Source: Synechococcus sp. PCC 7335
GTDB taxonomy: Bacteria > Cyanobacteriota > Cyanobacteriia > Phormidesmidales > Phormidesmidaceae
Reading direction: 5' to 3'
DNA length: 64,000 bases
Assembly (NCBI RefSeq): GCF_000155595.1
Contig: NZ_DS989904.1
Span: 2,384,256-2,448,255 of the forward strand
Of this stretch, positions 1 to 64,000 are shown one piece after another. Position 1 is the stretch's first letter. Each line of letters begins with the position of its first letter. The translations under genes and the position numbers were made by a program. The notes under the pieces were generated by a model. It ran no database searches and had not been told where the DNA came from. It was given only the letters and a program-made list of their open reading frames with translations.

Positions 1-135
1 ACTAAGTATCATGTTGGCGAAAATGTCGGCATTGGCGGCGATGATACTTTGTTCGCGCTAATTGATGGTGTAGTGACATTTGAACGTAAAGGCAAGAACC
101 GAAAAAAGATTAGTGTCTATCCTACTGCTGTGTAG
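1..135 (+). CDS. rpmA: Ribosomal protein L27, C-terminal part (truncated by window edge)
   Basis: The first 44 codons are open from base 1 and end at TAG 133-135. The peptide contains [16 protein letters not shown] followed by [17 protein letters not shown], which is the conserved second half of bacterial L27, a protein of the large subunit near the peptidyl-transferase centre. The N-terminal half lies outside the window. A hairpin follows 65 bases later. The family match is unambiguous from the motif; nothing can be said about rplU, which usually precedes rpmA. Confidence 0.95.
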
Positions 136-199
136 GAAGTCCTAATAGGAGCAATAGCACGCTTAGTGCAAGCTAAGTTGAACCGCAGCAATTAGATGA

Positions 200-231
200 G
201 CCCACTGTTATCGAAAATAGTGGGCTTTCAT
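200..231 (+). terminator. Probable terminator of rpmA
   Basis: GCCCACT at 200-206 pairs with AGTGGGC at 219-225 and is followed by TTTCAT. A 7-bp GC-rich stem with a short T tract downstream of rpmA suggests an intrinsic terminator. The T tract is weak. Confidence 0.55.
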
Positions 232-239
232 AATGTTAC

Positions 240-791
240 GGGGTGTTCTAAAAAGTGTTTTGGTTTCAAACAGCTATGGCATTGGCTGGTATGGGAGGAA
301 CTTCGGGAGTAGATAGATTTTGCCTGATCGAAGTTTGATTGATGAACTTTGAACGCCAGCATGGTTACACTTCTATGTAGGACGATAATCAGCTATTGAA
401 TGGAAAGCTCGATTACCTTTGATAGCAGCGGTTGTAATTAGTCACTTACCTTACCCTCTGCTACTTCGACGGTGAGCATGTTGAGATACCTAAGAAATGG
501 TGAATGTAGATTGTTGATAAAAAGAAAACCTAACTTAGAGAGCAATTGATAGTGTCGAAGCCTCGCTTATTTCTTGCTGAACTTGAGTAAAAAACTTTGT
601 TTGAAGAGCTGCTAAGTGGCATATACCTTGACCTGCTCAAGCGATGATTGGAGCTTCAGAAGTAGGGGAATAGAGAACGGCGTAGTTTACAACATCATGC
701 AATCCCGCCGCTCATACCATATCGGCTGGATTAGTCAAACCGACTTCGTAGCAGCTTTGAACAGAATTAGTAATATCGCCCTTCAACGACT
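240..791. other. 550 bases without a recognisable gene
   Basis: All six frames are broken by frequent stops. On the plus strand between about 330 and 540 there are protein-like runs in two frames (for example IEWKARLPLIAAVVISHLPYP and EHVEIPKKW) separated by stops and a frame change. This would fit an old, decayed gene, but I do not recognise a family. Confidence 0.3.
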
Positions 792-1457
792 CTAGGCAGA
801 AGAAATAGTTGGAGAGACTCCTCTGAAGTGGTTCATTTTAGCGTTGAGATGTTCAAATCCCCGTTCTGACTCAGCGGTTGGAAAGACACTTAGCCAAGGT
901 TGTAAGCGGTTCGCGCTAACCCACGGCAGCAGAATCAACCGCAGGTTGTTGAGCCAGTTCTTCCAGCCTTGTTCTATCTGCCACTCTCTCCATACTCGCT
1001 ATCGGCCAGCACTAACTCAAACTCGAAACCAAAATCACACAGCCATTGAACCATTGCCGCTGCTATCTTTGGTTTGGTGACGTGGCACTTGTCTGCCTTC
1101 AGTCGTGCTTTGGGTTTGTAGACCTCGAACGTGAGTGAAAACGTTGTGTTGTCTATCACGCCGTAGGCATTGACTGAGACGATACCGTTTTCTACCTTGC
1201 CGAGGTTGCCAGTATAGGGGTAGGACCCCGAGTCGCTTTGCGGCACTAGGGAATGCCTACTAAGACAATTGACGCTCAACATAGTCAGTCGTACGCCCTT
1301 TCTTGCGGTCGCCAGTGCCGTCTATCACTAGCGTCAGCTTGCGACCTTTCAACACCTTCAGTATGAGTTCTAAACGCCACTCTCTCAGTTGTTTAGCCTG
1401 CCACGGCGAATGGACAAGAAACTGTTGTAGCGACTGAGCATTAGGTAGTCCGTTCAC
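792..1457 (-). pseudogene. IS701-like DDE transposase remnant
   Basis: On the minus strand three fragments in different frames read like one transposase of the cyanobacterial IS701-type. An N-terminal piece (1457 down to 1269) has SLQQFLVHSPWQAKQLR and LVIDGTGDRKKG. A central piece (about 1216 down to 975) has GNLGKVENGIVSVNAYG and LVLADSEYGES. A C-terminal piece ends at TAG 792-794 with GWKNWLNNLRLILLPW and PWLSVFPTAESERGF. The DDE-type strand motifs VIDGTGD and VLADSEYG are visible. The frame changes at a 52-bp insertion (1217-1268). Sequence between the ADSEYGES motif and the C-terminal piece is missing, so part of the catalytic core is gone. The expected N-terminus upstream of 1457 is not recognisable. 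It is non-functional by inspection. Confidence 0.85.
1217..1268. repeat. 52-bp imperfect inverted repeat inserted in the transposase remnant
   Basis: The uninterrupted transposase would read VERQ-YTGNLG. Here 52 bases separate the Q and Y codons. The insert carries GTAGG at 1220-1224 and CCTAC at 1256-1260 as outer arms, the local palindrome GGGGTAGGACCCC at 1217-1229, and the text GGGAATGCCTAC that resembles small dispersed repeats of cyanobacterial genomes. Removing it restores the frame, so it looks like a late insertion of a short mobile or palindromic repeat. Confidence 0.6.
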
Positions 1458-1532
1458 TTAGCGATCGCCAGTAGTGACTTGCGTGGCAGCTCAGCTATCG
1501 CGCCAACGTGCAGGTGCTTGAATTACGCCTAG

Positions 1533-2519
1533 TTAACGCTTGATCCGATCACGTAGATCCGCCAAGTCTGTATACGAGTCAGCTATGTCAATTAAGCTAT
1601 CGCTTGTCATAGACTGTAGGCTAACGACCTCAATGAATGTACCGCGCTGACTTAACACCTGTAGAGCGTAGGCTAGGTTACCATCACCACCTAGCAATGT
1701 GATGTTTGAGCAATACTCTGAAATACGCATCATGTCGACAGCCATCTCTACATGCATATTTGCCTTACGAGAGCCGTCGGGTAGATTAGTGAGTTCTTTA
1801 CTGACGACGCGATGACCATGGCGGTTTAGCCATAGCAAAAAACCACGCTGCTTTTCATTTTGAGGATCCACGCCTGTATAGAAATACGCTCTTAGCAGAC
1901 GACGACCTCTGACCAAAGAGGTTAGGAGACGCCGGTAGTCTACTTCTATGTTTAGATGAGAAGCTGCATAGAAGAGGTTGGAGCCATCAATAAAGATGGT
2001 AATGAGATCGTTACTTTGGACCACAGCTTGAGAATTCTCTGACAGGTTAGGTTGAGACTTGCTGGTCTTTCTATCTAATTTAAGGGAGTTGGCGGTAGTA
2101 TCACGAGCCCTTTTTCTACTTGATGTTTTGGGGGGCTCAGGCGAAGAAGCGCTATCGCTACTCCGCTTAGAAGAGAAATCAGACGATGGAGGTCGAGAGG
2201 GAGTACTCGGTTTACTAATAATCTTTCTTCTAGAGCGGGCCTTTCTGGCTACATCTGTGCTTGATGGCTTGTCAGAGGATTGAGCAGTGATTTCCTTTGA
2301 AGGAGCAGGGGCTAAAGAGGTAGAGGGCACTAAGGCGAATTCGTCAACACCGACCTCCAACTCAGTTTCGGCCCTTACCACAGAGCTGTCGATAGCATCA
2401 GCCTTGTGGTTGAACATCTCATTTTGGTTGGCATCACGACTGTTGCGCTCGTCAGCTTTTCTCATGTCAGACTGAGGCGTTACCTCTGTTTTGGCTGAGT
2501 TAGTATCAGATATCTTCAA
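1533..2519 (-). CDS. LabA-like NYN-domain protein with a low-complexity N-terminus
   Basis: This 328-residue protein has two parts. Residues 1 to about 170 are Ser/Lys/Arg-rich and probably disordered. The C-terminal half is a NYN (PIN-like, DUF88) domain: FIDGSNLFYAA near its start, KANMHVEMAVDMM in the middle, and LLGGDGN followed by VVSLQSMTSDSLIDIAD near the end. The last block matches the LabA group, named from a Synechococcus gene that affects circadian output. Related proteins usually have GDGDF at the third acidic site; here it is D279-G-N281, so one acidic residue is replaced. Nuclease activity is therefore uncertain. The gene is divergent from the DNA ligase at 2640, with 120 bases between starts. 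Confidence 0.8.
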   Translation of the reverse strand: MKISDTNSAKTEVTPQSDMRKADERNSRDANQNEMFNHKADAIDSSVVRAETELEVGVDEFALVPSTSLAPAPSKEITAQSSDKPSSTDVARKARSRRKIISKPSTPSRPPSSDFSSKRSSDSASSPEPPKTSSRKRARDTTANSLKLDRKTSKSQPNLSENSQAVVQSNDLITIFIDGSNLFYAASHLNIEVDYRRLLTSLVRGRRLLRAYFYTGVDPQNEKQRGFLLWLNRHGHRVVSKELTNLPDGSRKANMHVEMAVDMMRISEYCSNITLLGGDGNLAYALQVLSQRGTFIEVVSLQSMTSDSLIDIADSYTDLADLRDRIKR

Positions 2520-2639
2520 TGGGACTCTAGATATATCAAAATGTTGCGAACTTTAACATCGTAATGGGTGAGTACTTACCTTTCTAAAATGTCAGCAAAT
2601 AATTTAATGAATGCCCAAGGATACGACTACTAGAAGAGC

Positions 2640-4292
2640 ATGAGACGATTTACACAGCTGTTTTTAGATGTAGATGCCACCACGTCGACGAACGCAAAAG
2701 TGAACGCTATCCAGCAGTACTTTCATGACGAGAGTCCGAGAAATGCCATATGGGCGCTTTACCTGCTGATGAGCAAAACTCGCAAACGGCTGATCACCTC
2801 TCGGGTGCTGCGCGAGATATTTTTACAGATCTCAGAGATACCAGAATGGCTGTTTGAAGAGAGTGCGTCGCATGTAGGAGATACCGCAGAAACGATCGCG
2901 TTACTACTACGTGATACCCCGATCGAATCAACGGGAACTTCAACAGCCGGAGGCGAGACCCCTTTATACGAGTGGATGGAATCGGTAATTCCCCAGGTAA
3001 AGGAGATCAAGGACGAGCAAAGCGATCGCCTCAAGCATCTAGTCATTGACTGGTGGGCCAATTTACAAGATGACGAAATTTTTGTGCTGAACAAGGTACT
3101 CACCGGTGCTTTTCGAATGGGGGCAAGTGCAAAGCTAGTGATCAAAGCGCTAGCAGCGGAGTATGGATTGAGCGAGGCGGTATTAACTCACCGGCTGATG
3201 GGCAACATTGAGACGACTAGCGAGTTCTATCAAGCTTTGATCGATCCGGATGAAACAGATGCGAGTCCAAGCCGACCTTATCCCTTCTTTCTCGCAGCGC
3301 CCATTGATGTTGAGAAGTTTGCTACTGAGCCGATGGACCACTGGCAGGCAGAGTGGAAATGGGATGGTATTCGTGCGCAGCTTATCTACCGGCAAAATCA
3401 GCTATTTACCTGGTCGCGTGGAGAGGACTTGATTACCCATCAGTTTCCTGAATTTGAGGCGGCAATCGGTGTGATGCCTGAGGGAACCGTGTTAGACGGA
3501 GAGATTGTCTGTTGGGACGGTGAAAAACCGCTGGACTTTAACTTTTTGCAGAAGCGGCTTGGGCGAAAGCGGGTGACCAAAAAGCTAATGGCAGAAAACC
3601 CGGTACACTTCATTGCTTACGACTTACTAGAAAAGGCGGGTAAGGATATTCGAGAGATGCCTTTGCAAGCAAGACGAGCAGCAATGACAGACCTACTCGA
3701 TCGGCATCCGACTGAGGTCATTAGCTATGCAAAGCCGCTGACGTTCAAAACGTTTGAGGCATTAGAAGATTGGCGATCGCAATCGAGAGATCAGGGCGCA
3801 GAAGGTCTAATGCTAAAAGCGCTAGACAGTCCTTACTTAGTTGGTAGGAAGCGCGGCTACTGGTGGAAGCACAAAGTGGATCCAATGACATTAGATGCCG
3901 TGATGATTTATGCCCAGGCAGGCACTGGTAAGCGCTCTAACCTTTTTACTGATTACACATTTGCGCTGTGGAAAGGCGATACGCTAGTGCCCTTTACCAA
4001 AGCCTATTCTGGTCTAGACAATGCTGAAATTGAAAAACTAGACCGATGGATTCGCCGACATACGACTGAAAAGTTTGGCCCTGTGCGTTCGGTCGAGCCG
4101 TTCCATGTCTTTGAGATTGGCTTTGAGGGTATTGCCGAATCGAAGCGGCATAAGTCGGGAATTGCCGTACGGTTTCCTAGAATTTTGCGCTGGCGTACAG
4201 ATAAACCAATGGCAGAAGCGGATACGTTAGAGAGTGCGATCGCGTTGCTAGACAACCGGGTTTTGACTTCATCGAACGCTTCTACGAAATAA
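2640..4292 (+). CDS. ATP-dependent DNA ligase
   Basis: This is a 550-residue member of the ATP-dependent ligase family (COG1793 type), which seals nicks through an enzyme-AMP intermediate. The nucleotidyltransferase motif I is W-K-W-D-G-I-R with the adenylated lysine at K240. Further motifs are LDGEIVCWDG, FIAYDLLE, EGLMLKA and WWKHKVDPMTLDAV. The N-terminal 200 residues match the helical DNA-binding domain. The C-terminal OB-fold follows and ends RFPRILRWR. Cyanobacteria rely on an NAD-dependent LigA for replication, so this second ligase is probably a repair enzyme (inference). The start was chosen because MRRFTQLFLDVD is the usual N-terminus. The IS630 element lies immediately downstream, its left end about 15 bases after the stop. 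Confidence 0.92.
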   Translation: MRRFTQLFLDVDATTSTNAKVNAIQQYFHDESPRNAIWALYLLMSKTRKRLITSRVLREIFLQISEIPEWLFEESASHVGDTAETIALLLRDTPIESTGTSTAGGETPLYEWMESVIPQVKEIKDEQSDRLKHLVIDWWANLQDDEIFVLNKVLTGAFRMGASAKLVIKALAAEYGLSEAVLTHRLMGNIETTSEFYQALIDPDETDASPSRPYPFFLAAPIDVEKFATEPMDHWQAEWKWDGIRAQLIYRQNQLFTWSRGEDLITHQFPEFEAAIGVMPEGTVLDGEIVCWDGEKPLDFNFLQKRLGRKRVTKKLMAENPVHFIAYDLLEKAGKDIREMPLQARRAAMTDLLDRHPTEVISYAKPLTFKTFEALEDWRSQSRDQGAEGLMLKALDSPYLVGRKRGYWWKHKVDPMTLDAVMIYAQAGTGKRSNLFTDYTFALWKGDTLVPFTKAYSGLDNAEIEKLDRWIRRHTTEKFGPVRSVEPFHVFEIGFEGIAESKRHKSGIAVRFPRILRWRTDKPMAEADTLESAIALLDNRVLTSSNASTK

Positions 4293-4399
4293 CCGTAAGC
4301 TGAGATATAGCCATCCGGTATAAAAAGCGAAAAGCTGCACTAGCGGTCGAACTAACCCGAACAAGGAGAAATAGAATAGGGTTAGCAATGCTCTAATGC

Positions 4400-5490
4400 G
4401 TGGTTACAGCGATGGATAAGGCGTTTGTTCGAGAGACTGCGGCTGTTGATAAAGTTGAGCAGATAGCCGAGCTCAAAGCGTTCATCCGTAAGGAACGAGA
4501 TGCGCGTCAGGTGAAGAAGGCGCTGGCGGTCAAACTGTTGTACGAAGGGCACGGCTATCAAGGCGTCGTCGATGTTCTGAATGTATCGCTCGGCGCTATC
4601 AGCGAATGGAAGCAGTTGTACGAAGCGTCCGGGCTAGCTGGGTTTGTTCCCCAGCACAAGGGCAAGAAGAGCTTTCTAAGTGGTGCTGAGAAAGCAGCGG
4701 TGCTGGCTTGGCTAGGTAGCAAACGTATCTGGACGCTCGGCGAGCTAGAGAGTCATCTGGCAGAAGACTACGATGTGGTCTATGCCTCGAAACAGAGCTA
4801 CTACGACCTGTTCGAGTCAGCGGGTATCACCTGGAAGAAGACAAGCAAAGTCAACCCGAAGGGCGATGCTGAGGCGGTGGCGGCAAAAAAGCCGACATCG
4901 AGCGCTGCTTGGCGCACTACCGAGACGAGATAGGGCGTGGGCAGCTCAGAGTGCTGTTCATGGATGAATGTCACCTGATGAGTGCTGACCTGGAAGGCTA
5001 CGTTTGGGGTACTAGAGGTCAGCGCGTCGAGGTGCCGATTGTGAACGAACGCGACCGGCAAACTTACTACGGTGCGCTCGACTTGCTGAGCAAGCGCGTG
5101 TTGTTTGGGGCTTACGGCGCTGGCAACACGGCTAACACCATCGCCTACTTGCGGTACTTACAAGTGCAGTTCCCACAGCAAAGACTACTGTTGCTATGGG
5201 ATGGGGCGAGCTACCATAGAGCTCATGAGATTCGAGACTTCCTAGCACGGACCAACGACGGCCTACCAGCGTCGCAGTGGCCGATTCACTGCATTCAGTT
5301 TGCGCCCAACGACCCGACTCAGAATCCGATTGAAGATGTTTGGCTACAGGCAAAGAACAGTGTGCGACGATTGGCAGGACTGAAGCCATCATTCAAAGGC
5401 GTCAAGTTCTTGTTCGAGCAATTCTTGTCGCTGGAAGTCTTCGACTTTCCCAAGATGCACATGTACGGCTCGTTTTCACAAATCATCTAG
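4400..5490 (+). CDS. IS630 transposase, made by -1 frameshift from two ORFs
   Basis: The first phase runs from the GTG at 4400 to 4933; an in-frame ATG lies at 4412. It encodes a helix-turn-helix region (VKLLYEGHGYQGVVDVLNV, GAISEWKQLYE) and the linker before the catalytic domain. The second phase reads on to 5490 and holds the DDE domain: FMDECHLMSADLEGYVWG (first D), LLLWDGASYHRA (second D) and NDPTQNPIEDVW (the E). The open frame after the shift begins ADIERC, directly at the A AAA AAG heptamer 4885-4891. Without the shift the first product is a 177-residue protein lacking all three catalytic residues. IS630 members are known to use this type of control. Confidence 0.85.
4885..4891 (+). 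promoter_or_regulatory. A AAA AAG slippery heptamer for -1 frameshifting
   Basis: The zero-frame codons are GCA AAA AAG, so the heptamer is in the correct X XXY YYZ register. Slipping back by one base continues the protein as ADIERCLAHYRDE into the DDE domain. Confidence 0.75.
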
Positions 5491-5521
5491 GATGGCTATA
5501 GAGCTAACGTGAGCTAAAACC

Positions 5522-5920
5522 CTAGCGCATTCTAATTTCGCCGCGCTCTCTAATCTGCTTGGATTGGGTCGGAACGGTAAGCTGACAGATCCAGTCACCC
5601 GTTTTACCGGTTAAAAAAGGAACGATACTGCCGTCACTTGCCAAAATACGATTGCGATCACGACAGTTGTATAGCTCTAGTGGCTGCTTGACGCCATCTA
5701 TACTAACGATAGTGCGATATTCCCAATAGCTTTTGGCGCTGCGGCGAATACTATTAACACAGACCCGATGACCATTGAAGAGTTGGCAGATATCTTGCTC
5801 GGCAGACGTATTAACCACGTTTAGTAACCACACGGCAAAGGGAAGCGCTAGCATCGCAATGACCACGGCCCACCAAACCGATAAAAACTTATCAACAAGC
5901 AGAGATTTCAAGGAGAGCAT
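5522..5920 (-). CDS. Hypothetical membrane-anchored protein, 132 aa
   Basis: I do not recognise a family. One strongly hydrophobic segment near residues 13-38 (VWWAVVIAMLALPFAVWLL) is followed by a soluble part of about 95 residues with four cysteines (in DICQLF, RVCVN, YNCRD and DWICQL), so a periplasmic or lumenal domain with two disulfides is possible. The start ATG follows the purine run AAGGAGAG in the right orientation only weakly. The gene converges on the IS630 right end 20 bases away. Confidence 0.6.
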   Translation of the reverse strand: MLSLKSLLVDKFLSVWWAVVIAMLALPFAVWLLNVVNTSAEQDICQLFNGHRVCVNSIRRSAKSYWEYRTIVSIDGVKQPLELYNCRDRNRILASDGSIVPFLTGKTGDWICQLTVPTQSKQIRERGEIRMR

Positions 5921-6238
5921 TAACGCAGTGCCAAGAGCTTTGAGCTTTTTTGGAGCTTTCCTAAGAGTCTACCGCTTTCTTTAGCTTGAATGTATAGCAG
6001 CCTGTTTGTATAGCAGCCATCATTTGCAGCTTCGGACAGTTGCTAAAATGACCGTTCTCAATTCTCTTCAGTCTACAGGCACTCGCTAGCTTTATACTTG
6101 CTAGCCCTGCACCCTAGCTCTACTCGCTCTGCTGAGTTTATCGCCCGCAGAGTTCTGTCTCTTCTCATGCATGGCAGCAACCTTTGCTCTGAACCTTTCT
6201 TCTATTACTACTTCTAAACCTATCATCTGACTCTAGTC
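5921..6238. other. Intergenic region with a short tandem repeat
   Basis: This divergent spacer of 318 bases holds TGTATAGCAGCC at 5991-6002 and again at 6007-6018, a 16-base period. No other gene or clear promoter is visible. Confidence 0.4.
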
Positions 6239-7186
6239 ATGACTGCTCAAACCATTCCCGTTTTAGACCTCAAGGATTTCAGTTCAGAAGATGGCAGCGG
6301 TAAGCGCGAGGCCTTTGTTTTAGCCTTGGGGGAGGCGCTCTGCGATCTAGGTTTCTTCATCCTAGTCAATCATGGTATAGAGCAGCGCTTGATCGATACA
6401 GCCTACGGTGCGGCGGAGGCTTTTTTCGCGCTGCCTGAATCAACAAAGGCACAATATGCGATCGCTCAGATGAAAGGTCAGCGCGGGTTCACTCAGTTTG
6501 GTAAAGAACATGCCAAAAACAGTACCGCTCCTGATCTTAAAGAGTTTTGGCACCTGGGCAGAGAGCGACCTACCGCTCACCCTGTTGGATATCCGAACAA
6601 TCTATGGCCCAAAGAAGTCCCACAGTTTCGACCCACTATGACGGCTCTATTCGACCAGCTCGAAACCTGTGCCTGTCAGCTTATGCAGGCTTGCGCTCAA
6701 TACCTACAGCAGCCTGAAAGTTTCTTTTCCAAGCAAGTAACCGAAGGCCAAACTATTCTGCGAATCATTCACTACCCCCCTATCCCAGCGGATGCTATTC
6801 CGGCTAGCCAGCGCGCTGCTCCTCACGAAGATATCAACTTAATCACCCTGCTGTGCGAAGCGACAACGCCTGGACTAGAGTTACTTCAATCGAACGGAGA
6901 ATGGCTGCCCGTACATAGTGCGCCTGGAGAGATCATCGTTGATACGGGTGATATGCTGCAGTCACTGAGCAACGGTCTTCTCAAAAGCACCACTCATCGC
7001 GTGACTAATCCGACTAGCAGCCGCGATCGCCGCTTTTCGATGCCCTTTTTTGTTCACCCTCGCCCAGATTTTGATCTCACACCACTTTCTAGCTGTATCG
7101 AAAGAACTGGCGGCAACCAACTCTTTCCAGCTCAAACTGCCGAAGAATATTTGCAACAGAGATTGAAGGAGATTGGCCTAGCCTAA
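6239..7186 (+). CDS. 2-oxoglutarate/Fe(II)-dependent dioxygenase, isopenicillin N synthase-like
   Basis: This 315-residue protein begins with the DIOX_N-type block (IPVLDLKDFS, LGFFILVNHGI, AEAFFALP). The double-stranded beta-helix core shows the iron triad: H and D in PHEDINLITLL, and H in KSTTHRV. The RRFSMPFF block carries the arginine that binds 2-oxoglutarate in this family. Length and motif spacing match plant and bacterial isopenicillin-N-synthase-like oxygenases. The substrate cannot be told from sequence. The FTR1 gene starts 75 bases downstream on the same strand, so co-transcription is possible. Confidence 0.88.
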   Translation: MTAQTIPVLDLKDFSSEDGSGKREAFVLALGEALCDLGFFILVNHGIEQRLIDTAYGAAEAFFALPESTKAQYAIAQMKGQRGFTQFGKEHAKNSTAPDLKEFWHLGRERPTAHPVGYPNNLWPKEVPQFRPTMTALFDQLETCACQLMQACAQYLQQPESFFSKQVTEGQTILRIIHYPPIPADAIPASQRAAPHEDINLITLLCEATTPGLELLQSNGEWLPVHSAPGEIIVDTGDMLQSLSNGLLKSTTHRVTNPTSSRDRRFSMPFFVHPRPDFDLTPLSSCIERTGGNQLFPAQTAEEYLQQRLKEIGLA

Positions 7187-7260
7187 TGTCTTAATTCTCT
7201 CAACCGGACGAATACAAGTCATAATCGATCATAGCCCGCTTAGCGACACGAACTGTTGTT

Positions 7261-8184
7261 ATGGATTTCTCCTCAGCTATTCCTACCTTCGTAGTCACGC
7301 TTAGAGAAGGTGTAGAAGCAGCCCTAGTTGTCGGCATTGTCCTTGCTTGCCTGAACAAAGCAAACCGTACCGAACTGAACAGGTGGGTATACGCAGGCGT
7401 AGCCGCGGGTATTGCAGGTAGCGTATTGATCGGTATTTTCCTAGGCCTTACCCTGGTGCAGGTACAATACACTGCCCCTGCCCTTCAAGGATTGCTTAAG
7501 CCATTACTAGGCGTTCTTTTTGGTAGCGTAGCTATTGTCATGCTGAGCTGGATGCTGATCTGGATGACGCAGCAAGCTAGGAATATGAAAGGAGAAGTAG
7601 AAGGATCTTTGAAAAATGCTTTAGCTGACTCAGAAGGGGCAAATATTAGCGTCTTTAGCCTGGTATGTATTGCGGTATTGCGCGAAGGCTTCGAGACTGT
7701 TCTTTTTCTATTTAGTAACTTAGAGCAAAGCCTAGCTGGCATCAGCGGCGCTATAGCTGGCCTTAGTGGCGCGTTCTTGATCGGCATTGCCCTCTTTAAA
7801 TTTGGCGTGCGGATTAACCTCAAACTATTCTTTCAAACAATGGGTGTTTTTCTGTTGTTGATCGTGGCCGGACTAGTCGTCTCCGTCTTCAAGAACCTAG
7901 ACGCTGCCTTCACGGCCATTAGCATGCTCAAGCCCGAACTAGATTTGTGTATCAGCAATCAATCGTGCATCCTAGGTCCGCAGTTATGGGATGCCAGTGG
8001 ATTCTTACCTGACAAACGCTTTCCTGGTATCTTGCTCAAAACGCTATTGGGCTATCGCGATCACATCTATTTACTACAGGCGATCGCCTACGCCAGCTTC
8101 TTAATAGGTGTAGGCAGTCGCTACTTCCGTAGCCTTGGCATCCTCGACCAATCTCGTCAGATTGAGCGAGCAACTAATCAGTGA
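7261..8184 (+). CDS. FTR1-family high-affinity iron permease
   Basis: This 307-residue integral membrane protein has about seven hydrophobic segments. It carries the two REGxE signatures of the FTR1/EfeU family: R17-EGVE21 in the first helix and R141-EGFE145 in the fourth. These glutamates line the iron path in characterised members. The last 60 residues contain a cysteine pair (LCISNQSCILG) in a loop before the final helix. No ferroxidase or EfeO partner is adjacent; the upstream neighbour is an Fe(II)-dependent oxygenase. The start ATG at 7261 is the only one that keeps the first REGVE helix intact. Confidence 0.9.
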   Translation: MDFSSAIPTFVVTLREGVEAALVVGIVLACLNKANRTELNRWVYAGVAAGIAGSVLIGIFLGLTLVQVQYTAPALQGLLKPLLGVLFGSVAIVMLSWMLIWMTQQARNMKGEVEGSLKNALADSEGANISVFSLVCIAVLREGFETVLFLFSNLEQSLAGISGAIAGLSGAFLIGIALFKFGVRINLKLFFQTMGVFLLLIVAGLVVSVFKNLDAAFTAISMLKPELDLCISNQSCILGPQLWDASGFLPDKRFPGILLKTLLGYRDHIYLLQAIAYASFLIGVGSRYFRSLGILDQSRQIERATNQ

Positions 8185-8202
8185 CAAGTCCACAAAAAAA
8201 TA

Positions 8203-8234
8203 TAGCGTTTCTCAGGTTCATTCGAGAAACGCTA
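8203..8234 (+). terminator. Hairpin after the FTR1 gene
   Basis: TAGCGTTTCTC (8203-8213) pairs perfectly with GAGAAACGCTA (8224-8234) across a 10-base loop. It sits 19 bases after the stop and between convergent genes, so it may terminate transcription from both sides, though no T tract follows. Similar hairpins occur at 28619-28648 and 51280-51303. Confidence 0.5.
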
Positions 8235-8346
8235 CAGCCTTTCATGAGGTGCTCGGTGAGCATAAAGAAAGGATTAGCTTCAGGCTATGCAGCTATAGGG
8301 GCTTAGACATGGGCTTAGTTCAAAAGAACGTTGAAGCAGAACCAGC

Positions 8347-9417
<1,071 letters not shown>

Positions 9418-9489
9418 TTATCAAACGGAGGGGTTGCGGGGTAGGGGCAGTAATATATACCTTTAGTCCTTGAATGGTGAGTCCTTAAA

Positions 9490-10131
9490 TTAGATGGAAT
9501 GATCAAGCGATCGCTCGTTATTGAGCTTCGGGCCCCGGTTGTTTCTCCAGCGATATTGATGTTGATATTCCCGGCGCTGCTTTGTGATCTCGTACAAAAC
9601 TATTCCGGATGTGGTGCCTAAGTTAAGGCTCTCTATCATGCCAAACATAGGAATGCTTACACACAGGTCACTGTGCTCTACAGCTAGATCGCTAATCCCC
9701 ATAGACTCATTCCCAAACCACACAGCTAGCTTGGTATATATCGTATAGTCAGCCTCATCTAGGACAGCGTTTTTTCTGCCCTTCAGATGTGGAGAGGTAA
9801 CGATAGAGACAAAACGATTTTGTTCTAGGTGATCAATACAGGCTGCGGTACTGTCAAAGCGCTTAACGAAGCTCCACTTGATTGCAGAGACAGATGTTTT
9901 AGAAAGCGCCCTCTTCTCCCGCATTTCTTGCCAATCATCAGGCAACGCTTTCTTTGGGTCCACGATATAAGCCTTCTCTACACCAAGCGCGTTCACGTTC
10001 CTGATAATAGTACCGATGTTTTTGATATCGTTCGGGTTTTCAATCACCGCGATCAAATTCTTACATCTGTACTCTTTGATCTGGTCCGCACGCTGTCGGA
10101 CAGAACGCTTCTGCTTGCCTGGTTCATTCAT
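9490..10131 (-). CDS. SpoU/TrmH-family RNA 2'-O-methyltransferase
   Basis: The 213-residue protein has all three SPOUT motifs of the TrmH class: NIGTIIRNVNALGV near residue 38, VWFGNESMGIS near 138, and IPMFGMIESLNLGTTSGIVLYE near 160, which form the knotted SAM site. The N-terminal 25 residues and C-terminal 30 residues are basic and probably bind RNA. The target (tRNA position 18 or another site, or rRNA) cannot be assigned. It lies 36 bases downstream of gatA on the same strand and could share its transcript. Confidence 0.88.
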   Translation of the reverse strand: MNEPGKQKRSVRQRADQIKEYRCKNLIAVIENPNDIKNIGTIIRNVNALGVEKAYIVDPKKALPDDWQEMREKRALSKTSVSAIKWSFVKRFDSTAACIDHLEQNRFVSIVTSPHLKGRKNAVLDEADYTIYTKLAVWFGNESMGISDLAVEHSDLCVSIPMFGMIESLNLGTTSGIVLYEITKQRREYQHQYRWRNNRGPKLNNERSLDHSI

Positions 10132-10167
10132 AAGCTTTTGATTCTTAGTGGCTCAACACATAACGAT

Positions 10168-11610
10168 CTATAGCTTCGGCATGTGCTTGTGCCAATCAGT
10201 CGCCTGCTCATAGGCATGGCCGACTTCAAATAGCAAATCTTCACGCAACACATTACTCACGAGCTGTAGGCCAATTGGCATTCCGGCTTTGTCGAAACCG
10301 CAGGGTACACTCATGCCAGGTAGTCCGGCCATATTGACCGGAATCGTCATCAGATCGAGTAGATACATACTGAGCGGATCGTCTTTTTCTTCAATTTTGA
10401 AGGCGGTAGTTGGAACAGTTGGACTCACGAGAACATCCACATCTTCAAAGGCTTTCTCGAAGTCCTGTTTCATCAAAGTGCGGACTTTCTGAGCCTTGAG
10501 GTAGAAGGCATCGTAGTACCCAGCTGAGAGCGCGTAGGTACCGATCATGATACGGCGTTTAACTTCGTCGCCAAAGCCTTCAGAACGGGTCTTGTTATAC
10601 ATCGATAGCAAGTTAGGCTCTGCTGATCGCAGACCATAGCGCACACCGTCGTACCGAGCTAGATTGGCCGAGGCTTCGCAAGGGGCAATGATGTAATAGG
10701 CCGACACACCATAGTTGAACCGCGGGCAAGAAATGGTTTTGATCTTTGCACCTAGTGCCTTGAGCTGATCGATGGCGACTTCTACAGCTGCGCCAACTTC
10801 ACTATCTAGACCTTCTCCAAAGGTTTCTTTGATAACACCGACTGTGCGCCCTTTGAGGTCTGAGGCTAGAAACTTCGTATAGTCGGGGATATCGACTTTG
10901 AGGCTAGTGGCATCTTTAGGGTCGTGGCCAGCGATCGCACCCAACAAAATGGCCGCATCTTCCACTGTTTGGCCAAACGGACCAATCTGGTCAAGCGATG
11001 AAGCAAATGCCACTAGCCCAAAGCGGGAAACCAATCCGTAAGTAGGCTTCATCCCGACGATGCCACAGAAAGAAGCTGGCTGACGAATCGATCCGCCGGT
11101 ATCAGATCCCAAAGAAATAGGCGCTTGTCCACCAGCGACTGCCGCTGCTGAGCCGCCTGAAGACCCGCCTGGAACCCGCGCTGTATCCCATGGATTCTTC
11201 GACGGTCCAAATGCAGAGTTTTTGGTCGAGCCACCCATGGCAAACTCGTCTAGGTTGGTCTTGCCAACAAAGACAGCGCCCGCTGCATCCAAACGCTCGG
11301 TCACTGTCGACTCATAGGGAGGCACGAAGTTCTCAAGTATCCGAGAACTGCAGGTTGTACGAATCCCTTTCGTGCAGAGATTGTCTTTAAGCGCGATCGG
11401 AATTCCCCCTAGCAACTCAATATCTTCACCAGCAGAAATCTTGTCATCCACAGCTTGAGCTTGAGCCAACGCTTTTTCAGCCGTCAAAGAAACGAAGCTA
11501 TTGAGTTGAGGCTCTACAGCTTGGGCATACTCCAGCTGAGCCTGGGCAATCTCAACGGCGCTGCGCTCTCTAGTCGTGAGCTGTTTGTGCAACTCGCGGA
11601 TGGCTGACAT
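10168..11610 (-). CDS. gatA: Aspartyl/glutamyl-tRNA amidotransferase subunit A
   Basis: The 480-residue amidase subunit of GatCAB releases ammonia from glutamine for conversion of Glu-tRNA(Gln) or Asp-tRNA(Asn). The amidase signature is clear: KDNLCTKG with the catalytic lysine, then [14 protein letters not shown] and [12 protein letters not shown] with the cis-Ser and nucleophilic Ser. The frame is open to 11721, but ATG at 11608-11610 ([11 protein letters not shown]) is preferred because it matches the family N-terminus and follows AGGAAT. gatC is at 46101 in this window; gatB is not present. Confidence 0.96.
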
Positions 11611-11785
11611 AGGGATTCCTCTCGATTTGGAAATGGATATAGGGCAATGTGTACCAAGCACTATAGAAGGGTAGCAGGGTAGCAGGCCATAGAACCGTCT
11701 AGATAGTATTCTCTGTAGCAATGCGATTTACATAGTTTTGTTAAGCTCTCGTATTCACTCTCTATGGGCTCGTCCCTGTGACTAG

Positions 11786-13300
11786 ATGTCCGGCTTTTGG
11801 TACACCGCTGCAATCGCAACCACTGTTAGCGCCGTGGTCATACTGGCAAAAGATCTAGCGATCCCCTCACGATATGCGCCTGCTAGTCCGTTCTCTGTAG
11901 GGCAAGTTGAGAGACAGCAAGTTAAGAGACAGCAAGTTGGGAGACGGCAAGTTGAGAGACAACCAAAGAACCGGACAATAGCCCAAGACGGCGCATTGCC
12001 AGACACTCTAATCGAGCAGAACGCTAGTAGAACCAACTTTGAGCAGGCTATGGCGATCGCCCGTCAAGCGGTTGACGCCTATCAATCTGCAAGAGCGGCC
12101 GATACGCCAGAAGCAAGCCTTGCTTTCACTCGAAAAGAGAAGCGCTTATGGCAAAGCTCACTGCAAAAGCTATCAAACATTCCCAAAGATGCCTCTATCT
12201 ATCAACAGGCTAACCATAAAAAAGCTCATTACAAGACGCTTTTGGCCACTGCTGCGAAGAAAGTACTCGCTGCCGAGAGCGCTTTTCTAACGGATATTAT
12301 TGAGTCCGCCCAGATATCTCCAACCAATGTGCATATCAGTCTCTGTCAGATCGATCTACCTAGGTCTGCTCCATCTGAAGCGGTTGGCGCCAGTACTTAT
12401 GAAACTGCTTATAAAACTGCTGATGAAACTGAGAGCGGCTACAGCTCGAACGGGTGTCGACACCACAAAGGGGAACAGCTATTAGCTAGTCCCGCTAGCT
12501 TGATCAAACTGCCAATTGCGATCGCAGTATTAGATAAAATCCATACCGAAAAGCTCGATCTAAACAGCAAGCTCTACATCGATCCTCAGAACTTCACTGA
12601 AAACGCCATCGGAGCCACCATCGAGGTAGACAAAGAGTATCCGCTTGTCCAAGTGATAGACCGGATGATTAGTGAAAGTAACAATATTGCCACGAACCAG
12701 CTCATCGACTACGTGGGCCGAGAAGGCATAAACAAGACCTTAACCGCTAGAGGCTATCAAGATACTTTCGTTGACTATAAGCTAGCCGGAAATCGGATCT
12801 TGCCACCAAACCCTGGTACGCAAAGCAACCGTATCACCACCAATGACGTCACTAGGATGATGGTAGACACCTACCGCCTTTCTCATCCTGACGATGGAGA
12901 ACTTTTACAGGCGCTGACAGTTCAAAAGGATCAAGAGCTGGGCTATCAGGCCTTGCGAGAAGTGGGATCTGCTGTTGAGTGGTTAGGTGAAAAAACTGGT
13001 CAGAATGGTCGGATGCTAGGTACAACGCTAGCGATGAAAATAGACGCTAAGCGCTATGCCCTGACCGTTGCGATCAACTACAGTGCCGATGCGATCGCGC
13101 TTCGAAAGCTAATTAAAGGCATAGCACACCATCTAATAGAAAATGGCCCAATTGCTCAGGAGTTTGAGCATGCGAAGCTTGAACCGCTACCGGCCAGCCC
13201 GCTTGCTAAATCCATCACTAAACCTAGAACGGCTAGACCTAGAACCCGATCTGGGGCAAATCACCTAGCGAACCAGTCAAAATCGAGTGCTAGCTTTTGA
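11786..13300 (+). CDS. Class A beta-lactamase-fold serine hydrolase, membrane-anchored
   Basis: The 504-residue protein starts with a hydrophobic segment (residues 5-22), then a Gln/Arg-rich repeat, a 150-residue linker, and a serine beta-lactamase/transpeptidase-like domain. Motifs are S238-LIK241 (nucleophile and base), S298-N-N300 in the SDN position with D replaced by N, and K403-TG405. This pattern is common in cyanobacterial class A-like proteins that may act on peptidoglycan and not on antibiotics; the activity is not predictable here. The C-terminal 40 residues are again Arg/Pro/Ser-rich. The gene is divergent from gatA. Confidence 0.82.
   Translation: MSGFWYTAAIATTVSAVVILAKDLAIPSRYAPASPFSVGQVERQQVKRQQVGRRQVERQPKNRTIAQDGALPDTLIEQNASRTNFEQAMAIARQAVDAYQSARAADTPEASLAFTRKEKRLWQSSLQKLSNIPKDASIYQQANHKKAHYKTLLATAAKKVLAAESAFLTDIIESAQISPTNVHISLCQIDLPRSAPSEAVGASTYETAYKTADETESGYSSNGCRHHKGEQLLASPASLIKLPIAIAVLDKIHTEKLDLNSKLYIDPQNFTENAIGATIEVDKEYPLVQVIDRMISESNNIATNQLIDYVGREGINKTLTARGYQDTFVDYKLAGNRILPPNPGTQSNRITTNDVTRMMVDTYRLSHPDDGELLQALTVQKDQELGYQALREVGSAVEWLGEKTGQNGRMLGTTLAMKIDAKRYALTVAINYSADAIALRKLIKGIAHHLIENGPIAQEFEHAKLEPLPASPLAKSITKPRTARPRTRSGANHLANQSKSSASF
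11902..11961 (+). repeat. Four 15-bp tandem repeats inside the beta-lactamase-like gene
   Basis: The unit GCAAGTTGAGAGACA occurs four times with one or two substitutions each. Being 15 bp it keeps the frame and encodes a QVERQ-like motif repeated in the linker behind the membrane segment. Confidence 0.85.
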
Positions 13301-13457
13301 TTAACCCTTTGCAAAAGATATTTTCTGCCCTTGTAAATCCAGATTTCTATAATTAGAGATAGAGATATGTATCGATCCCCTCTTGCCAACTGGCAGATAC
13401 CCGCTCACACTTGTTGTGATGTGAGAACGGCCTATATCTTGAGCCAGGATTGACGTT

Positions 13458-14759
13458 GTGAAAAGAGTACTTTCAATAATTTTGGGCGGTGGTGCTGGCA
13501 CCCGCCTCTATCCGCTGACAAAAGTTCGTGCAAAACCTGCGGTTTCTCTAGCAGGTATGTATCGCCTAATCGATATCCCAGTCAGCAACTGTTTAAACTC
13601 TGATATTTTTAAGATCTATGTATTAACTCAGTTCAACTCGGCTTCGCTAAATCGGCATATCTCAAAGGCGTACAACTTTTCTACCTTTAGTGATGGCTTT
13701 GTTGAAGTATTAGCTGCCCAGCAAACTCCTGATAGCCCTAGCTGGTTTGAGGGCACTGCCGACGCGGTACGTAAATACCTATGGATGTTTGAAGAAGCTG
13801 ATGTAGACGAGTTCATTATCCTTTCCGGCGATCATCTCTATCGCATGGACTACAGGGACTATGTAATGAAGCACCGTGAAAGCGGCGCAGACGTTACACT
13901 TTCTGTTGTCCCGATTGGCTATAAAACGGCTTCTAGCTTCGGCCTGATGAAAGTAGACGAAAATAACCGTATCGTTGACTTCTCTGAAAAGCCAAAGGGC
14001 GAGGCGCTCGAAGCAATGAAGGTTGATACAACCGCTATGGGGCTTTCTCCTGAAGAGGCTAAAGACAAGCCCTTTATTGCCTCTATGGGCATCTATGTAT
14101 TCAAAAAGCAGGTGCTAATAGATTTGCTTAAGAACAACCCGGAGCAAACAGATTTTGGTAAAGAGATTATTCCTGCCTCTTCTCGCGACTACAATGTTCA
14201 AGCCTATCTGTTCAAAGGCTATTGGGAAGACATCGGAACGATTGAAGCATTCTACAATGCCAACATTGCCCTAACTAAACAGCCAGATCCCGCCTTTAGT
14301 TTCTACAGCGAAGATGCTCCGATTTACACGCGATCACGCTATCTTCCCCCGAGCAAAATTAAAGACAGTCAGATCACAGAATCAATTATTAGTGAAGGCT
14401 GCATCCTCAAGAAGTGCCGCATTCATAATTCAGTCGTCGGTTTGCGTCAGCGCATTCACGCTGGCTGTGAAATTGATAGCGCCCTACTGATTGGCGCTGA
14501 CTATTACGAGGAAATGCACGAAAATGGTGAGTTTCCTCTAGCTGCTAATCAGCCCGGTAAGATTCCCATTGGTATTGGTTCAGGCTCAGTCATTCGTAAA
14601 GCCATCATCGATAAGAACGCCCGTATTGGCAAGAACGTTCAGATCATTAACAAAGATGGCGTAGAGGAGGCAGAGCGAGAAGACGAAGGCTATTACATCC
14701 GTAGCGGCATCGTTGTAGTACTGAAAAATGCCACTATTCCTGATGGCACCATCATTTAA
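13458..14759 (+). CDS. glgC: Glucose-1-phosphate adenylyltransferase (ADP-glucose pyrophosphorylase)
   Basis: The 433-residue enzyme makes ADP-glucose for glycogen synthesis. The nucleotide-binding start is [15 protein letters not shown], followed by [20 protein letters not shown]. Later blocks include [18 protein letters not shown], and the left-handed beta-helix region ending [18 protein letters not shown]. The enzyme is of the cyanobacterial/plant type regulated by 3-phosphoglycerate and phosphate. The start is GTG at 13458; no ATG is available before the GGGAGTR loop. The 157-base upstream spacer contains inverted repeats but no clear operator. Confidence 0.97.
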
Positions 14760-14840
14760 TCAAGCCTGGCATCGCAGCAGCTGTATGAACGTGATGCCAT
14801 CGAAGAGCTGAAAGCACGTTCGTTCTAGCTATCCTATTGT

Positions 14841-14870
14841 AGGAGTTCAATTAATTGAACTCCTTCTTCC
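14841..14870. terminator. Perfect 24-bp palindrome after glgC
   Basis: AGGAGTTCAATT at 14841-14852 is followed directly by its reverse complement (to 14864) and then TCTTCCC. A 12-bp stem without a fixed loop, 80 bases after the glgC stop, fits a terminator. It is symmetric, so it could act for either strand. Confidence 0.6.
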
Positions 14871-15020
14871 CTTGTACTAGAGCGTTGGACTCTTTCTCAT
14901 CCTGAGCTTACTTAGCAAAGTAAAGCAGGCTAGCAAAGTGAGGGCGTTAACAGAACCACCGTAGATACTGAGCCCATCTGTTTGTAACAGAACTACTGAG
15001 CGTACCAGAACTGAAAGGAC

Positions 15021-15106
15021 GGAGAGAGAGGGATTCGAACCCTCGAACAAGTTGCCCCGTTACAGCATTTCCAGTGCTGCGCCTTCAACCACTCGGCCAT
15101 CTCTCC
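15021..15106 (-). tRNA. tRNA-Ser (anticodon GGA)
   Basis: Read on the minus strand, the 86-nt sequence folds as a class II tRNA. The acceptor GGAGAGA pairs with TCTCTCC. The D region holds GCCGAGTGG, the anticodon arm is CAGCACTGGAAATGCTG with GGA at its centre, there is an extended variable arm, and the T arm is GAGGGTTCGAATCCCTC. The long variable arm and G-rich acceptor are typical of serine tRNAs reading TCC/TCT. CCA is not encoded. Confidence 0.95.
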
Positions 15107-15322
15107 CTATTAAGCTAGTAAGCGCTTTCTTGAAAGCCAGCTTAGGTCTTTTAGAACAACGACTTACAGCTTTGACATCGTAGCAGAAAGCGGTGTGAGT
15201 ACGACACTAATTTCCTAGTCGTCAAATGTACATATAATCATGGGTAATCACGGGTGCGATCAATCCGTGTAATGATATGTACACTGCTCTTTGCCCAACT
15301 CCTTGTCCAAGTAACTCTTGTC

Positions 15323-15691
15323 ATGGTTGAAACCTATAGCGTTCGCATTCATCACCGACAGAAAAACACGGTGTATACAGTGCGAGTCCCAAGCGATCGC
15401 TATATTCTACAAACCGCAGAGAATCAAGCAGCTGACCTTCCCTATGCTTGTCGGAACGGGGCCTGTACCTCCTGCGCCGTTCGCGTTCTATCCGGTGAAC
15501 TTCATCAGCCCGAAGCGATGGGCCTATCACCGGATTTGCGTGAACAAGGCTATGCACTGCTGTGCGTTAGCTACCCTCGTAGTGATCTAGAAGTAGAGAC
15601 CCAAGACGAAGATGAAGTTTACGAACTCCAGTTCGGTCGCTATTTTGGCAAAGGGCCAACCCGCTCAGGGATCTTGATTGATGACGATTGA
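15323..15691 (+). CDS. Plant-type 2Fe-2S ferredoxin with C-terminal extension (FdC2-like)
   Basis: The 122-residue protein has a [2Fe-2S] fold with the cluster cysteines in CRNGACTSC and LLCVSYP. The block CRNGACTSC is the standard CxxxxCxxC loop. Beyond the usual end near residue 97 there is an acidic extension (TQDEDEVYELQFGRYFGKG) as in the FdC2 group of cyanobacteria and plants. The frame is open upstream to 15254, but ATG at 15323 gives the normal N-terminus MVETYSVRIHH. The acidic surface around the cluster region suits electron transfer to a partner enzyme, which is not identifiable from the neighbourhood. Confidence 0.87.
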   Translation: MVETYSVRIHHRQKNTVYTVRVPSDRYILQTAENQAADLPYACRNGACTSCAVRVLSGELHQPEAMGLSPDLREQGYALLCVSYPRSDLEVETQDEDEVYELQFGRYFGKGPTRSGILIDDD

Positions 15692-15977
15692 TAGAGAAAC
15701 TGGCTCACTAACACTGTAGGCAAATATGAGCAGCAGAATGAAAAGCCAGGCTATCGGTCTAGCATTAGCTGTGGTTATCGCTGACTGTTTATATTGACTT
15801 TCTAGAGTTCACTCCTTGTACGGATAGAGTACTTTCTTCTGCCAATCTAGAAGACCTGCTGGCGATTACACTTACTGTCAAAACCAGTTAGGGCAAGTAG
15901 AAGATGAACTTAGCTGCGCTGTATCTTTAGATGAGCTAATTTCCAGATGATTTTATTCCAGGAATACCTAACCTCAG

Positions 15978-16802
15978 ATGACCTATTCTGCCACAGATCT
16001 CCAGCGCTTTCTTGATATCGCTACCGAAGCTGCTTCCGCCGGCGGCGCAGTCCTGCAGTACTACTGGGGCAATCTCTCTAACATTCAACAAAAAGGTCGA
16101 CCTGGAGATCTTGTGACCGAAGCTGACAAAGCCGCTGAGAAGGAAGTGCTTGCTGTCCTACGTCGGCATGTGCCAGATCATGCCATTCTTGCTGAAGAGT
16201 CTGGCAGTATGGGTGAACAAACTGATGAATTACTTTGGGCCGTCGACCCATTAGATGGAACGACAAACTACACACATCAATATCCCTTTTGTGGTTGCTC
16301 GGTAGGTCTGCTGATTAATGGCCAGCCTGCGGTTGGTGCTATCCTCAATCCGGTAGATAATCAGCTTTTTCGAGCGGCAAAGGGACTAGGTGCAACCTGC
16401 AACCGGGAGCCAATTCGCGTTTCGAAGACTGAGACTCTAGCTGAAAGTCTACTTGTCACTGGCTTTGCCTACGATCGCCGCGAGACTATTGATAACAACT
16501 ACGCGGAGTTTTGTCACCTAACCCATCTCACCCAGGGTGTCCGCAGAGGCGGTTCGGCTTCAATTGATTTAGCCTATGTCGCCTGTGGCCGGTTGGATGG
16601 CTACTGGGAGCGCGGGCTATCGCCGTGGGATGTCGCAGCCGGTGTCATCCTGGTTGAGGAAGCAGGTGGGACGGTGACTGCCTACGATAAGAGCCCATTT
16701 GACATTAAAAGCGGTCGAATTCTGGCGACGAATAGTCAAATTCACACCGCCCTTAGCGATACGCTTACTAACATAGAACCATTCGCTATATTTGCGCCCT
16801 GA
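15978..16802 (+). CDS. Inositol monophosphatase-family protein
   Basis: The 274-residue protein has the family metal-site motifs: EADKAAEKEV with LAEESG (first acidic site), DPLDGTTNYTHQYPF (second) and SPWDVAAGVILVEEAGG (third, C-terminal). These residues bind the magnesium ions that activate water for phosphate-ester cleavage. The closest type by motif is SuhB/IMPase; histidinol-phosphatase and FBPase-like activities occur in the same family and cannot be excluded. A second, clearly different paralogue lies at 35655. Confidence 0.9.
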   Translation: MTYSATDLQRFLDIATEAASAGGAVLQYYWGNLSNIQQKGRPGDLVTEADKAAEKEVLAVLRRHVPDHAILAEESGSMGEQTDELLWAVDPLDGTTNYTHQYPFCGCSVGLLINGQPAVGAILNPVDNQLFRAAKGLGATCNREPIRVSKTETLAESLLVTGFAYDRRETIDNNYAEFCHLTHLTQGVRRGGSASIDLAYVACGRLDGYWERGLSPWDVAAGVILVEEAGGTVTAYDKSPFDIKSGRILATNSQIHTALSDTLTNIEPFAIFAP

Positions 16803-17019
16803 ATGATGTTTGCGGCGCATATATAGCCATATATAGCAAAGTGCGAATGCATCTTGAAAAGAAGGTGAGGGTCGTTCAGGTGCTACACACCAGCTAGACT
16901 AGCCCTGTTGAAAGTGAGGTACTCCATTTCACTGGATATCACTTCGGGTTAATATCGCTTCGGCCAAAATCATGAGCTAAAGCTTGCCCTGCCTGTTTGA
17001 CGCTACTGGTATACCTGAC

Positions 17020-17511
17020 TTATTGCAATGTTTTGTACATCACTAGCGCATCTACAAACCCAACAGCAGAATGCCGAAACGCCTTTGGTAGAGTGCCAAT
17101 AATCTCAAATCCTAACTTCTGCCATAGTCTTATTGCCGATATGTTGGTTGATACAACTAGATTGAACTGCATGGCAATAAAGCCTAATTGCTTTGCCTCC
17201 TGTTGAGAATGGATGCACATTGCTGTAGCGATGCCTCTTCCTCTAGCTGTTGTGGCTACAACATAGCCACAGTTACAAACGTGCGCTCCTAATGTAGGTT
17301 GATTTGGCTTGATGTAATAAGTTCCTAAGATACGGTCATCGCCTTCTTCAAGGGCGACATAGGTTTCGTGGGGCTCTTCTACCCAAACACGGTAGGCCTC
17401 ACCTTCAGAAATATTTGGTGAAAAAGCATAGGTGTCACCCAACCTGAAAACCGACTCAAGCATAGGCCAAAAGAACGGCCAATCAGATGGCTCAATTGGC
17501 CGAATGATCAT
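17020..17511 (-). CDS. GNAT-family N-acetyltransferase
   Basis: This 163-residue protein shows the acetyl-CoA-binding GNAT fold. The pyrophosphate loop is ATTARGRGIATAMCIHSQ (R/Q-x-x-G-x-G/A type), preceded by a beta strand ending NCGYVV. The C-terminal part has a typical AIRLWQKLGFEIIGTLPKAF strand-helix signature. Substrate unknown. It overlaps the LysR gene by four bases (ATGA at 17508-17511), so the two are translated together and LysR may control the acetyltransferase gene. Confidence 0.88.
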   Translation of the reverse strand: MIIRPIEPSDWPFFWPMLESVFRLGDTYAFSPNISEGEAYRVWVEEPHETYVALEEGDDRILGTYYIKPNQPTLGAHVCNCGYVVATTARGRGIATAMCIHSQQEAKQLGFIAMQFNLVVSTNISAIRLWQKLGFEIIGTLPKAFRHSAVGFVDALVMYKTLQ

Positions 17512-18440
17512 CTCTTTAAAGAAGGAACAAGGTTAGACTTTTGTTTCCAGGTCGATTTGAGCGTGTCTAAAAATGCAAAGACAGGTGGTGTTTGGAGCGC
17601 GTCAGCTAAGGTGATGACGCCGATTACCCTTTGTAGGGGAACAGGTAATTCGCAGACTGTGACATCTTTGGGGATAGGTTCGGCAGCGAGTCTAGCAATG
17701 ATCGTGGCACCTAGGCCTCTACGAACCATGCTGACAACGGTTGAATCCTCTTTTACTTCGTAGGCAGGGGTGATGGTCTGACCATGTCGAAGTAGATACT
17801 GATCGACATTGTAGCGACAGCCATCTTCTGGCATGGGCAAGATTAGCGGTAGCTCATTTAGCGTCTCCCAGTCCAACGGTTGTTTGGTGACGGGTGCTTT
17901 TGCTTTCGGCAGCAGAGCGACATAGTCATCTCGAAATAGCTCCCACGCATCGAAAGCCTCGCTCACAGGTAGATAGGTGAAACCGATATCGGCTTCACCA
18001 CGGCGCAGAATTTCTTCTGCCCCGCGTACGTCATTACCTTCACCGATTGAAACGCTGATACCAGGATAGAGCCGTCTAAACTCTTCGATGATCACCGGTA
18101 GTACATGGGTAGCCACACTGCGAAAGCCAACAACTCGGACAAGTCCAGCCTGCAGGCCCTTAGCGTCTTGGGCTTTTCGACCAATGATCTTAAGGTGGGA
18201 AAGCATTGTCATCGCTTCGTTAGTGATTTGCTGACCAACTGGCGTAAGGACCGCGCCTTGACGTCCACGACTGAGCAAACTAACGCCGAGTTCTTCTTCT
18301 AAAGTAGCGATCGCATGGCTCACGGCTGATTGCGAAAGATCTAGCTGAGAGGCAGCGTCACTGAAAGTGCCTGTGCGGGCGATCGCGACTAACGCTCGCA
18401 GCTGAGACAGCTTGATTCGATTAACATTGATCTCTGCCAT
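17508..18440 (-). CDS. LysR-type transcriptional regulator
   Basis: The 310-residue protein has the N-terminal winged HTH of the family (LSQLRALVAIARTGTFSDAASQLDLSQSAVSHAIATLEEELGV region, residues 11-53) and a C-terminal effector-binding domain of two alpha/beta lobes (RVVGFRSVATHVLPVIIEEF; GEADIGFTY). The inducer is not predictable. The stop overlaps the start of the acetyltransferase gene at 17511. Divergent from nothing; the hydrolase gene at 18532-19356 lies upstream on the same strand with a 91-base gap. Confidence 0.92.
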   Translation of the reverse strand: MAEINVNRIKLSQLRALVAIARTGTFSDAASQLDLSQSAVSHAIATLEEELGVSLLSRGRQGAVLTPVGQQITNEAMTMLSHLKIIGRKAQDAKGLQAGLVRVVGFRSVATHVLPVIIEEFRRLYPGISVSIGEGNDVRGAEEILRRGEADIGFTYLPVSEAFDAWELFRDDYVALLPKAKAPVTKQPLDWETLNELPLILPMPEDGCRYNVDQYLLRHGQTITPAYEVKEDSTVVSMVRRGLGATIIARLAAEPIPKDVTVCELPVPLQRVIGVITLADALQTPPVFAFLDTLKSTWKQKSNLVPSLKR

Positions 18441-18531
18441 AGATTCTTAACAGAACAGATGTTTACCCTATCTTAAGACAGGAAACCTGAACTACTTGGC
18501 ACGAATGGTCTTATATGAAATGTGCTGAAAT

Positions 18532-19356
18532 TCAATGCTTAGCTAAGGCTTGTTTGCTTAACCAAGTTTGAATATCTGAGTTCACTCGATCTGGAATTTC
18601 CCATGGAAACAGATGGGCAGTGTTCGAATAGCAGTGAGTCTCACAGTTTGGTAGCGCCTGGGCAGTTTCTAGACTAGATTTTGCGGTGATATGGCGATCG
18701 CATTCTCCACATAGCATCAGGGCTGGAACTTGCAGTGTTTTTATATCCTCTAAGCGGTTGTAGCCTGCCTGAATAGCTTGATTCAGGGCATCTGTTGCAT
18801 GGCGACTGGTGCGTAGTGTAGCTGGAGCGCCTGCTTTGGCTAGGTATGAATAGGCAGTAGGCGTATGGTTGCAAACTAAATAGCGAAAAAGAGAGTGTTT
18901 GCCAAGAGCGATAGAGCCTTCCCATCCAGGCAGCAGGTAATTGACTAGCCCTGCAATTCCAGTCATCACATTATCTTGTAGGGAGATGGGTGGATGGGAT
19001 CCGATAGGTCTAGCCGCTGTTCCAACTAGCACTAGCGCTTGGACTACATCGGGTCGACGCAAGGCCAGCTCCATTGATAAGATTCCGCCTAAAGACCAAC
19101 CTAGAACTAGGCATTCTTTGATTGCATACCGTGTGAGTAGCTCTTCAAGATCGTCTAAATGACGCGTCATCTCAAAGGGATATGTTGTTCTACTATGCCC
19201 ATAACCGCGTAGGTCTGGCGCGTAGGTTCGAAACCCAGACGCAGCCAAGGTATCGGTAAATACGCTCATGGCTGCGCCGCTACCGGGGTGGCCGTGCAGA
19301 CAAAGAACAGGATAGTCTGTGATGCATCCCTGAGTTTTAGTATGTAGTCGCATCAA
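18532..19356 (-). CDS. Alpha/beta-fold hydrolase
   Basis: The 274-residue protein has the oxyanion region LCLHGHPGSG, the D-x-R-G-x-G block YAPDLRGYGHS, the nucleophile elbow GWSLGG (Ser), an acid in CGECDRH and the histidine in NTAHLFPWE. The catalytic triad is therefore complete. A cap region of about 70 residues lies between the fifth and sixth strands. Esterase, lipase and haloalkane-type activities all share this pattern and I cannot choose between them. No signal peptide is seen, so it acts in the cytoplasm. Confidence 0.88.
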   Translation of the reverse strand: MMRLHTKTQGCITDYPVLCLHGHPGSGAAMSVFTDTLAASGFRTYAPDLRGYGHSRTTYPFEMTRHLDDLEELLTRYAIKECLVLGWSLGGILSMELALRRPDVVQALVLVGTAARPIGSHPPISLQDNVMTGIAGLVNYLLPGWEGSIALGKHSLFRYLVCNHTPTAYSYLAKAGAPATLRTSRHATDALNQAIQAGYNRLEDIKTLQVPALMLCGECDRHITAKSSLETAQALPNCETHCYSNTAHLFPWEIPDRVNSDIQTWLSKQALAKH

Positions 19357-19402
19357 ACCGTGAATGCATTCTATGAGATTGCATTCTGTGAGATTTCATT
19401 AA

Positions 19403-19852
19403 TCAACCCGCAGCTTCAGCTGGCGTGGCTCCTTTAACTTGGCCATCGTTATTGACGTCCGCAGACTCGAATGAAAGCGCAACCCCGTTCATACAATAGC
19501 GTTTGCCAGTTGGTCTAGGTCCATCGTTAAACACATGACCCAAATGGGCATCGCAAACAGCGCAGACAGTCTCTGTACGAATCATGAAGTGACTAAAGTC
19601 TTTCTTGTCTCGCACGTTTTCGGGTTGACTAGGCGCATAGAAGCTAGGCCAGCCGGTGCCCGAATCAAACTTGGTTTCGGAGGTAAATAGCTCTGAACCA
19701 CAGCACACGCACCGATAGATGCCTTCAGCTTTATTGTTGTTCAGTGGACTGGTAAAAGCTCGCTCGGTGCCTGCTTTGCGCGTTACCTGATAGGCTTCAG
19801 GTGTTAGCTGCTCTTTCCATTCTTCATCTGTCTTAACGACCTTATCTGGCAT
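19403..19852 (-). CDS. msrB: Peptide-methionine (R)-S-oxide reductase
   Basis: The 149-residue enzyme reduces methionine-R-sulfoxide in proteins. The zinc-binding pairs are CVCCGS and VCDAHLG; the substrate motif [10 protein letters not shown] and the GHVFNDGP...RYCMNG block with the catalytic cysteine are intact. Length is normal for a stand-alone MsrB. It is 46 bases upstream (on the minus strand) of the hydrolase gene and may be co-transcribed with it. Confidence 0.96.
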
Positions 19853-19972
19853 AGAATCTAATCCTTAACATAGGCGATCGCTTAGATCCTACCGTATTCG
19901 CTAGCAGAGTGACTTCTATAGAAAGCCATCTGCGCCGGTGTTTTTCCCTTAGAGCTTCCAACTATCTCAAAC

Positions 19973-20061
19973 CCTATAGTGCCTTTTTCACCTATAGTGC
20001 CTTTCTCAACTGTATAGGAAGCTTAGTTCGAAGTGATTAGACTTGGTTTGAAGTGATTAGA
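19973..20061. repeat. Two pairs of short direct repeats upstream of the DUF2237 gene
   Basis: CCTATAGTGCCTTT-TCA (18 bp) is repeated head to tail at 19973-19990 and 19991-20008 with one mismatch. GAAGTGATTAGA is repeated at 20030-20041 and 20050-20061, a 20-base period. The second pair could be a regulator binding site, since the spacing is close to two helical turns. Confidence 0.6.
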
Positions 20062-20154
20062 AGAAGGATAGAACTTATCAGCCAGTATCGTCTCTGCTAG
20101 TATATGCTTTCAAAGCATGTGGCTATATCCGACGACGAAGAGAGATAACGAACA

Positions 20155-20532
20155 ATGACAGATGCTGCAAAAACCAACGCTGAAAATGTGTTAGGCGGTT
20201 CCTTAGAAAGTTGTTGCAGTGATCCTATGACCGGATTCTATCGAGATGGAAGTTGCCACACTGGTCCACAAGATAGAGGGGTTCATGTTGTCTGTGCTCA
20301 GCTTACTGATGCTTTTCTTCGCTATACCAAAGCGCAGGGTAATGACTTGAGCACTCCTCAGCCTTTGTACAATTTTCCAGGACTAAAGCCAGGAGATAGG
20401 TGGTGTTTGTGCGCGTCCCGGTGGAAAGAAGCGATGGACGATGGCGTTGCTCCACCTGTTGTATTAGCATCTACCCATAAAGCAGCCTTACAGTATGTCA
20501 GTCTTGACGATCTAAAAGCTCATTCTGCCTAG
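20155..20532 (+). CDS. DUF2237-family protein
   Basis: The 125-residue protein matches the DUF2237 family in its blocks NVLGGSLESCCSDPMTGFYRDG, HVVCAQLTDAFL, and LKPGDRWCLCASRWKEA, ending with a conserved VVLASTH. Several conserved cysteines (CC near residue 19, and C in VVCAQ and WCLCAS) suggest metal binding or redox chemistry, but the function of the family is not known to me. The start follows AGATAACGAACA with no strong Shine-Dalgarno sequence. Confidence 0.82.
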   Translation: MTDAAKTNAENVLGGSLESCCSDPMTGFYRDGSCHTGPQDRGVHVVCAQLTDAFLRYTKAQGNDLSTPQPLYNFPGLKPGDRWCLCASRWKEAMDDGVAPPVVLASTHKAALQYVSLDDLKAHSA

Positions 20533-20698
20533 TCGCCTGTATGCCTAAACGCTTTACGAAATAGGCTAGTTTCGTATCTTCTTTCATTTAAAGGCAGAGA
20601 TAGTCTGGATTTAGTCGTCTTCCCCAGCGGGAGAAGACAGGAGACGGGGGGAACAGTATGCTAACTAATTGGAATGGTTCTTTAGCTACACATCCCCT

Positions 20699-21613
20699 AT
20701 GTCCACTGGTTCATCCAAAGTCTCAATCTACGCAGCGATGGCAGCGAATGTTGCCATTGGCATTGCTAAGTTTATCGGTGCCTACATTAGCGGCAGTTCG
20801 GCAATGCTCTCTGAAGGCATCCATTCTGTTGTAGATTCTGTCAACGAAGTCCTGCTGCTGTATGGCCTTAGGCAAAGTGAAACAGGACCAGATGAGCAGT
20901 ATCCACTCGGACGAGGCCAGGAGCTATATTTTTGGTCGCTGATGGTGGCAGTGCTGATCTTCGCGCTAGGCGGTGGCGTGTCGATCATTCAAGGCGTACG
21001 AAGCTTACAGTCGGTAGAGATTTCTAGCGATCCAATCGTGAGCTACTGTGTTCTTGGAGCCGCAGCGGTGTTTGAAGGGGCAGCGCTAACAGTTTCGATT
21101 AGAGAATTTAACAAGATACAATCTAACGCCGATATGGGGCTGTGGAAGGCAATTCGCGTCAGTAAAGATCCCAGCTCTTTTATTGTGATTGTCGAAGACT
21201 CGGCGGCATTAGTAGGACTGCTGATTGCATTTATCGGCGTGTGGATGAGCGAAACAACAGGAAATCCGATCTATGATGCGATCGCCTCGATTGCTATTGG
21301 CGGACTGCTGACTGTCGTGGCTACTGCACTTGTTGCCAAGACCAAAGGCTTGCTGGTTGGTGAGAGCGCTTCATTAGAAACTCGTGAAAGTATCAAAACG
21401 ATTGTGCGCTCAGACGAGGCCGTTTCCGATTCTGAGCCACCGATCACCCTGCATTTTGGGCCAGAAGACATTATGCTGGCACTCAATATCGAATTTCGAG
21501 ACGAGCTTTCAGCCGATGAAATCGAAGCTGCGGTTAGACGAATAGAAAAGACAATTCGAGGAACGCATACTGAAGTTAAACGAATCTTTATTGAAGCCGC
21601 TTCAGTAGATTAG
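20699..21613 (+). CDS. Cation diffusion facilitator (CDF) transporter
   Basis: The 304-residue protein has the CDF fold: about five to six transmembrane helices, the metal site HSVVD in SEGIHSVVDSVNEVLLLYG, a second site in the helix VEDSAALVGLLIAFIGVWM with D conserved, and a C-terminal cytoplasmic domain (ITLHFGPEDIMLALNIEF). These proteins export Zn, Fe, Mn or Co in exchange for protons. The frame is open from a TTG at 20669; ATG at 20699 is preferred because it precedes the first helix. Confidence 0.9.
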   Translation: MSTGSSKVSIYAAMAANVAIGIAKFIGAYISGSSAMLSEGIHSVVDSVNEVLLLYGLRQSETGPDEQYPLGRGQELYFWSLMVAVLIFALGGGVSIIQGVRSLQSVEISSDPIVSYCVLGAAAVFEGAALTVSIREFNKIQSNADMGLWKAIRVSKDPSSFIVIVEDSAALVGLLIAFIGVWMSETTGNPIYDAIASIAIGGLLTVVATALVAKTKGLLVGESASLETRESIKTIVRSDEAVSDSEPPITLHFGPEDIMLALNIEFRDELSADEIEAAVRRIEKTIRGTHTEVKRIFIEAASVD

Positions 21614-22004
21614 CGCCTACCTCTATTTCAGCTTATGGCCCTAGCATTAGCTTATGGTCTGTAAGTGTATTACAAGCCTTTTAATATAGCCCTATCCAAA
21701 ACGCTTTTGGATAGCCCACGTACTCTCTAGATACGGCTTCTTCCAAACTCATGCTACCTACGGCAAATTTTCATTTGGCCTGAACTGATATCTTTCAACT
21801 CTTGTTTTATATAGATTTCGCCACTTAGCTCTACACATTTTCTAGAGCTGAAGCCCTTGATGCATGAGGAGCTAAGTGGTCAGCAATGACCATAGGCTTT
21901 GCCTTCTCGCAGAGTAGGCATCCGGCCATTGCTATCGCACGCTAAAAAGGCAGGCCTTTGCTCAAGACCTGCCTCTCATGTTTTTAATAGATCAAACTGA
22001 AGAA
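21614..22004. other. Spacer between convergent CDF and petA genes
   Basis: Apart from the petA terminator at 21944-21973 there is no open frame or RNA motif that I can recognise in these 391 bases. Confidence 0.5.
21944..21973 (-). terminator. Intrinsic terminator of petCA
   Basis: On the minus strand GGCAGG (first arm, 21973 downward) pairs with CCTGCC (21954-21949) with further pairs inside, followed by TTTTTAG. It lies 30 bases after the petA stop. The stem and T tract make a convincing rho-independent terminator. Confidence 0.75.
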
Positions 22005-22991
22005 TTAGAAACTCATCTCAGCAGCCTGGACTTTTTCAACCTGTTTCTTCTTCAGAACCAGCAGAATCTGAGAGAGACTGATAGCAACTAGGAAGGCAAT
22101 CAAGCCTTTAATTCGAGTAGGACTCTGTAAAACCAATTCCTTCTCGGTTTGGCCAAAGCCACCGACATTAGGATTCGTTGTCAAAGGCGTACCGACTTCA
22201 ACCGATTCACCTTCGCTGACGAGTAGCTGAGCACCTGCTGAGATTTCATCAGTGACTGTTGAACCGTCTTCTGTATTGATAGTCACGTTGTAGCCGAAGC
22301 CCGTGTCTTCGATCGAATCAATCGTACCTGCTGCTGAGGCATTGTATGCAACGTTATTGGACGCTTGACCGGTAGGATAGACCTGACCACGGCCCCGATT
22401 ACCCCCTACGAATACTAGGTTTTTACCAAAGTGAACGTTCTTATCAGTCTTTGGATCGGGAGAGAGCACAGGAAAGACTATCTCTTGATACTGCTCGCCA
22501 GGAACAGGACCAACTAGAACAATGTTGGGCTCCTCTTCGCTGTACGGCATGAAGTAGGTACTACCGACTTCTTCTTTGAGTTCTTCAGGAATGCGTTCAT
22601 CGGGGGCAACTGTAAACCCTTCAGGTAGCATCAAGACTGCGCCAACGTTGAGACCGCCTTTGCTTCCATCACCCAATACCTGCTGAGCATCTAGGTCATA
22701 GGGCACCTTGACGACCGCTTTGAAGACAGTATCGGGTAGTACGGACTGAGGCACTTCGAGGACGGTTTTCTTTTCGCCTAGGTGGCAGTTGGCACAGACA
22801 ATCTTGCCAGTCGCCTCACGAGGTGAGTCGTAGTTTTCTTGAGCCCAGAAGGGGTAGGCCGCAGCAGACTGAGGGATAGCCCAGCTACTAGAGCACAAAA
22901 GAATAAAAGCAGCTAAGAAGACACCTACGCTACGAAGAGCGGCGCTAAACATGGCTTCTAGCTTAGAAAAAAATGGAAATGAGGTTTTCAT
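22005..22991 (-). CDS. petA: Cytochrome f
   Basis: The 328-residue precursor carries a signal peptide ending near SAAA, so the mature protein starts YPFWAQ, whose tyrosine is the axial haem ligand in this family. The haem motif CANCH follows 20 residues later. A large lumenal domain (including [12 protein letters not shown], and [16 protein letters not shown]) precedes one C-terminal membrane helix ([24 protein letters not shown]). The frame opens at 23003 but ATG 22991 gives a normal signal peptide. It follows petC by 114 bases in the usual petC-petA order. Confidence 0.97.
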
Positions 22992-23105
22992 GCGTGCTAG
23001 CAAAGTAACAGTTCTATAAATACGGATGAGTAAAGCTAAAAAAAGTAGGTGCGATCACGTCGAGAGGCCGTAACCAAACAGCCATAATCAGCACCCATCA
23101 ACCAG

Positions 23106-23645
23106 CTACCACCAGGGTTTGTCGCCAGTACGAAAATCTGTTTCTTCCCAGTTGGTAAGCACAACATTGTCATCTTCGGTGACATCCGCGTGCGCTAAGG
23201 CTAAAGACAGCGGAGCCGGACCTCGAACAACCTTTCCAGTGGCATCGTACTGCGAACCATGACAAGGGCACATAAACTTACCGGCATTTTCATTCCACGG
23301 CACTACGCAGCCCAAATGAGTGCAAATAGAGCTAATACCGTAGTTCTCAAGCCCGCCTTCTTCTTTGACAACTAGATAAGTCGGATCACCTTTAAGACCT
23401 TGTACCAGCACCTTAGCGCCAGGGCTGTTTTCTTCTAAGAAGGCAGCCGCTTTGACATCGTTACCTAAAGCATCTTTGGCCGTTACACCGCCACCGCCGC
23501 CACCACTGCTAGGCGGAATGAAATATTTGATTATCGGGTATGCAGCGCCTAATGCGGTTCCAGTAATGGTACCGAATGTCAGCAAATTCATAAATTGGCG
23601 ACGCCCTAGATCAGGAACATCAGGATTGCCAGCAGCTTGGGTCAT
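23106..23645 (-). CDS. petC: Cytochrome b6f Rieske iron-sulfur protein
   Basis: The 179-residue protein has an N-terminal membrane anchor after an RRQFMNLL start (twin-arginine-like), a poly-glycine hinge of six residues, and the soluble domain with cluster motifs CTHLGC and CPCHGS binding the [2Fe-2S] centre by two Cys and two His. It accepts electrons from plastoquinol in the thylakoid lumen and passes them to cytochrome f. It starts the petCA unit and is divergent from the gene at 23972. Confidence 0.98.
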
Positions 23646-23971
23646 AGGTCAGCTATCTAAACGCTACATTAATAAAATGAGGTGGGAAAAAGGAGATGCG
23701 CAAAAGCCTGTGTACATAAAGAAGGAATAACTCCTATGTAATCGAGGCAACGTATCTAAACTTTCATTACAAGCTTTCTGTGATCAGTGAGCCTGCTTGA
23801 TAACTTTCGTTGCGGCAGAAGCCCTTTGTCACAGAAGATTGCGGTTCTTCTTAACATTATTACATCGTTCAGAGCCAGCACTGATTGTGTGAATAAATGT
23901 AAATTAGATGAAGTAGCGATCGCGCCACCATTTTTGGCAACTACTATCTTGGGTAACTAAGACAACTAAAC
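23646..23971. promoter_or_regulatory. Divergent promoter region between petC and the 23972 gene
   Basis: These 326 bases must carry the petCA promoter and that of the small gene on the plus strand. A HIP1 site lies at about 23916-23923. I see no further convincing operator or -10/-35 pair. Confidence 0.35.
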
Positions 23972-24283
23972 ATGACTGGACTAGACTTACACAAGGTACT
24001 CATCGAAAAATGGGGCTATTCTTACGACGTTCAGCTTAGAAGGTTGCCGCGCAAAGTTTTCTTTCAGGTGATGTGGCGCTATCTAGAGCAAGCTTCCTTC
24101 CCGATGACTGAAGAAGACTACTTTGCTCACCTAGAAGAAATAGTGGCCTATCTAAACGCTTGGGGCGCGGCGGAGCAGATTCGAGCGTTCATTGAGCAAA
24201 CAAATGAGCGACCTCGACTCGGCAAAGCTGTCAGTATCCCGGTAGATCTGGGCTCACGCGCATCTGAATGGCTATTAGAGTAG
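23972..24283 (+). CDS. Small conserved cyanobacterial protein (DUF3067-like)
   Basis: The 103-residue soluble protein starts MTGLDLHKVLIEKWGYSYD and carries the pattern VFFQVMWRYLEQASFP-EEDYFAHLEEIV, then ends VDLGSRASEWLLE. This resembles the DUF3067 family of cyanobacteria and plastids as I remember it; I cannot confirm the accession. It has no cysteines, no signal peptide and is rich in aromatic and acidic residues. Its position divergent from petCA hints at a link with cytochrome b6f, but this is only context. Confidence 0.7.
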   Translation: MTGLDLHKVLIEKWGYSYDVQLRRLPRKVFFQVMWRYLEQASFPMTEEDYFAHLEEIVAYLNAWGAAEQIRAFIEQTNERPRLGKAVSIPVDLGSRASEWLLE

Positions 24284-24660
24284 CCATTACCACCATCAAC
24301 TGTCTTTGCTCTTGACGGTCTTCTAGTTACAGATAGATGAACCTTAGCAGTAGATAGACGGACTGTTCTTTCAAGCTACTCTGAGGCTACTCGTCTATAA
24401 GAAGTCTTCTATGGAAGGGCTATAGAGGGATCGAACAAATAGGCTGGACAAAACACCTGTACTAAAGAGCGCTTACCTAGGCTATAGCAGTTAATTAAAA
24501 GAACATATCAGGGGTTGACGAAGATAGAGACAAGTTCTGAAACAAAACTGACGCAAATAGTGGCGATAAAAGAAGAAAGTTCAAAACCTGTGAAGTAACT
24601 ACTCGCAGCCGTAGAGTTGTTGGTAGTCTCTAATACAAATAAGTCGTGGTCCATAGAAGC
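24284..24660. other. First half of the long spacer before prs, no gene seen
   Basis: About 380 bases without open frames over 60 codons and without tRNA-like structure. A TTGACG near 24516 looks like a -35 hexamer but no matching -10 box follows at the right distance. Confidence 0.4.
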
Positions 24661-24682
24661 GGCTTGCTATTATAATACAATC

Positions 24683-24868
24683 GTTAAAAATCGGTTAAGG
24701 GTATAGCGTTAGCCCGTACTTCTCTTATGCTATCTGTATCTGTTAATGCCAAAATTTAGGCGGTGCTTTTCTAGCGAAAGATTGCGCGTCTTCAGTGTCT
24801 TTAGTCTTAAAAACCAAGCGATAAGCCGATAGCCAAATTATCACCCGCTATCTGGTTTTATTTTTTTT
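24683..24868 (+). ncRNA. Candidate small RNA or attenuated leader of prs
   Basis: A perfect -10 hexamer TATAAT sits at 24671-24676. About 185 bases later there is an intrinsic terminator (AAAACC/GGTTTT and GATAGC/GCTATC stems plus eight Ts ending at 24868). Nothing in between is an open frame with a start signal. A transcript beginning near 24683 would be about 185 nt and have no coding capacity. It could be a free RNA of about 6S RNA size or the terminated leader of prs, whose start lies 145 bases further on. No known motif was recognised. The -35 box is weak. Confidence 0.4.
24810..24868 (+). terminator. Intrinsic terminator upstream of prs
   Basis: Outer stem AAAACC (24810-24815) with GGTTTT (24854-24859), inner stem GATAGC (24828-24833) with GCTATC (24847-24852), then TTTTTTTT (24861-24868). 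No protein gene ends in the preceding 500 bases, so it terminates a non-coding transcript or acts as an attenuator. Confidence 0.6.
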
Positions 24869-25012
24869 GTGTCTTCAATCCCGTTCTTTAGCTGCTCTTG
24901 ACTAGCTACTTCTAACACTAGCTACTTCTGATAGCTAAGGAATCGGTTTTGACCAGATGCTACTGTTTTTCCTGTAACTATCTCCATTATCACGTTTTGA
25001 GGGCCTGCTGCT

Positions 25013-26008
25013 GTGATTCGCTCTGCAACTCTGCCGTTAAAGGCAATGCTTCCCCGCATTGAGACGAACAACCGACTAAAGCTTTTTTCGGGCTCATCGA
25101 ACCGTACACTTTCGATGGAAGTAGCTCGCTATCTAGGTACGGACTTGGGTCCGATGGTGCGTAAGCGCTTTGCCGATGGCGAACTCTATGTCCAAATTCA
25201 AGAGTCCATTCGAGGCTGCGATGTTTACTTGATCCAGCCGACCTGCCATCCGGTCAATGACAACCTGATGGAGCTATTAATTATGATCGATGCCTGCCGC
25301 CGGGCATCGGCTAGACAGATTACAGCGGTGATTCCTTATTATGGGTATGCGCGGGCTGATCGTAAAACTGCCGGGCGTGAATCGATTACGGCTAAACTTG
25401 TCGCAAACTTGATCACACAAGCAGGTGCTAATCGGGTTTTGGCAATTGATCTGCACTCCGCGCAGATTCAAGGCTACTTCGATATTCCCTGTGATCATGT
25501 GTATGGCTCGACAGTATTGACCGAATACTTAGCAAGCAAGAACATCGAAGATCTTGTGGTTGTCTCACCAGACGTAGGCGGGGTTGCTCGCGCTAGACAT
25601 TTTGCCAAGATGCTAGACGACGCGCCGCTAGCCATTATTGACAAGAGGCGGCAGGCGCATAACGTTGCTGAGGTCATGAACCTAATCGGTGATGTTGAGG
25701 GAAAGACAGCGGTGCTAGTCGACGATATGATCGATACAGCAGGTACGATTTGCGAGGGAGCTAGGGTGCTCCGCGAGAAAGGTGCTAAGCACGTGTATGC
25801 TTGCGCTACCCATGCGGTCTTTTCGCCTCCGGCGGTAGAGCGGCTATCACAAGGGTTGTTTGAAGAAGTGATTGTTACAAACTCAATTCCGGTTGTTCCC
25901 GATCGTCAGTTTGACCAGCTGACCATGCTATCGGTAGCTAATATGCTAGGTGAAACCATTTGGCGCATTCATGAAGAGAGTTCGGTAAGCAGTATGTTTA
26001 GAGGTTAG
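25013..26008 (+). CDS. prs: Ribose-phosphate pyrophosphokinase
   Basis: The 331-residue enzyme makes PRPP from ribose 5-phosphate and ATP for nucleotide, histidine and tryptophan synthesis. Motifs: LFSGSSNRTLSMEVARYL at the N-terminus, the ATP-binding flexible loop DRKTAGRESITAKLVAN, and the PRPP loop VLVDDMIDTAGTI. The start is GTG at 25013 or, less likely, ATG at 25046 (MLPRIETNN), which is nearer the usual N-terminus and cannot be excluded. A terminator follows 60 bases after the stop. Confidence 0.96.
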   Translation: MIRSATLPLKAMLPRIETNNRLKLFSGSSNRTLSMEVARYLGTDLGPMVRKRFADGELYVQIQESIRGCDVYLIQPTCHPVNDNLMELLIMIDACRRASARQITAVIPYYGYARADRKTAGRESITAKLVANLITQAGANRVLAIDLHSAQIQGYFDIPCDHVYGSTVLTEYLASKNIEDLVVVSPDVGGVARARHFAKMLDDAPLAIIDKRRQAHNVAEVMNLIGDVEGKTAVLVDDMIDTAGTICEGARVLREKGAKHVYACATHAVFSPPAVERLSQGLFEEVIVTNSIPVVPDRQFDQLTMLSVANMLGETIWRIHEESSVSSMFRG

Positions 26009-26068
26009 AAGAGGCTGAATAGCTGTGAATTGAACTAAAAAGTGGAATCTAAGAATTCTAGACTGTAG

Positions 26069-26096
26069 AAGGGCGGTTTCGCGATCGCCCTTTCTT
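26069..26096 (+). terminator. Intrinsic terminator of prs
   Basis: AAGGGCG (26069-26075) pairs with CGCCCTT (26086-26092), followed by TCTTTAT. The loop contains a HIP1-like GCGATCGC. Confidence 0.65.
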
Positions 26097-26184
26097 TATG
26101 TCGTCTTTTTAGCACATCACTGGGCTGCACCATCAAGACGAATGTAATCATTTTGATTAGGTACTTTTGCACGATGTGTTCAAC

Positions 26185-26231
26185 AAGAAGGGGATTGTGA
26201 TCTTTAGTGCGATCGCAATCCCCTTCTTTAC
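26185..26231. terminator. 18-bp hairpin between convergent prs and rpsU
   Basis: AAGAAGGGGATTGTGATC (26185-26202) pairs with GATCGCAATCCCCTTCTT (26211-26228) with only a G-T wobble. The loop is eight bases. It lies 70 bases from the rpsU stop and can act as a terminator for the minus-strand rpsU transcript (AAGAAGGGG side read as Ts). Confidence 0.6.
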
Positions 26232-26299
26232 ATCATCGATTTAGAGAACCGATATCTCCACCTAGATTCTGAAAATCAGCTCAGTCGATTATCTAGAAC

Positions 26300-26488
26300 C
26301 TATCGTCTAGAGCGACGCTTGCGCTGGCGCTGACGAGCTAGCGCTTTACGCTTGTGCTTTTCGGGAGGTGTCTCGAAATAGCGATTCTTTTTAATGTCTT
26401 GGAAAATACCTGCTCGTACTACCTTGCGCTTAAAGCGCCGTAGAGCGGCTTCGAGATTTTCGTCTTGTCCGAGGACAACTTGAGCCAT
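26300..26488 (-). CDS. rpsU: Ribosomal protein S21
   Basis: The 62-residue small-subunit protein has the family pattern NLEAALRRFKRKVVRAGI, FQDIKKNRYFETPPEKHKRK and a basic tail RQRQRKRRSRR. The frame is open to 26500, but that GTG is inside the strong ribosome-binding site AAGGAGGTG; ATG at 26486-26488 is the real start. It follows an RRM-protein gene on the same strand with 166 bases between them, an arrangement (rbp-rpsU) known in cyanobacteria. Confidence 0.95.
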   Translation of the reverse strand: MAQVVLGQDENLEAALRRFKRKVVRAGIFQDIKKNRYFETPPEKHKRKALARQRQRKRRSRR

Positions 26489-26654
26489 GTATGAATTCAC
26501 CTCCTTTTAGATTTTGCTCATGAAAACCTAGTCTACCGCAGAAGTAGGTATTGATCATAGCTACTTTTGATAGCTGTGATCAATACCCACACAACCTAAG
26601 AAGAAAACATCAAAGGAAGCCGATAATAGAACACCTGGGAATAGAGCGATAGAA

Positions 26655-26933
26655 TTAGTTCCAGCCACCACCAGAAGGTCGATTACGTGGCTCGCGCGGT
26701 TTGGCCTTGTTCACCCGCAGTTCACGGCCCATCCATTCAGCCCCATCTAGCGCTTCGATTGCCTTTTCTTCGGTGGCATCTTCTTCCATCTCCACGAAGG
26801 CAAAGCCGCGAGGCCGCCCTGTTTCGCGATCGGTCGGAAGGGTAATGCGTTTGACGGTGCCGTATTCGCCAAACACGCCTTCTAGATCTTCTTCTTTTGC
26901 ACTGTAAGACAAGTTACCAACATAAATTGACAT
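26655..26933 (-). CDS. RRM-type RNA-binding protein (Rbp family)
   Basis: This 92-residue protein is a single RNA recognition motif. RNP2 is MSIYVGNLSY and RNP1 is RGFAFVEM; the C-terminal tail is short (RNRPSGGGWN) and slightly glycine-rich. Cyanobacterial Rbp proteins bind RNA in the cytoplasm and near thylakoids, and some are cold-regulated with rpsU downstream. ATG at 26933 is chosen over 26951 because MSIYVGN is the conserved start and GGAGGG lies 12 bases upstream. The upstream spacer of 411 bases is long and may be an untranslated leader. Confidence 0.93.
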   Translation of the reverse strand: MSIYVGNLSYSAKEEDLEGVFGEYGTVKRITLPTDRETGRPRGFAFVEMEEDATEEKAIEALDGAEWMGRELRVNKAKPREPRNRPSGGGWN

Positions 26934-27344
26934 GGCCTGTTGGCCCTCCAATAAACCGAGAATATTAAGTAAAAAGACCGCATTGAGTACTGCGGCTAAA
27001 CGACTATTTAAAACGAGTGATGTAAAGCTGATAAGTTAAGCCAACCCAATTCCTCATAGTCTAGAAGCCATTAAACTCATGGACCCATGACGGAGCTAAA
27101 GGAAAGATATCTGTGATAGGTCGATCTGCACTTGGTAGATTGCTATCGAATACAAACAGTCGCTCTCTAGCTGTTATAAGTTTAGGCTTTGTCTAATCTA
27201 TGTCTTGCCTTAGAGAAACTGACAGCTTGTTACCTTTCTCAAAAAATGTTTACAAGCATGCTCTCGCTTCCTTTAGCGCTCTGTATTGCCCAAATATCCG
27301 CGGTTACCTCAATACGTTTGCTTTTCGCGATCGCCGCTTCTCAA
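26934..27344. other. Long spacer upstream of the rbp gene
   Basis: No gene is visible in 411 bases. In related cyanobacteria the cold-induced rbp genes have long 5' leaders, so this may be an untranslated leader, but I identified no promoter or structure with confidence. Confidence 0.35.
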
Positions 27345-28544
27345 TCAGCGGGTTTGCTGTGACCAAACCCGAGTAGGCAAGCCCCAAACGTAGATAAAAC
27401 CTTCGGCTGCTCTATGGTCAAACTGATCATTACTACCGTAGGTGGAAAGCTCGTCCGTGTAGAGAGCATTCTTAGACTTGCGTCCAGCCAGGATCGCATT
27501 GCCTTTAAGTAACTTGATACGGACGGTGCCTGTGACCCGCTCTTGAGTTTGCTTAATAAACGCATCCAAAGCAGATTTGAGCGGATTATACCAAAGGCCG
27601 TTGTAGATCATTTGGCCGTAAGACTGTTCAATATTACGCTTGTATTGGGTCACATCACCTGTCAGTGTAAGGCTTTCTAAATCGCGATGGGCAGCGATAA
27701 GAACTAGTAGCGCAGGTGCTTCGTAGATTTCACGAGACTTAATGCCAACTAAGCGATTCTCGATCATGTCGATGCGGCCGACACCATGACGACCAGCGAG
27801 TTCGTTTAGTTTTGTGACTAAAGCAACCGGAGGAAGCTCTTCACCATTAAGGCTAGTAGGAATGCCTTTTTCAAAACCAATCTCGACGTACTCAGCCTCG
27901 TTTGGAGTATCAGCGATCGCACTAGTCATCACAAATACTTCTTCGGTCGGCTCTGTCCAAGGATCTTCTAACGGACCAGCTTCAATTGAACGGCCTAGCA
28001 AATTGCGATCGATGCTGTAGGGAGAGGATTTTTTGACTGGGAAAGATAGACCAAACTTTTCACCATAGGCCATCGCTTCCTCTCGGCTCATTCCCCATTC
28101 ACGCGCGGGGGCAAGTACCTTCAGCTCGGGGTTTAGCGCGGCGATCGCTACATCGAATCGTACCTGGTCGTTCCCTTTGCCGGTACAGCCATGGGCAACG
28201 GCGTCAGCGCCGTATTTTTCAGCCGTATCAACTAGCAGCTTGGCAATCAGCGGACGAGCCAGTGCCGTCGATAGTGGGTAGCGGTTTTCATAGAGCGCGT
28301 TAGCCTGAATAGCCGGAAAAGCATAATCGGTGATAAAAGGTTCAGTCACATCGGTGACTACAGATTCAGCAGCGCCACAGTCGAGCGCCTTCTTGCGGAT
28401 GGGCTCTAGTTCATCGCCCTGCCCAAGATCAGCAGCTAGGGTAATCACCTCTTTCACACCGTATTCCTCTTTGAGGTAGGGGATACATACCGTAGTATCT
28501 ACTCCACCCGAGTATGCCAAAACGACTTTGTCTGCGCGGCCCAT
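27345..28544 (-). CDS. argG: Argininosuccinate synthase
   Basis: The 399-residue enzyme joins citrulline and aspartate using ATP in arginine synthesis. The PP-loop is [10 protein letters not shown]; most members have SGGVDTS, so T replaces S at the end of the loop. Other conserved blocks include [13 protein letters not shown] and the substrate region [15 protein letters not shown]. Start ATG at 28542-28544 gives the usual [14 protein letters not shown] beginning. It stands alone, transcribed towards the rbp gene. Confidence 0.97.
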
Positions 28545-28618
28545 ATCTGTTTAATCCGATTGAGAAGTGGTCAAGATCATAGTATTGCAGTGTCGGACAC
28601 CAGTCGAAAGTCTGATAG

Positions 28619-28648
28619 AGCGTTTCTTATGATGCATTAGAAAAGCGT
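28619..28648. repeat. Hairpin repeat related to that at 8203
   Basis: AGCGTTTCT (28619-28627) faces AGAAAAGCGT (28639-28648) with one extra A. It lies in the divergent spacer between argG and the glycosyltransferase gene, and it resembles the hairpins at 8203-8234 and 51280-51303. Confidence 0.45.
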
Positions 28649-28766
28649 GAGTCACCTAGCCTGTTGTCACATAAAGCTTTCAGCATATGAGATGTACTTC
28701 AGCCAAGTGACCAGAGATATATTGAAACAATGAAATAGAATATGAGGAAACGAAAACATTGAACTT

Positions 28767-29747
28767 ATGTTTTTTAGCGTCGTCATTCCCACCTATAACC
28801 GCCAGCCGATTCTAGAAAAGTGCCTAAGAGCCATGGAAAATCAGGTACTCCGTCCTGGTGGTTCGGTAGAGGGCTATGAAATTGTGCTAGTAGATGATGG
28901 TTCGACAGATGGCACGGTCGAGTGGATTCGAGCCAATGCCGATGAGTTAGCGCATGTGGCGCTCTACGAACAGGACCATGAAGGGGCTGCGATCGCTCGC
29001 AACTTTGGTGTTCAGCAAGCGAAAGGTGACACTATCATTTTTATCGACAGCGACCTCGTCGTTTTGGACGGCTTTTTGCAGCACCACGCTGATGCGCTAA
29101 GCGATGCGTACCAAAGAGGTAACGAGCGCGTTTTTACCTATGGGCGCGTGGTCAACACTTGTAATTTTGATCAGCCTACTTCAGAGCCGTTCAAAGTCAC
29201 TGACTATTCGCGCGCCTTCTTTGCGACGGGTAATGTCGCTATCCAAAAGCGCTGGCTGATAGAAGCAGGATTGTTTGATGCGCAGTTTACTCAGTATGGC
29301 TGGGAGGATCTTGAGCTAGGCGTACGGCTAAAGAACAACGGTCTTTCTTTGATTAAATGTCCAGAGGCTGTCGGCTATCACTGGCATCCAGCTTTTTCTG
29401 TAGAAGAGCTACCTGAGCTAATCGATAAAGAAATTCAGCGAGCACGTATGGGCGTAGTGTTCTACCAAAAGCATCCTACTTTAGATGTGCGGCTAATGAT
29501 TCAAATGACTTGGCTACACCGGGTGCTGTGGGGCGCACTTTCTTTAGGGGGCACGCTCAATGAACGGACACTTGAACCGGCACTGCGTTGGCTGGTTGAT
29601 AAAGGCTATCCGCAGCTATCGCAAGAACTAAGCCGGGTATTTTTGAACTGGTATAACGTTAATGCGGTATACAGGGCTTACCGAGAGGTAGGCTACTCGA
29701 AGCGGGACCAGAACGCCTACGACGCCGCTCAGCCTTCAGGTGATTAG
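28767..29747 (+). CDS. Family 2 glycosyltransferase
   Basis: The 326-residue protein has a GT-A fold. The N-terminal block SVVIPTYNRQPILEKCLRAME, the nucleotide-sugar block VLVDDGSTDGTVEWI, and the metal-binding FIDSDLVV (DxD) are all present. GWEDLELGVRL is the acceptor-side acidic motif. No transmembrane segment is predicted; substrate and product are unknown. A separate start at ATG 28767 has no strong ribosome-binding site. The next gene starts 23 bases after the stop on the same strand. Confidence 0.9.
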   Translation: MFFSVVIPTYNRQPILEKCLRAMENQVLRPGGSVEGYEIVLVDDGSTDGTVEWIRANADELAHVALYEQDHEGAAIARNFGVQQAKGDTIIFIDSDLVVLDGFLQHHADALSDAYQRGNERVFTYGRVVNTCNFDQPTSEPFKVTDYSRAFFATGNVAIQKRWLIEAGLFDAQFTQYGWEDLELGVRLKNNGLSLIKCPEAVGYHWHPAFSVEELPELIDKEIQRARMGVVFYQKHPTLDVRLMIQMTWLHRVLWGALSLGGTLNERTLEPALRWLVDKGYPQLSQELSRVFLNWYNVNAVYRAYREVGYSKRDQNAYDAAQPSGD

Positions 29748-29770
29748 CGATAGGAACGAAGGAGGGTCAG

Positions 29771-30463
29771 ATGGCCGACGATGCGATTAGCCTGTTTCGA
29801 ATGCTGGTAGAAGCAGGGGCGAAGCCAGGGGAAGATTTCTCTTATAATCTGCAAACGGCGTCTGCTGAGATTAGCGATCGCGCCTTTGCAATGCTTCAAG
29901 CTACATACCCCGATATCAATTGGTCTAGCGTCTGTGAGCGGATTAGCGTTGATCCTGCTATTCCTGTGGATGCACTAAATCGCTACTTAGGCGTAGATTT
30001 TACCGAACAGATTCTGACTCGCATAGAACAGCGGATTAGCGATCTATCTCCTATGCAGGCGACCTGGTATCTGCAGCAGGTGCTCGGCGGCGTAGAACAT
30101 CGAACTAAGATACCGCTCTACATGCTGTTACAAAGGCGAATGTCTCTAGACAAGCAGATATGGTTGGAACGACTTTTGCGGCAGGAGGCATCTCCTTGCT
30201 ACGTATGGATGAGTGATTTGGTCGAGGCAGCCGGGGGCGAGCTAGAGGACGTAGAACTTTCAGGGGACGGGGCTACATTGACCCAATCCGGGTTAGCATT
30301 GCTCACTGCCGTGTGGGACGGTGATTATGACATTGTCGCTGAAGAGTTTGCTGTAGAAGAGGCTGCTGAAGAGCCTGTTGCAGAAGAACCTGCTACTGAA
30401 AAGCCTGCTACTGAAAAGTTTGTAGTGAAAGATGAAACAAACGACCCCTCAGAAGAAGAATAA
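29771..30463 (+). CDS. Hypothetical protein with an acidic repeat tail
   Basis: The 230-residue protein is not recognised. Residues 1-185 are helical in character (for example LSPMQATWYLQQVLGG and LERLLRQEASPCYVWMSDLVEAAGG) and rich in acidic residues. The last 40 residues are a low-complexity tail of EEPVAEEPATEKPATEK type. The start is well supported by GAAGGAGGG six bases upstream. It follows the glycosyltransferase closely and its end overlaps a possible upstream start of the next gene, so the three genes look like one transcript. Confidence 0.6.
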   Translation: MADDAISLFRMLVEAGAKPGEDFSYNLQTASAEISDRAFAMLQATYPDINWSSVCERISVDPAIPVDALNRYLGVDFTEQILTRIEQRISDLSPMQATWYLQQVLGGVEHRTKIPLYMLLQRRMSLDKQIWLERLLRQEASPCYVWMSDLVEAAGGELEDVELSGDGATLTQSGLALLTAVWDGDYDIVAEEFAVEEAAEEPVAEEPATEKPATEKFVVKDETNDPSEEE

Positions 30464-30485
30464 CCGCCTACAGTTAGACAATCGG

Positions 30486-31019
30486 ATGAGCTATGTTACC
30501 TTGCGTCCTACTCGTCAAGCGGATTTGGACTTTGTGATCGCCGCTGAGCGACATCCAGACAATGCGCCTTACGTGGGCCAATGGACACTAGAGCAGCATA
30601 AAGACGCGATCGCTTCTCAAAACAACGCTCACCTGATCGTAGAAAAAACGAGCACCGCCACACACTTCGCTCAATCGATGCAATCTGCTGATAGGCATTC
30701 TATTGGCTATGTCATTCTAGTTGGTCTACAAGACCCGCATTTATCGCTGCTGCTCAAGCGAATTGTTATTTTGCCCAAAGGTAAAGGATTTGGTAGAAAG
30801 ACCCTGCAATGGGTTAAGCGCTTTACCTTCGAGCAACTAGGCTATCATCGGCTAGCGCTAGACGTTGTAGGCAGTAATCAGCGAGCTCAACGCCTCTATC
30901 GCAGCGAGGGATTTGTCGATGAAGGCAAATTGAGAGAAGCTTACAAGACACCCACAGGCTATGAAGATCTGCTACTCTTATCAATTCTTGAAAGCGAGTA
31001 TGCGACGAATCCTAGCTAA
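30486..31019 (+). CDS. GNAT-family N-acetyltransferase
   Basis: The 177-residue protein has the RimJ/RimL-like pattern: TLRPTRQADLDFVIAAERH at the N-terminus, LKRIVILPKGKGFGRKTLQWVKRF (acetyl-CoA loop GKGFGRK) and LGYHRLALDVVGSNQRAQRLYRSEGF near the end. The frame is open from an ATG at 30432 that would overlap the preceding gene by 32 bases; ATG 30486 is preferred because the fold begins there. The acceptor is unknown. Confidence 0.82.
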   Translation: MSYVTLRPTRQADLDFVIAAERHPDNAPYVGQWTLEQHKDAIASQNNAHLIVEKTSTATHFAQSMQSADRHSIGYVILVGLQDPHLSLLLKRIVILPKGKGFGRKTLQWVKRFTFEQLGYHRLALDVVGSNQRAQRLYRSEGFVDEGKLREAYKTPTGYEDLLLLSILESEYATNPS

Positions 31020-31107
31020 GTGGCGAACCTGATAGAGCTAGGTTAATAGAGCCAGGTTAGAAGCACCTAGCTATCTATAACCAACTCGAACTAGAGCAAC
31101 CTGAAGG

Positions 31108-31941
31108 CTAAGCTAAAACCGCTGCAGGCATCTTCGTTAGCACTTCCACACCAGACTTGGTTACCGCTAGCGTATGTTCAAACTGCGCAGAAAGCATGCC
31201 ATCACGGGTAACAGCGGTCCACTGGTCTTCTAGCAGCTCTACTTCATGAGTCCCTTCATTTAGCATTGGCTCAATTGTAAAGACCATGCCAGGACGAATT
31301 TTTTTGCCCTTACCCGCTACGCCATAATGCGGGACCTGCGGCTCCGCGTGAAAAATACGATGGACACCATGTCCAACAAAATCACGCACCACTGCAAATC
31401 CCTCTGATTCGGCATAGGCCTGAATCGCCGCGCCAATATCGCCAATGCGGCCACCAACTTTAACTGCCTCAATCCCCTTCCACAGGGACTTTTCAGTCAC
31501 TTCTACAAGCTTACGGGCGGTCGGTGATACCTCACCCACCATAAAAGTACGAGAGCTATCACCGTGATATCCATTGAGTAATGGCGTGACATCTATATTG
31601 ATGATGTCGCCTTCTTGCAAGATATCCTTTTCGCTGGGAATGCCGTGACAGACAACTTCGTTGATACTAGTACAAATAGACTTTGGAAAGTCAATAGCGC
31701 CCCTAGCACCTGGATAGCCAAGCGGAGCGCTTGTTGCACCGTGCTGTCTAGTCCAGCTTTCAGCCGCATCGTTCAGCTCCAGCGTACTAACGCCAGGCAC
31801 GACCATAGGAGTAAGGAAGTCCAGTAGCTCACAAGACAATCGGCAGGCAGGACGCATCGCCTCTAGTTCCCTTTCAGAAAGAAGCGTAATTCCTCTAAAG
31901 GGGGCATCGTTGGAATTGTGTAGCACTGTGGATTGCGACAT
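31108..31941 (-). CDS. map: Methionine aminopeptidase, type I
   Basis: The 277-residue enzyme removes initiator methionine. The metal-binding residues are visible in INIDVTPLLNGYHGDSSRTF (D, D), GHGVHRIFHAEP (H), FTIEPMLNEG (E) and QFEHTLAVT (E). The frame is open to 32010, but ATG 31941 (MSQSTVLHN) gives a modest N-terminal extension; an even later start near GITLLSERELEAM is possible. Divergent from the small gene at 32101. Confidence 0.93.
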   Translation of the reverse strand: MSQSTVLHNSNDAPFRGITLLSERELEAMRPACRLSCELLDFLTPMVVPGVSTLELNDAAESWTRQHGATSAPLGYPGARGAIDFPKSICTSINEVVCHGIPSEKDILQEGDIINIDVTPLLNGYHGDSSRTFMVGEVSPTARKLVEVTEKSLWKGIEAVKVGGRIGDIGAAIQAYAESEGFAVVRDFVGHGVHRIFHAEPQVPHYGVAGKGKKIRPGMVFTIEPMLNEGTHEVELLEDQWTAVTRDGMLSAQFEHTLAVTKSGVEVLTKMPAAVLA

Positions 31942-32100
31942 TGGGCTCTTTAGCTTTGCTCTCTTTACTACTTCTGCTCTTGCTACTACTCTAGCGTCAT
32001 TTCCCCTCAATTTCGGACTCCTCGACTTACGAAGAGTGATAAGTCGATTATGCGCTATTCTAGGCGCGACGTTGACCCCTACCTACACGAGCGAATCATC

Positions 32101-32409
32101 ATGAGATTTTGGCTAGCTGCCTTCATTGTGCTGTTTGCAGCTGTAGAGCTGTTGAACTGGATTACCCAAGTCAGTAGCTGGCATGCGAGCGGTGTTTGGC
32201 TGGTGTTAGGAGGAATGGGATTGGCAGCAGTGAGTAACTGGAAGGTAGAAGAGAGCGCAGAAGACAATGCAGCAGAAACAGAGACGGTTGCTAAATTAAG
32301 TCAGCAGGAAGAAAACTTTTTGGAATCGATCAACGCCAAAGCTGCTACTAGCGTTGTTGATCGCTCAGAGGATACAATCTCATTCAAGGTCCGTCCGCTA
32401 AAACAATAG
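32101..32409 (+). CDS. Small membrane protein with two hydrophobic segments
   Basis: The 102-residue protein has hydrophobic segments at residues 2-18 (FWLAAFIVLFAAVELL) and 28-46 (VWLVLGGMGLAAVS), then a charged soluble tail rich in acidic residues. No family is recognised. The chosen ATG at 32101 starts right at the first hydrophobic segment; an upstream start at 32050 is open but unlikely. Confidence 0.55.
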   Translation: MRFWLAAFIVLFAAVELLNWITQVSSWHASGVWLVLGGMGLAAVSNWKVEESAEDNAAETETVAKLSQQEENFLESINAKAATSVVDRSEDTISFKVRPLKQ

Positions 32410-32437
32410 TTCTGGGCTTTGACATTTTTGACTATTT

Positions 32438-33226
32438 TCATTTCGGGGCCATAAACTGCTTGACCCCCTTGCGAATAACCGCGCGCGGTGTCAGCCTAGG
32501 CATAAAGGTCAGCACTTTGTTGATTGCACCGTGAACGGCAACCACCTCGCCCCGATTTAGCGCTTTATAGCCATATTCTGCGACATCGAGAGCGCTAGGA
32601 AGCTTGTCGCTAGTTACATTGCCACCCAGTGCCATTTGCTCCATATTAGCGTTCTGACCAAAGTTGGATTGGGTAGGACCAGGGCAAAGAACAGTCACGC
32701 TAACGCCAGTGCCTTCAGTCTCGGCAGAAAGCGCTTCGCTCAGTGAGAGGACATAGGCTTTGGTAGCGAAGTAGACGGCCATCCGCGGTCCTGGCTGAAA
32801 AGCAGCGGTGGAAGACACATTGAGAATTTGGCCTTGGCCCCTAGCAATCATGCTAGGTAAGAACAGATGACTCAGACGAGTAAGCGCTAGCACGTTGAGA
32901 AGAATCATCCCTTGAAGCTTGGGCCAATCGGCACTAACAAATTCACCATAATCGCCGTAGCCAGCATTGTTGATCAGCACATCTACAGTTAGATTTTGTT
33001 GCTCTACTTGATCGTAAACCTGTTGTACTTCTTCTTCTTTTGTCAGATCGCAAGCAAGTACAACAATATTTATATTGTATTGACTAGAAAGGTCCGCTTT
33101 TAAGGCATTGAGGTCGCTCTCATTTCGGGCAACTAAAATTAAGTTGTCTTGTTTCTCAGCATAGACTTGAGCAAAAGCTTCTCCAATACCTCTAGATGCC
33201 CCAGTAATTAGGACTGTTTTGTTCAT
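32438..33226 (-). CDS. Short-chain dehydrogenase/reductase
   Basis: The 262-residue protein has the classical SDR features: TGASRGIGEAF cofactor loop, LINNAGYGDYG, catalytic Ser in ILNVSSTAAF and YFATK (YxxxK). The N-terminal acidic/basic pattern behind the loop (VARNESDLNAL) suits NADP. The C-terminus is basic (RKGVKQFMAPK). Substrate unknown. Confidence 0.93.
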   Translation of the reverse strand: MNKTVLITGASRGIGEAFAQVYAEKQDNLILVARNESDLNALKADLSSQYNINIVVLACDLTKEEEVQQVYDQVEQQNLTVDVLINNAGYGDYGEFVSADWPKLQGMILLNVLALTRLSHLFLPSMIARGQGQILNVSSTAAFQPGPRMAVYFATKAYVLSLSEALSAETEGTGVSVTVLCPGPTQSNFGQNANMEQMALGGNVTSDKLPSALDVAEYGYKALNRGEVVAVHGAINKVLTFMPRLTPRAVIRKGVKQFMAPK

Positions 33227-33305
33227 AATTGATGCTCAGTTTTGTGTCAGATTTTTATCGTTCATCATTCCTAAAAACCGTACCGCAACCGAATATCGGC
33301 ATCCT

Positions 33306-33315
33306 CTACCGGTAG
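33306..33315. promoter_or_regulatory. Perfect 10-bp palindrome in the hsp20 upstream region
   Basis: CTACCGGTAG lies about 80 bases upstream of the hsp20 start in the divergent spacer. It could be an operator, but no regulator can be named. Confidence 0.25.
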
Positions 33316-33392
33316 GTGTGGTTTCTCTCACTACGCGATCACCCTCCGACTTGGCACTATAGATGCATACCTTTTTAGGAGAGATTACGTTA

Positions 33393-33881
33393 ATGATTGT
33401 TCGTTACTGGCAACCCTTTCAAGAAATGAATGCAGTCAAGCATCAGCTTGATCAACTCTTTGATGACTTTGCTGGCGTTGAGACTGCGCCTACTACTTGG
33501 ACACCTGCTGCAACTCTAGTTGAAAGTGAAGCAGCACTGACACTACAAGTTCAGCTTCCTGGTATCAATGTTGATGATATTGACATTCAAGCTAGCCGTG
33601 AAGTCGTCGCTATTTCGGGAAATCGTCCTAGCCTAGAGCTGGCTGAAGGTGAGACTTTACGCCGCAACGAGTTTCGCTATGGTGCGTTTCGTAGAGTGGT
33701 TTCTCTACCTGTCGCAATCGATCACAACGCTGTGACTGCTGACTATGAAGCGGGCGTTTTGATCTTGACTTTGCCAAAGGCTGAGGATGTGCGCAACAAA
33801 GTTGTGAAGGTGAACATAGCGGGTACTAAGCCTGCTGCGATCGCTCAATCTGATGCTACCGATGCTGAAGATAATCAGTAG
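33393..33881 (+). CDS. Small heat-shock protein, Hsp20 family
   Basis: The 162-residue protein has the alpha-crystallin domain (residues about 42-135): LTLQVQLPGINVDDIDIQA, the FRYGAFRRVVSLPVAID block and the end motif AGVLILTLPKAE. The N-terminal arm is MIVRYWQPFQEMNAVKHQLDQLFDDF, typical of cyanobacterial HspA. Its monomers assemble into large oligomers that hold unfolded proteins. ATG 33393 is preferred over 33363 because TAGGAGAG lies just upstream. Two hairpins follow the stop. Confidence 0.95.
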   Translation: MIVRYWQPFQEMNAVKHQLDQLFDDFAGVETAPTTWTPAATLVESEAALTLQVQLPGINVDDIDIQASREVVAISGNRPSLELAEGETLRRNEFRYGAFRRVVSLPVAIDHNAVTADYEAGVLILTLPKAEDVRNKVVKVNIAGTKPAAIAQSDATDAEDNQ

Positions 33882-33893
33882 GCCATAGCGCTG

Positions 33894-33927
33894 ACAAGCT
33901 CAGCTGTTAGGAGACAGCTGAGCTTGT
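33894..33927 (+). terminator. 14-bp hairpin after hsp20
   Basis: ACAAGCTCAGCTGT (33894-33907) pairs perfectly with ACAGCTGAGCTTGT (33914-33927) with a 6-base loop, starting 13 bases after the stop, then GAGTTTCCTTT. A strong stem without a long T run. Confidence 0.6.
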
Positions 33928-33998
33928 GAGTTTCCTTTCTAGACAAAGATCTCTAGAATTCTGTGATCAGATTCTTGAGATGACAACTTAGGTACATG

Positions 33999-34040
33999 AA
34001 GCACGGGTGACTGTAAGCGCAACCACCCGTGCTTTTCTTA
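33999..34040 (+). terminator. Second hairpin after hsp20, with T tract
   Basis: AAGCACGGGTG (33999-34009) pairs with CACCCGTGCTT (34024-34034) and is followed by TTCTTA. It is a good intrinsic terminator, so transcripts from hsp20 meet two hairpins in a row. Confidence 0.7.
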
Positions 34041-34132
34041 TGGCTACAATCTTTTATGCTGTTATAGAGATCTTTGATCTTATTTAGCAAATTTTTTAGC
34101 AGTTTAATTTTGTTCAGTGCATAGGCATAGCA

Positions 34133-35587
34133 ATGGCAGGCAATGAAATTCCCCTATCGCAGGTGCCAAAGCAGCCTGAACGGCCCCAGATTGGCTTGTT
34201 CTCGATGCTGCGGCTAGGCCTTTTTAATATGGGTTTAGGCATCATGTCCTTGTTGACACTAGGTGTGCTCAATCGCGTCATGATTGATGAACTCCGAGTG
34301 CCGGCTCTAGTAACCGCAGGTGTGATTTCTGTCTATCAGTTTATGGCACCGGCTCGGGTCTGGTTTGGTCAGCTCTCAGATACGAAGCCAGTACTAGGAC
34401 ATCACCGTAGCGGTTATATCTGGCTAGGTATCGGTGGAATGGCACTTAGTGGTTTTGTCGCAGTACAGGTGATGTGGCAGCTCGGTGAGCATGTAGCTGA
34501 CTTTGGCTGGAGTGTGAGTGCCTATCCTTGGGCAGGACTATTGGCAGCGGTGTTTGCGCTCTATGGGCTGGCGCTATCGGCAACGACTCCTTTTACCGCT
34601 TTGTTGGTAGATGTCTCTGATGAAAAAACGAAGTCAAAGATTGTCGGTATTGGCTGGTCAATGCTAATGCTTGGCATTGTTGCAGGAGTGATCATTATTA
34701 ATATCGTGCTAGGTGCGGTGGACAATGCAAGCACTATTGCTGAGCTAAAAGGACCAATTAATCGCCTGTTTGTAGTGGTTCCGGCTATCGTATTTGTCAT
34801 TACGCTGGTGAGCACAGCGGGCATCGAAAACCGATTTTCTCAGCGATCGCAGCGATCAATGGCGAGCGAGCGAGACGATAGTATTACCTTTGGCCAGGCG
34901 CTGAAAATACTGAGCGCAAGCCGTCAAACAGGCCTGTTTTTTTGTTTTTTGCTGGTACTGAGCCTAAGTCTATTCACACAAAATCCGGTTCTAGAGCCCT
35001 ATGGTAGTCAGATCTTTGGCATGACGATTCAGCAAACCACAGCAATCAATGCCTTTTTCGGGATAGGAACGCTAATTGGCATTATCAGCACTGGCTTTGT
35101 CCTCATGCCGATGCTGGGAAAGAAGCGGACGGTAAAGCTAGGCTGTGCGGTGGCGTCGGTATTTTTGATCGGGCTGATCGTGGTTGGACTAGGCGCAAAT
35201 CCAATGGCGCTGAACGTAGCGGTAGGGCTGTTTGGTTTGGCCTCTGGCGTTTTGACAACAGGTTCGATTGTATTGATGTTAGACTTGACGGCGGCTGAAA
35301 CGGCAGGGACTTTTATTGGCGCTTGGGGGTTGGCCCAGGCGACTGCGCAAGGAGGAGCGTCTTTGTTAGGAGGGGGGCTATTGTCTTTGGGTAAGGTGCT
35401 AACGGGTGCATCGGCAGTGACAGATCCGTCGTCGGCACAGCTGTTACCTGCTTATGGATTGGTGTTTGCAACACAGGCCGTAGGGATGTGGATTGCGATC
35501 GCGTTAGTTAGCCGAGTGGATATCGTTGAATTTCAGCTCGATGCAAAGAAAGCAATCAGTGCAGCGCTAGAGAATGATTTAGACTAA
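34133..35587 (+). CDS. PucC/BCH-family MFS protein (chlorophyll-family transporter-like)
   Basis: The 484-residue protein has twelve hydrophobic segments and the signature of the PucC group: LRLGLFNMGLGIMSLLTLGVLNRVMI near the N-terminus, PARVWFGQLSDT and GHHRSGYIWLG after the second segment, and a long cytoplasmic stretch at the centre. Relatives affect assembly of light-harvesting or chlorophyll proteins. In cyanobacteria their substrate is not settled. The neighbours do not form an obvious photosynthetic cluster. Confidence 0.85.
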   Translation: MAGNEIPLSQVPKQPERPQIGLFSMLRLGLFNMGLGIMSLLTLGVLNRVMIDELRVPALVTAGVISVYQFMAPARVWFGQLSDTKPVLGHHRSGYIWLGIGGMALSGFVAVQVMWQLGEHVADFGWSVSAYPWAGLLAAVFALYGLALSATTPFTALLVDVSDEKTKSKIVGIGWSMLMLGIVAGVIIINIVLGAVDNASTIAELKGPINRLFVVVPAIVFVITLVSTAGIENRFSQRSQRSMASERDDSITFGQALKILSASRQTGLFFCFLLVLSLSLFTQNPVLEPYGSQIFGMTIQQTTAINAFFGIGTLIGIISTGFVLMPMLGKKRTVKLGCAVASVFLIGLIVVGLGANPMALNVAVGLFGLASGVLTTGSIVLMLDLTAAETAGTFIGAWGLAQATAQGGASLLGGGLLSLGKVLTGASAVTDPSSAQLLPAYGLVFATQAVGMWIAIALVSRVDIVEFQLDAKKAISAALENDLD

Positions 35588-35654
35588 GTAGCCAACGTTA
35601 GAATTTGCATCACAACTTTGTCCTAAGAATTTAGATAGGCAATCGGGCTAAAGC

Positions 35655-36491
35655 ATGAAAGAACACGCCGCAACCGCAGTAGACTATTGGCATCAGGTCA
35701 CAACCTTTGCTAGGAGCACCAGCGAACAAGTAGGGACAGAGCTAATGAGCGCTTTTGGTACGGCCACTGCCGAGCAAAAGGCAGATGGTAGCTTAGTTAC
35801 AAAGTACGACAAGTGGGCAGATCAAGAATTTCGCGATCGCATTGATAAAGCCTTCCCAGACCACGGCGTATTAACTGAAGAAGCCGAACACACTTTCCCA
35901 GCCACAGACTGGTGCTGGGTGATCGATCCGATTGATGGCACGACTAACTTTGCTCGGGGTGTGCCTCTTTGGGGGATTTCGCTGGGTCTGCTCTATCGAG
36001 GTACGCCTGTTTTTGGCCATGTCTACATACCGCCGATTGATCAGCACTTCCATGGGTTCTTTGCCGGCAACTCTGGGCTAGATATGCCCAACGGTGCTTT
36101 TGCCAACGACGAAGCCATTTGTATTGGAGCGGATTGTCCTTCAGCCGTGCCGTCTAATACTCGCCTGTTTAGCCTGTGCGCTCGCAGCCTCAAAGTGCTA
36201 CAAAATCCTTTCCCCTGCAAAATTAGGATGTTGGGCGTAGCGACTTATAACCTTTTGACGGTTGCTTCAGGGGTGTGTCTAGGGGCTGTAGAAGCCACCC
36301 CCAAGATTTGGGATATTGCAGCGGTGTGGGCAATTACACAAGCTGCTGGGGCAAGCTGGATAGATCTCAACGGGGAAGCCGCCTTTCCGTTAGAAGTTGG
36401 CAAGGACTACAGTACCCATCCATTCCCAACGCTAGTCACTAGGCCAGATTTGATAGAGAAATTCAAGCCTCTAGTCAAAGTGATCTTATAG
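35655..36491 (+). CDS. Inositol monophosphatase-family protein, second copy
   Basis: The 278-residue protein shares the metal-site plan with the gene at 15978 but is clearly divergent: KYDKWADQEFRDRI with LTEEAEHTF, DPIDGTTNFARGVPLWG, and KIWDIAAVWAITQAAGASW. The motif DPIDGTTNF is typical of the subgroup that includes histidinol phosphatase-like members; function cannot be set by sequence alone. It follows the PucC gene by 67 bases and ends in a spacer with tandem repeats. Confidence 0.88.
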   Translation: MKEHAATAVDYWHQVTTFARSTSEQVGTELMSAFGTATAEQKADGSLVTKYDKWADQEFRDRIDKAFPDHGVLTEEAEHTFPATDWCWVIDPIDGTTNFARGVPLWGISLGLLYRGTPVFGHVYIPPIDQHFHGFFAGNSGLDMPNGAFANDEAICIGADCPSAVPSNTRLFSLCARSLKVLQNPFPCKIRMLGVATYNLLTVASGVCLGAVEATPKIWDIAAVWAITQAAGASWIDLNGEAAFPLEVGKDYSTHPFPTLVTRPDLIEKFKPLVKVIL

Positions 36492-36551
36492 TAGATTTGC
36501 TCGTGGCATGTGAATGTATTCCGTATATGCTGTGTCGCCTCTGTTAGGCCG

Positions 36552-36600
36552 GTTAGGACAGGCCAGTTAGGACAGGCCAGTCAGGACAGATCAGTTAGGA
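36552..36600. repeat. 14-bp tandem repeat between convergent genes
   Basis: GTTAGGACAGGCCA is repeated at 36552-36565 and 36566-36579, then a diverged copy GTCAGGACAGATCA (36580-36593) and a partial copy GTTAGGA (36594-36600). It lies in the spacer between the phosphatase gene and znuB. Confidence 0.8.
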
Positions 36601-36633
36601 AAGTGAATGTTCCTAAAATCACTCACTGTCTAT

Positions 36634-37458
36634 TCAATGAATCAACAGCCTCTTTCTACTAGCGGCTAGTAGAAATAAACAGAGTTGAACAACTACAATG
36701 CTAGGACCGGTTGGCAGGTTGAATAGCGCTGAAAGAAAAATACCAGTAGCCGCGCTTACGGCACCCAAAAGTGCAGAGAGCACTAGATAGCTATAGAAAT
36801 TTCGGCTCATAAGGCGCGCCGCGCAAGCCGGAATGACAACGAATGCACCCACCAGAAGAACACCGAGGGATTTAATGGCAGTAGCGATGACAAGCGACAG
36901 GAGCATCATGAAAGCAATGCGGTGAGCAAAGACGTTGATGCCGCGAGCGATCGCCAAATCCTCATTCAAAGTCAATAGGACCTGAGTACGCAGCGTCAGA
37001 CCTACAAACAGACAGGAAAACAACAACAACAAACTGCTAATGAGTAAGTCGCCAGGTAGAATCCCTAAGATATCTCCAAATAGAAAATTGTTGATTCCTG
37101 ATTGGTAGGTGCCTTCGAGACTAAGCACAATGACAGAAGTTGCCAAGGAAGCAGAATAAACAATGTTTAGCAGTGCATCTGGCCAGATGTCTGTTTTTTC
37201 AATTAGATAGGTAACACCTACAGCAAACAGCAGGGCAAATGGCAGCATCGCCACAGAAGGACTAATGCCCCAAACAATGCCGAGGCTAATGCCTAGCAGC
37301 GCCGAGTGACCCAGAGCATCGCTAAAGAAGGAAAGCTGCCGGACGACGGTAAAGCTACCAAGAATGCCGCCAGTTAGACCCGTGAGGATACCACCGAGCA
37401 GGGCGCGCTGCATGAATGGATAGGTGAAAAGCGTAAGGGCGGCGGAAAAATCCTGCAT
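36634..37458 (-). CDS. znuB: Zinc/manganese ABC transporter permease
   Basis: The 274-residue membrane protein has the ABC-3 permease pattern: MQRALLGGILTGLTGGILGSFTVVRQLSFFSDALGHSALLGISLG with the conserved SDALGHS, then eight to nine hydrophobic segments and the loop ALGVLLVGAFVVIPACAARL near the C-terminus. It forms the channel for the solute delivered by the substrate-binding lipoprotein at 38301. Start ATG 37456-37458 is 60 bases after the ATPase gene. Confidence 0.93.
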   Translation of the reverse strand: MQDFSAALTLFTYPFMQRALLGGILTGLTGGILGSFTVVRQLSFFSDALGHSALLGISLGIVWGISPSVAMLPFALLFAVGVTYLIEKTDIWPDALLNIVYSASLATSVIVLSLEGTYQSGINNFLFGDILGILPGDLLISSLLLLFSCLFVGLTLRTQVLLTLNEDLAIARGINVFAHRIAFMMLLSLVIATAIKSLGVLLVGAFVVIPACAARLMSRNFYSYLVLSALLGAVSAATGIFLSALFNLPTGPSIVVVQLCLFLLAASRKRLLIH

Positions 37459-37518
37459 GCGAAGAAATTCTGCATAGAAAAGGGGTTGAGAAAAGCAAAG
37501 GAAGAAATAGTGGGGGGG

Positions 37519-38301
37519 TTAGCAGGCGTGCTGGGCGTGGTGGTAGCGGACAAATTCTGAGCCGTAGGTGGCAGTGAGGTTTTCGGGTGCAAGGGCTTTT
37601 TCGGGAACGCCTTGACACATGATGCGACGGTTAAGACAGATGACGCGATCGCAATGCTTGCGTACCATGTCCAAGTCATGAGAAACCTGCAAGATGGTCC
37701 AGCCCTGTTCAGCTTTCAGTTCGTACAGCAGTTGATAGAAGTCTGCTTCGCTACGCACATCAAGACCAGCTGGGGCTTCATCTAATATCAATAGCTGACG
37801 CGATCGCACCAGACAATACGCCAGCAGCACCCGTTTCGTTTCACCTCCCGACAGCTCGCTGACAAACTTGCGCTCTAGATGCTCAGCCTCAACCCTAGAT
37901 AAAGCTTGCTGCACCGCTAGCTTTCTCGCCTTGGCCTTTGACCAAGGTAGTTGCAGGCCTAATTTATCCCAGCCCAGCGCCACCAATTCCTTTACCGTCA
38001 ACGGTATCCTTTTATCTACTAAGAAATTTTGAGGCAAGTACGCCACCTGATGTCGCAGCGCCGCAGGGATTGTCTTTCTATCGCTTAGCGACTGACCCAG
38101 AAGCTGTACCGCGCCTTTCTCTCTTGGCAAGATGCCCAAAATCGACTTTACTAGCGTGCTTTTACCTGCTCCATTGGGTCCGACAATCGCCACATCTGTT
38201 CCTGCTTCTAAGCTAAAGGAAACCTCTTTTAGTGCTGTCTGCTGTCCTCTGCGCACGGTCAGCCGATCGATAGAGAGTATTGGCGTTTTCAAAATATTCA
38301 T
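37519..38301 (-). CDS. znuC: Zinc/manganese ABC transporter ATP-binding protein
   Basis: The 260-residue ATPase has Walker A GPNGAGKSTLV, the signature LSGGETKRV and Walker B LLILDEAPAGLDV followed by the H-loop QVSHDLDMV. The last five residues include HHAQHAC, a His/Cys-rich tail that may bind metal. The ATG at 38299-38301 overlaps the znuA stop (TGATG), a sign of coupled translation; a GTG at 38304 is also in frame. Confidence 0.94.
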   Translation of the reverse strand: MNILKTPILSIDRLTVRRGQQTALKEVSFSLEAGTDVAIVGPNGAGKSTLVKSILGILPREKGAVQLLGQSLSDRKTIPAALRHQVAYLPQNFLVDKRIPLTVKELVALGWDKLGLQLPWSKAKARKLAVQQALSRVEAEHLERKFVSELSGGETKRVLLAYCLVRSRQLLILDEAPAGLDVRSEADFYQLLYELKAEQGWTILQVSHDLDMVRKHCDRVICLNRRIMCQGVPEKALAPENLTATYGSEFVRYHHAQHAC

Positions 38302-39377
38302 CACTCAGACTCTCCGAAGGCGCGGGCTAGTTTGTCGGAATTTCCTGAGAGCGTGAAGATATAGTCTTCGGGCTGTGGATTCTGATCGCTGGCGCTTTCC
38401 ATTGAGTCAAAGACGCTGATGTAGATGTCTAAGTCAGCGGCGATCGCACCAAACGTGTTCCCCTGCTGCGATGGTTCAGTCAGTAGTACCTGCAAATCCG
38501 ACGCTTCTACCGTGTCGATCACACGCTGTACATCTGCTGGGGTAGGGCTGCCTTCTGGCAGAGCGATCAAATGTTCAACTTCTAAATCGTAGCTATAGGC
38601 AAAGTGCTCGGCGAAATCATGATAAGTCACAAAAGCTTTGCCAGCATAAGGGGCCAGTTGCTGGCGAATTTTAGTATCAAGCGCACGTAGATCAGCAATG
38701 TAGTCTGCTGCGTTGGTCGTATAAATCTGCTCACCCTCGGGGTCGGCAACGATCAAGGCATCCCGGATGTTTTCTACCTGCTGAATCGCCTTCTTAGGAT
38801 CTAGCCAAAGATGCGGATCGTCTTCGCCATGACTATGCTCTGCTTCGCTATGGCTGTGACCTTCATCTGCGTGTTCGTCTACTGCGTGCTCGTCTTCTGT
38901 CTCTTCTAGCTCTGTTGCCGGAAGGGTGGGGATGCCTTCACTAGAATCAACGACGACTAAATCTTCATTGGCGGCACTACCGATCAAATCAGAGAGGAAA
39001 GCTTCTAAGCCTAAGCCATTTTGCACAAGCACATCGGCATCAGCTAGATTTTGGATATCTCGTGGCTTGGCTTGATAGTCATGCGGATCGGCGTTGGCAG
39101 GGAGTAGCTGAGTGACGATGGCGCGATCGCCCACCACCGCTTTGGTGAAATAAGTCATGGGCAAGAAAGTCGTCACTACCTGCAGAGTGTCTTCTGTGGC
39201 TAAAACTTCTGAAATAGGATTTTCTGAGCTTGGATTTTCTGAACTGGGATTCTCTGAACGATTAGTCGATGGGCTGATTGGGGAACAGCTAGAAAGCGCG
39301 ATCACTACCAAAACACCAGCCGCTAAGCGAGCAGCCGAAGAAGATGAGCTTATCCACATCTCAAAGAAATGAGCCAT
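38301..39377 (-). CDS. znuA: Zinc ABC transporter substrate-binding lipoprotein
   Basis: The 358-residue protein has a lipobox LSSC at C31 after a signal peptide, a linker with a repeated SENP motif (residues about 37-58), and a metal-binding (TroA-like) domain. Ligand histidines are seen in ANADPHDYQAKP and DDPHLWLDPKKAIQ. Between them lies a His/Asp/Glu loop (DEHAVDEHADEGHSHSEAEH), the hallmark of ZnuA, which favours zinc. The gene starts the znuA-znuC-znuB operon and has a Zur-like box upstream. Confidence 0.95.
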   Translation of the reverse strand: MAHFFEMWISSSSSAARLAAGVLVVIALSSCSPISPSTNRSENPSSENPSSENPISEVLATEDTLQVVTTFLPMTYFTKAVVGDRAIVTQLLPANADPHDYQAKPRDIQNLADADVLVQNGLGLEAFLSDLIGSAANEDLVVVDSSEGIPTLPATELEETEDEHAVDEHADEGHSHSEAEHSHGEDDPHLWLDPKKAIQQVENIRDALIVADPEGEQIYTTNAADYIADLRALDTKIRQQLAPYAGKAFVTYHDFAEHFAYSYDLEVEHLIALPEGSPTPADVQRVIDTVEASDLQVLLTEPSQQGNTFGAIAADLDIYISVFDSMESASDQNPQPEDYIFTLSGNSDKLARAFGESE

Positions 39378-39442
39378 GAGCGATGTACGGACAAAATGTA
39401 GAAGACTTAGCGGAAATATGACCCATCTAAACTAGCACAGAA

Positions 39443-39457
39443 TGAGAATCGTTATCA
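39443..39457 (-). promoter_or_regulatory. Zur-type operator upstream of znuABC
   Basis: TGAGAATCGTTATCA is a 7-1-7 inverted repeat close to the Zur/Fur consensus TGATAATnATTATCA. It lies 66 bases upstream of znuA. Zinc-bound Zur would repress the operon. A Fur site of the same family cannot be excluded by sequence, but the operon under it makes Zur the better reading. Confidence 0.75.
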
Positions 39458-39605
39458 GTCTCAAATCACAACCGGATGATATATCACGACTGCGCGGTAT
39501 ACAATTTTTTCTATGACGCTTTCCGTTAAAAATTTCGACATAGACGATGCTGTGCCCGATACCGACAGCAGCATCGGTTGATCAAATCTAGAAGGATGGG
39601 GCCTT

Positions 39606-39663
39606 GAAGGAATAGATAGTACATGAGCACATCTGAAGGATTGGATAGTACATGAGCACATCT
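39606..39663 (+). repeat. 29-bp tandem duplication covering the NUDIX gene start
   Basis: GAAGGAATAGATAGTACATG and the next nine bases (39606-39634) are repeated at 39635-39663 with two substitutions. The unit contains the ribosome-binding site GAAGGA and the start ATG. The upstream copy starts a 10-codon ORF (39623-39655) whose TGA overlaps the real ATG at 39652 in ATGA. Confidence 0.9.
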
Positions 39664-40122
39664 GTAGTGAGTCGAGGGTTGCGCCCAATCAGAACCCTTT
39701 TGGGTCTGTTGCTAAGACGCCCTGTCCTAGGAACTAGCATTGTGCCTTTACTGCCGGACGGTCGAATTGTGCTGATTCGCCGACGTGATACTAATCGATG
39801 GGCCTTGCCTGGCGGCATTGTGGACTGGGGGGAAGATTTGGCTACAGCCGCAGCTAGAGAGCTGACTGAAGAAACAGGCCTTAGCCTGACAAGCGTAGGC
39901 CGTCTAATTGGAGTGTATTCCAATGCCGAAAGAGATCCGCGGTTTCACTCAATCTGCGTTGCGCTATCAGCACAGGTCATGGGGGAGCTACAGACCTATG
40001 ATCAAGATGAGGTAATTGGAGTTCAAGCTTTTGCAGTAGATGAACTGCCTATAGAGCAGCTCGATCATGACCATACCCAGCAGTTAAAGGATTACCTAGC
40101 GGACAAAACTGTTCTAGCCTGA
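39652..40122 (+). CDS. NUDIX hydrolase
   Basis: The 156-residue protein has the NUDIX box GGIVDWGEDLATAAARELTEETGLS (G-x5-E-x7-REL-x-EE-x-G). N-terminal 25 residues form a hydrophobic/basic segment (RTLLGLLLRRPVLG) that could associate with a membrane. Conserved EDLATAAARELTEETG provides the metal-binding glutamates. The substrate, probably a nucleoside diphosphate derivative, is unknown. Translation starts at the second copy of a duplicated initiation site. Confidence 0.9.
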   Translation: MSTSVVSRGLRPIRTLLGLLLRRPVLGTSIVPLLPDGRIVLIRRRDTNRWALPGGIVDWGEDLATAAARELTEETGLSLTSVGRLIGVYSNAERDPRFHSICVALSAQVMGELQTYDQDEVIGVQAFAVDELPIEQLDHDHTQQLKDYLADKTVLA

Positions 40123-40490
40123 TATGGCAGTTCTGCGCTTAGCTTGCACCATCGTCAAGAGCTACAACACTAGTCAAATCGAGAAAAGCGCTCAGCCTTT
40201 TCTAGTTCGATCTGCTCGTATTTAGATCTTTTCTCAAGCCCTCTAGTCAACTGTGTAGCTTACAGCGGTTGTCTTGCGGTAGAGTCGGGTAAATGATACC
40301 GATAGAACCCTCAGCTAGCAGCATACCAAATGGCTTGCAGTGCCTACAGAGATTGCCTTTTCGTCAAGCCTGTGGCCGTAGAATCCGTAGTGACAAACCA
40401 CAATAACGTTCTGGGTTGACAACAACTTGTTGGCACCAAAAACAACTAGCCGCTAACAACTTTGATTAGTGAGGTTGCTAATTAGTGAGG
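40123..40490. other. Convergent spacer, no gene seen
   Basis: No open frame of interest, tRNA or strong hairpin is visible in 368 bases between the NUDIX gene and the phosphatase gene. Confidence 0.45.
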
Positions 40491-41231
40491 TTACCTTCTG
40501 TTTTTACGGCGTTTGATATCAGCTAACTCAACATCGACGATTCCTGCTTCTAGAGACTGAACTCGCTCAGCTTGGGTATGTGTATTTACTTGAAACAGTA
40601 GGTCATTGTCGAGATCGATAGCGCTTAGCCAGCCACTCTTCGGATGGTAGGCGCCTGTGTCAATATCTAGCCAACCAGGACCGCGAACAACCTGGCCAGG
40701 AGTCACTCTGGGCATCGTAAAGGTGATTGTATGACCAATGATAATAGTTTTCTCTTGGAAAAAAGGAGTCGGAAAAGTGTGGAAGACCTCTCGAATCCAG
40801 CAATAGTCAATTAGATTTTGATCGGCCAAACTCTTGTGTGGGTTGAGTCCAGCGTGTACTAAAAAAACATCACCTAGATCGAGACTAAAAGGCAGGGTCC
40901 TAAACCATTCCACATCCTCAAGGAGGGTTTCCGTATTGGGATAGCTGGTAAGCGTTGATTGACCACCACTCTTTATCCAGCTTTGAAATGCTGCAATATT
41001 AGGATCTTCTTCAGGAAAGGCATTGAGTAGTAGGTGCTCATGATTACCCAATACGCAAATATGGTTACCTTGACGAACAAATTCAACTACTTTGGCGCTA
41101 AGCGGACCTCTATCAATCAAATCACCCACAAAGTGTAAGGTGTCTGTTGGTAAAGGAGAGACCATCGCAACCAACTGCATCAGCCCATCGTAATGACCGT
41201 GAACATCTCCAATGAATATACGACGACTCAT
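40491..41231 (-). CDS. Metallophosphoesterase, PPP family
   Basis: The 246-residue protein has the metal-site motifs GDVHGHYDGL, GDLIDRGP and LGNHEHLLL, then later histidine blocks IIGHTITFT and DIDTGAY. These match PP1/ApaH-like serine/threonine phosphatases or diadenosine tetraphosphatases of bacteria. Which of these it is cannot be told from motifs alone. No membrane segment or regulatory domain is present. Confidence 0.9.
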   Translation of the reverse strand: MSRRIFIGDVHGHYDGLMQLVAMVSPLPTDTLHFVGDLIDRGPLSAKVVEFVRQGNHICVLGNHEHLLLNAFPEEDPNIAAFQSWIKSGGQSTLTSYPNTETLLEDVEWFRTLPFSLDLGDVFLVHAGLNPHKSLADQNLIDYCWIREVFHTFPTPFFQEKTIIIGHTITFTMPRVTPGQVVRGPGWLDIDTGAYHPKSGWLSAIDLDNDLLFQVNTHTQAERVQSLEAGIVDVELADIKRRKNRR

Positions 41232-41360
41232 GCAGAAATACCTACGAAAGGTAGCTCTCTTATTATGCCTAATTACTCAATTAGTTATTCAATCAGAGCC
41301 CAATTTGCACCTAAGTTCTGTCGGTTGACAGAGCTAGCGATTGCATAATTTAGGCACCGC

Positions 41361-42419
41361 CTAGGCTGCTTCGATCACAAAGCCTGCATCGCGAATCATA
41401 TCAAAGTCTTGTTGAGCAGATTGCCCAGGTGTAGTGAGGTAGTCGCCGATAAAGATTGAATTAGCAGCATAAAGTCCTAACGGCTGAAGCGATCGCAAAT
41501 GAACTTCCCGGCCTCCCGCAATCCGAATTTCTTGAGCAGGAAGCAACAGTCTAAACAGACACAAAATTCTCAAACACCGCTGAGGCGTCAGTTCGGTTCG
41601 ATCGGCGAACGGCGTTCCTGGAATCGGGATTAAGAAGTTAAGCGGTACGCTAGTGACGTTTAGCTCTTTCAAAGACATCGCCAAGTCCACAATATCGTCA
41701 TCGGATTCTCCCATGCCAAAGATGCCGCCGGAGCAGGTTGTCAACCCAGCCGCTTGAACTGCTTGAACCGTAGAGAGCCGATCTTGAAAGGTATGTGTAG
41801 TACAGATATCGTTGTGATGAGCTTCAGCCGTATTGAGATTGTGATTAATTCTATCGACACCTGCTGCCTTGAGCTGCCGCGCCTGGTCTTCATTCAACAG
41901 TCCTAGCGTGGTACAGACCCGCATCGGATACTGTTCCTTGACTGTACGCACAGCCTCCAAAACACCTTCAAACACTTTGGGCGAAGGGCTTCGACCCGAT
42001 AATGCCATACAGAATGTCCCCGCTTTCATCTGGTAAGCGCGATCAGCAGAAGCAACGATTTTTTCGGTTGCCATTAGAGGATATTGCTCAATCTCAGCGC
42101 TTGAAATTTTGGATTGAGAACAGTAATGACAGTCTTCTGGGCATAGACCACTCTGTGCGTTGAGCAAAAAATGGAGACGAACACGGTTACCCCAGTAGTG
42201 ATGACGCACTCGGTACACAGCCGCGATTTGATTGAGGATCTCAATATCTGGAGCTTGTAAGACCGCTAGCGCCTCGGAGCGAGTCAGCGGCTGGTCAGCT
42301 AAGCTTTTGTCAGCGAGCTGTTGCCAGTTAGAAATAAGCTGCTCAGTAGTTTGTTGAGTAGTCTGTCCGGTAGTGACCTGATGCTGATTGCGAAAAGAAG
42401 AGAGGGCCGCGTTCACCAT
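41361..42419 (-). CDS. bioB: Biotin synthase
   Basis: The 352-residue radical-SAM enzyme inserts sulfur into dethiobiotin. The SAM cluster motif is [13 protein letters not shown] (CxxxCxxC), followed by the C-terminal second cluster region with C in MRVCTTLG, and the ligand block [10 protein letters not shown]. The N-terminal 40 residues are Gln-rich ([13 protein letters not shown]), longer than in most BioB proteins. No other bio genes are in the window. Confidence 0.96.
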
Positions 42420-42690
42420 GAATTTCTTGCTTTTGATTACTGGTGAAGATTTTAAGGCATTAATGTCCGTTGACTCTGCTACAAGCTAGCGCGACGGCTA
42501 GGATTAGAACTGGGCGCTTGAAGTGCAAACTTCATTCGGTGATGTCACATAGAGCCTCTACGGTGATTTTGATTGGCCAACCGATGAAGATCTTCTCTTT
42601 TATTGAAGATTTCCGCTTTTTTATAGAGAGCTGGGTTTTCAATGCTGGGTGATGATAGAGGAAATTCGTTAGGAGTTCAAGTAAAACGTA

Positions 42691-43062
42691 ATGGCTAATG
42701 ATGCTTCTGTATCTAAGAGTGCTGTTGAAAACGTCAGTGAAAAGTCTGATGAAAAAGCTAATGAAAAGACCCCAAAAAGCTTGTTAGAAGTAACTTTGGA
42801 CGGCGCGATCGCCCTGGCCAAAGATAGCGGTAACTATCGTCAAGCGACAGTGCAGTTTGAAGCTTTGCTCGCTCAGATCGACTCGGAGCATCCAGAGATT
42901 GTGCCCTTGCTCAAAACAATTTGGCAAGAATACCTATCGGCTCAGCGCTCGGCTACCTTCTGGCAAAACATGAGCGATGCGGAAAAAGATCTATCCGAAA
43001 AAATGAGCGAGAGCAACATCCAGCTCAAGCAAAATTACATGCGACTGATTCAAGAGCAGTAA
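42691..43062 (+). CDS. Hypothetical protein, helical, 123 aa
   Basis: No family is recognised. The N-terminal 30 residues are charged (a KSDEKANEK-type repeat); the rest is mostly helical and amphipathic, with QFEALLAQIDSEHPEIVPLLKTIWQEYLSAQ as its most distinctive part. A regulatory or scaffold role would fit a small helical protein, but there is no evidence. It lies divergent from bioB and converges on the next gene, 12 bases away. Confidence 0.55.
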   Translation: MANDASVSKSAVENVSEKSDEKANEKTPKSLLEVTLDGAIALAKDSGNYRQATVQFEALLAQIDSEHPEIVPLLKTIWQEYLSAQRSATFWQNMSDAEKDLSEKMSESNIQLKQNYMRLIQEQ

Positions 43063-43073
43063 TGAGCAAACGA

Positions 43074-43742
43074 TTACCGCAGTCCTGAGATCACCAGCTG
43101 CCCATCGACGACACGAATATCGTCCGGTGTCAGTCCGTGCTGTTCTAATAACGCACTTAGCTGCTGCTCTATATCTGTTTGAGAAAAGCCGTATTGACTA
43201 GCAATATCTGCAATCGGCAGTTTGAGCTGACCGATCTTGACGTGAGTATTCGACAGGCTGAGCTGGCCATCGACGACTGTTGGACTACCCTCTATTCCTA
43301 CATAGACTTTGCGCTCGTTTAGAAAAGGAAAGGTTTGAGTAATTTGCTCTACGGCCTGCTGACCTTCGGTAGGCAAAGAGTCAAGCGGAATGTCAGAAAG
43401 ATTAATTCTAACGCCGCTTTCAATGCGATCGCCCTCAATCACCGTATCAACGCCTTTAGTCAGATCTAAGATAGATGAGCTGTGGGGATGGCTAGCGATC
43501 GCCTCAGTCACCATCTGGTTCAGTTCATCTGCTGAAATTACCACATCGCTTGGATCGTAAGTTTGTGTAGCCTGAGTCTGCGCGGACTCTGAGGCAATAA
43601 CAGCGGGTTGGCGATCTCTTCGGTCGAGGACGCCCCGATCAAAGACACTGAGCCCACCACCGTCTGTTTTCAACGACGCATAGCCAATACCGCCGCCAAT
43701 CGCCGCCGCCGCAATCGTCAACCCGACCAAGAAGATTTTCAT
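43074..43742 (-). CDS. Hypothetical exported or membrane-anchored protein, 222 aa
   Basis: An N-terminal hydrophobic segment (residues 2-22, IFLVGLTIAAAAIGGGIGYA) is followed by a soluble domain of about 180 residues. The most conserved-looking parts are VVISADELNQMVTEAI and LKLPIADIASQYGFSQTDIEQQLS. It has no cysteines after the anchor. It may be a lumenal or periplasmic protein. The family is unknown to me. It lies upstream of nothing on its own strand within 80 bases; trm1 follows on the same strand from 44974. Confidence 0.55.
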   Translation of the reverse strand: MKIFLVGLTIAAAAIGGGIGYASLKTDGGGLSVFDRGVLDRRDRQPAVIASESAQTQATQTYDPSDVVISADELNQMVTEAIASHPHSSSILDLTKGVDTVIEGDRIESGVRINLSDIPLDSLPTEGQQAVEQITQTFPFLNERKVYVGIEGSPTVVDGQLSLSNTHVKIGQLKLPIADIASQYGFSQTDIEQQLSALLEQHGLTPDDIRVVDGQLVISGLR

Positions 43743-43828
43743 AGATGGTATAGAATTTCGCGCTACGAGTAGGTGGATGTAGTCATCCTCTACAGTTTAG
43801 AAAGAAACTATTCCAGTCATCAGGTGGA

Positions 43829-44974
43829 CTAGGACAGTTGTCTAGCGAGATCTAAACAGATAGATAAGGGTGCCTCTGTTTTGATTGCTTGAGCTGATAG
43901 GTGTGTCTCACTAGCTCTAAATCCTGCATCCTTTATGCTGTCAATCAGCGATTGTCTAGGGGGGATGTCTATCTGGGCTCGCCTACCGATCTCTGCAAGT
44001 GGATAGAAGTAGGGAGGTAGGTTAGCCTCCGACTGCATAATCTCAATTAACGCTAAGTGATCGGGCCAATTCTTTTGGCCTGCGATGTGATGCATAGCCG
44101 CCAGGTCATCTAAATTATGTAAAGGCCCAAGCCACATAGGACCGCTCACAACCGGTGGATTAACGCTTTGACAGACACAAGCTGTCCCTTTCTGGAGTTG
44201 CTTCCACCCTAGCCTGCCAAACTGTCCGCAAGTATGGCAATAGGTCAAGAAGCCATAGCGATCGCGCTGCCAAGTCGAAGCTCTCGTGATTCTCATCATT
44301 ACCCGGTTGACCTGAGCGTGATACCAGGAGAAAACAGGCCAAGCCCCTAACCCTCTAGCTGCCGCTTGCTGAACAGCTAGGCCAATCAATAATCGCAGTC
44401 CTTGCTCATGCACCGCCGGATGAGCCCGAGCATAGGCACTATAGGATTGCAGGCTGCTATCTAAAGCGTGGCCACTGGTAGCGCGGCCGTCAGTACTCGT
44501 GAGGTATAGCAGCCCGCCAAGTTTAACGGCCCAAAGGCTCGTACTTAGTACAGGCATAGGACTACCAAAGCTGTCAATATCAACTAAGTCATAAAAGTCT
44601 TGACGCTGATAAGCCTCGAAGAAAACGGCGTTAGCGTCCTGATGTGTCAAGCGGTAGCGGTCGGTACATAGGCGCGAATCGAGATTGGCTTGTAGATTAA
44701 GCCAAATCAGCTTATTGAGTTCCCTGTTTCCCTCGTTTGCCCAGACGTAGTCGGCCTCTGCTTCTAATAGGTAGCGCACTGCTCGAACACCGCAACCTGT
44801 CATCGCATCGATTATTCGCAGCTGGCCGTCTAGATTGGTTCGATGATGCTTTTGAGCCAGCGCTGCGAGTATAGCCAGATCGCGTCCCGTTTTGCTACTC
44901 GCTCTAAAAAATGCCCCTGCAGTAGAAAAACAGGCAACCCCTTCTGTTTGCCAATCGGGATTAGGGTGATGCAT
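43829..44974 (-). CDS. trm1: tRNA (guanine-N2) dimethyltransferase, Trm1-like
   Basis: The 381-residue protein matches Trm1: IIDAMTGCGVRAVRYLLEA as the SAM loop, EGNRELNKLIWLNLQAN, and VDIDSFGSPMPVLSTSLWAVK (variant of DPFGS, here DSFGS). A zinc-finger-like cluster with CHTCGQ and CVCQS sits near residue 248. Trm1 methylates G26 or G27 of tRNA. It is widespread in archaea and eukaryotes, and rare in bacteria except Aquifex and cyanobacteria. It is the last gene of a clpS-DUF2103-trm1 cluster. Confidence 0.9.
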   Translation of the reverse strand: MHHPNPDWQTEGVACFSTAGAFFRASSKTGRDLAILAALAQKHHRTNLDGQLRIIDAMTGCGVRAVRYLLEAEADYVWANEGNRELNKLIWLNLQANLDSRLCTDRYRLTHQDANAVFFEAYQRQDFYDLVDIDSFGSPMPVLSTSLWAVKLGGLLYLTSTDGRATSGHALDSSLQSYSAYARAHPAVHEQGLRLLIGLAVQQAAARGLGAWPVFSWYHAQVNRVMMRITRASTWQRDRYGFLTYCHTCGQFGRLGWKQLQKGTACVCQSVNPPVVSGPMWLGPLHNLDDLAAMHHIAGQKNWPDHLALIEIMQSEANLPPYFYPLAEIGRRAQIDIPPRQSLIDSIKDAGFRASETHLSAQAIKTEAPLSICLDLARQLS

Positions 44975-44988
44975 AGGTGGAATATGAA

Positions 44989-45402
44989 CTATGGCAAAAG
45001 CGGGGCGATCGCCTTTTCAAGGTCGCGTTTACTCAACTCAGTGACGACAAACACCTCCTGCGCTGACTTCCCTTTACGCGCAATCAGCTTATGGCCGCTC
45101 ATCGTAGCCACTGAGACCTTTAAGCGCAGTGTCGGTGCGTTAGATCTAGCCCGCGAGATAACAGCAGGAGTAATTGTTTGAATACGAGGAACGGCAGCAA
45201 GCTTCTCTAGTAGTGGAATCAGACCTGGAATGTAGGTAGAGTGGGTGATGACTACTCTACCTTTGTCTAGCGGCTGATTATCAGCAAGGCTATCTTCGTC
45301 CTTATCAGACTTTATCGTCGTCGGCTTGCTAGCTTTCTTTTGGGATGTCTTTTTCCTAGATGCTTTTTGAAAGTTTTTCTTGCTGCTCCCTTTCCTTCCC
45401 AC
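44989..45402 (-). CDS. DUF2103 family protein
   Basis: The 137-residue protein has a Lys/Ser-rich N-terminus (residues 1-45) and then a domain with GRVVITHSTYIPGLIPLLEKLA and SGHKLIARKGKSAQEVFVVTELSK, the pattern of DUF2103, a family annotated as predicted metal-binding. In this copy I see one conserved-looking histidine in the motif THSTYI and one in SGHKL. It sits three bases after clpS and fourteen before trm1, consistent with one operon. Confidence 0.78.
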   Translation of the reverse strand: MGRKGSSKKNFQKASRKKTSQKKASKPTTIKSDKDEDSLADNQPLDKGRVVITHSTYIPGLIPLLEKLAAVPRIQTITPAVISRARSNAPTLRLKVSVATMSGHKLIARKGKSAQEVFVVTELSKRDLEKAIAPLLP

Positions 45403-45405
45403 TAC

Positions 45406-45759
45406 CTATGCCTTTTCCAAAGGAGCCACAGTCAACCCAGCGCGAATTAGCTGAGAATGATACAGTTCCGCTTGCTCAAGCGGCCCAGTCCAGACGATAG
45501 CTTGACCTTCATTATGAATTTGGTCCGCTAGCTCCCAAGCCTGATCGCTATTCATCCCAGGGATATAAGTTGTAAGTGTTTTGACAACATGCTCAAAAGT
45601 ATTGAAGTCGTCATTGAGCACAATGATTTTGTAGTTTGGATACTTTTCCTTGACGACGCTGCTAGCTCTTTCCTTTACAGCCGCAGGGGAAGCAGCCGCT
45701 GCCGAGATAGATGATATTGAGCGGGTTACAAAAGTAGTAAAGACAATCGCAGAACTCAT
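45406..45759 (-). CDS. clpS: ClpS adaptor of ClpAP/ClpCP protease
   Basis: The 117-residue protein is the small adaptor that recognises N-degrons. The typical block is YPNYKIIVLNDDFNTFEHVVKTLTTYIPGM, with the NDDF ligand loop, followed by the substrate side with DQAWELADQIHNEGQAIVWTGPLEQAELYH. N-terminal 30 residues are a Ser/Ala-rich extension. It is the first gene of the clpS-DUF2103-trm1 cluster. Confidence 0.95.
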   Translation of the reverse strand: MSSAIVFTTFVTRSISSISAAAASPAAVKERASSVVKEKYPNYKIIVLNDDFNTFEHVVKTLTTYIPGMNSDQAWELADQIHNEGQAIVWTGPLEQAELYHSQLIRAGLTVAPLEKA

Positions 45760-46100
45760 GGACTTTGTATCAGATATCGTTGATTAGTGCGTATCAGAAT
45801 TCGAGTCCATCCTTAGAAAAAATAGAACACGTAAAGCTATCGTTAGGATGGATATTGGCGACTTACAAAAGCTTCGGTAAAAAGCTTTCACTTCATCCTC
45901 TGTTAATACGATTAACAGTTATTCACACTAGCAGAAACCACTGATAGTTTCAAAGGAAACATTACGCCGTGAACACTGTAGTGTGAATAATCAGAGCCTT
46001 TATTTGAGTTACCTTTTTGCTTAGGTCTTACTGATTTAGGTTGATAACTTTGTTGAGAAACTTATTGAGCTGTGTATAGGCCAACTTTTGGATTCCTAGT
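45760..46100. other. Spacer between gatC and clpS, no gene seen
   Basis: 341 bases rich in AT with no supported gene. It must hold the promoter for clpS and the terminator of gatC; I see no certain motif. Confidence 0.4.
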
Positions 46101-46391
46101 CTACTCTTCACCTAGAATTTTAGGAACTCGAAAGAAATTCTCTTCTCGATCTGGCGCACTATCTAAAATCGACTCGCGCTCAGCAAACACTTCTAGGCGA
46201 TCGGGCCTGGTAATGTTACTAACCTCGATTGCCCGCGTTGTTGGCGGCACATCTGTTGTATCTAGCTCATCTAGTTGCTGCACGTATTCTAAGATGCCAT
46301 TTAGCTGATCTGTGAACTGCGCTTGCTCTGATTCGCTGAGTTCTAGGCGAGCAAGGTTTGCCACTTTGCGAACCTGATCAATGTCAATCAA
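46101..46391 (-). CDS. gatC: Glutamyl/aspartyl-tRNA amidotransferase subunit C
   Basis: The 96-residue linker subunit of GatCAB starts [20 protein letters not shown] and has the pattern [22 protein letters not shown], ending [10 protein letters not shown], as in other GatC. It holds GatA and GatB together for misacylated tRNA amidation. gatA is far away at 10168, so the subunits are encoded at separate loci, as is usual in cyanobacteria. ycf3 lies 65 bases upstream on the same strand. Confidence 0.96.
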
Positions 46392-46456
46392 GACTCTTTT
46401 CTCCTAGCCAAAAATCCTAGTGAAATAACGGGTCAAAAGGTGTCTAAAAGCGTTAG

Positions 46457-46975
46457 CTAGATCATATCTAGTTTCATGCGCCCAGTTACCTTCAACCAGT
46501 TCTGCGCTTCAATGTAGTTGTTCGGTGCTATCCGAATCGCTTCCATCCAATAGCGAGCTGCCTCATCATACAGCGCATTTGCTTCGTTCTTATCACCAGA
46601 GGCCTCAGCCTGTTCACCTTGATAGTGGTAGATCACGGCGGTGTTATTCAGCGCTTGAATTAGACGTGGGTTGAGTTCGATGGCTTCTTCGTATAGCTTT
46701 AACGCTTCTTGATGTTTGCCATTGCTAGCCTCGATCAATCCCATGTTGTAGAGAATATAGCTCTTGTCGTAAGGATCTTCTTCTAGAGTTAGGGCTTCTT
46801 TGTAATTGTCTAGCGCTTCAGCATACTCTCCGTCGGCTTGAGCAGACATACCGTCACGGTAGTAGGCAAATGCTTCTTTCGCCTGCTTCTTCGCTGGGAG
46901 CATCTTTAGGATCATGTCAGCCATGACCGTAAATGACTTATCGATGAAATTATCGTTCCTTTGAGTTCTTGGCAT
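46457..46975 (-). CDS. ycf3: Photosystem I assembly protein Ycf3
   Basis: The 172-residue protein has three TPR units: [59 protein letters not shown], and [31 protein letters not shown]. The N-terminus [24 protein letters not shown] is characteristic of Ycf3. It assists photosystem I assembly on the thylakoid. Length is that of the family. Confidence 0.97.
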
Positions 46976-47097
46976 CGAAATCCCTAGTCAAGCTCTTTTT
47001 TCTTTGTCAAGACTATCAAACTGTCGTCAGGGTGATTGCCCAAATGTAAGAGATTCTTAAGCAATGTAGCCGTCTGTAAAGCAGGCGCCGTGCAGGG

Positions 47098-47598
47098 TTA
47101 GTGAGTGGCGATCGCCTCTGCTGATCTTTCGCACCGCCCTGCTACCTGTTCGCTCAAGAACGATACTAGCTCTCCAATCGTATTAAACTCATCTTCGTCG
47201 AAGCAGTCGCTCAAGTCTAGATCAAACTGCTCAAAGAAATCTTCGCAAAAGGTGATTCTCCAGTCGAACCAGCACACTAATGAAAAATGCAAATCGTGAT
47301 TGAGCTGATCTTCTGGGCGTACCCGGCTAAAGTCAAGGCCTGAATACTGACTGAAGTACTGATAGACAAAACATAGTACACGGCGCGTATCAGATACACC
47401 AAAGGCCGAACGACTAAAGGCTGAAGTATCAGCGACAGCCTCTTGGGCTGTGAAAAGACGGCACCAGTCAGAAATCCCTAGCGCTGAGCGACCAGCTACT
47501 TTCATCCGTAAATTTATCTGGGCACGAAGCGCAAGGTCGGGGCTCATATCAGCATAAGTGCTTACGCTACTAAGCCAATTGTTCAGTGATTCAATCAT
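47098..47598 (-). CDS. Hypothetical protein with an ACP-like C-terminal region
   Basis: The 166-residue protein is not assigned. The N-terminal part contains RMKVAGRSALGISDWCRLF. The C-terminal part FCEDFFEQFDLDLSDCFDEDEFNTIGELVSFL resembles the helix pattern of carrier-protein-like DUF1493, but without a clear DSL serine. ATG 47598 is chosen over 47652 because MIESLNN gives the shorter, normal start; both are open. Confidence 0.5.
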   Translation of the reverse strand: MIESLNNWLSSVSTYADMSPDLALRAQINLRMKVAGRSALGISDWCRLFTAQEAVADTSAFSRSAFGVSDTRRVLCFVYQYFSQYSGLDFSRVRPEDQLNHDLHFSLVCWFDWRITFCEDFFEQFDLDLSDCFDEDEFNTIGELVSFLSEQVAGRCERSAEAIATH

Positions 47599-47854
47599 AT
47601 GAAGTACGATCCAGGAAAAACCGGTAGGGCATTGTGTGTTCAATATACCCACTCACCCTAGAGGAATTACGGTAGTTGACTAAATTACCTTTAAGGCAAA
47701 GCTCGACCAGAGTACCTGTGTGCCTCAAACCAAGCTAGATAGGCAAAGCTAGGAGTTCTACGAAGTCGCTCAGCTAGTTTCTGTTCCAGCTTCTGTTTTA
47801 GAAATTAGTGGCGAACATCAGTGTCCCTTACATTTCTAAGCAGAGCAAAGAGTG

Positions 47855-49210
47855 TTATTCTGCGGCAGCTACAGCAGTTTCTAATGTAGAGACAAAGGTT
47901 GGATAGGAAATAGCAGCCGCTTCAGCCCGTTGGATAGCCGTTTGGCCGCGGGCGCGGGTTGCAGCAATCGTCAGGGCCATAGCGATACGATGATCGCTAT
48001 GGCTATCGAGGGTTGTAGCAGTAAGCTGCGTATCGGCACCTGTGCCTTTGATCTCCATCCCTTCAGTCTGTTCGGTGATGCTACCAGGTGCCATTTTGTT
48101 TAGGGCACTGGCCATAACTGCCAGGCGATCGCTTTCTTTCACTCGCAGTTCGGCGGCGTCGGTAATAGTAGTCGTCCCTACGGCAAAAAGTGCAGCCACG
48201 GCCAGAATTGGAACTTCATCGATCAGTCTAGGAATCAAATCGCCGCCGATGTGGCAGCCAATTAGCTCACTGTGTTTCACTCGCAGATCGGCAACCGGTT
48301 CTCCGGTCACGTCTCTTTCATTTTCTAGTGTGATATCAGCGTTCATTGCCGCTAGCGCATCTAGAACGCCTGTGCGGGTAGGATTGATACCAACATTTTC
48401 AATCAATAGATTTGAGCCAGGCGTAATCGCAGCGGCCACTAGCCAGAAAGCCGCAGAGCTGATATCGCCTGGGACGATCACGGTTTGACCTGTAAGCTTG
48501 GCGGGGCCATGAATGGTAACGCTGTGGGTAGCCGAGTCGATAGAAAGACTAGCCCCAAAAGCTTTGAGCATGCGTTCGCTATGGTCACGTGACAGGCTCG
48601 GCTCAGTAATAGTGGTATCGCCGATAATAGCAAGACCCGCTAGCAGTAAGCAGGACTTTACCTGGGCTGAGGCGATTGGAGAATGATAGTGAAAAGGCTG
48701 GAGTGACTGACCGATGACCCCTAAAGGTGCAAGCGTATGATCAGCTTTGCCAAAGATGGTAGCACCCATGCTAGTAAGCGGAGCAATCACCCGCTTCATC
48801 GGACGTGATCGCAATGAATCATCCCCGGTTACGGCAAAAAACTTTCCTGGCTGAGCGGCTAACAGCCCTAGCATCAGTCTTAGCGTCGTCCCAGAATTCC
48901 CTGCATCGAGCACATCATCCGGTTCTTGAAGATCACCGCCTGTACCCTCTACCGTCACCCACTCAGCTTCAAGGTCTGAAATTTTGGCGCCCATTGCAGT
49001 GAAACAAGCCGCGGTGCTGCGTGGATCTTCTCCTAGAAGAAGTCCTTTGATGCGGGTAGTGCCTTGGGCGATCGCACCTAGCATCAGCGACCGGTGAGAG
49101 ACGGATTTATCACCGGGAACGGTGATGGTGCCTACGAGAGGACCAGATTGAGTGCCATCAATTTGAAGAGTTTGGTGAGGAGGACAGTCGGAAAGTTGAA
49201 GGAAGGACAT
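47855..49210 (-). CDS. aroA: 3-phosphoshikimate 1-carboxyvinyltransferase (EPSP synthase)
   Basis: The 451-residue enzyme makes EPSP from shikimate 3-phosphate and PEP. Motifs: [18 protein letters not shown] (phosphate site), [35 protein letters not shown], and [12 protein letters not shown]. It is slightly longer than typical enzymes because of a 25-residue N-terminal stretch ([16 protein letters not shown]). The downstream C-terminal block is [10 protein letters not shown]. It stands alone. Confidence 0.97.
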
Positions 49211-49315
49211 AGGAGTTGGGAATGAGTTGTAGGAGGAACCGAGCGCAGAAATGGCTTCAGAAGCACCTTTGAGAGAAAATCCGCTTTAGATAAAGCCTGC
49301 TCCCTCAAGGTTGGA

Positions 49316-49855
49316 CTAGGGAGCACAGTAACTATTGAGCTCTTCTATCGTGATGCTGCTAGTGCTGTCAGCTGACTGAATTTCTTCATAGGCGGTGCTG
49401 GTCTGTTTTTGAAAGGTGTCAAAGCTAGCACCAAAATCAGCTTCTGTTTTGGCATCGGCGATTAGCTGCATAGCCGAGCGCGCACTGGTAAGAGCTGCAC
49501 TCGATTGAGCAAGTACGCTGGCGTACTGATCGCGATAGCTACTGAGCTGTTCGTCTGCTATTGCTAGGTCGTTGAGATCTTGAGCGAGTAAGTCGGTTTG
49601 ATCACTCGCTTCACCAACGGCCTCGATATAGCTATCGGCAGCGGCCGTAATGTCTTCTAGGCTCTGGGCTCTAGATATTTGCGTCAGCGATTGATTGATG
49701 GATTGTTCATAGTTGCCGACAAATGACTCGGAGCGGTTAATGGTGCTAATGAGCTGATTACACTGTGATGCTCTACCGCTACAGCTACTAAGGGCTAGAA
49801 GGATTAAGCTACTAAGGCAGATCAGTCCTCTTTTATGTGTGTGATGGAAAGGCAT
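49316..49855 (-). CDS. Hypothetical lipoprotein, helical
   Basis: The 179-residue protein has a signal peptide with a lipobox LSSC after an RGLICLSSLILLA core, then a helical, Ser/Gln/Ala-rich domain with heptad-like spacing (for example LAQDLNDLAIADEQLSSYRDQYASVLAQSS). It ends with a cysteine (SYCAP) that could pair with the C in QCNQLI. No family recognised. ATG 49855 is preferred to 49894 because it places the signal peptide correctly. Confidence 0.6.
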   Translation of the reverse strand: MPFHHTHKRGLICLSSLILLALSSCSGRASQCNQLISTINRSESFVGNYEQSINQSLTQISRAQSLEDITAAADSYIEAVGEASDQTDLLAQDLNDLAIADEQLSSYRDQYASVLAQSSAALTSARSAMQLIADAKTEADFGASFDTFQKQTSTAYEEIQSADSTSSITIEELNSYCAP

Positions 49856-50004
49856 GCTGAGAAGCCGGGTAAGAAGCCAGATAGAAAAACACAAACGATG
49901 GATAGCTATTGGCTCAAGTCCAAGCCTAAGTCAAATCGTTTCAGCGAGAATTACTATAGCAATTCAACCCTCACGAGTAACCCTACGCCTCCCTTAGAGA
50001 CACT

Positions 50005-51207
50005 ATGTCAGAAACTGATTCTGTAATCCGTCATCGTCAGCAATTTTCCGCCCTAACTGGCAAGCAATATTTCAATTACGGTGGTCAGGGTCCAATGGCT
50101 GATAGTGCAATTGAAGCCATGCATCAGGCCCAAATCAAGATTCAGCAAGAAGGTCCCTTCTCCAAAGCAATTGGCGACTGGATAGCGATAGAAGGCGAGC
50201 AGGTTAGAGCCAAGATAGCCCAGGTGGTAGGTGCTGCCCCAAAGACCATCACGCTCACTGAGAATGTCACAGTCGGCTGTAATATTCCCCTGTGGGGAAC
50301 GGACTGGGCGGCAGGCGATCACATCCTAATTGGCGACTGTGAGCATCCAGGTGTGGTAGCGACCGTGCGCGAAATTAGCAGACGTCATGGCGTTGCAATT
50401 GATACCTGTTCACTCTCTAGCTGGCTAGAAGGGGTAGATCCGCTAGAGGTGATTGCCAAAGCTCTAACAGCTAAGACCCGATTAGTCATCCTCAGCCATA
50501 TTCTGTGGAATACAGGCCAGCTTCTCCCTTTGAGCGCAGTCGTCGCGCTCTGTCATGCCAATTCACCTCGGACTAAAGTTCTCATTGACGCCGCCCAGTC
50601 CGTTGGCTCACTACCCCTCGACCAGCCCGGCTGGACTCTCCCCGAAACCGGCGTAGATTACTATGCCTTTACTGGGCACAAATGGTGTGGCGGACCGGCT
50701 GGATTGGGAGGACTATATATCAGACCCGAGGTGCTCGCAGACACCGCACCTACCTTCATCGGCTGGCGCGGTGTAGAAGTCGATGGCAAAGCTAATCCGA
50801 CAGGTTGGAAGCCAGACGGTCGTCGATTTGAAGTCGCCACCTCCGACTATGCTCTCTGGGTAGCGCTTCAAGAATCGCTAGGAGTGCAGGCTGCCTGGGG
50901 TAGCAGCCAGGCTAGATACGACAGAATTTGCGAGCTTAGCGCCCGGCTTTGGAAAGGGCTTCGTTCTCTATCAAACGTGCAGTGCTTGCTAAAAAAGCAA
51001 GCGCCATTATCAGGACTTGTTGCCTTTCAAATGCTGGACAAGGCAGGAAAGCCAGATCTAGAACGACACAGCAGCTTAGTACAGCAGTTAGAGACAGAGA
51101 AGATTTACCTACGGACACTGCTTTCCCCAAACTGCATACGGGCATGCGTTCACTATCTCACTACAGAAGCTGAAGTTGATTGCTTAATAGAGCGACTTGC
51201 GAACTAG
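50005..51207 (+). CDS. PLP-dependent cysteine/cystine lyase-like enzyme (class V aminotransferase fold)
   Basis: The 400-residue protein belongs to the CsdB/NifS/CefD fold. The PLP lysine is K226 in FTGHKWCGGPAGLGGLYIR. The block VLIDAAQSVGSLPLD contains the D and Q that bind PLP. Motif order and the N-terminus FNYGGQGPMADSAIEAM match the cystine C-S-lyase (C-DES) type of cyanobacteria. No active-site cysteine loop of NifS type is seen, so sulfur release from cystine is more likely than persulfide formation; this is inference. Confidence 0.8.
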   Translation: MSETDSVIRHRQQFSALTGKQYFNYGGQGPMADSAIEAMHQAQIKIQQEGPFSKAIGDWIAIEGEQVRAKIAQVVGAAPKTITLTENVTVGCNIPLWGTDWAAGDHILIGDCEHPGVVATVREISRRHGVAIDTCSLSSWLEGVDPLEVIAKALTAKTRLVILSHILWNTGQLLPLSAVVALCHANSPRTKVLIDAAQSVGSLPLDQPGWTLPETGVDYYAFTGHKWCGGPAGLGGLYIRPEVLADTAPTFIGWRGVEVDGKANPTGWKPDGRRFEVATSDYALWVALQESLGVQAAWGSSQARYDRICELSARLWKGLRSLSNVQCLLKKQAPLSGLVAFQMLDKAGKPDLERHSSLVQQLETEKIYLRTLLSPNCIRACVHYLTTEAEVDCLIERLAN

Positions 51208-51279
51208 AGCGTTGGTCTCCTAGCTAAGGAACAGTTTTCAGGCTGAAAGTCTCATGTGGCAACAGGCCAAGTGACTCGC

Positions 51280-51303
51280 GTTTCTCTGATGTATTCGAGA
51301 AAC
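51280..51303. repeat. Hairpin repeat of the 8203 type
   Basis: GTTTCTC (51280-51286) pairs with GAGAAAC (51297-51303) across a 10-base loop. The outer bases extend less well than at 8203-8234. It lies downstream of the lyase gene, between convergent genes. Confidence 0.5.
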
Positions 51304-51329
51304 ACTATAAACGCTATAAAGCCTAAGAG

Positions 51330-51995
51330 CTAAGGTTGGAAGTCGTCGTCGTTTTGGTAGCTACCTACTTCACTAAACGGTTCTAGCAAAAGGCTTTCTA
51401 GATGGATGATTAGCTCGGCCCTACGCTCTGCATCAGCCTCCCTTTGAGCGATCGACTGTTCAATAATGGCATCAGAAATGCTTGGGATAAGACCGATGAG
51501 CGTACTGCCGAACAATCCATCAGCGAAGCTTCTAGTACCGCTAAGCAGCTCTGCTTCTTCACAGAATGAGGAGTTAGCTGGTTGATTACAGACGCTTTGT
51601 GCAACGAATGAATAAAAAGACAAGCTGTTAATGATGGCAGCTTCGATATCGTCTTCTAAGCCATAAACGTCTTCCGTACCCGCAGTGTTTGGGTCAGATA
51701 GCCGAGTTTGCGATCGCAAACTCAAAATTAGCTGCTGAATTACCGCATTAACACTTGCGGCAGCTTTTACATAGGCTAGCTGCCCTACCCGATATTCAGA
51801 ATCACTAGGATCAAACTGTGACTTTAGCGTCTCAGCTGCACCAATCACCTGGTATCGCGATTCTACTAGAGGTGATAAAGGTGCGACTTCGCCTAAGTTC
51901 GCTGGCGCACAGCTAGCAGTAAAAACTAGAAAAGCAAGACCAGCGGTTACTTCTTCGAGCTTCTTTCTAGCAGAAGCCCATCGTTTAAGTTTCAT
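51330..51995 (-). CDS. Hypothetical lipoprotein, 221 aa
   Basis: A signal peptide with lipobox TASC (residues 26-29, AFLVFTASCAP) precedes a helical domain of about 190 residues. Two cysteines in VCNQPANSSFC may form a disulfide. No family is recognised. It would be anchored in the thylakoid lumen or periplasm. The gene is convergent with the lyase gene. Confidence 0.55.
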   Translation of the reverse strand: MKLKRWASARKKLEEVTAGLAFLVFTASCAPANLGEVAPLSPLVESRYQVIGAAETLKSQFDPSDSEYRVGQLAYVKAAASVNAVIQQLILSLRSQTRLSDPNTAGTEDVYGLEDDIEAAIINSLSFYSFVAQSVCNQPANSSFCEEAELLSGTRSFADGLFGSTLIGLIPSISDAIIEQSIAQREADAERRAELIIHLESLLLEPFSEVGSYQNDDDFQP

Positions 51996-52121
51996 GCAGT
52001 ATCGACGTATTGTGAATCCTCACAATAAACCCTTCAGAAGACGATTAAGAGCCCTTCGTGGATATTTTTTTGTAGCCGCTGGATGTGTCGTCACTGAAGT
52101 TATACAGGCAGACTGTCCTGT

Positions 52122-52448
52122 CTAATCGTATTCTTTGCCTTCATAATCACGGCAGCCTTCACAAGGTCCGCTGGGATTAGGCGTACAGCGTAAGAAAGGC
52201 GACTTAGCGTTCATCTGACAAGTAATATCGCCGATAACAAGACCCATGCCATCTACATAATGCTCATCAGGATCGCGGGGCCGAATACGAATTCGACGCA
52301 GGCGTTCTTGGGCAGTAAAGTCGGTTGCTAAGTGTATTTCTGTTTGGAAGGTGGAGCGAGCACGCAAACCGACGATAAGAGAAAGCAGCGCCGGTAAAAG
52401 ACCGATTGCGATAATAAGCGCAATGAACATGAAAACTAAAAAAGGCAT
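52122..52448 (-). CDS. Hypothetical membrane protein with C-terminal cysteine motif
   Basis: The 108-residue protein has one hydrophobic N-terminal segment (residues 2-27, LVFMFIALIIAIGLLPALLSLIV), a basic/charged middle, and a C-terminal region with cysteines in ITCQMNAK, FLRCTPN and GPCEGCRDYEG. The CxxC element and overall pattern resemble a DUF6464-like cyanobacterial family as I remember it; this is uncertain. Confidence 0.5.
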   Translation of the reverse strand: MPFLVFMFIALIIAIGLLPALLSLIVGLRARSTFQTEIHLATDFTAQERLRRIRIRPRDPDEHYVDGMGLVIGDITCQMNAKSPFLRCTPNPSGPCEGCRDYEGKEYD

Positions 52449-52698
52449 TAGGCGATGGCATTAGCAAAAATTCTAGCGCGATCGCCTGCAAAACAGAGCC
52501 GACTAGGACCTAAGACCTATGAAAAGTTGAGGCGTTAGCCGGATGTGGAAAGCCCCGGTCAATGCCTACGATTGGCTTATTCAAGTCCACTTCACTCAGT
52601 CCAAAGATAGTCACATGCTTTTTGACTTACCCCAACGCACCTACCCCAATACACCTACCTCAATGCTCAACATCGCAGAAAGCGTAGGCAACTACTTT

Positions 52699-54495
52699 CT
52701 AGTTCTCCTTTGGCTTGGGTTTGTAGGTGGAAGCAACACTCAGTTCTTTGAGCTGTTTATCATCTACGCGAGAAGGGGCATGAGTGAGCAGATCTCTAGC
52801 TTGCTGCGTCTTAGGAAAAGCGATCGCGTCTCTGATGGACTGCTCACCAGCTAGCAACATCACTAGTCGATCTAGCCCATAGGCAATTCCACCGTGAGGG
52901 GGCGTGCCGTACTCAAACGCTTCTAATAGAAAGCCAAATTTATCATTGGCTTCTTCACTAGAAAGGCCAATCGTTTCAAAGACTTTGGCCTGCACGTCCG
53001 GTTGATAGATCCGCAGACTGCCGCCACCAATTTCATAACCATTGAATACAATATCGTAGGCAACTGCGCGGGCGGTTGTGAGATCTTCTACATCGTCTGG
53101 GTGGGGCGCTGTGAAAGGATGGTGCAGCGCTTCGTATCGGTTCTCATCCGCATTCCACTCAAACATCGGAAAGTCAGTGACCCAAAGCAAGTCGGTTTTG
53201 CTCTCATCAATCAGCTTAAGCTCTGCTGCGATCGCCTGACGTAGCTTATCTAAGGTTGCATTAACCGTGCTGATACTGCCTGCGCCAAATAGAAGCAAAT
53301 GTCCTGGCTGAGCACCAGTTCGTTCTAACAAAACCTGTTTTTGCTCAGTCGTCAGATTGTCTTTGATTGCTCCAATCGTATCAATCTCACCGCCTTCGCG
53401 TACGCGAATATAGGCTACGCCACGAGCCCCCGCATCTGTAGCCACCTTAAACAAATCTCCTTTTGGCTTAATACGCACGTTAGAGATAGCTTCATTTCCG
53501 CCGGGAATTGGCAGCACTTTTACCTGGCCGCCACTAGCGACTGCCCCCGAAAAGACCTTGAACCCAGAATCTTTGACAATATCAGAGACGTCAACTAGCT
53601 CCATGCCGTAGCGGGTATCGGGCTTGTCAGAACCATAGCGATCCATCGCCTCTTGGTAAGTTAGACGCGGGAAAGGGATAGGAATATCAACTCCTTTGAC
53701 TGCCTTGAAGATATGGGCTAAAAGTTTCTCATTGAGACCAAGAATTTCTTCTTGATCCATAAAGCTCATTTCCATATCGAGCTGAGTGAATTCAGGTTGG
53801 CGATCGGCACGCAAGTCTTCATCACGAAAGCAGCGGGCGATCTGATAGTAGCGATCTACACCGGCAACCATCAGGATTTGCTTAAAGAGCTGTGGTGACT
53901 GTGGTAAAGCAAACCATTCCCCTTCGTTGACCCTCGAAGGCAGAATAAAATCTCTTGCGCCTTCGGGGGTAGAGCGAGTAAGGATAGGGGTTTCTACTTC
54001 CATAAAGTCTTCTTGATCTTCTAGAAATCGGCGAATGGCCTTGACGACTTCATGACGCAGTCGCATGTTATGGGCCATGCGATCGCGTCTTAGATCCAGA
54101 TATCGATATTTCAGCCGCAGGTCTTCTCGCACATTCTCTTCTTCAGCCGTAGAAACTTGAAACGGCATCTGTTTGCGAACTGCACTTAGAATGGTTAGCT
54201 CGTCAGCATAGATTTCTACTTCGCCTGTTGGCAGCTTTTCGTTGAGCGATTCGGGCGGCCGCTGGGTCACTCGGCCTACGACTTTGACCACGTACTCGTT
54301 ACGAACCTCTTCTGCCACCGGGTATGAAGCCGGAGTACGTTCAGGATCGCTGACAATTTGAACGGTGCCAGTGCGATCACGCAAGTCTAAAAACACGACT
54401 CCACCATGATCACGCCGACGATCAACCCAGCCATAGAGCGTGACTGTTTTTTCGATTTGCTCGGCTCGAAGTTGACCGCAATAAAGACTACGCAT
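52699..54495 (-). CDS. aspS: Aspartyl-tRNA synthetase
   Basis: The 598-residue class II synthetase has an OB-fold N-terminal domain ([24 protein letters not shown]), motif 2 with [30 protein letters not shown], a bacterial GAD insertion domain, and motif 3 in [16 protein letters not shown]. It charges tRNA-Asp; presence of GatCAB leaves open whether it also charges tRNA-Asn. Open frame begins at 54528, but ATG 54495 (MRSLYCGQL) fits the family. The gene is divergent from the riboswitch-controlled unit. Confidence 0.97.
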
Positions 54496-54690
54496 GATGG
54501 ACAGGCAGGTAAAACAAAACCTTTCCATTATGAATCAATAATGTCCTCTCAGAAAACTTTAATGTGAAGCGTCCTAGTAGAAATAATCAAACGGCGTAGT
54601 ATCTGTAGCAACCTGTCGTCGACTTCATGAGCAATTATTAACGGCCTGTCGTCAGCTTCATTCAAGGTGATAGCATTTGAATCAATTAGC

Positions 54691-54774
54691 GCTAGGGGTG
54701 CCCTAATCCGAAAGGACTAAGGCTGAGAACATACCCTCTGAACCTGAACCTGGATAATACCAGCGGAGGAAAGC
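54691..54774 (+). promoter_or_regulatory. TPP riboswitch (THI element)
   Basis: The conserved TPP-binding core is present: GGGGTGCC near 54695, GGCTGAGA at 54721-54728, ACCC at 54732, GAACCTGA at 54740, GGATAATACCAGC near 54752 and GGAGGAAAGC at the end. The ribosome-binding site GGAGGA (54765-54770) lies inside the 3' side of the aptamer, and an ATG follows at 54775. This is the layout of a translation-controlling TPP switch: when TPP is bound the site would be blocked. It controls a small ORF, a symporter and probably thiC. Confidence 0.95.
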
Positions 54775-54975
54775 ATGAAAAAATTCTCAACGATTGATTC
54801 GAGTTCGAGTAGTTTGACCCTTTGGTCAGTAAGCTTGACTAACTCCCATCAGTCTTCCTACGCGCTGTGGCTATATCAGGCGTACGAGGAGACATTTGAG
54901 GATGGGATTAAATTTGCTGATTTTGCTGGTGGCGACTGCTACCTTCGCCCTCTTGGGTCTAACCCAAGTAGGTAA
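54775..54975 (+). CDS. Riboswitch-proximal leader ORF, 66 codons
   Basis: Starting at the ATG placed 5 bases after the riboswitch Shine-Dalgarno sequence, this frame is open for 66 codons (MKKFSTIDSSSSSL...). It is Ser-rich at the start and shows no family match. It overlaps the symporter start (54902) by 74 bases in a different phase. It is either a real leader peptide that couples translation to the symporter or a by-product of the riboswitch layout. A stop at 54836 in the symporter frame excludes a longer symporter. Confidence 0.4.
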   Translation: MKKFSTIDSSSSSLTLWSVSLTNSHQSSYALWLYQAYEETFEDGIKFADFAGGDCYLRPLGSNPSR

Positions 54976-56518
54976 GCGAAGCATTGATTTAGAAGACTAT
55001 ATGGTCAGCCGAAATCAGATCGGTGGACCTATGGCTCTTGCAACAATCACCGCGTCTGCTTTAGGCGCCTGGATATTGTTTAGTCCAGCGGAAGCTGGGT
55101 CCACCTTTGGCGGCTTAAGTGCAATCTTAGGCTACTGCATTGGTTCAGCGGCGGCGGTGTTTATGTTCTTCTTTGTCGGGCCTAGACTACGGCAGATTAT
55201 GCCGTGGGGACATTCGCTCAATGAGTATGTTCGCTATCGCTTCGGCCAGCCGATTAAGCAGCCGCCGTTCGAGCAACCACTTGGACAAAGCTCGCCTGGT
55301 CAGCCATCATCTGAGCGTACCCTTAGTGATCATACTGTTGGCGAGCGCACCCCTAAGCACACTCCTAATCAGCGTGACCAAACAGCGAGCAGCAATCTTT
55401 GGGGCCAAGCAATGTATCTGCTCACTGTCAGCGTCATGTTGCTGTATATGTTCGTCTATTTAGCAGCCGAGCTGACTGCTATAGCGCAGGTTCTACAGCT
55501 AGTGGCTAATGTGCCGTTGCTGGTTACGTCCTTAGTTGTGATTGCTGCTGTTTTTATATACACCACATACGGCGGCCTCAAAGTCACCATCCTTACTGAT
55601 GCGGCTCAGTTCATTTTGATCGTCCCGCTGCTGCTTATTTGCTTTATAGCTACGGTTGCTTCTCTAGGCGGCTGGAGTGGCGCGTTTGGGCCCGTTGCCC
55701 AAGATCTTCCAGCATTCTTGTCGCTTGGTAATCTTGATGGACTCCGGTTTGGGGCAACCCTAATGATTGCTATTATTGCCGCCGAACTGTTCAACCAAGG
55801 CAACTGGCAAAGGGTATACGCCTGTAAAGATGATCAAACGGTACGGCGTGCTTTTTTAGGGTCGGCTCTGGTCATTTTGCCCCTGCTTTTCCTCTCGGGC
55901 CTACTAGGCATTATTGCTGCAGGCTTTGATTTGAGCGGGACAACAGCGTTTTTTGATTTGTTACAGGCACTAGAAATTTCTGGTTGGCTGCTAGGTTCAA
56001 TCGTGCTGCTAGCTGTTGCTCTAGTCATGAGCAGTCTAGATACTCTACTCAACGGTATCAGCGCTGTATTTACGGTGGACTTGCTACGGCTGTCTCGGCA
56101 ACCTGCTCAAGTGCTAATGATTTCTCGCATTTTAACCGTGGCGGTAGGTCTTTTAGCAGTGCCGATTGCTGCTCAAGGCTACAGTGTTCTCTACCTATTT
56201 TTCGTGGCCGATCTGATCTGCGCTGCGCTCTTATTCCCTATTGTCTTCAGTCTATACAATCGCTACCAGAGCGCTAGCGATGCTTTCATCAGTTCTGTTA
56301 TCGGTATTGCGATCGGCGCTATGTTCTTTCCCAAACCAGACTTTTCGCCCATAGTTGCTATTCCTGGCGGCGGCGATCTCCTCAACAGTTTTGCCGCTGC
56401 TTTATTCAGTTCTGCCCTAATCACACTTCTCTGTCAGGTGATAAACAAACGCTTCAAAAGAGATGCTATCAGACCCTTTAACTACAGTGATTTAGCACAG
56501 GTAAAACCTTACCACTAG
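54902..56518 (+). CDS. Sodium:solute symporter-family protein under TPP riboswitch control (ThiV-like)
   Basis: The 538-residue protein has about 13 hydrophobic segments and the SSS pattern, for example DLEDYMVSRNQIGGPMALA, ITASALGAWILFSPAEAG, and AELFNQGNWQRVYACKDD. About 50 polar residues (roughly 117-167, rich in Q, P, S, T) are inserted between two membrane segments. Sodium symporter-like proteins downstream of TPP riboswitches (ThiV) have been proposed as transporters of thiamine or its pyrimidine precursor; by position this one fits. Start ATG 54902 follows GAGG; a TTG two codons upstream (54896) is also possible. Confidence 0.78.
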   Translation: MGLNLLILLVATATFALLGLTQVGKRSIDLEDYMVSRNQIGGPMALATITASALGAWILFSPAEAGSTFGGLSAILGYCIGSAAAVFMFFFVGPRLRQIMPWGHSLNEYVRYRFGQPIKQPPFEQPLGQSSPGQPSSERTLSDHTVGERTPKHTPNQRDQTASSNLWGQAMYLLTVSVMLLYMFVYLAAELTAIAQVLQLVANVPLLVTSLVVIAAVFIYTTYGGLKVTILTDAAQFILIVPLLLICFIATVASLGGWSGAFGPVAQDLPAFLSLGNLDGLRFGATLMIAIIAAELFNQGNWQRVYACKDDQTVRRAFLGSALVILPLLFLSGLLGIIAAGFDLSGTTAFFDLLQALEISGWLLGSIVLLAVALVMSSLDTLLNGISAVFTVDLLRLSRQPAQVLMISRILTVAVGLLAVPIAAQGYSVLYLFFVADLICAALLFPIVFSLYNRYQSASDAFISSVIGIAIGAMFFPKPDFSPIVAIPGGGDLLNSFAAALFSSALITLLCQVINKRFKRDAIRPFNYSDLAQVKPYH

Positions 56519-56596
56519 CTTTAATAAGCTTTCATCCCCTCTGACTCTCGAGTTCGTCCAAGCTCTAGAGAAAACAAGATCAGAGTCCAAAGCCCG

Positions 56597-56614
56597 TCTC
56601 GTAGGCCTACGAGA
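56597..56614. terminator. Perfect 18-bp palindrome between symporter and thiC
   Basis: TCTCGTAGGCCTACGAGA lies in the 171-base spacer 80 bases after the symporter stop. It has no T tract, so it may slow or partly terminate transcription into thiC, or act as an mRNA-processing site. Confidence 0.45.
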
Positions 56615-56689
56615 AGAGTTGGGATGAGCACAAACTAGCCATTCCCTAATTCTCTAAAACTGTCTAACTCCCTAATAGGTAACTTCATC

Positions 56690-58192
56690 ATGACCGGTCA
56701 ATTGAACCTTTCCAAACAGTCAGCTCAGGCTAAATCAGCAGCTCTTTCCCCAGAGCAGGTGACGCCTAGGAAAGATGTCTCAGAAGATAATTCCAGGGCA
56801 AGCAACACAGGGTCAGCCCAGCCAAGTTTCTCCCTACGCACTAGCTGGATTGCCAAGCGTAAGGGGCAAAAGAACGTAACCCAGATGCACTATGCCCGTC
56901 AGGGCCTAGTTACTGAAGAAATGGAATATGTGGCTAAACGGGAAAGTCTACCCGTCTCCTTAATCAAAGACGAAGTGGCTAGAGGTCGGATGATTATTCC
57001 TGCAAACATCAACCATCCTAATTTGGAACCGATGGCTATCGGCATTGCTAGTAAGTGCAAAGTCAATGCCAACATCGGTGCATCTCCTAACTCTTCTGAT
57101 ATCGACGAAGAAGTCGCAAAGCTGCATCTAGCAGTTAAATATGGGGCAGATACGCTGATGGATCTGTCTACGGGCGGCGGCAATCTTGATGAAATCCGCA
57201 CAGCTGTGATCAATAGCTCACCGATTCCCATCGGTACTGTGCCTATCTACCAGGCACTAGAAAGCGTTCATGGCAGTATTGAAAATCTAGCTGCACAAGA
57301 CTTTCTACACATCATCGAAAAGCATGCGCAGCAAGGCGTTGACTACATGACCATTCATGCAGGTATTTTGATCGAGCACCTGCCGCTGGTCAAAGACCGT
57401 TTAACTGGCATTGTTTCTCGCGGAGGCGGCATCATGGCTCAGTGGATGCTGCATCACCATAAGCAAAATCCGCTCTTTAGCCACTACGATGACATCATCG
57501 AAATCTTCAAGCGCTACGACGTGTCCTTTAGTTTGGGTGATTCTTTGCGCCCTGGCTGTCAGCATGATGCTTCTGACAAAGCCCAGTTTGCTGAACTGGA
57601 GACGCTTGGAGAGCTTACCCGCAGGGCATGGAAGCAGGATGTGCAAGTGATGGTAGAAGGCCCTGGCCACATACCACTAGACCAGATTGAAATGAACGTG
57701 AAAAAACAGATGGAGGCGTGTTCTGAAGCACCCTTCTATGTGTTAGGTCCGCTGGTAACAGACATCGCGCCAGGCTATGATCACATCACCTCTGCAATTG
57801 GCGCGGCAATGGCTGGCTGGCATGGTACGGCGATGCTTTGCTACGTTACCCCCAAAGAGCATCTAGGCCTACCCGACGCAGAAGACGTACGCAACGGGCT
57901 AATTGCTTACAAGATTGCAGCTCATGCGGCTGATATCGCGCGCCATCGTCCGGGCGCACGCGATCGCGACGATGAACTCTCACGAGCCCGCTATAACTTC
58001 GATTGGAACAAACAATTCGAGCTTTCTTTAGATCCTGAGCGCGCTCGTGAGTATCACGATGAAACGTTGCCTGCTGATATTTACAAAACCGCTGAGTTTT
58101 GTTCTATGTGTGGCCCTAAGTTTTGTCCGATGCAGACAAAAATCGATTCAGAAAAGCTCAGTGAGTTAGAGAAGTTTCTAGCAAAGGAATAA
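56690..58192 (+). CDS. thiC: Phosphomethylpyrimidine synthase
   Basis: The 500-residue radical-SAM enzyme makes the HMP pyrimidine of thiamine from AIR. The core blocks are [52 protein letters not shown] and [13 protein letters not shown]; the C-terminal cluster is [12 protein letters not shown] 45-residue N-terminal extension of low complexity precedes the conserved region. It is the first committed step of HMP synthesis. It lies 171 bases downstream of the riboswitch-linked symporter, with no second riboswitch visible. Confidence 0.97.
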
Positions 58193-58239
58193 TTCATCAA
58201 GGAGAAGCTAGAACGAACCGGAAGGTGAAATTAGAGTGG

Positions 58240-58638
58240 CTATAGCAGACTTCGCATCGCTGCCCAGTCATCTCTTTTCACCAACCAGGGAGCAACCGGT
58301 ACCTTTTTAGTGATGCCGTTATCGTCTATATAGATTCGACGACTATCTGCCTTGACAAATTCCCAAGACTCGAAGGTATACCGTTTTTTCTCCATTCCTA
58401 GCAAGTTATACACTGTCAGCTGATGCGCCTCTAACAAGAAGTACGGGCGCTGTAAGCAGTAACATCCGAAGCCAAAAAATCCAATGGCTAGGCCAGCTAG
58501 GGGTAAAAGGCTAATGCTTACTTGTGTGGCACTCCAAAGGGAGTAAGCAGTGCCAACCATACCACCAGCGAGGAAGAGGACACCGGGTGTTTTGTTGTAA
58601 TAAGCCATCAAACGCTGCGATGAATCGGCGGGTTGCAT
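58240..58638 (-). CDS. Membrane protein with a PH-like domain
   Basis: The 132-residue protein has two hydrophobic segments (residues about 18-38 and 43-60) followed by a beta-strand-rich region (LTVYNLLGMEKKRYTFESWEFVKADSRRIYIDDNG) typical of bacterial PH-like domains. The C-terminal end is PWLVKRDDWAAM. No family member is known to me with a defined function. It converges on thiC. Confidence 0.6.
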   Translation of the reverse strand: MQPADSSQRLMAYYNKTPGVLFLAGGMVGTAYSLWSATQVSISLLPLAGLAIGFFGFGCYCLQRPYFLLEAHQLTVYNLLGMEKKRYTFESWEFVKADSRRIYIDDNGITKKVPVAPWLVKRDDWAAMRSLL

Positions 58639-59030
58639 GGAGAGTATGGGTGAACTATCTGAATAGTACTTTTGAATACGAATACTTTTGAATAATGAAG
58701 ATAGCGTTACCTTAGTGCAGGTGCAGACATTCTGACCCCTTTTAAGGTCGCTCGCTAATTATGAAACTAAGAGCAAGGGAATTGAGTAAAAGGAAATTGA
58801 GTAAATAAGGGAATTCGGATTAGTATATAGCGTTCCCGTTCGCGGACGTCACATCGAAGTATTCAACTTCAGTTGCTTCGGCCTGGAAATTGGATGTTTA
58901 AGTGAGAACCGCTTTATTGCTGTAATTATCCGAGTCCTGGATTCAAAAACTCTCAGTTCCGCAATTCCTGTAGGTCCCCTATTTCCTAGTCTTTCTACAC
59001 TCACGGGTGCAGTAGCTCCCACCGCACTAG
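58639..59030. other. Spacer without recognisable gene
   Basis: 392 bases without supported genes. An isolated open stretch at 58849-59034 on the minus strand is not convincing (no motif, Ser/Arg-rich). Confidence 0.45.
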
Positions 59031-60716
59031 TCAACTCTCAGACTTGTCTGTCTGCGGAATGTATTGCCACTGCCAAGGCCTAGATGAGCGACCGCTGAGT
59101 CGTCTAGGAGAAGAAAGTTCAAAGCCATAGGTCTGAGCGTTTGCGCTCAGCCACCTAAACGCCTCTGTCTTTCTAAAGCTAGGCTGTCGGTCGGTTGATT
59201 CATCACTACCACCAATGTCGACAACATATCCCGTGTGATAGTCCCCAACAGCTACGAACGAAGTGTCAGTATTCGAGGTATTATCGTTTGCTGTCTGGGT
59301 AGGTTCGCGGTACCCAGAGAGGGCATATAGCTCGATCGCTTCAGCTCTAGCAGCTGCAATCATCTTCCAATAGGCATCTGCCGCTTCGGGGCGTAGCAAG
59401 ATACTGCCATCCTCTAGCAGGTTAGTAAGCTGGGACGGAGTGGCTGCTTCATCTATCGCTTTTGCATCGGAGGGTTTAAAGACATTAGCAGTCCAGTTTT
59501 GCCAGGTTTGAGGCAGGCGAGACAGACGGTATCGCCCCCACTGATAAGTTTTAACGCCAGTGCCAAGCATGAATAGAACAGCAACACCGGCAACAAAAAA
59601 TTTGAACAGGTGAGGATTAAGCGGTCGGGGTCTAGAAAACCTCGTTGGACTCTCAGGAATTACATTCGCTGCTGCGTCCGCTACTGCACTCCCATCGCCA
59701 TTGAGCGGCAAAGAGGAGTAGTTAGCCCTAAATTGAGCAGAAGGGGAGTATAACTGAGCACCCGGTGCGGCAATCACGGTAGGTAAACGACTATTTTGAG
59801 CAATTCTTTGGCGATCGCCCATTCTGCTTAAAGTATCCATCGCTTGCTTGGCACTCTCAAAGCGATCGCGCCAATCCTGTCGCACCAGGCGATCGATAAA
59901 CTCTGCTAAGTGCAAACTCACCTCTACCTCTGCTCGCCACATAAGTCCCTTAGTCGGATCGTAGCTAAAGTCGTGATGAGAGCGGCCTGTTAATGCCTCG
60001 ATTGCTATCAACCCTAGTGCGTACAGATCGCTCGTAGGCTGTGGGTTCTGATCGTAATTAGGTAGAAGCTGCTCGGGCGCAGTGTAAGTATGAGGACTCA
60101 CCGGAACAGCAATAGAGAGGCTACCGTCAGCGTCTACTCTACTCCTTGCAAGCCGCGAAAGCGCAGCAAAGTGAGTTATGAAGATCTGACCATCTTTGTC
60201 CTGGCGGATAAGGTGCGCAGGATGCAGGTACTGATGAACCACTCCTTGGGCATGAATAGAACTTAGGCCAACAAGCATATCCTGCATAAGCTTGATAACG
60301 TAGCTTTCACTAAGTGGCTTTCCCGGCTTGATTTCGGCGCTGAGAGGATGTCCCTCGATATGTGCTTGAACAAGATAGAAAGTGTTTGACTGATCAAGAT
60401 TTTGATCACCAAGCTGTCTGGGTTCAGTATGCTTGGCTTTTGGTACTAAGGTTTTTGGACCTGATGTATGCCCAGCTTCTGTATAAAAATAAGCTGTTAG
60501 CCTCGGGATGGCCGCAGACTCACTTAACCGTTCTAGAATCTGAGCTTCACGTTCTAGATAGTGGCGAATCTTGCGTTGACGGTAGTGAATAGCAATAATC
60601 CAGCACAGCGGCTGCTGAAGATGATGGCGATCGCGAGCTAGATAAACTGTTCTAAAATCCGTACAAATTAGCTTTTCCTTTAGCTCAAATCGGTCTTTCA
60701 ATATCTGCGTATTCAT
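59031..60716 (-). CDS. Pseudokinase fused through a membrane helix to a degenerate VanY-type carboxypeptidase domain
   Basis: The 561-residue protein has three parts. Residues 1-290 follow the protein-kinase plan but every key site is lost: the Gly-rich loop reads ICTDFRTVY, the VAIK lysine is I41, HRD is H161-Q-Y163, and DFG is H182-F-A184; APE survives as TAPEQL. Residues about 373-391 form one membrane helix. Residues about 425-555 match the M15B D,D-carboxypeptidase (VanY) fold: ADAYWKMIAAARAEAIELYALSGY, a degenerate SxHxxGxAxD box G491-D-Y-H-T-G-Y-V-V-D500, then RWLSANAQTYGFELS and PWQWQY. Two of three zinc ligands (H to Y493, H to Q549) and the catalytic Glu (to R546) are replaced. Both domains look inactive, so binding or scaffolding is the likely job. 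Confidence 0.75.
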   Translation of the reverse strand: MNTQILKDRFELKEKLICTDFRTVYLARDRHHLQQPLCWIIAIHYRQRKIRHYLEREAQILERLSESAAIPRLTAYFYTEAGHTSGPKTLVPKAKHTEPRQLGDQNLDQSNTFYLVQAHIEGHPLSAEIKPGKPLSESYVIKLMQDMLVGLSSIHAQGVVHQYLHPAHLIRQDKDGQIFITHFAALSRLARSRVDADGSLSIAVPVSPHTYTAPEQLLPNYDQNPQPTSDLYALGLIAIEALTGRSHHDFSYDPTKGLMWRAEVEVSLHLAEFIDRLVRQDWRDRFESAKQAMDTLSRMGDRQRIAQNSRLPTVIAAPGAQLYSPSAQFRANYSSLPLNGDGSAVADAAANVIPESPTRFSRPRPLNPHLFKFFVAGVAVLFMLGTGVKTYQWGRYRLSRLPQTWQNWTANVFKPSDAKAIDEAATPSQLTNLLEDGSILLRPEAADAYWKMIAAARAEAIELYALSGYREPTQTANDNTSNTDTSFVAVGDYHTGYVVDIGGSDESTDRQPSFRKTEAFRWLSANAQTYGFELSSPRRLSGRSSRPWQWQYIPQTDKSES

Positions 60717-61293
60717 TCACCAATAGAAAAAACGTCAGTACCACTACCATGCGAAACTTCACTGTCTGACTTTCATTTTCCTGTCATATTTTCGAATACA
60801 TTTGCTATTTACAACAAGCCACTTCTCATAGCCAAGGTTTGGCACGATATCGCGGCCTGATCCTACCCCTCGTCAGCGTACTACTAAAGATATCCGTACC
60901 TAGTTGAAGTAATAGCCATAGATAACTATTGACATCATATGGAGTAGAAGGGCTGGAATTGGAAATATGCTTTGTGAGTAGAGTGAATAACCTTTATCAA
61001 AGATAGAGTCTCTAGGAAACCTATGTAGAATTACTACATATTTGTTCGACCAGGAAGGTCGCTACTACTACTAGAGAAATCACTCTACTCAAGAAAATAC
61101 TAAAACGTCTGAGATCTACTGACAAAGCCAAATCTCGAAAATCATAGTGAATCTACGAGACAACTCAGACGTAAGTCTTATAGAGTGTTGCCGATCTTAC
61201 CGATAGAATTTTATCGATAGAATTAGATCAAAGAGAGGATCCCGCTTAGATAACAAAGTAGTTGTCGAAGATAACCTATGGCTCGTCTTATTC

Positions 61294-61535
61294 CTAGCCA
61301 TCATCATCATTTCCTCCGTTGATGCCAATCGTTAGATAGACGTGGCTACTAAAGTCTTTTCCGCCGCTATTGAAGAGTTTCAAGATCCCAAAACTAGAGC
61401 CTTTCCATCGCACCCTATCCTTCGCACTATATAAACTATATGGTTGGGTATGCGGAATGGTTGGGTATGCGGACCTCTCAGTTACAACAGTTGAGAAGCT
61501 TGACGAGGCTAAGAACTGGCTCGAAGCTATCGCTC
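61294..61535 (-). pseudogene. Possible 3' remnant of an unknown gene
   Basis: About 80 open codons without ATG and bounded upstream by a stop; the C-terminal 35 residues are protein-like. The family is unknown. A duplicated 17-bp block within it (61440-61473) adds to the picture of decay. Confidence 0.25.
61440..61473. repeat. 17-bp tandem duplication
   Basis: ATGGTTGGGTATGCGGA is present twice in a row, at 61440-61456 and 61457-61473, without mismatch. Confidence 0.85.
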
Positions 61536-61753
61536 TCTAGTGGTTCTCGGAAAAGAATGGCTGAAACGACGCAAACTTGTTACATGATAACCAACGACCC
61601 GTACGAGGTTCCAATGCTTACAGCGTTTTGATTTCCAGAGTCATTGAAGAGCGATAGCTTTCGAAAGGCAAGCACAAGACCTGACGCTTGGATCGCGATA
61701 GAAAGCTCACTACCCTAGTCAAGTCATGACCTTAGTCAAACGGTGGTATTCAC

Positions 61754-62494
61754 TCATAAGACTAGCAACAGACTAGAGTAACCCGCTGCTCCTAGCGCAA
61801 ACATCCAGAATCGACTTTCCCTTTCCTGGGGTAGCTCTTCTTTCAGTATGTTTAAGATGATGCCACCTGCTAAGAATGCAAACAAAATAGCTGTAATTGC
61901 TTCATCGATCTTAGTTTGGGTACCAATCACCCAACCACAAATCACAGCCGCAGCTAGAATCCACTTGCCTACACGAGAATAAGCCCGTTTATGGTCTTCC
62001 CACAGACTATAGTCGTTGACCAGGAAATGGAGAGCCATGGCGATCACGTATAGCCATAGGTCTCTTAGTCCTGGCTCTTCGCGATGCATCAGCAGATAGC
62101 CAATCAATGCGTTGTACAGCCCGAAGGACACCATGTGCAACCAGAACACCCCAGGCTGTGTCTCATCGCCCTGGCCCTCTTTGACACTTTGGTACCTAGA
62201 GACTTTAGCGGCTTTCTCTAAGCCATAAAAGGCAATCATCCCTAACAACGCCACAATATATACGTGATGCTCAACTGCCGAGAGCATCGCGCTGTTTTCT
62301 TGAAAGTCCGATTGTGCCTCACTTAAATCTGGTAAGACATGAACAAAGACGTATGCTACCGAAACACCGCTACTCAGAGATAGCCAGCGGCTACGAGGCA
62401 GTCGCTTCAGAAACTTAAACCGACTAGCGATGATATGAATCAGCGCTAGCAAAAGCGCGGATAGTCCCGCTAATAAAATGCTAGAGCTGTGCAT
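61754..62494 (-). CDS. ZIP-like membrane protein
   Basis: The 246-residue protein has about seven hydrophobic segments. Polar His/Asp positions within membrane segments (HVLPDLSEAQSDF; AFLAGGIILNILKEELP) resemble the metal path of ZIP transporters, though the classical HSxxEG site is not plain. The sequence ILNILKEELPQE is similar to the metal-site helix of ZIP-like proteins. A role in metal transport is a guess. Confidence 0.55.
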   Translation of the reverse strand: MHSSSILLAGLSALLLALIHIIASRFKFLKRLPRSRWLSLSSGVSVAYVFVHVLPDLSEAQSDFQENSAMLSAVEHHVYIVALLGMIAFYGLEKAAKVSRYQSVKEGQGDETQPGVFWLHMVSFGLYNALIGYLLMHREEPGLRDLWLYVIAMALHFLVNDYSLWEDHKRAYSRVGKWILAAAVICGWVIGTQTKIDEAITAILFAFLAGGIILNILKEELPQERESRFWMFALGAAGYSSLLLVL

Positions 62495-62527
62495 TACTAT
62501 GGCTACTGAAATGGATACTGAATACGG

Positions 62528-62797
62528 CTACTGAATCGAGGTACTGTCGCTACGACGTGCCTGAGAGGGTCCCTGCTGTGAGAGTACATCCTCATCTACT
62601 GCCTGCTCACTCAGATTACTCTGTGCCCTTTGTACATCAGCCGGTGTAGCTTCGGGTACGCTCTGACTACTTGCTGTATCAGAGGGGGTACAGGCTGTCG
62701 CCATTAACATTATTAACAGACTGGCAATTAGGAGAACAACTAGACGCCGCAGTCTACCTAATGTAATTAGCTGACCTACCTGTAGGAAATTGTTCAT
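62528..62797 (-). CDS. Small lipoprotein, 89 aa
   Basis: A basic N-terminus and a hydrophobic stretch (residues 19-35) end in a lipobox ATAC with C36. The following 53 residues are Ser/Gln/Asp-rich and disordered in appearance. No family is recognised. It lies 33 bases upstream of the ZIP-like gene on the same strand and may share its transcript. Confidence 0.55.
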   Translation of the reverse strand: MNNFLQVGQLITLGRLRRLVVLLIASLLIMLMATACTPSDTASSQSVPEATPADVQRAQSNLSEQAVDEDVLSQQGPSQARRSDSTSIQ

Positions 62798-62988
62798 AGT
62801 CTACTCCTGCCATTAAATGCTGTCGTGTAATAGAGCTTATAAAGAATTTATTAAGACTCTATTGCACGAGATTAGGCTACTCCTAATGAACTTGTCCTCC
62901 GACTGAGGACATAGTTTAGATTGAGTCGCTATGCTAACCAAATCTTAATCCTTAATTTAGTCAATTTAGTCTCAACGAAGAAAGAAAA

Positions 62989-63168
62989 ATGAACAGCGAT
63001 CTAGGCCGGCTCATAATTATCCTCTCAATTCTACTTTTGATTATCTTTCCCTTCGCGGGGCTAGCGCCTCTGACGCTATTGTTCTTTGTTGCAGTTTGTG
63101 GCTGGGGCGCACGATTGTTTAGCACCATTGTGAGTGCAACTGAGCCAACAGACTCGCAAAACTCCTAG
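62989..63168 (+). CDS. Small hydrophobic protein, 59 aa
   Basis: A short ORF (MNSDLGRLIIILSILLLIIFP) with two hydrophobic stretches (residues 7-23 and 26-39) and a polar tail. Purine-rich AACGAAGAAAGAAAA precedes the ATG, with GAAG about 10 bases before it. It is divergent from the lipoprotein gene. Small two-helix proteins of this kind are common in cyanobacteria but this one is not assigned. Confidence 0.5.
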   Translation: MNSDLGRLIIILSILLLIIFPFAGLAPLTLLFFVAVCGWGARLFSTIVSATEPTDSQNS

Positions 63169-63353
63169 CATTGAATCCAGTGGATGCAGACTGGCTTGAC
63201 TAAGCCGCTCAGCCAGAGTTTTCACTTTTGGCATAAGCCTGCTGGTATAGGGCTACCTAACAAAGACTCTTCAAAGTCTACTTTTTAGAAGGTGAAAAAA
63301 CTGCTCAGAACCGCTTTCCTAAGTGAGTTGTTTAAATTACTTTCTAGATAAAC

Positions 63354-64000
63354 ATGCCTATTCCTGCTGATCAAATTCCGGCTCAAGCTCAAGATAAGCA
63401 ACCGGCTCACGAGTCTGAAATGACACCTTCGCCCATTTATGATCGTGATAGCTACAAAGGCAGCGAAAAGCTCAAGGGGAAAGTTGCACTAATTACTGGG
63501 GGGGATAGTGGGATCGGCCGATCTGTTGCAGTACTCTATGCGAAAGAAGGCGCTGATGTCGCTATTTCATATTTAGACGAGCAAGAAGATGCTGAGAAAA
63601 CAAAGTCTTTGGTAGAGGCACAAGGACAGAAGTGTCTGCTGCTCCCGGGAGATATTAGTAATGAGACTTTCTGCCAGGAGGTTGTCCAAAAAACGGTCGA
63701 CGAACTAGGCCAGCTTGATATCCTTGTTAGCAATGCCGCTGAGCAGTATATGGAAGACGATTGGGAAGAGATTGACTCAGCTCGGCTCGGCAGTATCTTT
63801 AGTACTAATGTCTTTCCGATGTTCTACTTCACCAAAGCAGCGCTGCCGCATTTGAAAGAAGGAAGTTCAATTATTATCACCACCTCTATTAATGCGTATA
63901 AGGGGAACGATTCGCTGCTAAGCTATTCAACGACGAAAGGAGCTAACCTTGCGTTCTTGCGATCGCTTTCTCAACGCGTTTTAGAAAAAGGCATTCGGGT
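63354..64000 (+). CDS. Short-chain dehydrogenase/reductase (N-terminal part, truncated by window)
   Basis: The 215 visible residues belong to the SDR fold: ALITGGDSGIGRSVAVLYAKEGADVAISYLD (Rossmann loop), LVSNAAEQY, the catalytic serine region ITTSINAYKG and the YSTTK active-site YxxxK. The 40-residue N-terminal extension before the loop (including DRDSYKGSEKLKGK) is typical of the YghA-like group. The C-terminus is beyond base 64000. Substrate unknown. Confidence 0.92.
   Translation, partial: MPIPADQIPAQAQDKQPAHESEMTPSPIYDRDSYKGSEKLKGKVALITGGDSGIGRSVAVLYAKEGADVAISYLDEQEDAEKTKSLVEAQGQKCLLLPGDISNETFCQEVVQKTVDELGQLDILVSNAAEQYMEDDWEEIDSARLGSIFSTNVFPMFYFTKAALPHLKEGSSIIITTSINAYKGNDSLLSYSTTKGANLAFLRSLSQRVLEKGIR

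Follow-up and report, generated by a model that had tools for sequence, protein, structure and literature searches.

PASTA kinases are built as a kinase, one helix, and a cell-wall-related ectodomain. An M15-like fold serves protein binding in the N-domain of Hedgehog, a secreted animal ligand, and tyrosine can ligate zinc in some metallopeptidases. MviN, for its part, is MurJ, a flippase. The available sections of a 2025 review describe bacterial pseudokinases as largely unexplored by experiment and distinguish the families ActPs1-3, GLW, CP1, DYD, and DLHK (PMC12599244). According to these sections, PknB phosphorylates the C-terminal tail of mycobacterial MviN, a member of the ActPs3 family, and this tail recruits FhaA; the CP1 pseudokinases of cyanobacteria and proteobacteria are without a transmembrane region and are linked to COG3899 (PMC12599244). 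The words "VanY" and "carboxypeptidase" are absent from the text of the review (PMC12599244), and a literature search on kinase-VanY fusions, with most subscription journals outside its coverage, listed no title on such a protein.

The window analyzed here, a stretch of 64,000 nucleotides from Synechococcus sp. PCC 7335, encodes a protein which is, by sequence and predicted structure, a bacterial membrane pseudokinase joined to a VanY/M15B-like ectodomain. It resembles the PASTA kinases PknB and Stk1 in the fold of its kinase half and in the kinase-helix-ectodomain plan; unlike them, its kinase is dead, Pfam finds no PASTA repeat, and the ectodomain has a peptidase-derived fold. Like MviN, as far as the sections at hand describe it, the window protein is a bacterial membrane pseudokinase with degraded motifs and a cell-wall link, here with an SxxxT motif after the kinase domain. 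MviN, however, has a carbohydrate-binding domain, whereas the cyanobacterial protein has one likely helix and a VanY-like domain, and it is without the activation-loop deletion given there as the hallmark of ActPs3 (PMC12599244). YukC/EssB is likewise presented as a transmembrane bacterial pseudokinase in which the Gly loop and all three motifs are degraded, but it is a Firmicutes secretion-system component with an attenuated activation loop, and no VanY domain is mentioned for it in the same sections (PMC12599244). The GLW pseudokinases are described as reading GLW for HRD, where the window protein has HQY, and it differs from CP1 in its likely membrane helix and in a Pfam search giving Pkinase and VanY only. 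The ectodomain shares its fold and core residues with the LdcB/VanY M15B carboxypeptidases (4mph, 4ox3, VanYB), but zinc His 1 is gone in all of the fusions found, ExxH is gone in the window protein, and the substrate contacts are unconserved. Structure comparison with Hedgehog N-domains of the LAS fold gave a weak match, at a Z below 8 (2wfq: Z 6.9, rmsd 3.4, 110 residues).

The fusion gene and its two halves

The features of the gene and its surroundings are as follows.

59031..60716, minus strand: fusion gene, 561 aa, its product made up of a pseudokinase, a linker modelled at low confidence, one likely membrane helix, and a VanY-like domain
59817..60716, minus strand: kinase-like domain, residues 1-300 (Pfam Pkinase; AF2; structural match to PknA)
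60642..60668, minus strand: degenerate Gly-rich loop ICTDFRTVY, residues 17-25 (alignment)
60594..60596, minus strand: I41, replacing the ATP (VAIK) lysine (alignment)
60228..60236, minus strand: HQY, residues 161-163, replacing HRD (alignment)
60165..60173, minus strand: HFA, residues 182-184, replacing DFG (alignment)
59772..59795, minus strand: linker motif NSRLPTVI, residues 308-315, including S309 and T313 (pLDDT about 27-46)
59541..59615, minus strand: likely membrane helix, about residues 368-392 (hydrophobic stretch; AF2 helix 368-399, blocks of pLDDT 36-60)
59052..59441, minus strand: VanY/M15B-like domain, residues 426-555 (Pfam; structural match to BaLdcB)
59367..59369, minus strand: W450 (16/16 fusions, 0/31 stand-alone VanYs)
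59238..59243, minus strand: D492-Y493, replacing Glu-His, with Y493 at zinc ligand 1 (16/16 fusions; EH in 31/31 stand-alone VanYs)
59217..59219, minus strand: D500, zinc-ligand position still present (alignment)
59070..59081, minus strand: R546-P-W-Q549, replacing E-P-W-H (alignment, codon comparison)
58240..58638, minus strand: co-directional 132-aa protein downstream of the fusion gene, with a hydrophobic N-terminal half (adjoins the fusion in 6/7 genus genomes)

The open frame is unbroken over its 561 codons, 59031-59033 being the stop codon. A Pfam scan of the product recovered Pkinase at residues 23-293 (E 1.3e-15, 57.9 bits against a cut-off of 31.7) and VanY, PF02557, at residues 439-554 (E 1.3e-15, 57.8 bits against a cut-off of 25), and nothing else; VanY was confirmed in 12/12 fusion members scanned. 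The whole-protein AlphaFold2 (AF2) model, built with 12 sequences, has an overall pLDDT of 66.5 and a pTM of 0.48. Its kinase part consists of blocks mostly at pLDDT 78-93, low at about residues 81-110 and 181-210, and the linker at 305-367 stays under 50; in the VanY part the better blocks reach 72-90 and the C-terminal end, including the ExxH site, 51-60. Because full-length structural look-ups gave only kinases among the matches listed, the ectodomain was modelled by itself (pLDDT 72.1, pTM 0.71) and compared separately. With VIA-align, the kinase half matched PknA (4x3f_B: Z 24.6, rmsd 3.0, 249 residues), with PknB (Z 24.3) and Stk1 (Z 23.9) among the other top matches, and the VanY half matched BaLdcB (4mph_B: Z 11.6, rmsd 3.6, 134 residues). 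The kinase-like domain is predicted to lie inside the cell and the VanY-like domain outside, a topology based on domain logic, the helix being flanked by charged residues on either side.

An earlier note on this DNA had proposed a fusion of two domains around a membrane segment, both keeping their folds while their active sites had degenerated. The fusion around a likely helix is supported by Pfam, sequence, and the AF2 model; fold prediction and comparison returned a Hanks-type kinase on one side and a BaLdcB-like domain on the other; and the ORF coordinates, together with every motif change quoted, were confirmed in the DNA. Alignment bears out all four kinase changes (Gly loop, I41, HQY, HFA) as well as the loss of two VanY zinc ligands (Y493, Q549) and of the Glu (R546).

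In the kinase half, a change absent from that note is the loss of the catalytic-loop Asn, replaced by H168. The window protein thus has I, Y, H, and H for the Lys, Asp, Asn, and Asp of an active Hanks-type Ser/Thr kinase, and as aligned it is without the usual ATP- and Mg-binding residues. A kinase fold with degraded catalytic motifs is what defines bacterial Ser/Thr pseudokinases in general, and the window protein shows both. The stretch from DFG to APE has the same length as in the kinase-intact fusion L092, and so there is no activation-loop deletion.

In the VanY half, Y493 stands for zinc His 1, Q549 for zinc His 3, and R546 for the active-site Glu, with D500 kept. Two further changes in SxHxxGxAxD, Ser to Gly491 and Ala to Val498, had gone unmentioned earlier. 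The residues of a catalytic M15B D,D/L,D-carboxypeptidase are therefore incomplete in the window protein (Y493, D500, Q549, R546), while VanY homology and the M15B fold are evident from the bit score and Z value given above. Codons 546, 549, and 551 read AGG, CAG, and CAA, against GAG, CAC, and CGA in L086, the sister of the window gene; with three separate codon changes and an intact ORF, the state of the ExxH site is explained neither by a frameshift nor by one sequencing slip.

Distribution and history of the fusion

By similarity search the fusion is present in 16 of the 63 genomes of the order, all 63 carrying the label of the window's own family, and in 7/7 genomes of the genus. Fifteen of the 16 are full matches at E 1e-82 or better, and the last is the diverged G077. 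Across the class (388 genomes, those of the order included) the next match after the 15 lies at 3e-44 and the frames of the further matches listed do not exceed 437 aa, in a search of best matches only which diverged, G077-like fusions of other families could escape. A 20-genome sample of the phylum, with E up to 1e-60, contained only kinase-part matches besides the window. None of 103 plasmid records matched 80% of the query at a single place, the five matches listed were to the kinase half only, and the ectodomain used as query found no match. The 11 named fusion loci include Phormidesmis, Leptolyngbya, Leptothoe, Adonisia, and Vasconcelosia. The G077 gene, which belongs to another genus (L097, 1655-3256, minus strand), is strongly diverged and has its four kinase residues intact; in its ectodomain the zinc Asp is Val, ExxH is ExxR, and Tyr occupies the zinc-His position.

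The fusions form one group both in the VanY tree (support 100/100; 15 fusions, 31 stand-alone VanYs) and in the kinase tree (support 99/97; 14 fusions, 18 kinases). Both trees and the alignment behind the domain dN/dS values use 15 or 14 fusions, without G077; G004/L088, cut at a contig edge, was left out of the kinase tree and of the kinase counts, which thus cover 15 testable fusions of 16, and was kept in the VanY and linker counts.

The branching pattern and residue counts give clues on the order in which the two sites were lost. Every one of the 16 fusions has Tyr at zinc His 1, where all 31 stand-alone VanYs have His and retain the whole site as SEHHTGYAxD and EPWHW; these 31 are a non-random sample, composed of the best matches per search and two copies from the window's own genome. 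A Tyr variant of VanY general to cyanobacteria was ruled out by the same 31 copies. SxHxxGxAxD is retained in none of the 16 fusions, and none has a complete zinc site, but zinc Asp is kept in 8/16, the Glu in 14/16, the third His in 14/16, and Glu plus His (ExxH) in 13/16. The site reads Y, A, H in L092-L094, L096, G021, and G032. For the kinase, HRD and DFG are present in 18/18 related kinases, and five of the 15 testable fusions keep the full set of K, D, N, and D (L092, L094, L096, G021, and G077; G021 reads HLD for HRD, with the catalytic Asp still present). The other ten are without at least one key residue, L093 being changed at the DFG Asp only. This last gene, from Adonisia turfae (L093, 5095-6549, plus strand), shares 96% identity with the copy of PCC 7375 yet has NFG for DFG, a possible case of very recent kinase loss.

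When the key columns are left out of tree building, the kinase intact/dead label requires at least three changes by parsimony, a minimum resting on one tree and, for the L093 loss, on one residue. L091 and L095 take different positions in the VanY, kinase, and combined trees; support is weak at some inner forks, and L091, L095, and G077 sit on long branches. The loss of zinc ligand 1 most likely dates from the ancestor of the fusions seen. Because kinase-intact members also have Tyr at His 1, the peptidase site was the first to be damaged, the kinase site following on several occasions. The window protein is the extreme case of catalytic loss among the fusions. Hence the earlier claim that both sites are dead holds for the window protein and fails as a family trait: some orthologs retain the kinase residues and ExxH, counter to expectation, while the universal loss of SxHxxGxAxD is consistent with it.

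Linker and neighboring genes

The SxxxT motif of the linker, [DN]S..[PDA]T, is present in 15/16 fusions and in 0/18 related kinases, in which it was sought from 20 residues before to 60 past the matched domain end (L029 ends there). The G077 protein has A and V at the alignment columns of S309 and T313, and its linker instead has a shorter DSAPT.

The 132-aa protein encoded downstream has a very conserved C-terminal part, and its homologues occur in 7/63 genomes of the order, all of the window's genus. The six genomes in which it adjoins the fusion have a second, diverged copy elsewhere, and G005 has only such a copy. The family gave no match in a PDB search and no Pfam match above cut-off; we regard it, as a guess, as a candidate partner of the fusion in this genus. 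The spacer between the two genes (58639-59030) measures about 390 nt in the window and about 20 nt in the sister L086. A repeat element at this place was ruled out, as the 387-nt query matches only itself in its own genome.

This gene aside, no neighbor was common to the window's clade and the other fusions in the loci compared, except for single cluster matches located away from the fusion gene. Upstream, the nearest same-strand ORF of at least 80 aa is a ZIP-type zinc transporter candidate (61754-62494, minus strand; Pfam Zip, 35.2 bits against a cut-off of 35.1), of note only in view of the ectodomain's descent from a zinc enzyme; none of the 11 named fusion loci gave a match to it. In two other genus members the same large protein, in a cluster of two, lies directly upstream of the fusion (L087, 198-2885, and L089, 2282-4876, both plus strand).

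Constraint and possible roles

Comparison with the sister L086 yields dN/dS values of 0.11 in the kinase, 0.10 in the VanY domain, 0.30 in the linker, and 0.33 in the TM region, and 0.142 for the whole gene against 0.031 for thiC, 0.077 for the SSS transporter, and 0.05 for the 132-aa neighbor of the same pair, all approximate given a high synonymous divergence (pS about 0.63). The fusion gene thus evolves faster than these three, yet is constrained. The window gene, L086, and the remaining genus members are all kinase-dead (L088 being only partly visible), and so the divergence of the window and L086 probably postdates the kinase loss. Since both halves look constrained though both sites are dead in the window protein, a role other than catalysis fits best, and the earlier proposal of such a role gains support from the dead sites, the kept folds, and a dN/dS of about 0.1 in both halves.

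In this context, we consider it fairly probable that the window protein is a membrane pseudoenzyme, derived from one fusion of a cyanobacterial Hanks-type Ser/Thr kinase and a VanY-type carboxypeptidase domain, which binds or signals as a scaffold or receptor. A single fusion event in the ancestor would have been followed by an early loss of zinc ligand 1 and by later losses of the kinase site, at least three by parsimony. The periplasmic ectodomain would act as a binding or dimerization module, with a surface including the invariant W450 and D492-Y493, and its state would be relayed through the helix to the pseudokinase, serving as a scaffold. The juxtamembrane SxxxT might, at a guess, be phosphorylated by another kinase and then bound by a phospho-binding partner, a step modelled by analogy on the MviN pseudokinase, whose phosphorylated tail recruits FhaA, and the 132-aa neighbor could be the partner within the genus. 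In lineages with all four kinase residues, phosphorylation may still be the job.

More tentatively, the fusions may be read as a natural series of a receptor-like kinase in which the ectodomain has been a pseudoenzyme since the ancestor and kinase chemistry proved dispensable at least three times, while the job was kept and both halves stayed constrained. If the job was kept through repeated kinase loss, then kinase-intact members may also act mainly by non-catalytic scaffolding. In the pseudokinase clade, output may have passed to the genus-specific 132-aa protein.

The earlier note favored a membrane sensor or scaffold in which one side reads a stem peptide. Such a peptidoglycan receptor, with the old VanY cleft recognizing D-Ala-ended stem peptides and the pseudokinase as the cytoplasmic output, seems unlikely to us. 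The VanY fold is kept, most fusions retain ExxH, Pro547, Trp548, Trp550, and Tyr552 are invariant across the 16 fusions, and PASTA kinases sense peptidoglycan fragments, according to the available part of PMC7286690. Nevertheless, a complete zinc site is found in no fusion and the loop preceding SxH is short and variable. Moreover, the substrate contacts described for LdcB besides the zinc site, in the sections available, are Arg120, Gln125, and Ser151 (PMC4087270), and the corresponding positions hold R in 4, Q in 9 (a count depending on the gapped loop), and S in 9 of the 16 fusions; in stand-alone VanYs each of the three residues is present in 31/31. This pattern disfavors reading through the old pocket; the invariant W450, D492, and Y493 speak for a changed binding surface instead.

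Still less probable is that the gene is being lost, under selection relaxed once both activities had gone, with the window copy as its most decayed member. The window protein is without ExxH where the sister L086 has it, the gene outpaces the three reference genes above, its branch in the VanY tree is longer than that of the sister (0.33 against 0.09), and kinase residues have been lost repeatedly. In the last quarter of the VanY domain, derived changes number six in the window and one in the sister (p 0.125), and the window's ectodomain may be starting to decay. Against a general decay, both domains have a dN/dS near 0.1, ORF and folds are intact, the gene is present in every genome of the genus, and relative-rate counts reveal no significant excess in the window over L086 (VanY 13 against 8, p 0.38; kinase 19 against 17, p 0.87).

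Finally, enzymes with rewired sites, whether through a Tyr/Asp/His zinc site in the window's clade (Tyr being a possible ligand, and L086 having D500 and ExxH) or through an atypical transferase reaction of the kinase half, as in the kinase-fold polyglutamase SidJ named in the available sections of PMC12599244, are very improbable: at the zinc site the window protein is left with Y, D, and Q and lacks the Glu, L092-L094, L096, G021, and G032 read Y, A, H, and in the kinase half of the window protein none of the Lys, HRD Asp, Asn, and DFG Asp survives.

Such an architecture, a pseudokinase combined with a dead ectodomain of peptidase origin, would be new. Furthermore, as the family ranges from kinase-intact members, such as that of Leptolyngbya sp. 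PCC 7375, to others that are fully dead, it would make the roles of receptor kinases beyond phosphorylation directly testable.
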